This document shows positions 1 through 38,859 of a stretch of 38,859 nucleotides of DNA, one piece after another. The notes under the pieces are model-generated. The model saw nothing but the letters and a program-made list of their open reading frames with translations, made no database searches and was not told where the DNA came from. Both the position numbers and the translations under genes were made by a program. Position 1 is the stretch's first letter. The number at the start of each line of letters is the position of its first letter. Source of the DNA: Pseudomonadota bacterium (GTDB lineage Bacteria > Bdellovibrionota > UBA1018 > CAIMNF01); the NCBI GenBank assembly GCA_027486675.1, contig JAIXOQ010000014.1, positions 1-38,859 on the forward strand, written 5' to 3'.

Positions 1-1
1 C

Positions 2-73
2 GGACTCGAACAAAAGCTCGATCTCTTCTTTAAACTCTTAAAACAGGGAAAAAGCGGAAGGAAAGCGGCCTGA
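2..73 (+). CDS. 3' end of an unidentified protein (partial)
   Basis: Frame 2 is open from the window edge for 23 codons and stops with TGA at 71-73, while the other two plus frames stop earlier. The visible tail is basic, rich in Lys, Leu and Phe, and ends KSGRKAA. This looks like a helical, charged C-terminus, but nothing allows a family assignment. The next gene is convergent on the minus strand. The 110 bases between them hold no clear gene. Confidence 0.45.
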   Translation, partial: GLEQKLDLFFKLLKQGKSGRKAA

Positions 74-182
74 TTTAACGCCCTGCAGCTCGGTATCACT
101 CTTCAATGAGGTAATACGTACGCCAAATAAAACAAATTCGATAGATTTCGTGGGCTTGGGGGACTCGCCCGGTTTTACCGAA

Positions 183-614
183 TCAATGAGCAGTGATGAG
201 GCTGAAACCCAGCATCCCCCAAATCACCCACAGCACAAGACAGGAAAGAAAGTAGGCCGTGAAGCGCAGCATCACCTGATTGCAAGTACAGTGAACGAAG
301 CTATGCACAGCCCGTAAACCCACGTAGCTCCATGCAAGCCCAGTATAAGTGGAGTCCTCCATCGAAGTGATCCGGATCACAATCGCTGCAACATAGAACA
401 GCACGGGCAGTTCAAAAAGATTTTCAAGATTATCAGAAGGACCAGAGGCGTCTTTTAGTTTCGGGTGTTCACCTCCCAAGCTTTCTAATTCCTGGGGGTG
501 AACCCTTTCCTTACTCATGAAGTAGAATCTTGTGGCGTACATCCATATCCATACGAGGAATGTCAGGAGGGCTTGCGCAAATAGTGGATAGAGAATGCCG
601 TTGCTGGTGGTCAT
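183..614 (-). CDS. MAPEG family membrane protein
   Basis: This 143-residue integral membrane protein matches the MAPEG family (membrane-associated proteins in eicosanoid and glutathione metabolism). Visible signs are a first hydrophobic segment near residues 8-30, the family motif DNLENLFELPVLFY near residues 61-74, a second segment with VAAIVIRI, the NQVMLRF stretch and a final hydrophobic segment. The length is typical of bacterial MAPEG proteins. Members are glutathione-dependent transferases or peroxidases, but bacterial ones are mostly uncharacterised, so the substrate cannot be named. The ATG at 612-614 has only a weak upstream purine stretch. It is convergent with the partial gene at the window start and appears to be a single-gene unit. 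Confidence 0.85.
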   Translation of the reverse strand: MTTSNGILYPLFAQALLTFLVWIWMYATRFYFMSKERVHPQELESLGGEHPKLKDASGPSDNLENLFELPVLFYVAAIVIRITSMEDSTYTGLAWSYVGLRAVHSFVHCTCNQVMLRFTAYFLSCLVLWVIWGMLGFSLITAH

Positions 615-659
615 AGGCTTTCTATACTACACCCCGAAAAGGCGGCCAATCGAGGTGGG

Positions 660-1190
660 CTACGGCTCTGGTACCTTTTGATCCCCGCACTCGACACACT
701 GTGTCGAGTCAGTCTTCCCCAATGGCACGGGCAACTCTTGATACGGCGAAGCACCACAAATCTCATGCTGATACATTTTGGCACCGGCAGCGGTCACACC
801 TGCGAAGACTCTTGAATTGAGTCCCACGACGGAGCCCGAAGAGTAATCGATTAGAAGATCAAATTGCGGATTCAAGGGGTCCTCCGAAATCTGAAGAAGA
901 GCGAAGTCTTGCGATCCCTTGTAAGGGCGGCTGTATTTCAGTTGATCTGAAGGTCTATCGACTAAAATGGAGTGACCCTGAATCGAGATCTTTACCGCTT
1001 TCGCTTGGAGTATCGGTGTATTGATCGGGTCCGGCAAAATTTTGAGGCCGCATTGCTTCTTCACATCCTCTGAAACAATAAGTTTGAGAAGTTCGGGGAG
1101 CATCACTACCCGCTTTTGCGTTCGACCACTCGCGTGGCTCGAGAAAGTAACAGCAATGAACAACACATGGCAAACAAGGCTGATTTTCAT
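660..1190 (-). CDS. Secreted hypothetical protein, 176 residues
   Basis: I do not recognise this family. It begins with a clear Sec signal peptide (MKISLVCHVLFIAVTFSSHASG), so the product is probably periplasmic or secreted. The mature part is about 155 residues, mixed alpha/beta in appearance. It has Cys residues in KKQCGLKI and HEICGASP and a C-terminal CVEC pair, which could form disulfides or bind a metal. Its ATG overlaps the stop of the upstream 83-residue gene by four bases (ATGA, 1187-1190), so the two are very likely translationally coupled and cooperate. Confidence 0.7.
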   Translation of the reverse strand: MKISLVCHVLFIAVTFSSHASGRTQKRVVMLPELLKLIVSEDVKKQCGLKILPDPINTPILQAKAVKISIQGHSILVDRPSDQLKYSRPYKGSQDFALLQISEDPLNPQFDLLIDYSSGSVVGLNSRVFAGVTAAGAKMYQHEICGASPYQELPVPLGKTDSTQCVECGDQKVPEP

Positions 1191-1438
1191 TTCGATTGCG
1201 TGGACTCTTTAGGAGCCGCGACTTTATTTAAGCAAACAGAAGAAAGATTGAGCACGTTCTCTTTTCCGTAACACTGATTACTATTTGAAACGGCGATCAG
1301 ATGCACCGTACCATCAGAGCAAGTAACCTTGCAGTTCCAACCGCCATTGAAGCCTCTTTTGCCTCCGAGACCGACCACAATCGTAGCTTGCGCCATCGAG
1401 CTGGCCAATAAACAGACAAAAAATAAAAGTTTCCCCAT
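1187..1438 (-). CDS. Small secreted hypothetical protein, 83 residues
   Basis: I chose the ATG at 1436-1438 rather than an in-frame start at 1483. It is preceded by AGGGGA about eight bases upstream, and translation from it begins exactly with a signal peptide (MGKLLFFVCLLASSMAQA). The mature part is about 65 residues, Gly-rich at first (VVGLGGKRGFNGG), with four Cys (NCKVTC, NQCYG, SSVCLN) that would fit two disulfides outside the cytoplasm. It is the first gene of a two-gene operon with the secreted 176-residue protein, overlapping it by ATGA. Function unknown. Confidence 0.65.
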   Translation of the reverse strand: MGKLLFFVCLLASSMAQATIVVGLGGKRGFNGGWNCKVTCSDGTVHLIAVSNSNQCYGKENVLNLSSVCLNKVAAPKESTQSK

Positions 1439-1521
1439 AATCAAATCCCCTAAAGCCCAGATTAAAGGAATTAAATTTCTCATACAACATGGGTCACAGG
1501 TGACACACTACATAGAGCAAT

Positions 1522-2448
1522 CTATGGTGCTGTCAAAAACCTGAGGAAGCTCTCGATTTCTTTGATCGTCAATTCAGGCATATCGAGCGGTACGCAGTGT
1601 GAACCGCTTGGGATGGTCACTAATTTTGCGTTTGGCATCAGTTGCGCAGTCAGCTTCTGCAGTTTCGGTGGCGTGATGAGATCCTGTGCACCGGAAATCA
1701 CGAGCGTCGGCAATTCAATCTGATGCAACCATGCCGTCGCATCGTGGGTTTGATATGCCTCCATGAGTTGTCGAAAAACGTGTGGATCCGCGTCGGCCAT
1801 ATTTCGAGCATATTGTTCAATGTCGCCAATGTTCCCAGCCATGCGATTAAAGCCGAGCACACTCAGCGCTAGAGGTACTAATTTTGAGGCTTTTTGCATT
1901 CGCCAAAGTTTGAGACCTAAGTCTGGCCGTAGGGATTCAAGCTGCGCATAAAGCGTAAATGCGGGTTCAAGGTAATTCCCTCCAAGCATGGTTTCTAACG
2001 GAGGTCGTGGTGTACCATTCGCAAGTACGAGGGCCTGCATCCGCGAAGGGTCCCTGTGTGCTGCCTCAAGCGCCACACTCGTTCCCATGCTATGACCCAG
2101 CACGATTGCATCTCTTGCATCTACGAAAGCTAAATAATCTAGGAGATCATCTGCAAATGCCTCAACTGTGAGCGCATTCTTTGTGGATGGTGCTTTAGAG
2201 TTTTGGTGTCCCCGGTAATCAAACCAAAGGCAGCGATGAGTGCGGCTGAAGTAGTCAATGGTATAGGTCCAGTGAAGGGTCGAGCAGCCAAGGCCATACA
2301 CAAAGACTAGGTCGGGCTTTCCTTGGCCCTCCTCACAGAAGAAGAGCTCTTGCCCGTCACGAGCCTTGAACATGCCTGATTTGTAAGGAGCGCGATTCTT
2401 GTTCCACGGGAACTTCTGAACGCCTAAGTGTCTTGGATGTTTAGTCAT
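1522..2448 (-). CDS. Alpha/beta hydrolase fold protein
   Basis: This is a 308-residue alpha/beta hydrolase without a signal peptide, so probably cytoplasmic. The nucleophile elbow GHSMG places Ser at residue 120. The acid is Asp256 in SGAQDLITPP and the catalytic His is 284 in SGSHCVPLD. An oxyanion-hole type motif YGLGCSTLHW lies near residues 51-60. These are typical of esterase, lactonase or haloperoxidase-like relatives; the substrate cannot be read from sequence. The ATG at 2448 lacks a good ribosome binding site and lies right behind the terminator of the upstream XRE gene, so translation might instead begin at Met26 (2373). Confidence 0.88.
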   Translation of the reverse strand: MTKHPRHLGVQKFPWNKNRAPYKSGMFKARDGQELFFCEEGQGKPDLVFVYGLGCSTLHWTYTIDYFSRTHRCLWFDYRGHQNSKAPSTKNALTVEAFADDLLDYLAFVDARDAIVLGHSMGTSVALEAAHRDPSRMQALVLANGTPRPPLETMLGGNYLEPAFTLYAQLESLRPDLGLKLWRMQKASKLVPLALSVLGFNRMAGNIGDIEQYARNMADADPHVFRQLMEAYQTHDATAWLHQIELPTLVISGAQDLITPPKLQKLTAQLMPNAKLVTIPSGSHCVPLDMPELTIKEIESFLRFLTAP

Positions 2449-2493
2449 AAAAAATGAAAAGAGCGAACACCTTTGAGGGTATCCGCTCTTTTC
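2449..2493 (-). terminator. Rho-independent terminator of the XRE gene
   Basis: A perfect 10-bp inverted repeat (GAAAAGAGCG at 2456-2465 with CGCTCTTTTC at 2484-2493) encloses an 18-base loop that can pair further in part (ACC with GGG). Read on the minus strand, the hairpin is followed by ATTTTTTA. It sits about 25 bases after the stop of the XRE regulator and ends directly at the ATG of the alpha/beta hydrolase, so it could also act as an attenuator for that gene. Confidence 0.7.
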
Positions 2494-2516
2494 GAATATG
2501 ATGAAAGAATTGAACC

Positions 2517-2981
2517 TTACGCGGATTTTTCCACGCGGAGGTTGATCTCAAACCAATTACGCACTTGTTGGCGAAATTGATCACGATCTTGATCGCGCAG
2601 GTTGTTGTAGTTTTGAAGAAGCCATTTATAGAATTCTTCGTCCTGTTTAGGAACAACTACGACGCTAGGAGCGTCCGAACTCATCGTGCCGCCTTGGCCT
2701 GCGATTTTGCTCGTCAACTTTGCAGCGTACTCTTTTTCCATGAGTGCCATCAATTCAGCTTCTTGAATCCCCAATGCTCGAACCAGAGCCTGGATGTGAG
2801 CGGCTGGAACCGGAGTGACACCACGTTCAAGGTTAGAGATAAATTGTGTCGTTACAGGTGGCTCAAGCATTTGCCCGAGTTCTTTCTGAGACAGACTTCG
2901 ATCTTCTCTTTTTTGGCGGATGAAAGCTCCGACCCAGTTAGGAGATTTGGGTAGGTTTTTTTTACTCAATACGTTTTCCAT
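2517..2981 (-). CDS. XRE family helix-turn-helix regulator
   Basis: The 154-residue protein has an N-terminal XRE/Cro-CI DNA-binding domain at about residues 16-73: GAFIRQKREDRSLSQKELGQ, then TTQFISNLERGVTPVP as the recognition part and ALVRALGIQEAEL as the last helices. A charged linker follows, then a C-terminal region of about 45 residues (DEEFYKWLLQNYNNLRDQDRDQFRQQ) likely used for oligomerisation or ligand sensing. I chose the ATG at 2979-2981; an in-frame TTG at 3044 would add 21 residues that look like untranslated leader. Target genes are unknown. It has its own terminator, so it is probably a monocistronic regulator. Confidence 0.85.
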   Translation of the reverse strand: MENVLSKKNLPKSPNWVGAFIRQKREDRSLSQKELGQMLEPPVTTQFISNLERGVTPVPAAHIQALVRALGIQEAELMALMEKEYAAKLTSKIAGQGGTMSSDAPSVVVVPKQDEEFYKWLLQNYNNLRDQDRDQFRQQVRNWFEINLRVEKSA

Positions 2982-3179
2982 TCCCGTAGTGTAATCAAAA
3001 ACTTGACATGGCGCAACAAAATAAGTTGGCCTAGATATTTCCAAGTCAAAAAAGTCTTTAAGAACAAATACTTATGCCATCAATTTCTTTACGCAATGCG
3101 TCCTAAATGACACGCTAACTTTAGCTAAATGAACGATCACTAAGGCTAACTGCTAGGTCTTAATATAGGTATCTTCTCG

Positions 3180-4082
3180 TTAACGAAATCTTCTATGACT
3201 CCAAAGCCAGGTCTCGGGCTGTTCTATGACTCGCTGTTCTACTGCGCTTGCATAGGCTTGAGTTATCGAAATAATTTTAAGAGCGCGTTCTTTTGAAACC
3301 TTCATCACAGAGCTGAGTCGTTCTATTTGTTGTGCTTCTTTTTCTGTATCCACCGGAGCAGGTTTTAGCATTTTCATCGACCATTCGTAGTGAAAAGGTT
3401 TCGTCCGGCGAATCACGCCAAAATATGTATTCCAGTTTTCAAGAGTTGAAAAGTATCCAGGCCCTGAAAAGAATCCCGTTCGATGGCCGAAAAAATTAAC
3501 CTCAACGGCACTCTCTGCACGGTGCGGATGTTGATCCGCAGCAAGTCCCAACATGATCAGATTCTTTGAGGCAGCAACCCGCTGGTATGCGTTTGAAAAA
3601 GGGATGAATTTTGTTCCGAAACGCTCCCTGTTCTGCCTCATATATTGGTCGAGTGTTTGATCCGACAGAGGCTTGTAGATCACCCAATGTTCGTGGTTCG
3701 AAAGTCCGCCAATACTCATGCCGAGCCATTCCCAGTTTCCATGGTGGCCCACGATGCCGACGGCGTTTCTGCCCGCAGAAAAATCCGTTGGAAATGGGTT
3801 TTCTCCAACCAGGCGAAAATGGTTGTGCAGTTCCTCCTTTGTGATCCCAGTGCTTTTTAGGGTTTCAAGGATGAGTTCAGCTAACCATTGGTAGTAAGCA
3901 TGCTCTATTTGTCTGTATTTTTCGATTGGCCAGTTGGGAAAGCAGATGCGCAAATTCTTTCGTACGACAGAAACTCGGTACCGTACAATCCGATGAAGTA
4001 AAAATCGAAGTGGGTGAGACATTGCGGCAGCGAAGGAAAAGGGGAATCGCCCAAAGATCGGTAGTAAAAACTTCCAAATCAT
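3180..4082 (-). CDS. Lipid A biosynthesis acyltransferase, LpxL/HtrB family
   Basis: This 300-residue protein belongs to the lysophospholipid/lipid A acyltransferase (LABLAT) family, which transfers a secondary acyl chain to lipid A precursors at the inner membrane. The N-terminus is hydrophobic and membrane-associating. The catalytic HX4E motif is visible in GHHGNWEW (His113, Glu118). A second conserved region is ADQHPHRAESAVEVNFFGH, and the C-terminal PETWLWSHRRFR matches the typical family ending. It is the last gene of a three-gene minus-strand operon and overlaps the preceding CxxxCxxCC gene by ATGA. The acyl chain used is not predictable. LpxL, LpxM and LpxP members are hard to separate by eye, so I give no symbol. 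Confidence 0.9.
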   Translation of the reverse strand: MIWKFLLPIFGRFPFSFAAAMSHPLRFLLHRIVRYRVSVVRKNLRICFPNWPIEKYRQIEHAYYQWLAELILETLKSTGITKEELHNHFRLVGENPFPTDFSAGRNAVGIVGHHGNWEWLGMSIGGLSNHEHWVIYKPLSDQTLDQYMRQNRERFGTKFIPFSNAYQRVAASKNLIMLGLAADQHPHRAESAVEVNFFGHRTGFFSGPGYFSTLENWNTYFGVIRRTKPFHYEWSMKMLKPAPVDTEKEAQQIERLSSVMKVSKERALKIISITQAYASAVEQRVIEQPETWLWSHRRFR

Positions 4083-4465
4083 AGATCATTGCTCTTTGTC
4101 TTGGATGCGGGACAAAAGCCGGGGCGAGGTCCAATTTTTGGGAATTGCCGGCACACCTCAGGACGCCTTTCGTAGATAGTACAACGACGATCTTCCCCGA
4201 GGAAAATGCAGTCCCGACCGTGACGTTGTTCGATCATAAAGATTCCACTTTTAGGATTATAACTCCGCACAATCTTCGCTATTTTCAGGCGTTTTGCTAG
4301 TTTTGCGAGGGACGCTCCCGCCTCCTCTTCGTCTGTGAGTTTCATTCGGATCAAGTCAGATGCACTGACTTCCAGCGGGAGGGTGCAGCATCCCGACCAG
4401 CAACCGTCGCACATCCCTTTGGAATACTTTCGCCAAGTGCTCGGCCTTTGCGCATCGATCTTCAA
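4079..4465 (-). CDS. YkgJ-type CxxxCxxCC zinc/iron-cluster protein
   Basis: This 128-residue cytoplasmic protein has the UPF0153/YkgJ signature: MCDGCWSGCCTLPLEV at about residues 18-33, then GRDCIFLGEDRRCTIYERRPEVCRQFP and a final FCP. The clustered cysteines are thought to bind a zinc ion or an iron-sulfur cluster; the biochemical role of the family is unresolved. It overlaps the genes on both sides by four bases (4462-4465 and 4079-4082), so it is translated together with an LPS glycosyltransferase and a lipid A acyltransferase. The context suggests a part in LPS assembly, but that is inference. Confidence 0.88.
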   Translation of the reverse strand: MKIDAQRPSTWRKYSKGMCDGCWSGCCTLPLEVSASDLIRMKLTDEEEAGASLAKLAKRLKIAKIVRSYNPKSGIFMIEQRHGRDCIFLGEDRRCTIYERRPEVCRQFPKIGPRPGFCPASKTKSNDL

Positions 4466-5235
4466 AGCTTTTCCACCATAACTCTGTGTTTAATGTGTTT
4501 TACGACCGGGTAAAAACTGCTGAGCGCGCACCATGCAAATCCGGGAAAGCCGTTCCTGAAACCACCGCGAATCCAATAGAGCTTGGTGAACGTAGCGATC
4601 GCACTGAGGATGGTGCGAGTTCTGGAGATGGGTGTCCTGCCTTGGGCTGTCATTTCTTCGGCAGCAAGTGTGGTGTAACGATTAAATTTTTCTAAGTAGT
4701 GCGAGATGCTGCGGTAGCTATGGTGCTGGAGGGGGCCTTTTAGACGAAGGATAGGGCCCTTGCTGAGAATTCTTTCGTGGATTCGATCTAAAGAAAAATG
4801 AGCATATTTGCGGTTAAAAAGTCGCACAGTGTAAACGCTCGCTCCACCAAAGAATAAGATGGGGCGACCTAAAAAATGGTTTTGGGAAGCAAACTCGTAC
4901 ACCACGCGGGGGTCACTGAGCGGTAGCTGCCTGATGGTAGTGCGAAGTTCATCGGATAAACGTTCATCGGCGTCTAAGAATAGAACCCAGTCAAATTGAG
5001 CAAGGTCAGTTGCTCTTTGTTTTTGCTTTCCAAACGAATCCAGAGGGTAGTCATGAACTCTTGCCCCGAATCCCCTTGCGATTTCTTGGGTTCGGTCCGC
5101 GCTCCCTGAGTCCAAAACTACGAAGTCCTGGCAAAAGGCAGCACTTTGCAGTGCAGCTAGGATGCGGTCTTCCTCATTGAACGTGATCATCACGCAGCTA
5201 ATGGAAGGCAGGGATGTCTTTTGAACGGGTTCCAT
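4462..5235 (-). CDS. Family 2 glycosyltransferase, WaaE/KdtX-like
   Basis: The 257-residue protein has a GT-A fold family 2 glycosyltransferase domain from residue 11: ISCVMITFNEEDRI, then VVLDSGSADRTQEIA, and the metal-binding WVLFLDADERLS near residues 92-103. The spacing and the RIHERI and HHSYRSISHYLEKFNRYTTLAA stretches match LPS core transferases of the WaaE/KdtX type (beta-1,4-glucosyltransferase acting on heptose). The sugar added here cannot be read. A C-terminal hydrophobic or amphipathic stretch (NGFPGFAWCALSSFYPVVKH) may bind the membrane. It is the first gene of the LPS operon and is divergent from the membrane protein gene at 5296, leaving about 60 bases for both promoters. Confidence 0.9.
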   Translation of the reverse strand: MEPVQKTSLPSISCVMITFNEEDRILAALQSAAFCQDFVVLDSGSADRTQEIARGFGARVHDYPLDSFGKQKQRATDLAQFDWVLFLDADERLSDELRTTIRQLPLSDPRVVYEFASQNHFLGRPILFFGGASVYTVRLFNRKYAHFSLDRIHERILSKGPILRLKGPLQHHSYRSISHYLEKFNRYTTLAAEEMTAQGRTPISRTRTILSAIATFTKLYWIRGGFRNGFPGFAWCALSSFYPVVKHIKHRVMVEKL

Positions 5236-5295
5236 GGACTAGAGAAGATTTTACCTTCTTTGTGTCGAAGCAGCCATGTCACACTCAATCTCTAC

Positions 5296-5847
5296 ATGCT
5301 TCGTGCATTTTTATTCCTTCTTTGTTGCAGCTCCCTGATGCCGAGCCGGGCTATGGCCATAGACCGGGACCCTTGTTCTGTCCCTGAAGACCCAAAACAG
5401 CTTTCGCACCCTCCAAAAATGAATCGTTTTGTCTGCCAAAGGACCTTTCTTCACAGGGGTGATATTCAGAATGTGGATACACCGGAAAGTCGTGACGCCG
5501 GGGGTTTACTCAAAGTGGTTAAAGGCGTGCCCGAAGCGGAGTCGGCGATTGCGGATTATCAGCGGCGGCGTCGCCATGCAGGGATCAGCGCTTTTACTGG
5601 TACACTTGGCTTTGGCATGTTTTTTCTGGCAGGGTTTTTGGCTGGAAAGATCTCACCGTCTACCCAGGATCAGCTTCGACCAAAACTGAAGCTCGCAGGT
5701 GCTGCGATCGCACTCGGAGGGTTTGCTTATAGTTTTACGCTCGTTCGCACGAATGAAAGTCGAATCGAAAATGCGGTAGACGCATACAACAAAGCCAATC
5801 CACAGGATCTCATCGAACTTCAGGTTCAGGCTTCTTGGACCTTTTAG
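5296..5847 (+). CDS. Hypothetical membrane protein with signal peptide
   Basis: I do not recognise this family. I chose the ATG at 5296 because translation then begins with a clean signal peptide (MLRAFLFLLCCSSLMPSRAMA); an upstream in-frame TTG start looks unlikely. After a Cys- and Pro-containing N-terminal part of about 70 residues, there are two hydrophobic segments: ISAFTGTLGFGMFFLAGFLAG and LAGAAIALGGFAYSFTLV. The arrangement suggests an inner-membrane protein with its N-terminal region outside. It lies 13 bases before the Cys-rich 95-residue gene and may share its transcript with that gene, greA and recG. Confidence 0.65.
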   Translation: MLRAFLFLLCCSSLMPSRAMAIDRDPCSVPEDPKQLSHPPKMNRFVCQRTFLHRGDIQNVDTPESRDAGGLLKVVKGVPEAESAIADYQRRRRHAGISAFTGTLGFGMFFLAGFLAGKISPSTQDQLRPKLKLAGAAIALGGFAYSFTLVRTNESRIENAVDAYNKANPQDLIELQVQASWTF

Positions 5848-5860
5848 GAGTTTCTTCTTT

Positions 5861-6148
5861 ATGCCTGAATACCCATGTTGTTTTTGTGGAAGTTCTATCC
5901 CGATTAATGAGTTTTTTAGGGGAGACTCTTGTGCCAAGTGCAAGCGCGATACGCGAGTCTGCAAAAACTGTGATTGGTATGACCCTGCATATAACAACAG
6001 CTGTAGGGAAAATCAGGCTGATCGAGTCGTGGATAAAGAAAAATCGAATTTTTGCGATTATTTTAAACCCTCCTTCAGGTCGTTTTCCCCGCGGTCGTCA
6101 GGGGATCAGGCGAAGGCTGCTGCTGAAGCGCTATTTAAGAAGAAGTAA
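5861..6148 (+). CDS. Small Cys-rich protein, probably zinc-binding
   Basis: A 95-residue protein with about nine Cys, arranged CCFC, CAKC, VCKNC, SC and NFC. The core reads CKNCDWYDPAYNNSCRENQ followed by ADRVVDKEKSNFCDYF. I recall similar short proteins with this CREnqAdrVvDKekaNFCdyF core as conserved hypothetical proteins in several phyla, without an assigned role. The Cys pairs suggest two small zinc sites. A good ribosome binding site (AGGAG) lies 10 bases before the ATG. It stands just upstream of greA in the same direction, so a part in gene expression or stress is possible but unproved. Confidence 0.75.
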   Translation: MPEYPCCFCGSSIPINEFFRGDSCAKCKRDTRVCKNCDWYDPAYNNSCRENQADRVVDKEKSNFCDYFKPSFRSFSPRSSGDQAKAAAEALFKKK

Positions 6149-6173
6149 GCGTGTGTTAGTTTGAGACCAATCT

Positions 6174-6650
6174 ATGGCTGATGACCGCGTACCAATGACT
6201 CTGAACGGAAAGCGCCTTCTTGAAGAAGAGCTGCATCGATTGATTCATGTTGAACGCCCCGACGTGGTGGCTGCGATCGAGTTCGCTCGCTCCAATGGTG
6301 ATCTTTCTGAAAATGCAGACTATTCAGCGGCCAAAGAGCGCCAGGGCTTCATTGAGGGACGCATTCAGGACATCAATGGGAAGTTTATGCGAGCAGATGT
6401 CATCGATCCATCTAAACTCAACACAGAACGTATCGTTTTTGGAGCATCTGTTGACTTAGAAGATGAGCATGGGGCTAAGATCGTTTATCAGATTGTCGGG
6501 GTCGATGAGGCAGACATCAAAAAAGGAAAAATTGGAATTTCCTCGCCACTTGCTCGGGCGATGATCGGAAAGCGCGAAGGCGAGGAGGTCATCGTCCATG
6601 CCCCAAAAGGCGAAATCACTTACTCCATCCTTAAAGTCCGTTACCTTTGA
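6174..6650 (+). CDS. greA: Transcription elongation factor GreA
   Basis: GreA inserts its coiled-coil into the RNA polymerase secondary channel and stimulates cleavage of the backtracked transcript. At 158 residues the length is canonical. The N-terminal coiled-coil carries the acidic tip NGDLSENADYSAAKERQ (Asp43 and Glu46), and the C-terminal domain has the family motifs FGASVDLEDE, GISSPLARAMIGKREGEEV and the ending ITYSILKVRYL. Its last 53 bases overlap the start of recG in another frame. The ribosome binding site is weak (GAGACC). The assignment is secure. Confidence 0.96.
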   Translation: MADDRVPMTLNGKRLLEEELHRLIHVERPDVVAAIEFARSNGDLSENADYSAAKERQGFIEGRIQDINGKFMRADVIDPSKLNTERIVFGASVDLEDEHGAKIVYQIVGVDEADIKKGKIGISSPLARAMIGKREGEEVIVHAPKGEITYSILKVRYL

Positions 6651-8766
6651 GCGAAGCCTTGAAACGCCAGTTCAATACGTCAAGGGCGTAGGGCCCCGTA
6701 TTGCTTCTCTTTTGCAAACCCGAGGGTTGACGACTGTCGGAGATTTGCTGGCTTGGTACCCTCGGCGTTATGAGGACCGCACGAAAGTGAAAACACTTTC
6801 TGAAGTGCAGCCCGGGGGGCATGCGGTACTCAAGCTGACAGTTGGAACCGCAATTGCTAAAAATCTACGCCAAGGTCGTCGCCTACTTGAGGTCCGTGCG
6901 CACGACGATGACCGTCGATGGATCAGTCTGAAGTGGTTCCACATGTATGGCGGATTTAGCGACAAATTTAAACCTGGTGTGACCTTTTATGCGATGGGTC
7001 TGGTCAAAGGCGCTGACGCTCGTTTGGAGATGACTCATCCAGAAATTCAATTTCAATTAGAAAGTGACTCCCGCGTTGGACGCGTAATCCCGGTGTATTC
7101 GGAAGTCGATGGGGTCACTTCTAAAGCACTTCAAGGAATGATTGAGAGAGCTATTGAAGGGTATTTAGAGTGCGTCATCGAAGAGTTGCCCGAATGGGTA
7201 CTTCGGAAGCATCAATTACCCGGTGCGCGGGTCGCCATGCGTGAAATTCACTTTCCTCCGGAGGGTCTGCAAGGAGCAGAGCGGGTTGATTTTGAGAGTT
7301 TTAGAAATCCAGCCCAGTTGCGATTGATCTATGAAGAGTTCTTTAAGTTTGAGTACCTCGTCTTAAAGAGGCGATTTAAGTTGGATCAAGAGCGAGCCTT
7401 GCCTCTGGATCGTGCAAAGTCAGAGGAATCGTTGCATCGAGCATTAGAAGGCCTCCCGTTTCGTCTGACCGGCGGACAGCTGGAAACGATGCGTGAAATA
7501 ATGGCGGATATTTGCCGGCCGCATCCTATGAATCGGATGTTGCAGGCCGATGTTGGGGCCGGAAAAACCGCAGTTGCGCTTATAACTGCAAAATTGTTTT
7601 TAGATCAGGGTTTTCAAGCTGCAATCATGGCTCCGACTGAAATTCTTGCCGAGCAACATTTAAAGAGTGCTCGCCGTTTGCTTGGCCCGGATGTGCCGGT
7701 GCATATGTTGCTTGGAAAGCTAACAGCTGCGGAACGTCGTCTGGTGCTGCCTGAGGTTGCCAAAGCAGTTCCGTCCCTTGTAATCGGAACGCATGCAATA
7801 CTTCAGGATCCCATTCAGTTTGGGTGTCTGGGTCTGGTCGTGATTGATGAACAGCATCGATTTGGTGTGGATCAGCGTCGGATTTTGCGTGAAAAAGCAA
7901 AGGAAGCAGCTGCACATACCCTGATCATGACTGCGACTCCGATTCCCCGGACCTTGGCACTCACCGCCTATGGGGATCTCAGCACTTCAATTATTCGCGA
8001 AAGGCCTCCGGGTCGACAGCCCATCCGTACGAAGTTGATTCGCAAAAGTGATGAGCGAAACATGCACGAATTTGTGCGGGCCGAGCTTAAGTCTGGTCGG
8101 CAGGCGTATTTTATTTTCCCGCTCGTGGAAGACAGTGAAGCAGAAAAATTTCAACACCTCATGAGTGCGACGGCCGAAGCTGAGCGATTAGCAAATGATG
8201 TATTTCCAGAGTTTCGTGTCGGTGTTTTGCATGGACGCATGAGTGGTGAAGACAAGGCTTCGGCAATGGAGAAATTTTCACGCCGTGAGATCGACGTCTT
8301 AGTGAGCACAACTGTTGTTGAGGTCGGGGTGGACGTGCCGAACGCGACTGTCATGGTTGTGCATGAAGCTGAGCGTTTTGGCCTTTCACAGCTCCATCAA
8401 CTGCGAGGAAGGATCGGTCGAGGGGTTCATGCATCGACTTGTTTTCTGATGACTGGACGCCCTCCTTTCATTCCCACTCCAGATCGTCTTGAAGTCATGG
8501 TTGAGACTGAGGATGGCTTTCAGATTGCAGAAGCGGATCTCAAATTGCGTGGGCCGGGTGAGTTTTTGGGAACACGCCAGGCGGGGGAGATGTCGTTTCG
8601 TGTCGCAGATTTGGTGCGGGATCAGGAATTGCTGGTGCGGGCGCGTGAAGATGTGGAGCTGATGATCCAAGATGATCCTGAACTGATAAAGCCTGAAAAC
8701 AGGGCGTTTCGGGGTTATCTTGAGCGATCCGGAAAACGTGCGGGAGAGCGGCTCAGGACTTCTTGA
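6598..8766 (+). CDS. recG: ATP-dependent DNA helicase RecG
   Basis: RecG regresses stalled forks and migrates branched DNA. At 722 residues it has the family order: N-terminal wedge/OB region starting with VQYVKGVGPRIASLLQTRGL, Walker A as QADVGAGKTAVAL near residue 320, DEQH box in VVIDEQHRFGVDQR near residue 417, motif III MTATPIPRTLALTAYGDL, and the C-terminal helicase half with VSTTVVEVGVDVPNATVMVV, QLRGRIGRG and the RecG tail RGPGEFLGTRQAG. The ATG at 6598 lies inside greA; no other plausible in-frame start exists before the conserved region, so the 53-base overlap seems real and implies coupled translation. Confidence 0.96.
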   Translation: MPQKAKSLTPSLKSVTFERSLETPVQYVKGVGPRIASLLQTRGLTTVGDLLAWYPRRYEDRTKVKTLSEVQPGGHAVLKLTVGTAIAKNLRQGRRLLEVRAHDDDRRWISLKWFHMYGGFSDKFKPGVTFYAMGLVKGADARLEMTHPEIQFQLESDSRVGRVIPVYSEVDGVTSKALQGMIERAIEGYLECVIEELPEWVLRKHQLPGARVAMREIHFPPEGLQGAERVDFESFRNPAQLRLIYEEFFKFEYLVLKRRFKLDQERALPLDRAKSEESLHRALEGLPFRLTGGQLETMREIMADICRPHPMNRMLQADVGAGKTAVALITAKLFLDQGFQAAIMAPTEILAEQHLKSARRLLGPDVPVHMLLGKLTAAERRLVLPEVAKAVPSLVIGTHAILQDPIQFGCLGLVVIDEQHRFGVDQRRILREKAKEAAAHTLIMTATPIPRTLALTAYGDLSTSIIRERPPGRQPIRTKLIRKSDERNMHEFVRAELKSGRQAYFIFPLVEDSEAEKFQHLMSATAEAERLANDVFPEFRVGVLHGRMSGEDKASAMEKFSRREIDVLVSTTVVEVGVDVPNATVMVVHEAERFGLSQLHQLRGRIGRGVHASTCFLMTGRPPFIPTPDRLEVMVETEDGFQIAEADLKLRGPGEFLGTRQAGEMSFRVADLVRDQELLVRAREDVELMIQDDPELIKPENRAFRGYLERSGKRAGERLRTS

Positions 8767-8784
8767 CAAAAAAGATCCAGTTAT

Positions 8785-10080
8785 GTGACTTTTGGCTCAG
8801 TGTTGGCCTACTTGATTCTTTTGTTACTGACCTGGTTCCCCTTCGGTGTAGCTAACGCACGTGTTGATACCCGCGCTGCGTCCGTTCATCAGTACTATCT
8901 CTGTGACCTCTTTGTTTCCACACGACTTGATGAAGGGTTTGCGACTGCGCCCGAACTCATCAGTACTTTTTTGGAACTCCCTGAGGTTTTGACGCCGACA
9001 CAAAGCGGCCAAACCAATTGGACACGAGCCTACCCTGAAAACATTGCGCTCGATGTGATTCAAGAAGTGTCTCAATTGCAGAAAGGATGGAATGAGTTCA
9101 AGGATCTTACGGTGTCTTCGGACTTTATTCGGCATATCCCACGTAAGATGGGCGGGGCTGAGGCTTATAAGTCACTTTTTCGGGACGCACGACGTGTACT
9201 GATTGCCGGTGCGAAACAAGCGAAAGCGAGCTGGCTTTCAGACGTGACCGAGATCCTCTACCGCATCCAACTTGACCCGAAATCATTGTCGATGGGAGAT
9301 ATCCTGACCATTGCTTGGCTGAATGCTGCGATTCGGGATCCGATCCGAGTCTTGGCTTTGGTGGATGATCTTACTGCGCAATATTACAAAGAGTACAATC
9401 GAGGGGGTCATAGCCCAAGCGGCGTGACGGAATATCTCCTCAGGATTGGGAGAGAGCAACTCGAAGCCCTTAGAGATCGGGTGGATCAGCTTCGGTTTGT
9501 GGTGCTGATTCCAAAATTAACGATGCCTTACCTCCGTGCCGAAAATTTTTCGATCGGTCTGCCGGTTGCGTGGATGTCTTTGGAGCGTCCGGTAGAAGAA
9601 TTTTATGAAGCCATTGAAAATGCTGCGGCGGTCGCGGCATCTATGAGTGAGCTCAAAAATTGGAGTGTCCGGGAGATCTTTGAAAATTACCTCTCGATCC
9701 AGGACGCCTATTCTCATGCGCTCTATCTTGCGGATGAACGGCATAAGCAGACCAATGACACGCGTATTGAACGGGTGATTGACTTTCTCTTGAATCGCTT
9801 CCTCTATCGAGGTCTTTACACCCGGGGGGAGATGTTAGCAGATCTGCAAGAGCAGTTGGATTCCCACGGACGACCAAACGGCAAGGTGTTTCTCCAGCTC
9901 TACTATGGACTGCGGGATCAGATGATCGCTGAGGATGGGTTTCGAGGTGGAAGGAATGAACCTAAGTTAAGGGCTCATGAGCTGGGTCAGGCGCTTGGAT
10001 ATATTTCTTTTGCATTAAAGAGCGACAAAAATCGGGCGGAGTTTGAGCGGACGCGACGCCTTAAGAAACGTCCGGGATAA
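8785..10080 (+). CDS. Secreted hypothetical protein, 431 residues
   Basis: I do not recognise this family. A GTG at 8785 gives a signal peptide (hydrophobic LAYLILLLLTWFPF, cleavage after VANA); a second GTG at 8800 gives a shorter version of the same leader. The mature protein is about 400 residues, mostly helical, rich in Arg, Glu and Leu, without Cys clusters, repeats or membrane segments apart from the leader. It begins 18 bases after recG stops, with a poor ribosome binding site. Downstream, its stop overlaps a candidate sigma-28 promoter for the flagellar locus. It is probably a periplasmic protein of a lineage-specific family. Confidence 0.65.
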   Translation: MTFGSVLAYLILLLLTWFPFGVANARVDTRAASVHQYYLCDLFVSTRLDEGFATAPELISTFLELPEVLTPTQSGQTNWTRAYPENIALDVIQEVSQLQKGWNEFKDLTVSSDFIRHIPRKMGGAEAYKSLFRDARRVLIAGAKQAKASWLSDVTEILYRIQLDPKSLSMGDILTIAWLNAAIRDPIRVLALVDDLTAQYYKEYNRGGHSPSGVTEYLLRIGREQLEALRDRVDQLRFVVLIPKLTMPYLRAENFSIGLPVAWMSLERPVEEFYEAIENAAAVAASMSELKNWSVREIFENYLSIQDAYSHALYLADERHKQTNDTRIERVIDFLLNRFLYRGLYTRGEMLADLQEQLDSHGRPNGKVFLQLYYGLRDQMIAEDGFRGGRNEPKLRAHELGQALGYISFALKSDKNRAEFERTRRLKKRPG

Positions 10081-10088
10081 GCCGAAAA
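10062..10088 (+). promoter_or_regulatory. Candidate sigma-28 (FliA) promoter
   Basis: TAAGAAAC at 10062-10069 and GCCGAAAA at 10081-10088 are separated by exactly 11 bases, close to the enterobacterial flagellar consensus TAAAGTTT-N11-GCCGATAA (seven of eight matches in the -10 part; the -35 part matches mainly in TAA). It lies 21 bases before the ATG of the FlaG-like gene. Sigma-28 consensus in this lineage is not known to me, so this is a guess from one site. Confidence 0.35.
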
Positions 10089-10109
10089 TGATATTGGGGG
10101 TAAAGTGCG

Positions 10110-10499
10110 ATGAAAATCCTACCGTTCCCTCAGATTTCGGCCATATCCACTCGCGTCAAAGGGCGTGATGGGGACAAGCAAGAGGGCGCTGGCCAAAACA
10201 GCTACGAATCCTTTTCGAAGGATCAGCGCGACGGCAAATCTGAGGCAGAGGAAGAAAAAGTGATCCTGGTCACAGATGAATCTGTGAACCAAGCGATCGA
10301 TGCGCTCAATCACGATGCCTCCGCCTCACAAAATGGACTTCATGCGGAGCAGGCTTCGAGTGGCCCCGGGCTCCGAGTCGTTCTGAAGGACGCCTCAGGG
10401 GGCGTGCTTCGCAATGTTTCCGGAGAAGAATTTCTTAAGCTCAGGGAAGCTATTGGCCAAGCGAAGCGACCCGGCAAACTCATCGACCGTAAGATTTAG
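10110..10499 (+). CDS. FlaG-like small protein (tentative)
   Basis: A 129-residue hydrophilic protein with no signal peptide. The first 75 residues are low-complexity and charged. The C-terminal part, LRVVLKDASGGVLRNVSGEEFLKLREA, resembles the FlaG domain, whose pattern is a hydrophobic strand, a D..TG..IR turn and an PEE.L.L helix. FlaG proteins affect filament length in several flagellated bacteria. The resemblance is partial and made by eye. Support comes from its place 900 bases before fliD, from the candidate sigma-28 promoter, and from a good ribosome binding site (GGGGGTAAAG). An unrelated small protein is still possible. Confidence 0.5.
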   Translation: MKILPFPQISAISTRVKGRDGDKQEGAGQNSYESFSKDQRDGKSEAEEEKVILVTDESVNQAIDALNHDASASQNGLHAEQASSGPGLRVVLKDASGGVLRNVSGEEFLKLREAIGQAKRPGKLIDRKI

Positions 10500-10537
10500 C
10501 TTTTAATCGCTACATTCGATAATCTTCCAAGTGACTC

Positions 10538-11275
10538 ATGCTGGTGACAATTCTTTCAGACCTTCACATCCAATCGGCAAGTGATCTCGCTTACGAGCGA
10601 TTACTCCACCACATCGACCGTGCTATTGGCGCAGAACATCACATCGTTTTGGCGGGAGATATTTTTGAGGTGCTCACAGGGAGTGGGCAGTACTACCGCG
10701 AAAAATACATCGCCTTTTTTGATCTCATTCGAGCGAAGTCCGCTAAAGGTGTTCAGATTCATTACATTGAAGGCAATCATGACTTCGATTTTGAGACTCT
10801 TTTTCAGGGCTCCCCGATCCGTATTACATCTGAAGGGATCTCCCTCACCGTTGGGACGCATCGGTTGTGGGTGGATCATGGGGATACAGTGGATTCCAGT
10901 GATGTTGGGTACTTGGCTTGGCGCATGTTCACCCGGTCTCTTCCGGTTCAAAAATTTGCGAATGTGCTTCCTGGGGCCGTCATTGAGATGACAGGTAAGA
11001 TTCTAGCGCGCACTGAGGCCCGCAAGCAGAGTGATCTACCGGAGACCTGGGATCCAGGAAGACTGCAGTCTTTGCGCCTGATGTATCGACATGCGGCGGA
11101 TCTCAAGTTCTACGACGGTTTTGACTGGGTGGTCATGGGACACTGCCACGATTTAGATCAGCACTCTACGTCCGTGGAGGGTCGAAACTGTTTATATCTG
11201 AATATGGGGTATCCAAAGACTCATCGGTTCATCATTGAATGTGATGCTTCGGGAATGCGCCGGATTCCCTTCTAA
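10538..11275 (+). CDS. LpxH-like UDP-2,3-diacylglucosamine pyrophosphatase or related metallophosphoesterase
   Basis: This 245-residue calcineurin-like phosphoesterase has all metal ligands: SDLH (Asp8, His10), AGDIFE (Asp41), GNHDFD (Asn80, His81), DHGD (His114) and GHCHDLD (His202, His204). The spacing is very close to LpxH, which cleaves UDP-2,3-diacylglucosamine to lipid X in lipid A synthesis. However, true LpxH has GNRD where this has GNHD, so it is nearer the LpxH2 or generic subgroup. A short hydrophobic stretch (KFANVLPGAVIEM) could contact membrane lipid. It sits between flagellar genes in the same direction; if this species has a sheathed flagellum, a link to sheath lipid is conceivable but speculative. 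Confidence 0.82.
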   Translation: MLVTILSDLHIQSASDLAYERLLHHIDRAIGAEHHIVLAGDIFEVLTGSGQYYREKYIAFFDLIRAKSAKGVQIHYIEGNHDFDFETLFQGSPIRITSEGISLTVGTHRLWVDHGDTVDSSDVGYLAWRMFTRSLPVQKFANVLPGAVIEMTGKILARTEARKQSDLPETWDPGRLQSLRLMYRHAADLKFYDGFDWVVMGHCHDLDQHSTSVEGRNCLYLNMGYPKTHRFIIECDASGMRRIPF

Positions 11276-11281
11276 AGTAGC

Positions 11282-11295
11282 GTCAGACGTCTGAC
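11282..11295. promoter_or_regulatory. 14-bp perfect palindrome upstream of fliD
   Basis: GTCAGACGTCTGAC is a perfect palindrome starting seven bases after the stop of the phosphoesterase gene and about 105 bases before the fliD start. It has no T-run behind it, so it is not a typical intrinsic terminator. An operator for a dimeric regulator of fliD is the simplest reading. Confidence 0.35.
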
Positions 11296-11398
11296 ATGTC
11301 GTCGTGCCTACATTGCGTTCGTGTCGACCAAAAGAGAGAATAAAAGAAGTCAGTGAGCCGTAGGATGCGGCGTTTGGTGAATCACGGAGGATATTCAA

Positions 11399-12799
11399 TT
11401 GGGTCTTCGGTTTGATCCCATGGGTGGGGGTCAGTTTAAACAAGCCGTAAATGCGATCGTCGAAGCGGAGCGTCAGCCCGTGAAGACGATGCAAGCGCGA
11501 AAAAAAATCGAAGAAGATCGGCTAAAACTTTTTAGTGAATTCAAATCAAAAGTTTCTACCCTGCAAGCCGGTGTGAATAACGTATTAGGGATTAACAAGT
11601 TCAAAGAGCTGAAGGCTGAGCTTGGAAACGGCAAAGACTTGATGGAAGTCACACTCGATAAAGAGAAAGCGTCCATTGGGTCGTGGGAAATTGAGATCAA
11701 GGAAGTAGCCCAGCGCGCTTCCATGGTATCGAATGGATTTTCTGATCCCAAAGAGAAACTGCTCGGCTTGGGGTATATCACCTTAGAGCTTGAAAATGGC
11801 GAAAATCAGGACCTTTACGTCACGCAGGATGATGCCAGCTTGGATTCTATCGCCAACAAAATCAACGGCACGCCAGGGGCTGCGGTAAAAGCTACAGTCG
11901 TGAAGGATATGACCGACCCAGATCGGCCCTATCGACTCATTGTGACCTCAAAGAAGGATGGAGCCGCGAATGATATTCGGTTTCCACAGCTTTACTTCGT
12001 CGATGGTGACGAAGATTTCTACATCGAAGAAGACAAGGGTTCGCAGAATGCGCTGATTGAACTCGACGGATTCCCAGTTGAGTTAGAAAGCAATCAGCTG
12101 GGGAACTTTATGAATGGGGTTGGGGTGAATATCAAGGCTGCAAAGCCTGGAGAAAAATTCACTCTTTCGATCCAGGCGGATAATAAAAAGATCACAGACA
12201 AGGTAAAAAAGGTCGTTGATGACGCTAATGCAGTTTTAGAGTTCATCAATAAACAAAATGCAGTAGATGAAAAGACTGATACAAGATCCACATTTGCGGG
12301 TGATACGGGACTTCAGAATATTGAATTCCGTCTGAGGAACCTCATGCATGAGGCATTTCCGGTGAACCTAGGTGACGAGGGTGAGTTTCGGACCATTGAG
12401 ATGCACGCTTTAGGTGTGAGTTTTGATAAAGCCGGAAAGATCACACTCAACGAAGAAAAGTTTACGAAGGCCTTAGAAAAAGATTACGAAGGCGTTGCTC
12501 AGGTTTTTTCAAACGAAGAGGGTTTTGCTGCACAGCTTAAGACTGTTTTGGATGGTTACACGACTCCCGGGCAAGGGATGCTGTCTATGCGCGAAAAAAC
12601 CATTAAAGATCGAATCGGCCAGATCGATAGAAATATCGAAAATAAAGAACGTCTCATTGATGCAAAACAGAAAGCGCTCACTGAGCAGTTCTCGCGTCTC
12701 CAGGGGTCCCTGATGCGCTTGCAGCAGCAACAGCAGTACATGACCGCGACCCTAGGTGGCGGCGGTTCAAATCCAATTTCACAACTTTTAGGGGGATGA
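11399..12799 (+). CDS. fliD: Flagellar cap (hook-associated) protein FliD
   Basis: FliD forms the cap at the filament tip and guides flagellin folding outside the cell. The 466-residue protein shows the FliD N-terminal helix region (GGGQFKQAVNAIVEAERQPVKTM and LFSEFKSKVSTLQAGV) and, at the C-terminus, the conserved ISQID-type helix as IKDRIGQIDRNIENKERLIDAKQKALTEQFSRLQ. The middle holds the variable cap domains. The start is a TTG at 11399-11401, supported by a strong GGAGG eight bases upstream. Like most Bdellovibrio-type FliD it starts GLRFDPMGGGQF. It is followed six bases later by fliS. Confidence 0.92.
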   Translation: MGLRFDPMGGGQFKQAVNAIVEAERQPVKTMQARKKIEEDRLKLFSEFKSKVSTLQAGVNNVLGINKFKELKAELGNGKDLMEVTLDKEKASIGSWEIEIKEVAQRASMVSNGFSDPKEKLLGLGYITLELENGENQDLYVTQDDASLDSIANKINGTPGAAVKATVVKDMTDPDRPYRLIVTSKKDGAANDIRFPQLYFVDGDEDFYIEEDKGSQNALIELDGFPVELESNQLGNFMNGVGVNIKAAKPGEKFTLSIQADNKKITDKVKKVVDDANAVLEFINKQNAVDEKTDTRSTFAGDTGLQNIEFRLRNLMHEAFPVNLGDEGEFRTIEMHALGVSFDKAGKITLNEEKFTKALEKDYEGVAQVFSNEEGFAAQLKTVLDGYTTPGQGMLSMREKTIKDRIGQIDRNIENKERLIDAKQKALTEQFSRLQGSLMRLQQQQQYMTATLGGGGSNPISQLLGG

Positions 12800-12804
12800 T
12801 CTAA

Positions 12805-13197
12805 ATGTCTAAAACTTCCATGAATGCCTATAAGAAGACCCAAGTCACGACCGCCACAAAAGAGCAGGTTCTGATTCTTCTTTATGAAGGATGTATCAAA
12901 TACCTAAAGGTTGCTTCCGACGCTGCAGCAAAAAAAGACCTAAATGCAAAAGGGATCGCGGTCGGTAAGGCACACGACATCATCAACGAGCTGAGCAATA
13001 CACTTGATTTTAATGTGGGTGGAGAGGTCGCTAAGAACTTAGAGAATCTTTATTCATTTATGACTGCCGAACTTTTGGCAGGAAACGTTGCCAATGATCC
13101 CGCCAAATTCGACGCGGTGCGCAAGCTTATGGAGACTTTACTTGAGGGATGGAAAGGTGCGGTCGCCCAGATACAAGCCGACCGCGGAAAGAAGTAG
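12805..13197 (+). CDS. fliS: Flagellin export chaperone FliS
   Basis: FliS binds the C-terminus of newly made flagellin in the cytoplasm and delivers it to the flagellar export apparatus. At 130 residues the length is normal. Family features are AYKKTQVTTATKEQVLILLYEGCIKYL at the start, the helix-bundle core NELSNTLDFNVGGEVAKNL and YSFMTAELLAGN, and the GWKGAVAQ ending. It follows fliD by six bases and precedes a FliT/FlgN-like gene by three bases, so the three form one operon. Confidence 0.95.
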   Translation: MSKTSMNAYKKTQVTTATKEQVLILLYEGCIKYLKVASDAAAKKDLNAKGIAVGKAHDIINELSNTLDFNVGGEVAKNLENLYSFMTAELLAGNVANDPAKFDAVRKLMETLLEGWKGAVAQIQADRGKK

Positions 13198-13199
13198 TT

Positions 13200-13646
13200 A
13201 TGGAGTTAACAAGACTGTTTCAAGAGAAGTCAGAGTTAATGCGTTCGTTCTTAGAGCGTACCCAAACGGCTTTACAGGAAATACGCAATATCACCGATGT
13301 TCAGGCTCGGATTGCGCAGATTGATGATCTCACCACAGACCGCGAGCAACGGCTTAGAATGCTTCAAGCACTCGATAGTCAGATCGAGCAGGCCCGAGTG
13401 GCTATGAAGCCTTCTGAGCTGCGTCAACTCACCGGGGATTCCACTTTCACTTCGATCCTGCTTAAGATTCCGGAATTGATTTCTGAGATCCAATTGACGG
13501 ACCAATCCCTATTTCTCTACATTCAAAGTATTGGTGGGGAGGTTCGCGAGGACCTTTTGCGCCAGCTGAGAGAGAGACAGGCTGTCTCGAAGTTCAAAAG
13601 CCAAGATGTGCCCACGAAGGGCGAAGGATTGGACAAGACGTTATGA
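13200..13646 (+). CDS. FliT/FlgN-like flagellar chaperone (tentative)
   Basis: A 148-residue helical protein; the ATG at 13200 follows the fliS stop by two bases and has GGAAAGAAG upstream, so I prefer it to an earlier in-frame start inside fliS. The sequence is rich in Glu, Gln, Leu and Arg with heptad-like patterns (LTRLFQEKSELMRSFLERTQ, REQRLRMLQALDSQIEQARVA). Size, helical make-up and position after fliD-fliS are those expected of FliT or FlgN export chaperones, but sequence similarity is too low for me to be sure. Its stop overlaps the next ATG by four bases. Confidence 0.6.
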   Translation: MELTRLFQEKSELMRSFLERTQTALQEIRNITDVQARIAQIDDLTTDREQRLRMLQALDSQIEQARVAMKPSELRQLTGDSTFTSILLKIPELISEIQLTDQSLFLYIQSIGGEVREDLLRQLRERQAVSKFKSQDVPTKGEGLDKTL

Positions 13647-14752
13647 CGACGATCGATCATCTCATCCGCGGATTCAAGGACGAGTTCAAAAACCAAGATA
13701 TCGAAATTTCCAGAATTGAGAATGCATCTGATGTTGCTCAGCAGATGGTTGCTGATGCAGATCATTTTCTGGTGCGTGTGAAAAGGGTCCTGGCGCCGCC
13801 ACCCTTTAGTAAAGCACCTAAAAACCCAACTCCAATCGATAATAACGAAGCGAATCGTATCGACCCTGAAGATGTTCCTTTTCTGATTCGGAATGCGTCG
13901 ATCCTATTGGAGGCAGGAGATCTTGAACTTGCCCGTAATATTTATCGCGCTGTTCTCCGCACGGGGGAAGCAAGTGAGACTGCCTATGCGGGTCTTGCTG
14001 AATGCGCAGACCGTTTGGGCTACGTCGATCAGGCAATTGAATATGCGCAGTCGTCGGTAGCTTTTGCCCCAAATCAAAAGGGCTATCAGATCCTAAGTCA
14101 GTTACTTATGCAGCAAGGCCGCGATCGGGAAGCCGTGCAGGTCCTCAACCGTGCGTTGAAGGGCCTGCAGTTGTCGGCTACGGATCAGGCTCACTATTTA
14201 AAAGCCGTTGGCAATTGTCATTCACGACTGGGCGACTACGCCGAATCCGAACGCGCCTATCGGAAGGCTCTTGAGCTTGCACCCGACAGCGATGAGACCC
14301 AAGCAAACTTAGGCTCTGTATTTCTTGAGCAAGGGCGTAATGCGGATGCAAAAAGATGCTATCAAGATGCTGTTTCCTCAAACGCATCAAACGATAAAGC
14401 ATGGGTTGGCCTTGGCCTTTGTGCGGTAGCAGATAGTGATAAAGAGGCCGCTCACGACGCGTTCGCACGTGCTCTTGAGCTGAATATCAAGAATTCCACG
14501 GCAATCTTTCATCTTGTGAAGTGTGCGTATGAGATCAAGCGTTACGCGATTGCTGAAAAGATCCTTGGATCTTATGTGGATATAGCTCCGGTAAGTCCAA
14601 GTCTGCTCTACTCGTTGGCTGGGCTGCAATTTCACGTAGGCAAGCACATGGAGGCGACCAGCACGGCTCGACGGATCCTTCAGATGAAATCGGATCACGC
14701 TGGAGCGCGTGACCTGATCGATCGTATTGAGGCTGAGAACAAAGTTAGTTAA
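13643..14752 (+). CDS. TPR-repeat protein in the flagellar locus
   Basis: A 369-residue cytoplasmic protein. Residues 1-75 form a helical N-terminal part with a Pro-rich linker (APPPFSKAPKNPTPID). From about residue 80 onward there are seven or so tetratricopeptide repeats, such as LLEAGDLELARNIYRAVLRTG, HSRLGDYAESERAYRKALELAP and LLMQQGRDREAVQVLNRALKG. TPR proteins are scaffolds for protein-protein contacts. It overlaps the preceding FliT-like gene by ATGA and is followed by a 45-codon gene and a glycosyltransferase-like gene, so it may serve as an adaptor for export or flagellin modification. That role is inferred from position only. Confidence 0.85.
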   Translation: MTTIDHLIRGFKDEFKNQDIEISRIENASDVAQQMVADADHFLVRVKRVLAPPPFSKAPKNPTPIDNNEANRIDPEDVPFLIRNASILLEAGDLELARNIYRAVLRTGEASETAYAGLAECADRLGYVDQAIEYAQSSVAFAPNQKGYQILSQLLMQQGRDREAVQVLNRALKGLQLSATDQAHYLKAVGNCHSRLGDYAESERAYRKALELAPDSDETQANLGSVFLEQGRNADAKRCYQDAVSSNASNDKAWVGLGLCAVADSDKEAAHDAFARALELNIKNSTAIFHLVKCAYEIKRYAIAEKILGSYVDIAPVSPSLLYSLAGLQFHVGKHMEATSTARRILQMKSDHAGARDLIDRIEAENKVS

Positions 14753-14781
14753 TCCGCTCGACTAAAGGAAGGCGGCCGAAC

Positions 14782-14919
14782 ATGGATGTTCGTTTGCTCC
14801 AAGGAAAGTTAGTAAAAAACCCTGAATTTACAGCCTCGCGTGCGCCCGAGGAAGTGGAAGCACTTCTTCAAGATCTTCTCACTGCGCTTCTAGATGAAGC
14901 TAGCGACGAGGAGGGGTAA
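14782..14919 (+). CDS. Small 45-residue protein in the flagellar locus
   Basis: A short gene in the gap between the TPR gene and the family 9 glycosyltransferase-like gene. It has an ATG at 14782, an excellent upstream AAAGGAAGG and a TAA at 14917-14919. The product starts MDVRLLQGKLVKNPEF and ends in a very acidic amphipathic helix (EEVEALLQDLLTALLDE, then EEG). Its last codons (GAGGAGGGG) double as the ribosome binding site of the next gene, whose ATG follows three bases after the stop. Good spacing and signals on both sides argue for a real gene. No known family is recognised. Confidence 0.6.
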   Translation: MDVRLLQGKLVKNPEFTASRAPEEVEALLQDLLTALLDEASDEEG

Positions 14920-14922
14920 TTA

Positions 14923-16593
14923 ATGCAGGCGATATCAGTTCAGGACTCTCCCCTGAGAATCCTTCTCATTCAAACGGGTCCAGCGATGGATGTATTAAGT
15001 AGCCTTCTTGCTTCGCGAGCAATCGCTCACCACTATCCGCAAGCACAGCTGACGTTTCTGACTCGTGAGTCCACTGCCTCCTTTGCTGAACGTAGTGAAT
15101 GGATAGATACGGTGATTTCTATTCCTAGGGAATCTAAATCGATTTCTGATATCTCAAAATTTGTCAGTAACGTTTTAGAAAGCCGCTTTGAAGTGAGCGT
15201 TAATTGGTCGAGCACGCGATCAAGCGCGATCCTACTCGATCTCATTCCTGCGGTCGTGCGACTGGGTCGGCGTATAGGTTTAAACGGTGAGTTTGAAGAC
15301 TGCGACGCTTGGAGCATGGTGATGCATTCCTTAGAGTGGGGTGGCATTCACCAGGATATTCATATTGCTGATATGCAGACGACACAGGTACTGACTGCGC
15401 TCCAGATTCATGTCGGTGAGTCGCAGGAAAAAAGTGTCGTTTCCCGACAGCTCTTTCGTGCGTTAACGCCAGCTTTAATTCCGGTATGGGCACAGCGCCC
15501 TCATGGGATTCGTTGGGTTGCTATCGATGGCGATGATTGGGAACGTCTGGCGCTCGAGTCTGCTCAACAGATTGTTCGGCGTCATGGGGATGCAGGCGTA
15601 GTGTGGGTAGGGAAGAAGGGTCCGTCAGTGGCGATGGACCGCATGATTTCCCTGACCGGAAAACTCGAGCTTGATCAATACATCCAAGTCTTGTCTCATT
15701 GTCAGTGGCTGATCACGAAAGATCCTGTGCTTGCATCGCTTGCGTCGTTGCTCCAAGTAAAAGTCATCATGATCGCTGATACAGGAGCAGCCCTTTCAGC
15801 GGCACCCTATGGAAATGGGCATCTAAGAATCGTAACTTCGCACAACCTTTCCCCAGACTTTATTCATGCTGTTTATAGCTATGGCGCAACTGAGTGGATG
15901 CACAATGGAAAGAAAGACTTCTTAAAGCATCTCGAGCAACTTTCTGTTGTCGCAGACGCTAAAGGCGTAGAAGTGCAGCGCTCAAGGATTAGGCAGCCTG
16001 ACGAGGGTGGCGGCGTGGCCTATGTAGATTTGCTGAAGCATGGGACAAAAAAATCAGAGTGGGACCGGATTGCAACAGCGCGAGTATTGCGTTCTTGGCT
16101 TTGTGGTTGGGTGCCCGAAATCGATTTTGATTTGGCCCAAATTCAGGTGGACTCTGACTTAACGGTTGCAATCCAAAAGTCCTTTGAGAGTTGGCCCGTA
16201 GCGCGACGGATCACCCTCGAAGCTATTCAATCTGCTATTGCACTGCAAGGGATTGCGGTGGAGCGCCGTTCTCTGCGAATGATGGGGATTGAAGAAGATC
16301 AGAAAATCCGTGATATCGGAGCAAAGATCGCCGAGCTTGAGGTTCTACTCACGCGGTTGGCTCAAGTGGAAACGTCTCTAGGTCCTATTGTCCAGATGCA
16401 ACGTCTACTCATGCACAATCTTCCAGGCTCTGGACTCTCTGAGCTTGCGATCAGCACCCAGCAAGTTTGGGAAATGGTCGGCCAGGCATTAGACCTTCAT
16501 GAAGAGTTAGCGCACAAGATGCCGACGCAAGTCAGGACTCTGAAGAGTCGGGAACCGCGAAAGACGCATCTCAGACTTGTGGAGCGGGATTAG
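14923..16593 (+). CDS. Family 9 glycosyltransferase (heptosyltransferase)-like protein
   Basis: The first 300 residues follow the GT-B pattern of ADP-heptose:LPS heptosyltransferases. The N-terminal Rossmann half begins LRILLIQTGPAMDVLSSLLASRAI with the conserved Asp23 and YPQAQLTFLT. The C-terminal half has GVVWVGKKG and LTGKLELDQYIQVLSHCQWLI. The usual DSGpxH motif that binds the sugar nucleotide reads KDPVLASLAS from Asp267, lacking Gly and His. Beyond residue 370 is a helical extension with no known family, ending with a coiled-coil-like stretch (IGAKIAELEVLLTRLAQVE). At 556 residues it is much longer than WaaC or WaaF. In this locus it may be linked to flagellin or sheath modification. 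Confidence 0.75.
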   Translation: MQAISVQDSPLRILLIQTGPAMDVLSSLLASRAIAHHYPQAQLTFLTRESTASFAERSEWIDTVISIPRESKSISDISKFVSNVLESRFEVSVNWSSTRSSAILLDLIPAVVRLGRRIGLNGEFEDCDAWSMVMHSLEWGGIHQDIHIADMQTTQVLTALQIHVGESQEKSVVSRQLFRALTPALIPVWAQRPHGIRWVAIDGDDWERLALESAQQIVRRHGDAGVVWVGKKGPSVAMDRMISLTGKLELDQYIQVLSHCQWLITKDPVLASLASLLQVKVIMIADTGAALSAAPYGNGHLRIVTSHNLSPDFIHAVYSYGATEWMHNGKKDFLKHLEQLSVVADAKGVEVQRSRIRQPDEGGGVAYVDLLKHGTKKSEWDRIATARVLRSWLCGWVPEIDFDLAQIQVDSDLTVAIQKSFESWPVARRITLEAIQSAIALQGIAVERRSLRMMGIEEDQKIRDIGAKIAELEVLLTRLAQVETSLGPIVQMQRLLMHNLPGSGLSELAISTQQVWEMVGQALDLHEELAHKMPTQVRTLKSREPRKTHLRLVERD

Positions 16594-17764
16594 CGTCGGA
16601 TGGGTCGATCGACCTCGATATCAGGAAAGCCGCAAATCCAAAAAATGCAATTGTTCCTGCCATAGGCAGGGCACTCTTTGCATGCAACAGACTCACCGTA
16701 AGGGAAGCGATACTCGCCAGCAGGAACTGGATTGTGCCAATCAGCGCACTTGCGGCGCCCGCTCTGTGACCATGATGCTGGAGCGCATTGGCGGTTGAGT
16801 TCGGAAAAACCATACCTACGGATGCGACATAGACAAACAGTGGAACCATGAGTCCGATCAGTCCAAGATTAAGGAGACCCGACAGTAGGAGCGTTGCACC
16901 TGCAGAGGCAGTGATCAGCAACGCAATATTCATGACTCGGCGTGGGCCGTAAAGTTTTACAAAGCTCACATTGAGCTGAGAGGCGATGATCAGGCCAATG
17001 GCATTGGTTCCAAAAAGTAACCCATAGTTTTCAGGTGCAACTTGGTAGAGCTCAAGGAATACGAAGGGTGAGCCTGTGATGTAGGCAAAGAGCCCGCCCT
17101 GAGCAAGTCCCGCAGAAAGTGCGTTTAGGAGAAAGTCTCTGTGCCTGATCACATTCCAATAGTTTTTAAAGGCTTTGGAAAAGTGAACGTCCCGATTGGG
17201 TTCCTTCGATTCAGGAAGCCGTGTCTTTACCGCGATCAGGCAGAGAGTAGAGAAGAGAGCGAGGGCCCAAAAAATAGAGCTCCAATGAAAGCTCCGAATC
17301 AGATAACCCCCTAGAAGGGGTGCCAAGATGGGTGCTACCCCCATCACCAGGATCAGTGTTGAGAACACTGCGGCCGATTCGTGGTGGGAAAACAAATCAC
17401 GGACCATGGCCCTTGAGATCACCGCACCTGAGCAGGCGCCTAAGGCTTGGAGGAATCGACAAAGAACAAGAACAGCGATTGAGGGAGCAAAGGCGCAGCC
17501 GATCGATGCAATGGTGTAGATGCAGAGCCCGAAATAGAGGGGTTTCTTTCGTCCGTAGCGATCAGCCAGTACTCCATAGATCAGTTGCCCGATAGATAGG
17601 CCTAAAAAAAATGCAGCTAAGGACCATTCCACCTCGGAGGTGGGGACATTGAAGTCGGCTGCGACTTTTGTAAATGCGGGGAGGTACATATCGATCGAAA
17701 GTGGACCGAGTGCGATCAGAGATCCTAGGATTAAAACGAGTGTGCGTTTCTTTTGCGGAATCAT
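16571..17764 (-). CDS. MFS multidrug efflux transporter, Bcr/CflA family
   Basis: A 397-residue inner-membrane transporter with 12 predicted hydrophobic segments, using proton antiport to export drugs or other small molecules. Family signatures are IALGPLSIDMYLPAFTKVA in the first helix region, the MFS motif A LIYGVLADRYGRKKPLYFG and the motif around CRFLQALGACSGAVISRAMVRDLF. These are typical of Bcr/CflA members (bicyclomycin and chloramphenicol resistance relatives). Its 3' end overlaps the convergent glycosyltransferase-like gene by 23 bases. It is downstream of a small secreted protein with a gap of 33 bases, probably in one operon. Substrate unknown. Confidence 0.9.
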   Translation of the reverse strand: MIPQKKRTLVLILGSLIALGPLSIDMYLPAFTKVAADFNVPTSEVEWSLAAFFLGLSIGQLIYGVLADRYGRKKPLYFGLCIYTIASIGCAFAPSIAVLVLCRFLQALGACSGAVISRAMVRDLFSHHESAAVFSTLILVMGVAPILAPLLGGYLIRSFHWSSIFWALALFSTLCLIAVKTRLPESKEPNRDVHFSKAFKNYWNVIRHRDFLLNALSAGLAQGGLFAYITGSPFVFLELYQVAPENYGLLFGTNAIGLIIASQLNVSFVKLYGPRRVMNIALLITASAGATLLLSGLLNLGLIGLMVPLFVYVASVGMVFPNSTANALQHHGHRAGAASALIGTIQFLLASIASLTVSLLHAKSALPMAGTIAFFGFAAFLISRSIDPSDANPAPQV

Positions 17765-17797
17765 GATGGCCTTTTGAACTTTGGAGGGCTAATTGAC

Positions 17798-18172
17798 TTA
17801 GAGACTTTTAAGAGCTTGAAAAAGGCTCTGGCCATGACGACTTTCCAGGCAGCCCTCGATGACGATCGGCTTCACATTACGAGTGACGTGGTGGGTGTAT
17901 TTTCCGGTCTTGCAGGGGGCTGAAAAGAAGGAGCCATCGACCTTTGGATTGAACACTCGATCGATAGAGGCTTGTTTCTTTTTGACGGCACTGGCAGAGA
18001 GTTGACGACCGTTCACTTTTATCGACTGACCTTTGCGGGACAACTCAGTGAGCTGCTTCTTTCCTTCAGTCACTTGGGACCAGATTCGCACTCGAGTTAC
18101 GGTTTGTGCCAGGGCCGTTTGTGTTGGAATTAGGGAGAGACAGGCCACGAGAATCAAGCCGCCGGGGATCAT
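17798..18172 (-). CDS. Small secreted hypothetical protein, 124 residues
   Basis: I do not recognise this family. The product has a signal peptide (MIPGGLILVACLSLIPTQTALA), then a basic mature part of about 100 residues rich in Lys, Ser and Gln, with two Cys (SAPCKTGKYTHH and IEGCLESRHG) that could form one disulfide. It is encoded just ahead of the Bcr/CflA efflux gene on the same strand and is divergent from the chemoreceptor gene, leaving 60 bases for two promoters. Confidence 0.65.
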   Translation of the reverse strand: MIPGGLILVACLSLIPTQTALAQTVTRVRIWSQVTEGKKQLTELSRKGQSIKVNGRQLSASAVKKKQASIDRVFNPKVDGSFFSAPCKTGKYTHHVTRNVKPIVIEGCLESRHGQSLFQALKSL

Positions 18173-18232
18173 GCCTCTACCTTAGCAAAAAAACCTAAAC
18201 TTTTATCATCATGTTTTTCGGACAGGGAGCCG

Positions 18233-19819
18233 ATGGGGGAGTTGATGAAAACTTGGAGCTTGTCCCGGAAATTATTGACTATGGGCATTATCATTGGCGC
18301 CTTTGTGCCTACTTTAGGCGCAGTGACCTATATGAAACTGAAAGAGGTTTCTGTCCTCAATCAGGCAATTTCGGATGTGAAGCTCGTTAAGACGAAGATG
18401 CTCGGGGAACTGGTTTTTAAATTTCGTGATATCAGAATTCAGGCTAGGACGATGCCGGTTTTAGGCATGTCCCAGACTAGAATCGATGAATTTGCAGGCT
18501 TAACAAAAGCCGCAATGATCAAGTTTACCGAAGCGAAGGATGAGTACGCCAAAAGACTTGAGAACGATAAAGAAAAGGCACTTTTTGAAGAGTTCGAAAA
18601 AGCCTCCAATATGTTTCTTGAGTTCGCTGAAGCAGCTCGTGGTCTTGCTTTAGCGCATGATCCGGCGAAGCTTGAGGAATTGGCGCGTTTGGTGCGGGAT
18701 GTGTGTCCTGTCAAGGCCGGTGTTGTAGAGGTAGCGATCGCACAACTCACTGAACATCAGATGTTAGAGGCAAAAGAACTGGTGAGTGCTGCCCATGCTG
18801 CTGAGCAAAAATCAATACTATTTACCCTTTTGGGATCTGTCCTTGGATTCGTTCTTGCCGTTGTTCTTGGTTTTCTGATGGCCCGATCCATTTCAAAGAA
18901 CTTGCAGGCTCTTGCAGATGCGCTTGGAAGAAGCTCGGGTGAAGTCAGTCAAGCTGCGAGCGAGGTTTCTGAAAACGGGAATAGTCTTTCGTCTGCCGCA
19001 ACTCAGCAAGCTGCCGCACTTCAAGAGACCGTGAGTGCTATTGAGGAAATTAGTTCAATGATCAGTAAGAATTCCGATAATGCGAATCATTCGAAAGAAT
19101 CCGCTCAATCTAGCCTTTCTATGGCGAAATCGGGTGATCAATTGGTTGAGGAGTTGATCCGGGAAGTTGAGGCGATTCAGGAAAGCACCATCTCTTTGAT
19201 GAATGCAGTGAATGAAAGCAATAAGGAAGTCAAAGGCGTCGTGGACGTGATCGCACAGATCGAATCAAAGACGAAAGTCATCAACGACATTGTATTTCAA
19301 ACGAAGCTCCTGTCCTTCAATGCCTCGGTTGAAGCGGCTCGTGCCGGTGAGAGTGGTAAGGGATTTGCGGTAGTCGCAGAAGAGGTGGGAAACCTGGCCG
19401 CCATGAGTGGGGCTTCTGCGAAGGAAATCTCTGAACTTCTATCCAGCAGCGTACAAATGGTCGAACGAATTGTCACAAATACGCAGACCCGAGTAGAGAA
19501 GCAAGCGGTTGAAAGCAAAAATCGAGTCGACCACGGCATCAGCATCGGAAAACGATGCGGTGAGTCTTTGGTTGAGATCCTAGCGAGTGCTGAAAAGGTC
19601 GAGCAAATGGTCTCAGAGATATCACAAGCTTGTCGGGAACAGTCGACAGGGGTCTCTGAGGTCACAAAAGCTATGCATCAGATGGATCAGGTGACTCAGC
19701 AGAATGCTGAAGTTTCAAACTCCTCCGCACATGCAGCAGAAAAGCTAAACAATCAAGCCATACAGATGAAAAAGCTTGTAGGCGATCTCTTTGAGACGAT
19801 CCACGGAAAAGCAGCTTAG
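18233..19819 (+). CDS. Methyl-accepting chemotaxis protein
   Basis: The 528-residue chemoreceptor has an N-terminal membrane segment (LLTMGIIIGAFVPTLGAVTY), a periplasmic sensor of about 160 residues that looks like a four-helix bundle, a second membrane segment near residues 196-220 (LFTLLGSVLGFVLAVVLGFLMA) and a cytoplasmic signalling domain. The hairpin tip reads IVFQTKLLSFNASVEAARAGESGKGFAVVAEEVGNLA. Between the second membrane segment and the methylation helices there is only a short stretch, with no complete HAMP domain. The ATG at 18233 has AGGGAG upstream; a start at 18245 is also possible. A K+-channel-like gene begins 10 bases after its stop. Confidence 0.92.
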   Translation: MGELMKTWSLSRKLLTMGIIIGAFVPTLGAVTYMKLKEVSVLNQAISDVKLVKTKMLGELVFKFRDIRIQARTMPVLGMSQTRIDEFAGLTKAAMIKFTEAKDEYAKRLENDKEKALFEEFEKASNMFLEFAEAARGLALAHDPAKLEELARLVRDVCPVKAGVVEVAIAQLTEHQMLEAKELVSAAHAAEQKSILFTLLGSVLGFVLAVVLGFLMARSISKNLQALADALGRSSGEVSQAASEVSENGNSLSSAATQQAAALQETVSAIEEISSMISKNSDNANHSKESAQSSLSMAKSGDQLVEELIREVEAIQESTISLMNAVNESNKEVKGVVDVIAQIESKTKVINDIVFQTKLLSFNASVEAARAGESGKGFAVVAEEVGNLAAMSGASAKEISELLSSSVQMVERIVTNTQTRVEKQAVESKNRVDHGISIGKRCGESLVEILASAEKVEQMVSEISQACREQSTGVSEVTKAMHQMDQVTQQNAEVSNSSAHAAEKLNNQAIQMKKLVGDLFETIHGKAA

Positions 19820-19829
19820 ACTGTAGTGG

Positions 19830-20189
19830 ATGGGTTTGTATAAGCACCACAGTTTCATGTGGACCTTTACGAAGAGTCTCTTTCTTAGCCTTCAGCGACC
19901 CGTGTTTTTGTATCTGACATCGGTGGCATTCACCTTGATGGGAATCTGTGCACTGTTAGTCTACTTAGTGGAGGGAGGGAGTAATCCTCAGATCGCGACC
20001 TTGCTGGATGCCCTTTATTACACCGTTACGATCATGACTGGTGTGGGTCTAGGTGACATTGCACCCATGAGTACACCAGGCCGAATTTTATCTATGGCCA
20101 TCATGCTGCTCGGGACCGCAGTCTATGTTTGTTTTACCGGCGCTCTCGCTGCCTCAATCTTGGAGATTGAACTCTCGCATCGGAAGTGA
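19830..20189 (+). CDS. Two-helix potassium-channel-like protein with unusual filter
   Basis: This 119-residue protein has the Ion_trans_2 (KcsA-like) layout: first helix VFLYLTSVAFTLMGICALLVYLV (about residues 25-47), pore helix ATLLDALYYTVTIMT, selectivity-filter region TGVGLGD (residues 70-76) and second helix ILSMAIMLLGTAVYVCFTGALAASILEIE. The filter is normally T-V-G-Y-G; here Tyr is replaced by Leu and the first Thr by Gly, so selectivity may be relaxed. No cytoplasmic ligand-binding domain follows. Four subunits would form a channel. It is 10 bases after the chemoreceptor stop and probably co-transcribed. A later start at Met10 is possible. Confidence 0.8.
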   Translation: MGLYKHHSFMWTFTKSLFLSLQRPVFLYLTSVAFTLMGICALLVYLVEGGSNPQIATLLDALYYTVTIMTGVGLGDIAPMSTPGRILSMAIMLLGTAVYVCFTGALAASILEIELSHRK

Positions 20190-20218
20190 AGCTTGGCCGC
20201 GCCGCACTCCCTCACGGT

Positions 20219-22714
20219 CTAAACCTCAAGGATTATGAAACCCAGGTCCAAGAACCATTTTCTGAGCCCTTCGTCCATCCCACTTGGCAGAAAGACGCCA
20301 ATCTGAAATGGTGGCAGGATCTTTGGAGTACCGATCGGTTGAAGATTCATGAGAAGTTTTCTGTATCCAGCCATTCGTATGAATTGTTCTTCGATGGTCC
20401 GATCCAGGTGTCCGTCCCCTTTCTTAAATCTGAGATCTGAGAACGTCATTGGTCTTGGATAGGTTTTAGTTTCAACAAGTACAGTCTTTCCATCTCTGTG
20501 GACAACCATGTCCCACTCTTTCTTCTCAAACCAATCCTGAAACGAAATATCTAAAGGTTTTTTATTCCGCTGTAATTCCTGAAGTAATGTCCCGAGTTCC
20601 GGTACACGATTCAGAATTGTAGTCTCAAGGTTTTTTGGGTTTTTATGCCGCCGACTCCAGAGACCGGAAAGTTCTAGGCTGAGCTTTTGACTCTTACTGA
20701 GATTCTTTGCCGGGGTTAGGGTCAGTTTGAGTTTTACGCCTATCTCCTCTACTCCACGAAACTGCAGCAATCCTTGGATTTCACCCAGTTGCCCTATTAA
20801 GAGCCTCTGAAATGTAGAAGAGAAATCCTGAGCATCCTCTAAAGAATGATCTGGACTCGACTTGATGCTTAAGGCGACCAGATTTTGATTATAGTTCTGC
20901 TCAAGTCTGATCAGGTCGGCCTGTAACGTGTCGCTGAGATTAGCTTTATTGATCTGAGTAAAAAGTTCAGATCGTACCGCCATGAGCTCCTGAAGGGTGC
21001 TATTGATTTGTGTGTGACTCAAGCCACTCAGGTCTGAGACTCGATTCATCTTTTGAAGCGCCAGCGTTGCTCTCAGTAATCCAGGATAGAGTGCACCAAT
21101 AGATGCTGACTCAGACGCTATATTCTGAGGGATTTGCATGAGAAAACTTTCAAACCGGGAAGCATGGACTTTGTCCTTCTTGTACAGGGCCGACAGGATT
21201 CTATTCTCAGGAGTATCTGAAGCGAATACTCGGCTTCTGCCGCTGGCAAGGTACTCGATCTCTTTTATGAAATCTGAGTTTAGGTGCTGAATTCTTTGCA
21301 GCATATTCTGTGTGCTATCGGATCGGATCAAGTTGGATTGTACTAGTTTCTCGGTCTGCTCAGCGTTGTATAACGCTTCCCGAGAGATGGTTTTCACTTT
21401 GTTGAACAAGGACTCCGTGCTGATCAAAGGGGTTAACTCACGGATGATATCTGATCGTTTCGCAGAGATTTCTTTGATCCTTGAAAGGACCGACTCAGTG
21501 CTGATCACTGAATGGTTTTGTGCCGCTTGCAGTAACAGGGATTTAAAGGCAGAAAGCTTTTCCTGTACTGGATTCAGATTTAGATTTTTCGGAAGGGTTT
21601 CTGACAGGGTCTCCAGCTGCTCTAAGGTCGCTTTCTCCATTTGGACCTGATTATTGAAGGCTTCCTTGGCTCGTTCAATATTACGTAATTTCTCAAGAAG
21701 TTCTGATTCTGCAATAGTGATGGCATTTTGAAAGCGTTCCGTTTCTTTGCGGAATCCACTGCGTTCTGCATCTTGAGCGAGCTCTTCACGCAGAAGCTTC
21801 CATTCTTTTGATAACTCTTGTGCATAGGAGTCCTCCGCACTCTCGGGTATCGGGTTTTGAACGGTCTTCTTTGCGCGAGCAAGGGCGTCAATCTGTTGCT
21901 GAGTCGGCCTTTCGGTGTAAAAGCCTTTGAGTTTTTCTGCTGGCTCTGGATTCTTTTTTTCAATCCGAGTCAAAGTGGATTCAGTCTTAACTTGTGGCTT
22001 TGGTGTAGAGGCTTCTTTGTCGGCTAAAAGTGCAGCTTCCCTGTAAGCAGCTAGTCTTGAGGGCTTACGAACGGAATCCAAATTAGGCTCTTTAATCTGG
22101 ACGGATATATTTTTTGCGTAGGGCACCTTAATTGCGCCCTTAAGATTATCTCCAAACTGTTTCGTGTAGTCTTGGATCATCTGTACGGCAGTCATCCTCG
22201 CCTGGTGGTCCCCGCTGGTCTCATTTAGAGTTTGCTCGATGGGGCCTATCCTGTTTTCAAATGTGTCGCCAAGAGTTTTTAGCGATTGAGCAAGTCGTGG
22301 TTCACGTGTTGCGCCCAGGGTCGCAACTAACGCTGCCTCACGAATTGCTTTTAGGTTCTTCGCAAATTGAATTGTGGCTTTTTCATCGAGGTCCTGAAGC
22401 GGGATCTTTGGAAGGACATTAGCCTTCAGTGAATCCACGATCTGAACGAGGGATGCATCCGCTTTGGCTAAAGAACCTGGAAGAAGGATTTCCTGGGCCG
22501 GAAAGGCTTCGGGTTTTAGCTTTTGGAAATTGGGTTCGTGAGGGGACTGTGTGCCTAGATGTTTTATGTATCTCTGCCATGCGTCCTCGGGTTGGACTGA
22601 TTGATTCCGTAATGCATTTAGTACCGGTTCTAGCGGGTCTGACGGGCACCTCGCAGATAACGGGCAGGTCTGAATGAAGATCAAAAGGACCGATGCTCGA
22701 AGGAAATAACTCAC
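20219..22714 (-). CDS. Secreted coiled-coil protein with C-terminal PD-(D/E)XK-like nuclease motif
   Basis: No overall family is recognised for this 831-residue protein. It starts with a signal peptide (MSYFLRASVLLIFIQTCPLSA); the following ARC is not a good lipobox. Residues 30-690 are almost entirely helical, charged and Glu/Gln/Lys/Leu-rich, with a near-repeat ISTESVLSRIKEIS and ISTESLFNKVKTIS 27 residues apart. The C-terminal 110 residues look like a globular PD-(D/E)XK fold: EKKEWDMVVHRDGKTVLVETKTYPRP, with Asp735, Glu748 and Lys750 as candidate metal and catalytic residues, and a following helix EEQFIRMAGYRKLL with Gln777 and Tyr784. A secreted nuclease is my inference. It stands alone between a channel gene (convergent) and the foldback and tRNA. 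Confidence 0.7.
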   Translation of the reverse strand: MSYFLRASVLLIFIQTCPLSARCPSDPLEPVLNALRNQSVQPEDAWQRYIKHLGTQSPHEPNFQKLKPEAFPAQEILLPGSLAKADASLVQIVDSLKANVLPKIPLQDLDEKATIQFAKNLKAIREAALVATLGATREPRLAQSLKTLGDTFENRIGPIEQTLNETSGDHQARMTAVQMIQDYTKQFGDNLKGAIKVPYAKNISVQIKEPNLDSVRKPSRLAAYREAALLADKEASTPKPQVKTESTLTRIEKKNPEPAEKLKGFYTERPTQQQIDALARAKKTVQNPIPESAEDSYAQELSKEWKLLREELAQDAERSGFRKETERFQNAITIAESELLEKLRNIERAKEAFNNQVQMEKATLEQLETLSETLPKNLNLNPVQEKLSAFKSLLLQAAQNHSVISTESVLSRIKEISAKRSDIIRELTPLISTESLFNKVKTISREALYNAEQTEKLVQSNLIRSDSTQNMLQRIQHLNSDFIKEIEYLASGRSRVFASDTPENRILSALYKKDKVHASRFESFLMQIPQNIASESASIGALYPGLLRATLALQKMNRVSDLSGLSHTQINSTLQELMAVRSELFTQINKANLSDTLQADLIRLEQNYNQNLVALSIKSSPDHSLEDAQDFSSTFQRLLIGQLGEIQGLLQFRGVEEIGVKLKLTLTPAKNLSKSQKLSLELSGLWSRRHKNPKNLETTILNRVPELGTLLQELQRNKKPLDISFQDWFEKKEWDMVVHRDGKTVLVETKTYPRPMTFSDLRFKKGDGHLDRTIEEQFIRMAGYRKLLMNLQPIGTPKILPPFQIGVFLPSGMDEGLRKWFLDLGFIILEV

Positions 22715-22809
22715 TCTTTAATTATGGTTCTTGTGGTTCAAGATTCCATGAGTCCTATAGCCAAGGCTCTGACGATCGCCCGCCCCCGTCTCACCACGGC
22801 CCAGCCTTA

Positions 22810-22930
22810 TTCATCCATCTAATATTGTCTTCTGGTTTCGAGGGCTAAAAGAGCGTCGCATGGATGCGACGTGATCTGCCCACGGAGGGGTGCCGCCCGA
22901 GAGACCAGAAGACAATATTAGATGGATGAA
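22810..22930. repeat. 121-bp foldback element with perfect 27-bp inverted arms
   Basis: The left arm is 22810-22836 (begins TTCATCCATCTAATATTG) and the right arm, 22904-22930, is its exact reverse complement. The 67-base centre carries a second perfect hairpin, CGTCGCAT at 22854-22861 and ATGCGACG at 22864-22871. There is no open reading frame of note, no T-run on either side and no clear target-site duplication. It lies seven bases after the CCA end of tRNA-Thr on the minus strand. It could be a MITE-like element, a structured RNA or a processing signal. Confidence 0.9.
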
Positions 22931-22937
22931 GAAAAGG

Positions 22938-23013
22938 TGGAGCCGATGATGTGACTCGAACACACGACCTACGCTTTACGAAAGCGTTGCTCTACCAACT
23001 GAGCTACATCGGC
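22938..23013 (-). tRNA. tRNA-Thr(CGT)
   Basis: The minus strand folds into a complete 76-base cloverleaf. The acceptor stem is GCCGATG with CATCGGC, the D-arm GCTCAGTTGGTAGAGC, the anticodon arm ACGCT-TTCGTAA-AGCGT with anticodon CGT, the variable loop AGGTC, and the T-arm GTGTG-TTCGAGT-CACAT. The discriminator base is T and CCA is encoded. It decodes ACG threonine codons. A good promoter precedes it and the foldback element follows it. Confidence 0.96.
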
Positions 23014-23030
23014 CAAAAGAATAGTCTTCG

Positions 23031-23059
23031 ATTAAAGCAGATCGAGAGCTAGGAGTCAA
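23031..23059 (-). promoter_or_regulatory. Promoter of tRNA-Thr
   Basis: On the minus strand TTGACT (23054-23059) is followed by exactly 17 bases and TTTAAT (23031-23036), each one mismatch from the sigma-70 consensus. The tRNA 5' end is 17 bases beyond the -10 element, the usual leader length for a tRNA transcript. It is a few bases from the end of serA, so the tRNA has its own start. Confidence 0.75.
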
Positions 23060-23077
23060 AATGTCGACTAAAAAGAG

Positions 23078-24286
23078 CTATCCCGCACGCCTAGTCCTCA
23101 CGGAAGTCTTGAGCCCATCGATAGAGCGCACTAAGTCGTCTGTGATGGGCTGGTCTAAGTCGACGACCAGAAAGCCAAGTTCGGAATCAGTTTTCAAGGA
23201 CTGAGACTGAATATTTGCGCCATATTCAGATAAGATCCGGTTGATGTCCTTGAGGACGCCAGGAACATTTTTGTGAATGTTCACGAGTCGCGATCCGGTG
23301 TGGACCTGCCCTTGATCTAGTTCCGGCATATTTACGGATCGAAGTGTGCTGCCGGTGTGCATAAACCTAGAAAGTGTGGATGCAACCTCACGGCCAATAT
23401 TCACCTGCGCTTCTTCAGTAGCTCCCCCAATGTGAGGGCTCAGTATTACGTTGTCCATTTTTGCAAGCGTGGTCACAAAGTCTGCTTTGTTTGCCTCTGG
23501 TTCTTCAGGGAAAACGTCAAGTGCTGCTCCCGATAGTTTCTTTTCTCGAAGGGCATGCTCAAGCGCGCCTAGATCAACTACGTCACCGCGTGAGGCATTG
23601 ATGAGTGCACTCTTGGGTCTCATGGCAGCAATCTCATCCGGACCGATCATGCCTCGGGTGCTCTTGGTTGCGGGAACATGGATAGTTACAAAATCACTTT
23701 GTGAAAGGAGTTCTTCGAGGGAAGAGAGTGGCTTCGCGTTTCCAAGTGGGAGTTTCGAGATGATGTCGTAAAACACCACTCGCATTCCAAATCCTTCGGC
23801 AAGCATGGAGACTTGGGATCCGATATTTCCGTAACCGACAATGCCTAAGGTTTTGCCACGCACTTCAAAACAACCGTCTGATGATTTATTCCAAATCCCA
23901 TGATGCATTTCGATATTGCGGGTGCCGAGTTTCCTGGAAAGTATCACAACCTCGGCGACCACCATCTCCGCCACGCTGCGAGTATTGCTAAAAGGGGCGT
24001 TAAAAATAGCGACTCCGTGGCGCCTGGCCGAGCTTAAGTCCACCTGGTTTGTTCCTACGCAAAAACAGCCAACTGCCGCTGTGCGCTTCACGGCCCGAAA
24101 GACTGCCTCCGTGAGGTAGGTTTTGCTCCGAATCCCTAGTACATCGAATTCATCTAGCCGGCTGATCAACTCCTGTTCAGTCCACGCGTTCTTTGCGCTT
24201 TCGACCTCAAACCCTTCTTTCAGCAAAAGATCACGAGCGATGGGGTGAATGTTCTCTAACAGCAAAATGCGAGTCGTAGCGGCCAT
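23078..24286 (-). CDS. serA: D-3-phosphoglycerate dehydrogenase
   Basis: SerA oxidises 3-phosphoglycerate to 3-phosphohydroxypyruvate with NAD, the first step of serine synthesis. The 402-residue protein has the E. coli-type layout: a substrate-binding part with [34 protein letters not shown], the NAD-binding [10 protein letters not shown] (Gly151, Gly153, Gly156), the catalytic triad regions [16 protein letters not shown] and [13 protein letters not shown], and a C-terminal ACT domain ([25 protein letters not shown]) that usually mediates serine feedback. It is divergent from uvrB with a very short gap, so promoters must overlap coding sequence. Confidence 0.95.
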
Positions 24287-24321
24287 GGCTTCATTCTAAG
24301 ATGGGGATGAGGTTCAACTCC

Positions 24322-26412
24322 ATGCCGATTTTCACAGATAAACCATTCAAGCTTGTGACCCAGTACCAGCCGACAGGAGATCAGCCCCAGGCTATTGCTG
24401 AGCTGACCGCTCGAATTCAATCCGGCGAACGCTCATCTACGCTTCTCGGGGTTACAGGGTCGGGGAAAACCTTCACCATGGCTAACATTATTGCGAACGT
24501 GAATCGACCTTCGCTGATCTTGTGCCATAACAAAACTTTAGCAGCCCAGCTTTACAACGAGTTTAAAGAGTTCTTTCCAGAAAACGCAGTGGAATACTTC
24601 GTGAGTTATTACGACTACTATCAGCCGGAAGCTTACATTCCAAATACGGACACCTTCATTGAGAAAGATTCCCAGATCAATGAAGAGATCGACAAACTGA
24701 GGCACTCGGCGACTCGTTCGCTTTTAGAGCGCAGTGACGTCATCATCGTGAGCTCCGTGAGCTGTATTTATGGTTTAGGAAGTCCAGAGCTCTACGAAGG
24801 AATGCTGGTCGCTCTTGAAGTAGGGCGTGAGTACAAACGTCAGGATGTGATTCGAAAGCTGCTTGAGATTCAGTACAAAAGGAACGATATCGATTTCCAC
24901 AGAGGAACCTTTCGTGTTCGCGGAGAAGTGCTTGAGATCTATCCCGCTTATGAGGAAGACCGGGCGATTCGAATCGAGTTCTTTGGCGACGAAATAGAAG
25001 CGATTCATGAATTTGATCCGCTCCGAGGGGTTAAGATTCAGGCATTTCCCCGTGTCACGATTTATCCGGCTAGCCATTATGTGACCGATGGAGAGATCCG
25101 TAAAACCGCGATTCATACTATCCGTGAAGAACTGAGAGAGCGGATCATCGAATTCCACACTCAGAACAAACTATTAGAAGCGCAGCGCATTCAGCAGCGC
25201 ACGCAGTTTGATCTCGAGATGATTGAGCAACTGGGGTTCTGTCAGGGGATCGAAAACTACTCCCGTCACCTAACTCAGCGTAAACCCGGGGAGCCACCTC
25301 CAACGCTTATGGAGTATTTCCCTAGCAATTGGCTGTGTTTCATTGATGAAAGCCATGTGACGGTTCCACAAATCGGCGGAATGTACCGAGGGGACCGGGC
25401 CCGAAAGACGACGCTGGTCGATCACGGTTTTCGGCTTCCTTCTGCGCTCGATAATCGTCCGTTGAATTTTGAAGAGTGGGAAAAAATTGTGAAGCAGGTC
25501 GTGTTTGTGAGCGCGACTCCTGCTGATTATGAACTGAAGCAGACGGGTGGTGTAGTGTCACAGCAAGTCATTCGTCCAACCGGGCTTGTCGATCCAGTGA
25601 TTGAGGTTCGTGGTGCGCGCACGCAGGTGGATGATCTGCTCCTGGAGATTACGCTTCGAGTAGAAAAGAACGAACGCGTGTTGGTGACAGTGCTCACAAA
25701 AAAGCTTGCTGAAGACCTGACTCGCTACTACACGGAAAAAAAGATCAAGGTAAAGTACCTGCACTCGGATATTGAAACTTTAGAGCGTATTGAGATCCTA
25801 CGCGACCTGCGTCTCGGAACCTTTGATGTTTTAGTCGGCATCAACCTGCTTCGGGAAGGCTTAGATCTTCCTGAGGTTTCCCTGGTGGCTATCTTAGATG
25901 CAGACCGAGAAGGATTTTTAAGGAGTGAGCGATCTTTGATTCAGACCATTGGCCGCGCCGCGCGTAATGTGAATGGTCGTGTACTTCTCTATGCGGATAA
26001 GATTACGGATAGTATGCGCTATGCGATTGCTGAAACGGAACGAAGGCGCACGATTCAGGAAGCCTATAATTCGGAACATGGCATCACGCCGATGACGATT
26101 CAGAAATCGATATCAGGTCCGATTGTCATTGATGGGGCTCATGGAAGGGTAGAGAGGCAGCTCGGCGGTGGGTCTATGAAAGGGCTGCCGTCTTTGCAAC
26201 CCGCGATCTTGGATTATAGCGATGAGCTCACTCGAGTTGATCGACTGAAACAGCTGCTCGGCGAACGATTTACCGGGTTAGATAAGATCGATCGGGTGGT
26301 TCAAAAGATGCGGGTTGAGATGAAGGAAGCCGCAGTGGCCCTCAACTTTGAACGGGCCGCGGAATTAAGAGACAGCATTCGTGAAGTGCAGCGGCTCAGT
26401 CTCGACTTCTAA
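24322..26412 (+). CDS. uvrB: Excinuclease ABC subunit B
   Basis: UvrB verifies DNA damage handed over by UvrA and recruits UvrC in nucleotide excision repair. Visible features are Walker [11 protein letters not shown] near residue 43, the beta-hairpin [12 protein letters not shown] that inserts into DNA, the DESH box [12 protein letters not shown], helicase motifs [29 protein letters not shown] and TIGRAARN, and a C-terminal UVR motif ([21 protein letters not shown]). I start at the third in-frame ATG (24322) because [11 protein letters not shown] matches the usual N-terminus and GAGG lies nine bases upstream; 24301 is the longest alternative. At 696 residues the length is normal. Confidence 0.96.
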
Positions 26413-26425
26413 AAGTGCCTAAGGA

Positions 26426-26478
26426 GTGTCTTAAAAGACACACGAAAACTGCCTAAAAACAGCCTGATTTTAGTTTTT
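26426..26478 (+). terminator. Hairpins after uvrB, possible terminator
   Basis: A perfect 16-base palindrome GTGTCTTAAAAGACAC (26426-26441) lies 14 bases after the uvrB stop, without a T-run. It is followed by CTAAAA (26453-26458) and TTTTAG (26468-26473) around a nine-base loop and then TTTTT (26474-26478). The second hairpin is AT-rich and weak, so termination is plausible but not certain. The palindrome alone could be an operator for the gliding-type cluster that starts at 26601. Confidence 0.4.
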
Positions 26479-26600
26479 CCTCACAACCTCCGATGAGCTC
26501 TTACCTGATACTTGACACAAATAGTTTAGTATTGGGAAACTGAAGACTAAGGCTTTCAAAAAAAGTCGCGGGCTTCTTTCTATGGAAAGGGAGATTCGGG

Positions 26601-27449
26601 ATGGGTAACGGGACGAAAAAGAGAATCTACTTTGCTTTGAGTGCAATCGTGCTCTTAGTGATCGTTGCTATTTTTGTGCAACGGAGCAAGCAAAGCGGGT
26701 CGCTCGAGGAAGTCGTGGTCGCCCCTGGTGATCAAGAAGGAATTCCCGTTCAAGAGGGCGCCCCCGTTTCTGATGTGGCGCCTGTTCAAACTCAGGATGA
26801 CAAGGGCGCTGGGACAGTAAAAAGTAATGTTCCTCCCGAACCTGGTTCCCCCGTTTTAGTTAGCGGCGGATCAGATGAAAAAGAAAACTTACCTGAGAAG
26901 GTCATTGCCCCTCCGAAGGAGAGTGGCACTTTACAGGATCGCCCTTCTCCAGTCGGTCAAGTTCCAGCAATCAAAGAATCAGACGATGCTGGTTGCAGAA
27001 CTCTGCGTTTCACACACGAAAATATAGAGTCACATAAAGATGGTTCTTTGTGCCTGGAGCACTCCAATGAAATTTCACTTCCAGAGGATCTCAAAAGTCC
27101 CTCCTTTGTCTGTGTGCGCGTGAACGACAAAGTGGTTGATTTCAAATTAGACAATAAAGGTGCAAAGCCAATTCTTCGTTTTGGGCCCGGTGCGGGCGTG
27201 AAGTCTATGGTTGAGGTGACGGCATGTGTTAAGGGTGCAAAGGCTTGCAAAGGCGGATGTCCCAAACAGAAGAGCCGATTCGTCTCCTCGATGGGGCTAG
27301 ATGAAGAGGGTGCGCGCGGGAAACTCGACGATCAGGTCGAACGTGAGTACGCACGTCTTGAGGCCGCAATTGGCGCAGGCGCAAAAGAATTAGATTTGAA
27401 GTTTAAAGGTTGGGCGTTTCTGAATGATGTACCGGGCTGCAAGAAGTAG
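26601..27449 (+). CDS. Inner-membrane-anchored periplasmic protein, first gene of gliding-type cluster
   Basis: No family is recognised for this 282-residue protein. A single hydrophobic segment (IYFALSAIVLLVIVAIFV, residues 9-26) after a basic start (GTKKR) suggests an uncleaved anchor with the rest in the periplasm. Residues 35-125 form a Pro/Val/Gly/Glu-rich extended linker (for example APVSDVAPVQTQDD). The C-terminal 150 residues are a globular domain with Cys in DAGCRTLRF, SLCLEH, FVCVRVN, TACVKGAKACKGGCPK and PGCKK, which suggests several disulfides. GGGAG lies eight bases before the ATG. It precedes the VWA lipoprotein gene by 22 bases, so it should be part of the same operon. Confidence 0.75.
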   Translation: MGNGTKKRIYFALSAIVLLVIVAIFVQRSKQSGSLEEVVVAPGDQEGIPVQEGAPVSDVAPVQTQDDKGAGTVKSNVPPEPGSPVLVSGGSDEKENLPEKVIAPPKESGTLQDRPSPVGQVPAIKESDDAGCRTLRFTHENIESHKDGSLCLEHSNEISLPEDLKSPSFVCVRVNDKVVDFKLDNKGAKPILRFGPGAGVKSMVEVTACVKGAKACKGGCPKQKSRFVSSMGLDEEGARGKLDDQVEREYARLEAAIGAGAKELDLKFKGWAFLNDVPGCKK

Positions 27450-27471
27450 CCGGAGGAAGAAGGAAGTAGTT

Positions 27472-29163
27472 ATGAAAATGATTAAAACTTTAGCAAGTAT
27501 TGGTTTGGGCGCGACCATGGCTGCTTGTACGGGGCAGCTTCCGGGCTCCTTGTTGTTTAAGCAGGTTGAGGAAGCCTTTGAAGTCACGGGTGACGTCAAT
27601 ACCAAGGTCGATATCCTCTGGGTGGTCGATGACTCTTCTTCCATGGACGTTTCTCAAAAACGCCTCAGAGAAGGATTTTCTACCTTCGCCACCAAATACA
27701 TGAAGCCGACATGGGATATCAAGCTTGCTGTGATTCCAACAGATGCTTACATGTCTCGGTCCGAGTTTAGTTCCTATCTCACCTCGGTGATACCGGGCAG
27801 TACTGGAATTTCGGTTTCATCAGTCTCCGCGCACATGGCGGGAATTGGATCCTCTTTTGTGAACCCGTCAAATTATCCAACCTTGGTGAATACTGCAGCA
27901 GGAACATTCCCAGGAGGTATTCCGTACGGTGCGCTCAATCCGCAGTGGGGCTCGAGTTACTCGACACTGGCTGCCGGTATTCACGACGGCCCAATTAAAA
28001 GTCTGTGTTTTGAACTGATGCCGTATTTCTTCGGTGGGGTCACTGACTGTAGTGTCAGAGATCTTCGAGCCATAGGATCGAGTTCAGCTGCAACCTGTAT
28101 CAATCCACTCGCAGGGCAGGACGATCTTTCGGAATGTGTGAATACCACTCAGAACAATACGGTGCACTCCGGGAAGACAGTGATTTCGACTCGTCCTCCA
28201 GCTGGGACCCCCGGTGATGCCGCTTGGGTGAGTGGCCTGATTCGGGATTTCCGAATTAACGCTTCCAAGGGCTCAAGCGGTCACGGATCGGAACGGGGTA
28301 TTGATTCCGTTTTGCGATTCATCGCGACCAATGAGCAGAATCCAAGTCTTAAGTTCTTTAGAAGTGATTCAGCAAAGCTCATCGTCTTTTTGTCTGATGA
28401 AGATGACCAGAGTATGGATATGTCATCTGCTGGATCTGTTGGATTTAATCCATTCAGTGACTACCGATGTGATCAAGCAGGCTTGATCGCTATGAATGGT
28501 GGGACTGCTGGGATTACCAGCGGAGCAAAGTTCTGCTGTGCGACATCCGACTGTCGCCACGGTAAAGCAGCGAGCGCCTTAACCTGTGCTTCAAGCTCAG
28601 TTGAAGGGCAAAGCTATACAGTAGGGATCTGTCCTGATCCAACTAAGCTCCTGCCTGTAACATCCGCTCGTGACACGATGAAGACCTATTTTGAAGGTCT
28701 AAACGGAAACGGAGAGGCCAACCTATCGATCAGTGTGATCACTCCGACCACATGGAGCGGGATTCAGGCACTGCAAAGTGCTCGTGAATCAACGGATGCT
28801 GCTTTGAATCAAATTAAGGTATGGGCCGTCAATAAAGGCTCACGCTATATCGAGCTCGCCGGGTATTTCGATTCGTCCCCGGCAGTACTGGACATCGCTT
28901 CCGCCAATTACACGCCGGTCCTTGACGCGATTGGTCAGAAGATTATCGAGAAATTAAGCACCTATCAGCTGCTGAGAACCCCATCGAATAAGAATGAGCT
29001 CATTGTTCAGATCATTCGTGCCGATGGGAGTAGAGAAACCGTGCAGTACGACGATTTCGAAATTCAGGGCAGCAAGCTAGTCCTGACAAACGAAACGCTC
29101 GTCTTGGGTCTTGGTGTGGGTGAACAGATTTACATCAACTACCAACCTCAGGGCGAGAGCTGA
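27472..29163 (+). CDS. VWA-domain lipoprotein, CglB-like
   Basis: I start at the ATG at 27472, which follows GGAGGAAGAAGGAAG and gives a lipoprotein signal ending TMAAC, with Cys19 as lipidation site; an earlier in-frame start would bury it. At residues 46-58 the sequence VDILWVVDDSSSM is a von Willebrand factor A strand with MIDAS motif DxSxS (Asp53, Ser55, Ser57), and LIVFLSDEDD fits the later strand. The domain carries a large Cys-containing insertion, and the C-terminal region is beta-rich (NELIVQIIRADGSRETVQYDDFEI). In Myxococcus xanthus the gliding adhesin CglB is a VWA lipoprotein in the outer membrane. This 563-residue protein, just ahead of the stator genes, may play that part. Confidence 0.85.
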   Translation: MKMIKTLASIGLGATMAACTGQLPGSLLFKQVEEAFEVTGDVNTKVDILWVVDDSSSMDVSQKRLREGFSTFATKYMKPTWDIKLAVIPTDAYMSRSEFSSYLTSVIPGSTGISVSSVSAHMAGIGSSFVNPSNYPTLVNTAAGTFPGGIPYGALNPQWGSSYSTLAAGIHDGPIKSLCFELMPYFFGGVTDCSVRDLRAIGSSSAATCINPLAGQDDLSECVNTTQNNTVHSGKTVISTRPPAGTPGDAAWVSGLIRDFRINASKGSSGHGSERGIDSVLRFIATNEQNPSLKFFRSDSAKLIVFLSDEDDQSMDMSSAGSVGFNPFSDYRCDQAGLIAMNGGTAGITSGAKFCCATSDCRHGKAASALTCASSSVEGQSYTVGICPDPTKLLPVTSARDTMKTYFEGLNGNGEANLSISVITPTTWSGIQALQSARESTDAALNQIKVWAVNKGSRYIELAGYFDSSPAVLDIASANYTPVLDAIGQKIIEKLSTYQLLRTPSNKNELIVQIIRADGSRETVQYDDFEIQGSKLVLTNETLVLGLGVGEQIYINYQPQGES

Positions 29164-29183
29164 TGAAAAGGGGATACTGAAAC

Positions 29184-29846
29184 ATGGGATTTTTTGAATT
29201 CTTAAAAGGAAATCTACTGCACGTACTGCCTAATCTGGGCCTTGCAGCAGCAGCGATCGTGATCATCTTTGAACGCGTACACGCACTGTACAAGCGGTAC
29301 GTTGTTGAAAATGAAGATCAGCTCTTGCAACAGGTGCGTTCGACCATCATTAAAGATGGCCCGGATGCAGCAAGACAGGTTGTTGCGGCCGTGAAGCACA
29401 CTCCTATTGGGACTGTGCTTGATGAAGCCTTGGTCCGGGCATCTCTTCCCGAAGAGATGATTCGTGACGGAATTCAAATCCAAATCGGCCGTCTGTCAAA
29501 ACTGATTCAGAAGAAAACAGGTTTCCTATCCATGATTGCAAACGTTGCAACTTTGATAGGTCTCTTCGGAACAATTTTGGGTCTGATCAGCAGCTTTGAA
29601 GCTGTTGCTCACGCGGACCCTCAACAGAAGGCAACCCTGCTCTCAAACGGGATCGCTGTGGCCATGAACGCGACAATGCTGGGTCTTGGTATCGCCATTC
29701 CTTGCATGATCGCCTACAGCATTCTCATGAATCGCTCCAATAAACTTGTGAGTGATCTTGAAGATGCAGGGCTTCTAGTGATTGACGCACTTCGTTCACG
29801 ATTCGTGGGCTCAGTGGATGGTCCAGGCAAGAAAGATGTAGCATGA
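29184..29846 (+). CDS. MotA/TolQ/ExbB proton channel family protein (AglR-like)
   Basis: A 220-residue inner-membrane protein of the ExbB/TolQ/MotA family, which forms the stator ring of proton-driven machines. It has an N-terminal membrane helix (LLHVLPNLGLAAAAIVIIFERV), a cytoplasmic helical section and the two conserved C-terminal helices MIANVATLIGLFGTILGLISSFEAVA and GIAVAMNATMLGLGIAIPCMIAYSIL. The family signatures TLIGLFGTILGL and the ALxxTxxGLxxAIP-like stretch are present. Its stop overlaps the next ExbD-type gene by ATGA. The neighbours (two ExbD genes, TPR and TonB-like proteins) match the AglRQS motor of gliding rather than iron-uptake ExbB. Confidence 0.92.
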   Translation: MGFFEFLKGNLLHVLPNLGLAAAAIVIIFERVHALYKRYVVENEDQLLQQVRSTIIKDGPDAARQVVAAVKHTPIGTVLDEALVRASLPEEMIRDGIQIQIGRLSKLIQKKTGFLSMIANVATLIGLFGTILGLISSFEAVAHADPQQKATLLSNGIAVAMNATMLGLGIAIPCMIAYSILMNRSNKLVSDLEDAGLLVIDALRSRFVGSVDGPGKKDVA

Positions 29847-30253
29847 AAATCTCGGATTCGGGCTCCCATGACGTGGAGCTCAACTTAGCACCCATTATCG
29901 ACTGTTTGACTGTGCTGATCACATTTATGTTGATCAGTGCGTCATTCCTTTCGATCGGAATTTTGGAAGCCTCAGTGGCTTCACCTAATTCTAATGCTAA
30001 GCCACCCGAAGTAGCTGCCGAACTTAAAGTCGGTGGTCAGGGTGCTGAGCTAGTCGTGACAGGAAAAATCTCATTTAAGCATGCTGTGACAGCTGACACT
30101 TTGGCACGAGAGCTCAGTGAGTTAAAAAGTAAGGGCGTCGACCAAGTCATTTTCACTCCCTCAGACGATGTTCCATTTGAGTCCTTAGTCCAATGGACCG
30201 ATAGGATTCGTGCAGTCATCCCTGCAGTCTCATACGGAGGCATCGGCCAGTGA
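29843..30253 (+). CDS. ExbD/TolR family stator protein (AglQ/AglS-like), first copy
   Basis: A 136-residue single-pass protein of the ExbD/TolR family. The N-terminal VELNLAPIIDCLTVLITFMLISASF contains the membrane helix with the proton-binding Asp (IID). The periplasmic domain ends in VIFTPSDDVPFESLVQWTDRIRAV. It works with the ExbB-type protein encoded just upstream (ATGA overlap) and with the next ExbD-type protein. In the AglRQS motor there is likewise one ExbB and two ExbD subunits; I cannot say which of AglQ and AglS this corresponds to. Confidence 0.9.
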   Translation: MKISDSGSHDVELNLAPIIDCLTVLITFMLISASFLSIGILEASVASPNSNAKPPEVAAELKVGGQGAELVVTGKISFKHAVTADTLARELSELKSKGVDQVIFTPSDDVPFESLVQWTDRIRAVIPAVSYGGIGQ

Positions 30254-30732
30254 AAAAGCGTTCACGTCTGCAAAACGAAGAAGTCAGTCTCCAAATCACT
30301 TCGATGGCGGATGTGTTCGTGATCCTTTTGGTATTTCTTCTGAAAAGCGCCGCAACCGGGCTATCCGTATCCATGAGTCAGAATATGACTCTTCCCAAAA
30401 GTGTCTCGGCGGCTGAAACAGCCAAAAGGCTTCTGACAATAGAGATCAACAACAGTGGCGTGTATTTAGAAGGCGCTGCCCAGACCAAGTTCGATGGCGG
30501 TCGCTATCCGGCTGGTAATACTGGCGTTGTCTTTTCTGACTTACAAAATGGCCTCAAAGAGCTCAGGGCAAAACAAGCCTACATTGAGAAAAAAGGGGGT
30601 TCTCCCACAAATTCAACAGAGCTCATCGTTCTTGCAGACAAGCTCGTTCCTTACCGGATTATCAAAAGAGTTCTACTTACGGCGTCCTTGGAGGGCTACA
30701 CAGATGCGAAGCTTGCTGCTACTCGCGATTAG
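30250..30732 (+). CDS. ExbD/TolR family stator protein (AglQ/AglS-like), second copy
   Basis: The second ExbD-type protein, 160 residues, starts with GTG in a GTGA overlap with the first. The N-terminus is basic (KKRSRLQNEE), followed by VSLQITSMADVFVILLVFLLKSAATG with the membrane Asp. The periplasmic part ends with LIVLADKLVPYRIIKRVLLTASLEGYTDAKLA. It differs from the first copy in length and sequence, so the two are not recent duplicates. The last 29 bases overlap the signal-peptide start of the next gene. Confidence 0.9.
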   Translation: MKKRSRLQNEEVSLQITSMADVFVILLVFLLKSAATGLSVSMSQNMTLPKSVSAAETAKRLLTIEINNSGVYLEGAAQTKFDGGRYPAGNTGVVFSDLQNGLKELRAKQAYIEKKGGSPTNSTELIVLADKLVPYRIIKRVLLTASLEGYTDAKLAATRD

Positions 30733-33460
30733 CCTAATTCTCTTGGGCAATACTGCCTACGCTGCTCCTAAGTCTTCTGAGCGTCAGGATCGCCTGGTCG
30801 ATATCGTAGCCTATGAGTCTCAGGACCGTGCGGAAAGATCTCTGATTCTTAGAATTGAAAAACTAGGTGGTACAAAAGCGGCTCCAGACTTTTCAGTTAG
30901 GCTTGCTGACCTGTTAAAAGAGAAAGTCGACGTAGGTTTTCGCCTTCAAGGGCATTACCCCAAATACAAAGACAAATATAAAAAAGACTTAATCGAGTGG
31001 CTTAAGGTTTCTCGTACTGTGCTGCCCTACATTACCCAAGCCGAAGGTGCGGACCGGATGCAGTTCTACATTGGGTCAGCACTCGACGAGATGCTAGATA
31101 AGAAAAATGCTCTGAGAGAGTATATCGTCTTTCTAAATACCTACAAAGAGAGTGATTTCAGGAAGCCGTCGATTATGGCTGCTACCATGATCCAATTCAA
31201 TAATGGTGATCACCTCGGAGTCCTGAAGTGGATTGACGAAGTCGCAGAAGCAGATGGCAGCCCATATCAAGTACATGCCTTATACAGAAGAGCATGGTCG
31301 CAGTTTAATGTTCGTGAGTTTAGGCTTGCGATTAAAAGTCTTCATAAAATCCTAAAAGTCCCAAATAACATGCTCACCGAACTTGCGTGCCGGGACCAGG
31401 CCAGTTTTGCAGGTGAAGCCATAGAGCGTCGTGCTGAGTCTCTGAGCGTTAAAGAATCGTTAGAGATGATGAAAGACTCGTGTACAACTCCAGAAAACTT
31501 ACAAAAAAGCCAAGTGTGGTTAGTAAAAATTCTTCGGTCTAGAAAAATGGCACCGGAGATGGAGCAGTGGCTCGATTGGTCTAGAAGCCGAGGATCGAAA
31601 ATCGCGTGGCTCGACGGAGCCGAGGTTGTCTCAGAATTTTACTTCAATAACAGAAACTGGAAAGCATGGCTTGCTCTTCAAGGTCGCGCTGGGGAAGAAC
31701 TCAAGGACGAGCGGAGTGCTACATATGTACGCCACCTCGAGGGGCGACTGCAGGAGCTTCGTGACGCAATCCTAAAGAATAAACAGGCTACAGATGTTAA
31801 CTCCCTGGTTGACGTGTACCACAAAGGGAATCTGATCTGGATTCCAATGCTCAGTGAAGTCAAGCTTCAGGCCCGTGCATGGTGGAATATGGGGGAGCTC
31901 TATTCTGCCCTCACTCAGTGGGCTCAGGCCACAAATGCATACGCTCAAAGCGAGGTTTTAGAAGCCTCGGTGGATACAACATACCGAAAACTTTCGTCTC
32001 GTACGCAGGAGCTCGTCAAAGACCTAGGGCGCCCTGAACTTAAGGCGCGAAAGTATGTAGCCAAGGCAGAAGGTGAACAGAGAGTTAAAGATTTAGAGGT
32101 GTGGTTGAATGGCATTTCAACCAGCGACCGTAACGCCGATTGGCGCAAATTTTGGTATGTCGCACGTGAGTATAAAGTTGCCCGTGGTGTCTCTCAAGAT
32201 GTGATTCAAGAGATTGAGGAGCGACTGAAAGAAGATCTCTCTGACTTAAGTGATAAGGACAGGAAACGTTGGGTGTCCTTTTGTGTTGAGACGCATGTAC
32301 TCAATACGGAGTGGCAACGCGTAGTTGAGCTAAGACCGCTATTTAAAGATACCGATAAAGATCTGAGCACAGTCGCCCTCCAGTCTGAGGTCAAAATTAT
32401 CGCGGAGGCTAAACTCAAGAATGACCCAGAATGGATTGAGAGGGGTCGCGCACTGGTTGAGGCATACAGAGAGTCACCTGAAGTCAAAGCGCTTCGAATG
32501 TGGCTGATTGAGGATGATCTCAAGGCGGGCAAGGAAGATTACGTACGCCAAGCTTTAGGGCAGATCGAGAGTCAATACGGTGCAGAGAGTTTAGGCGTGA
32601 ATGAGTGGGAACTTCGCCTTCACCTAGATCAAAAGAGTGGGAATCGCCAAGAGTCTATGCGCGCACTTGAGGCTCTGGCTCAGAAAGATCCGAAGAAGTA
32701 CTTGGATGGCTTCCGATCGTTGGTCTACGCCTACAATTATCCGATGAAGAAGTGTTTTGCAGACATCTGTGAGTCTATTAAAAAGTGGTCATCCAAAGAG
32801 TCAGACCAGAAGATCCTGAAGTCCTCGTTTGCAGAGTTCCACAAGCGTCCGAAGGAGTTTCGTCAATGGCTTAAGGAGTGGAAGGCATTGCCGCCACTTG
32901 CTCAGATGGCCAGATTTATCGATAGGCAGCCGGTCGTTGAGGAATGGCTGACTCAGATGCGTAGAGACGCAAAAAAGTATGTTCCTGTGAAACGCCTCAC
33001 CGAAAAATCCCTCCTCAGGAGAATTGAGTGGATTTGGGAGATCGAAAGATCCACAAAGGGCCTCTTTGAGCTTCCGTGGACCCAAGGCCGATCTGCTGCC
33101 CTCGCTGCGGTTGCTGATATCTATAAAGATTTCGAGGATGAAGTCAGTGTGGCCCAGCCTTCTTCGGATACCCCACAAGAGCTGCCGACGCTTCGTAAAC
33201 AGTTAAATGCAAAAAGAGACGCGATGATTGCTGCCCAAAAAGGACTCGCAGAAGAGTTATTGAAACAAACAGAGAAGAATAAAAAATGGGCGAACAGCTT
33301 ACCTTCAGATAAGCGACGTGCTTTAGAGAGCAAAGTGGTTTCAACACCAAACGAGCTAGCTCAGCTCATTATTGAAGCTCAAGAGCTAGGGGCAAAAGAA
33401 TTCTTCGCAGAAGCATGGATCGGTTCAAAGAAAAACCGACGTTTGGCGGGAGGGAATTAA
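30704..33460 (+). CDS. Secreted helical-repeat protein, GltD/GltE-like by position
   Basis: A 918-residue periplasmic protein. I start at the ATG at 30704 because it begins a clean signal peptide (MRSLLLLAISLILLGNTAYA); an earlier in-frame start would add about 70 residues of foreign frame. The rest is helical and charged, with TPR-like pairs such as YRRAWSQFNVREFRLAIKSLHKILKVP and MGELYSALTQWAQATNAYAQSEVLE, so helical repeats are likely through most of the length. In Myxococcus, GltD and GltE are TPR proteins of the gliding complex; this is similar in kind, but homology was not tested. It overlaps the ExbD gene by 29 bases. Confidence 0.75.
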   Translation: MRSLLLLAISLILLGNTAYAAPKSSERQDRLVDIVAYESQDRAERSLILRIEKLGGTKAAPDFSVRLADLLKEKVDVGFRLQGHYPKYKDKYKKDLIEWLKVSRTVLPYITQAEGADRMQFYIGSALDEMLDKKNALREYIVFLNTYKESDFRKPSIMAATMIQFNNGDHLGVLKWIDEVAEADGSPYQVHALYRRAWSQFNVREFRLAIKSLHKILKVPNNMLTELACRDQASFAGEAIERRAESLSVKESLEMMKDSCTTPENLQKSQVWLVKILRSRKMAPEMEQWLDWSRSRGSKIAWLDGAEVVSEFYFNNRNWKAWLALQGRAGEELKDERSATYVRHLEGRLQELRDAILKNKQATDVNSLVDVYHKGNLIWIPMLSEVKLQARAWWNMGELYSALTQWAQATNAYAQSEVLEASVDTTYRKLSSRTQELVKDLGRPELKARKYVAKAEGEQRVKDLEVWLNGISTSDRNADWRKFWYVAREYKVARGVSQDVIQEIEERLKEDLSDLSDKDRKRWVSFCVETHVLNTEWQRVVELRPLFKDTDKDLSTVALQSEVKIIAEAKLKNDPEWIERGRALVEAYRESPEVKALRMWLIEDDLKAGKEDYVRQALGQIESQYGAESLGVNEWELRLHLDQKSGNRQESMRALEALAQKDPKKYLDGFRSLVYAYNYPMKKCFADICESIKKWSSKESDQKILKSSFAEFHKRPKEFRQWLKEWKALPPLAQMARFIDRQPVVEEWLTQMRRDAKKYVPVKRLTEKSLLRRIEWIWEIERSTKGLFELPWTQGRSAALAAVADIYKDFEDEVSVAQPSSDTPQELPTLRKQLNAKRDAMIAAQKGLAEELLKQTEKNKKWANSLPSDKRRALESKVVSTPNELAQLIIEAQELGAKEFFAEAWIGSKKNRRLAGGN

Positions 33461-33461
33461 T

Positions 33462-33707
33462 ATGATGAAAACATTTATTCTCTTTCTTCTACTTGTCTCT
33501 GCGGCTCCAACGACCGCCACAGCTAAAAGGTCCTCCGTTATTGATTTCGAAGATGATGTAGTTGAGGGCGTAAATCGGTTACCACTGGATTCGCTATCAC
33601 AGCTTTCTGATAAGAATCGGTTAAAAAAACGCTACCTCTATTTAAAACGTAAGGGCTTCGCAACAGAGTTGCGTGAAACCCAGGCTTGGATGGAGGAACA
33701 GCTGTGA
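33462..33707 (+). CDS. Small secreted CglF-like protein
   Basis: An 81-residue protein with signal peptide (MMKTFILFLLLVSAAPTTATA) and a short mature part with VIDFEDDVVEGVNRLPLDSL. This D-F-E-x-D-V-x-E-G pattern resembles the myxobacterial small gliding protein CglF and its relatives, as I remember them; certainty is limited. The mature part also has a basic LKKRYLYLKRKGF stretch. It starts right after the TPR-like gene and overlaps the next gene by GTGA (33704-33707), with a GGAGGA inside its last codons serving that gene. Confidence 0.65.
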   Translation: MMKTFILFLLLVSAAPTTATAKRSSVIDFEDDVVEGVNRLPLDSLSQLSDKNRLKKRYLYLKRKGFATELRETQAWMEEQL

Positions 33708-34786
33708 TTCAACATCAAAAATACTGGGTCGTCTGCACGACGCACTCAGGACAGGTATTAAGATCTTACAGTTGGGGAGCAAAAGAACCCCTCGCCATTG
33801 GGACACAAGCGCGGAAGCTCACACTCGAGCGCACTTCTGAAGGATTTCGCGTTCGCGACTGGACCTCCGGCCGAATGATTCAAGGCAGCAATGCTCTGGA
33901 CCTCGGCATGATGCGAGTCAATGTGCGCGAACAAAAAGCGATTTTGATGCCCAAGCTTGAGAATCATCGGCCGCTCGACTGGCTTGTAGATGATGAAGCA
34001 AGTGAGAGAGAAAACGATAAAAAGGGCGCACTCGCCTTTCTATTACTGCTTCTTGTCTTCTTGGGGACCTCGTTCTTCATTCAGCGTATGGAAGAGAAAG
34101 ACAAAGATGTTATTCCAGAAAAATATGTCCAGGTCGTGATTAAAGCTGTGAAGCAAGACCAGCAATCAGCTGCACGTGCAAACAGCGCCTCATCTGCATC
34201 AAAGACCGTTGCAAAGCAGGCGCGTTCGTTAATTAAGGGCGGACTTCAATCGATTTTAAAGCAAGGCAACCTGACTCGAGGTATGGGCGGATCCTTAGGC
34301 GCAATGATGAAGGGCATTCCTTTGCCTTCACAAGCGATGAGCTGGAAGTCGACCGAAAGTGCTGAAACTGCAAGTGTAGCAAGTATTTCAAAAGGTAAAG
34401 GATTTGGTCGGGGTACCGACACGGTCGCAGTCGCTGGACAAGGTCAGACCTTTGTATCGATGGATTGGAAAGAAAGCGAAGTGGACGAAGGACTCACTAA
34501 GGAAGAGGTCGGGCGTGTGATTCACGCGCATCAAGCAGAGATTCGTTACTGCTATGAGTCCTCCTTAGTGCACAACGCAGGCCTAAAAGGCCGCGTATTG
34601 ATCGCCTTTGTCATTGCTGGGTCTGGGCAGGTGTCGCGGGCAACGGTAAAAGAAAGCACCGCGAAAGATGATCGACTAGAAAGTTGTGTGACTTCGAAGT
34701 TAAAGTCTTGGGCTTTTCCAAAACCAAGGGGTGGGATCAACGTGGCGGTAGGTTACCCATTCAATTTTCAATCGTTAGGAACGTGA
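33704..34786 (+). CDS. GltG-like protein with AgmX/PglI (TonB-like) C-terminal domain
   Basis: I start at the GTG at 33704 (GTGA overlap, GGAGGA upstream), giving 360 residues. Residues 1-100 are cytoplasmic and beta-rich, like an FHA-type domain (LERTSEGFRVRDWTSGRMIQG). A membrane helix follows near residues 107-125 (ALAFLLLLLVFLGTSFFI), then a periplasmic Ser/Ala/Gly-rich linker. The C-terminal 100 residues are the AgmX/PglI domain: GLTKEEVGRVIHAHQAEIRYCYE with Cys283, GRVLIAFVIAGSGQVSRATV and LESCVTSKLKSWAFPKP with Cys328, a likely disulfide. This layout is that of the Myxococcus GltG/GltJ class, thought to pass force from the stator to the outer membrane. Confidence 0.88.
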   Translation: MIQHQKYWVVCTTHSGQVLRSYSWGAKEPLAIGTQARKLTLERTSEGFRVRDWTSGRMIQGSNALDLGMMRVNVREQKAILMPKLENHRPLDWLVDDEASERENDKKGALAFLLLLLVFLGTSFFIQRMEEKDKDVIPEKYVQVVIKAVKQDQQSAARANSASSASKTVAKQARSLIKGGLQSILKQGNLTRGMGGSLGAMMKGIPLPSQAMSWKSTESAETASVASISKGKGFGRGTDTVAVAGQGQTFVSMDWKESEVDEGLTKEEVGRVIHAHQAEIRYCYESSLVHNAGLKGRVLIAFVIAGSGQVSRATVKESTAKDDRLESCVTSKLKSWAFPKPRGGINVAVGYPFNFQSLGT

Positions 34787-34797
34787 GGAGCTAGATT

Positions 34798-35532
34798 ATG
34801 AAAAAATACTGGTTTTTACTCACGCTCGTATTTACCGCGGGAAGCGCTTTTGCTCAGGCTCCTGCATCGAGCGGTGGGGCATTAAAAAAGGGTGATGAGT
34901 CTCAAGAACTTGAAAAGGTTAAGAAACGGTATTGGGCTGCGGGCGAAGAGGCTGAAATCGGCGTCGTGCAGAATAGGACCTATGCAAAATCCGGTAAGTT
35001 TGAACTGGGTTTATTCGGTGGTCTGACCATCAATGATCCCTTTCTGAATACGAAAGTTGCTGGACTTGACCTTGGATACAACCTGACTGAGTACTTCGGG
35101 CTTCATGCCGTTGCTTGGAAAAGTTTTGTGTCGCCTTCTTCCGCTCTCGTGACTTTTGAGAGAGAGAAACAAGCAACTGCAAATACTAACCTCCCAAAGT
35201 CTTATCTAGGCCTCGAGGCACTAGGTTCAGTGTTCTATGGGAAACTGTCGGTTCTCGGCGCAAAGATCATCTATTACGATCTTCACCTTGCGGGAAGTCT
35301 AGGAGCCACCGAGACGGAGAATGGAACTTACATCACTCCCGGCGTTGGAATTGGACAGAGATTCTATGCAAACAAGTGGTTCTCTGTTCGTCTTGACTAC
35401 CGACTTCAATTCTATAAAGAAGACGTAAAACAAAAGACTATTGTGACCCAAATCGGTGAAACCATCGGTCAAAGAAACGTATTTTCTAACACCATTACCC
35501 TCGGTGTTCAGTTCTTATTAGGAGGGTTCTAA
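34798..35532 (+). CDS. Outer-membrane beta-barrel protein of gliding-type cluster
   Basis: A 244-residue secreted protein: signal peptide MKKYWFLLTLVFTAGSAFA, a 60-residue helical/charged part (ELEKVKKRYWAAGEEAEIGVVQNRTY), then alternating beta-strands from GKFELGLFGGLTINDPFLNTKVAGL to the end. The final strand NTITLGVQFLLGGF ends in Phe, as outer-membrane barrels do, and KWFSVRLDYRLQFY is typical of such strands. It resembles the beta-barrel proteins found beside myxobacterial and Bdellovibrio gliding genes (OMP_myx_plus type). It follows the GltG-like gene by 11 bases and would be an outer-membrane part of the complex. Confidence 0.82.
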   Translation: MKKYWFLLTLVFTAGSAFAQAPASSGGALKKGDESQELEKVKKRYWAAGEEAEIGVVQNRTYAKSGKFELGLFGGLTINDPFLNTKVAGLDLGYNLTEYFGLHAVAWKSFVSPSSALVTFEREKQATANTNLPKSYLGLEALGSVFYGKLSVLGAKIIYYDLHLAGSLGATETENGTYITPGVGIGQRFYANKWFSVRLDYRLQFYKEDVKQKTIVTQIGETIGQRNVFSNTITLGVQFLLGGF

Positions 35533-35536
35533 GGCC

Positions 35537-37228
35537 ATGTTAGGTGCACTGTTCTTCCTTAGCCTAATCACAACACCCGCGTCAGCGCAGATTCTGACTC
35601 CATGTTCATATTCTGAACGTTGGAGTGGAATCTCGCATGGCCTAGGTGATGGCTTCGTGAATGACGTGCTATCACGGCCAGCGGTACCAGGTGCTTCGAT
35701 TGTTTGGGCCCGCCTAAAACTCCCGAACGGGATTAAGGATGAGCTTGTACTTCAATATCTCTTTGCGCGCCAAATGTTCCTGAGCGGATATCCAGGCGTG
35801 GCCTTGAGTGGCCTGAATACTTTACTCGAAGAGAATGGTGCTCTTCTAGGGGCCGATCTTTCGAGAGCCGCTCTTGAATGCTCAGAATTAGCGATCGAGG
35901 CTGATCCAAAGTTAGCTTATATGGGGCTTAGGCTTGGACGATTTGTCACACCAATTGTGGTTCGTGGATCCAGCAGGGTTATGACCCGTTTGATTCTAAG
36001 AGAGACCATTCAAGGAAATACGACTATTGCGATCACGGATCCTTGGGTGAAGGGCTTTAGTGCGCTTCGCAAAAAGAGATTCAATGAGGCTGCCGCGGCC
36101 TTCCTCAAGCTGGGTGCTCGGGACTTCCCGAAAGAACTTAGATTTCTTGAACCTGAGGCGCGCATTCAAGTCGCGAGGTCTATCGCTCATGCTGGAAAGT
36201 GGTCAGAGGCTTCGGATCATTTCAGACGTGTGCCACGCGATGCGAACCTATGGGTGGATGCTCTCCAAGAATTAGCGTGGTCGCAGCTCAATGCAGATCG
36301 TGCAGACCAAGCAATTGGTACAACTTTACAGCTTCAGAAGGGGGCATTCCGTAGGGTCTTTACTCCCGAATCTCTCATGGTTCTTTCGATGTCTCTCAAT
36401 GAACTTTGCCACTATCCAGAGGCTTCTCGGGCAATTGAAGAGTACAGATCCCAGTATAAGGAAGCCTATGCATGGCTCCAGCTCAATTCAAATCGAGTTG
36501 ACTTTGCTTTTGTACGACGATTGCTCAATCAGGAGGTTCACGGAATCCCAGTACGCGTGAAGACAGAACTGCTCAAAAATCCATACTTTCAGGCATCGGT
36601 GGAAGCAGAGAATCGCCAAAAAGTTTTGCCAGCAGAACTTCTTAGGTTACGTACGCGTCGGATCAACGAAGCCCGGGAAGGCGCCGTAGTCCTTGTAAAA
36701 GAAATTCAAGATGCCGTGAAGGAACTAGACCAAGAGGTTTCAAAGAGAAAACCAGCATCTCCGGTATCCCAGGAGTTTATCACTCGTGTGAAGAACATCC
36801 GTCATGAGGTCCAGGTCTATCGAATGTTGCGAAGGTTCCTACCGAATCTACTCCCGATCGAAAAGAAAGCAACTCAGCTTGCAGCATCTGCGATGAAGCG
36901 CATTCAGACTCGTGCGGACACAGAAGTAAAGAGATCTGTGGAACGCATGGTGATTACTTTGGATGAAGTTGCCTCAAACATGGAGCTTGTTGAGATCGAG
37001 ATTTTTCAGGGCGCTGGCCGAGATATAGTTTGGCGGAACGCTCACCCGGACCTTGCGAAGAATGTGGATGAGAAGAAGAAGGATAACTCCGGAGCAAAGT
37101 GGGACTGGGGCCGGTCCCGTGGCCTGATCTCAGAGGATCGCGAAGTCTGGGAAGATGAAGTTGGCTTTATGGAAGTCGATATGACCAATCATTGCGATCG
37201 GATTGAACACGGCGGGAAAGCATCATGA
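35537..37228 (+). CDS. Secreted TPR-like protein of gliding-type cluster
   Basis: A 563-residue periplasmic protein with a signal peptide (MLGALFFLSLITTPASA) and a Cys at residue 23 (ILTPCSYSERW). Residues 60-330 contain helical pairs reading like tetratricopeptide repeats, for example FSALRKKRFNEAAAAFLKLGA and ALQELAWSQLNADRADQAIGTTLQLQKG. From residue 350 on the protein turns into long charged helices (LLRLRTRRINEAREGAVVLVKEIQDAV). It starts four bases after the beta-barrel stop and overlaps the next gene by ATGA. It would match a GltE-type role, but I cannot prove homology. Confidence 0.78.
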   Translation: MLGALFFLSLITTPASAQILTPCSYSERWSGISHGLGDGFVNDVLSRPAVPGASIVWARLKLPNGIKDELVLQYLFARQMFLSGYPGVALSGLNTLLEENGALLGADLSRAALECSELAIEADPKLAYMGLRLGRFVTPIVVRGSSRVMTRLILRETIQGNTTIAITDPWVKGFSALRKKRFNEAAAAFLKLGARDFPKELRFLEPEARIQVARSIAHAGKWSEASDHFRRVPRDANLWVDALQELAWSQLNADRADQAIGTTLQLQKGAFRRVFTPESLMVLSMSLNELCHYPEASRAIEEYRSQYKEAYAWLQLNSNRVDFAFVRRLLNQEVHGIPVRVKTELLKNPYFQASVEAENRQKVLPAELLRLRTRRINEAREGAVVLVKEIQDAVKELDQEVSKRKPASPVSQEFITRVKNIRHEVQVYRMLRRFLPNLLPIEKKATQLAASAMKRIQTRADTEVKRSVERMVITLDEVASNMELVEIEIFQGAGRDIVWRNAHPDLAKNVDEKKKDNSGAKWDWGRSRGLISEDREVWEDEVGFMEVDMTNHCDRIEHGGKAS

Positions 37229-37656
37229 AACACTACTACTTAGGAAAATTTGGAAAAGTTTATGGGCCTTACGAGCAGTTGCCACCTAACTATCGCGACT
37301 ACACGTACCTTTGTGAAAAGACCGGTCCTGAAGTGGGTCCATGGCGTTTGATCGATGCAGATCCTCCCGAATGGAAAGAGGAGAAAAGCGAAAAGACCAC
37401 GTCCTTCCTCAGGGGGACTGATTGGGTTCTCATGATTGACAATAACCCAGTCCAGGTTGAGGTCAGTGGTGTTTCAGTCAGCTCCGCAGAAATTCGAGTT
37501 CCATCGAAACATTCGGTCGGTGTCCGCCAAGGTGCACGGATCCGTCTGAGTTACGTGGATGGTGGGAAATTAAAATTTAGAGGCGCAGTTGTGAAGACGA
37601 CACTTTTAGACAAGCAGGGGCTAGTACATGCCCAATGCGAATGGGATGCGGCATAG
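37225..37656 (+). CDS. GYF_2-like plus PilZ-like protein
   Basis: A 143-residue cytoplasmic protein of two parts. Residues 3-48, YYLGKFGKVYGPYEQLPPNYRDYTYLCEKTGP and the following PWRLID, resemble a GYF_2 domain (YY...G..YGP...W). Residues 65-140 form a beta-rich domain (VLMIDNNPVQVEVSGVSVSSAEIRVP, RIRLSYVDGGKLKFRGAVVKTT) that looks like a PilZ barrel, but the c-di-GMP-binding RxxxR and (D/N)xSxxG motifs are not clear. It could be a regulator or adaptor of the motor. It overlaps the TPR-like gene by ATGA and precedes the last VWA gene by 39 bases. Confidence 0.6.
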   Translation: MKHYYLGKFGKVYGPYEQLPPNYRDYTYLCEKTGPEVGPWRLIDADPPEWKEEKSEKTTSFLRGTDWVLMIDNNPVQVEVSGVSVSSAEIRVPSKHSVGVRQGARIRLSYVDGGKLKFRGAVVKTTLLDKQGLVHAQCEWDAA

Positions 37657-37695
37657 GTATTGAGGGGTTTTCTTAGGTTTTTTGGAGGTATTTTT

Positions 37696-38859
37696 ATGAA
37701 CTTGAATAAAACTTTTATCCTAGGGCTTTTTGCTCTTCAGGCCACGACTGCTTTCGCCGTGGTTCAGCCACCGGCTGCCTGTTATGAGGATCCTTTTCAA
37801 CAACCACTGGCGCCTGTTACGCCTAAAGTGGATTTCTTGATTCTGTTTGATACCAGTGAAACCATGACTTCAAAACGTCAGGCACTGGCGCAGAATGTCA
37901 GAATCTTTCTGGATCGACTCCCACAAGGGGCTGACGTGCGCACGGCTGTCATGCTCGGGCACGCTGCTGGATCCAATGGAGGCAAGCTCTATAAAACCTC
38001 ATTTTCTGGTGAGCCGCTTGTTCTGGATTCCATGCAACTTTCTAAAGAGCAGATTCAGGCGCACGCAACACGTAAGCTACTCAATGCGCCAAACGGTCTA
38101 AATCCCGATTGGTCGGAGGCTGGGCTCTACTCGTTGTGGAGCATTCTTCAAGATGAACGTTTCGCAGCCGCTCAGGGTCAAGGCTTCTTTCGGAGTGATG
38201 CAAGTCTGGCTGTTTTGTTTCTTTCTGATGAAAACGACATTTGTTTTCCAGAACAAACACTCGGGCGAGTGCCACTTTATCCACAGCCTGAAGAGCCCAT
38301 TGCAAAAAATCAGTTCTGTAAGGTTCAATCACAAGGGCAGCTCGTCAACTTAACCGCTGAGCTATTGAAGGCGCGAATTGAAGCAAAAAAAGGCCAAAAT
38401 CCGATTGCCATCTCGGCTGTTGTTTTTGAGAACGCATCGAGAATCCCAGTCGTACACACCTGGCCCGATAAGTTTCAAGGTATTGGTGCAGGTTATATCC
38501 AGTTCGCCCGTTTGATGGGCGGTCGTGTTTATGATCTTGCCGACAATAACTTCGGCGCCACAATGAGTAACTTCGGTTCCTTTGTGACTTCTCAGTTAGA
38601 ACTACAAACGGTCTTTGATCTCAGTCATAGCAACGTTGATGTTGCATCGATTTCGGTAAGGGTCGACGGCAATGTCGTGCCTGCGAACTATTTGGTCGAT
38701 AGAAATGCAGTCCGACCATCAAGTGCAGGCTCATTCGGTAGCTCGATCAAAGTGAACTATTGTCAGAATCAAGTCATACCGCCACCACCGCCGCCGCCGA
38801 GCCCAACACCTCCGGTGCCGCCACCACCGCCGCCGCCGAGCCCAACACCTCCGGTGCCG
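37696..38859 (+). CDS. Secreted VWA-like protein, partial at window end
   Basis: The frame is open for 388 codons to the end of the window, so the 3' end is missing. GGAGG precedes the ATG by eight bases. A signal peptide (MNLNKTFILGLFALQATTAFA) is followed by VDFLILFDTSETM, a VWA strand with MIDAS-like DxSxT (Asp52, Ser54, Thr56), and by AVLFLSDENDICFP. A beta-rich part follows with FDLSHSNVDVASISVRVDGN, and from residue 359 a Pro-rich tail with a repeated 13-residue unit begins. Layout is similar to the VWA lipoprotein at 27472, but it has no lipobox. It is the downstream bound of the visible cluster and may be a second CglB-like adhesin. Confidence 0.82.
   Translation, partial: MNLNKTFILGLFALQATTAFAVVQPPAACYEDPFQQPLAPVTPKVDFLILFDTSETMTSKRQALAQNVRIFLDRLPQGADVRTAVMLGHAAGSNGGKLYKTSFSGEPLVLDSMQLSKEQIQAHATRKLLNAPNGLNPDWSEAGLYSLWSILQDERFAAAQGQGFFRSDASLAVLFLSDENDICFPEQTLGRVPLYPQPEEPIAKNQFCKVQSQGQLVNLTAELLKARIEAKKGQNPIAISAVVFENASRIPVVHTWPDKFQGIGAGYIQFARLMGGRVYDLADNNFGATMSNFGSFVTSQLELQTVFDLSHSNVDVASISVRVDGNVVPANYLVDRNAVRPSSAGSFGSSIKVNYCQNQVIPPPPPPPSPTPPVPPPPPPPSPTPPVP
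38781..38858 (+). repeat. Tandem 39-bp repeat encoding a Pro-rich 13-residue unit
   Basis: Two exact copies of a 39-bp unit (38781-38819 and 38820-38858) encode PPPPPPSPTPPVP twice, inside the VWA-like gene. The window stops at the end of the second copy, so the copy number is unknown. The unit is a likely rigid spacer or wall/surface stalk, and the sequence end here may reflect an assembly break in the repeat. Confidence 0.9.

Follow-up and report, generated by a model that had tools for sequence, protein, structure and literature searches.

The gene at 20219..22714 (minus strand) of the window, by which we mean the whole 38,859-nt stretch of DNA analysed here, probably encodes an exported, envelope-held nuclease, putative in its activity, of a PD-(D/E)XK family of Bdellovibrionota that as yet has no name. 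Homology, conservation over 34 family members and modelling together back the PD-(D/E)XK-like C-terminal domain that a first-pass annotation of this DNA had proposed. That annotation had linked the domain to a predator effector or a contact-dependent toxin, and both readings are weighed below.

Gene structure and predicted export

The whole gene specifies 831 amino acids from a GTG start, and a stop two codons upstream of this GTG closes the reading frame; its product is predicted to be exported and to end in a PD-(D/E)XK-type domain. Residues 1-21 (22652..22714, minus strand) are predicted from hydropathy and by eye to form a Sec signal peptide; hydropathy reaches its maximum at residues 3-14 of the hydrophobic N-terminus, and a candidate cleavage site between PLSA and RC can be read by eye. 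Residues 33-104 (22403..22618, minus strand) are homologous to the segment that comes right after the signal peptide of L019, a paralogue in the same genome (local score 70 versus 29 +/- 5 for shuffled sequences; 0 of 2000 shuffles). Because a profile of the family N-terminus does not match the 831-residue protein, it is this comparison with L019 that backs its N-terminal region. Nearly all complete family members start with a signal peptide or a lipobox, as judged by eye, the lipobox being found, for example, in L004, L002, L007, L012 and L045. The hydrophobic residues 3-14, the homology to the mature start of L019 and the signals in relatives agree with the signal peptide claimed in the first-pass annotation, and homology and anatomy make export of the protein likely. 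Cys23 (22646..22648, minus strand) is the sole cysteine of the predicted mature protein; when family members were compared, a cysteine was present shortly after the signal in 29 of the 34, and participation in a disulfide or dimer is a candidate role for it.

Between these N-terminal elements and the C-terminal domain, residues about 300-620 (20855..21817, minus strand) are by composition poor in proline and glycine, rich in charge and helix-like, and are referred to here as an insert or stalk. The stretch is compatible with helices, and a coiled coil is a candidate structure for it. Some 650 helical residues had been claimed earlier; of these, only about 300 (roughly residues 300-620) have a clear helix-like character, and residues 22-300 contain about two dozen prolines. 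The stalk-type insert was not seen in relatives. Length varies within the family: in the 710-aa relative at L054:1957-4089, several hundred residues that form a different N-terminal extension precede both family regions. Comparison of the whole protein with Pfam, NCBIfam and PDB sequences gave no useful match, the whole-protein domain search found no known delivery domain, and 97 related genomes contained no full-length relative. A Pfam NOG1_N match was rejected, as its score was below its cut-off and its position lay in the helical stalk.

A C-terminal domain shared within the phylum

The C-terminal domain (residues 629-831; 20222..20830, minus strand), delimited by homology, conservation and models, is common to 33 further open reading frames of the phylum, nearly all with the same residues and most with a signal peptide or lipobox; the same domain occurs on other putatively secreted proteins of Bdellovibrionota, for which the first-pass annotation had advised a search. 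The last 194 residues, used as a BLAST query, recovered relatives within the phylum. These matches mixed true and false relatives, and L006, L008, L010 and L013-L018 were discarded as false. A first profile of eight relatives matched 45 of 369 genomes at an E-value of 0.01, and a wider profile, A2, matched 38 of 369 genomes of the phylum at 0.001, which makes the presence of the family patchy. Since both profiles contained the window sequence, all own-genome sequences were left out of another one, for which only other genomes supplied members; its match in the 831-residue protein covers residues 629-789 and scores 50 bits, no shuffle out of 2000 was hit, and it found all five copies of the genome with no other match in the window. 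Identity between the protein and its relatives is only about 20% overall. The named relatives belong to Halobacteriovorax marinus (by record name) and other Bacteriovoracales, and the genome of the window is, judged by kinship labels, from the same phylum, and from another class; a single scan of genome contigs with a narrow pattern returned seven loci, all in Bacteriovoracales. The viral contigs searched held no relative. As far as searched, the family may be restricted to Bdellovibrionota. PADLOC gave only weak matches, several of them to models that contain PD-(D/E)XK domains, and the Pfam NERD profile (PF08378) matched 13 of 32 members weakly, with one, L031, above the cut-off (25.3 versus 22.1 bits), and did not match the 831-residue protein itself.

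The signature of PD-(D/E)XK enzymes consists of a glutamate in the first helix, a D and an E-x-K, and the helix after this carries a Q. The Asp735 that ends EWD, the Glu748 and Lys750 of ETK and the Q777-x6-Y784 helix are all present as first described. Of the shuffles made from residues 690-831, 60% also contain a loose D-x9-20-[ED]xK pattern, and the motif by itself is weak evidence; when the upstream GxxGE (G641/E645) and the downstream Q are added, the extended pattern is found in 0.9% of shuffles. Conservation was then read over the 34 members for G641-x3-E645 in the first core helix (20780..20794, minus strand; G641 in 32 and E645 in 33), E733-W-D735 (20510..20518, minus strand; E733 in 33 and D735 in 34), E748-T-K750 (20465..20473, minus strand; E748 in 33 and K750 in 34) and Q777, which lies in the helix that follows the E-x-K strand (20384..20386, minus strand; 32). 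Read from the alignment, the conserved E, D, E-x-K and Q are the PD-(D/E)XK enzyme pattern. The glutamates missing at positions 645, 733 and 748 all belong to one own-genome copy, L051. Orthologues lacking Asp735, Glu748 or Lys750 had been named as evidence against a nuclease, and among the 34 members only this degenerate own-genome paralogue lacks one of the three, the equivalent of Glu748.

Predicted structure

An AlphaFold2 run with eight sequences on residues 610-831 produced a model with the element order alpha-beta-(helices)-beta-beta-alpha-beta-alpha-beta (pLDDT 59, pTM 0.58). The model of the 365-aa Halobacteriovorax relative L065 has the same order of elements at a mean pLDDT of 79.6, mostly 85-95 in the core, and its N-terminal region is all-helical. 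An alpha-beta-beta-beta-alpha-beta core is seen in both models, with moderate confidence in that of the window protein. When both models were compared with the PDB by Foldseek, the top matches were predominantly PD-(D/E)XK proteins, among them AF1548, NucS/EndoMS, OkrAI, Cdn1/Can2, Avs4, BspD6I, McrC and HincII; the best was AF1548, with an E-value of 0.0028 and a probability of 1.00, and none reached an E-value of 0.001. Agreement among these matches, each weak alone, makes the fold likely, and the predicted fold is restriction-endonuclease-like, as the first-pass annotation had proposed.

The nearest solved structures, AF1548 (1y88), NucS/EndoMS, McrC and Can2/Cdn1, are alike in core order and in the positions of the E, D and E-x-K. 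These proteins are cytoplasmic; in contrast, the 831-residue protein is predicted to be exported, and in its domain the first core strand is separated from the D strand by a helical insert of some 70 residues.

Paralogues and genomic context

The genome contains exactly five detectable and divergent copies, namely the window gene, L019, a tandem pair on contig 31 and L051. L019 keeps the full motif; in the tandem pair, the first copy has V for Q and the second is without a signal peptide in its frame. Two of these copies look decayed, L051:3201-4337 in having lost glutamates at active-site positions and L050:5303-6238 in having no signal peptide in its frame. A tree unites the five own-genome copies (97/94) on long branches, and the 831-residue protein evolves fast, judging by its long branch. 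Other genomes carry one copy, rarely two: one copy per genome was found in Halobacteriovorax, and in other genera there is mostly one copy, whose locus can be shared by members of the genus, for example beside a glutamyl-tRNA-synthetase-like gene (named by eye from its sequence start). When the loci of members were compared, no neighbour was common to different genera.

The window gene lies by itself, with tRNA-Thr on one side and a convergent ion-channel gene on the other, and a 2-hydroxyacid dehydrogenase gene is also among its neighbours. None of these resembles an immunity gene, in line with the earlier observation, and no delivery gene was seen beside it. Some further features were recorded. 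Between tRNA-Thr and the gene, positions 22807-22933 of the window hold a 39-nt inverted repeat (90%) with a 49-nt spacer and an inner hairpin; its RNA fold has -60 kcal/mol and a z-score of -11.4, and no other site in the genome matches the 21-nt core of its arm, with up to 3 mismatches allowed. At 29184-34786, genes for a MotA/ExbB and an ExbD protein are clustered with those for a TPR protein of 988 aa and for one whose C-terminus is TonB-like; the cluster may specify an energised machine of the envelope. In addition, L055:4937-6079 encodes a 380-aa exported protein that is convergent with a family member, similar to it in length and provided with a cysteine after its signal, and is a non-member by profile.

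Discussion

We favour a model whereby the Sec signal peptide takes the protein out of the cytoplasm, as homology and anatomy suggest, and the N-terminal and stalk regions would serve in envelope retention or multimer formation. From the fold and the conserved residues, the C-terminal domain would bind a divalent metal via Asp735, Glu748 and probably Glu645, with Lys750, and may hydrolyse DNA or RNA outside the cell's own cytoplasm. Its most likely substrate would be foreign nucleic acid arriving at the envelope or in the surroundings, whether DNA of the environment or of prey, as a food source, or DNA of phages or plasmids on entry. We propose that an immunity protein is unneeded because the chromosome is spared by location.

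Several known systems resemble parts of this arrangement. Nuc2 of Staphylococcus aureus has the staphylococcal nuclease fold, which is different from PD-(D/E)XK. It is an analogue in the way it works, as an extracellular nuclease held at the cell surface (PMC3994088). SmdA of S. aureus is likewise anchored in the membrane and has a long helix and, at its C-terminus, a NERD domain, although this domain is cytoplasmic and without several of the conserved NERD residues (PMC9040797). Bd0934, Bd3507, Bd1244 and Bd1934 of Bdellovibrio are exported nucleases of the same phylum (PMC7925074, PMC3593177) and belong to a different family, being placed in the endonuclease I superfamily (PMC3593177). The PoNe effectors of type VI secretion systems are PD-(D/E)XK DNases that act outside the producing cell (PMC6688995), and differ in having an immunity protein and a T6SS, neither of which is seen beside the window gene.

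A role in predation, in which the cell would export the nuclease, release it into prey or present it to them, and in this way break down prey DNA, deserves consideration and is in our judgement unlikely. The family occurs in a record named for Halobacteriovorax marinus, of a predator genus, and Bdellovibrio exports nucleases, of another family, during predation (PMC7925074, PMC3593177); against this, the family is patchily distributed, the lipobox of Halobacteriovorax-type members suggests that they are probably cell-attached, and no delivery genes adjoin. It is more doubtful still that the protein has lost catalysis and, keeping the fold only, serves a structural or DNA-binding role. The long branch would suit such a fate, as would the state of two sister copies in the genome, one of them degenerate and the other truncated; SmdA offers a precedent in that proteins with NERD-type domains may have non-nuclease roles (PMC9040797), but the window copy retains all canonical residues despite its low identity to relatives. 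The moderate confidence of its own model, the long branch and the sister copy with lost active-site residues are nevertheless caveats to the nuclease reading.

The stalk followed by a C-terminal PD-(D/E)XK domain, together with five divergent copies in one genome, also recalls toxins of the CDI or T6SS/PoNe type, contact-dependent or polymorphic, whose C-terminal toxin domain can be swapped. Our data disfavour this reading, of which the first-pass annotation had suggested the contact-dependent form, and render it very improbable: beside the missing immunity-like gene, the neighbours of members vary or resemble housekeeping genes, with none shared between genera, and the N-terminal profile matches only family members among the open reading frames examined, so that no domain swapping is seen. 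Finally, a true start downstream, at the first in-frame ATG near codon 174, would give a cytoplasmic nuclease and could be entertained in that the GTG has no clear ribosome site, but it is highly improbable given the homology of residues 33-104 to the mature N-terminus of exported L019 and a GC content by codon position that is similar from residue 1 onward.

Within the preferred reading of an exported, envelope-held nuclease, we speculate further, and with considerable doubt, that an envelope-tethered and phylum-restricted family has undergone fast expansion and diversification in this lineage, where it would act on foreign DNA, of prey or of entering phages or plasmids, with the stalk providing reach and the conserved cysteine pairing two molecules. 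The nucleases already studied as exported in the phylum are of another family, and the present one is unnamed in the libraries searched. An exported and often lipid-anchored PD-(D/E)XK family would supply candidate enzymes for DNA digestion outside the predator's cytoplasm, and Halobacteriovorax, single-copy and culturable, provides a direct test system for the family.
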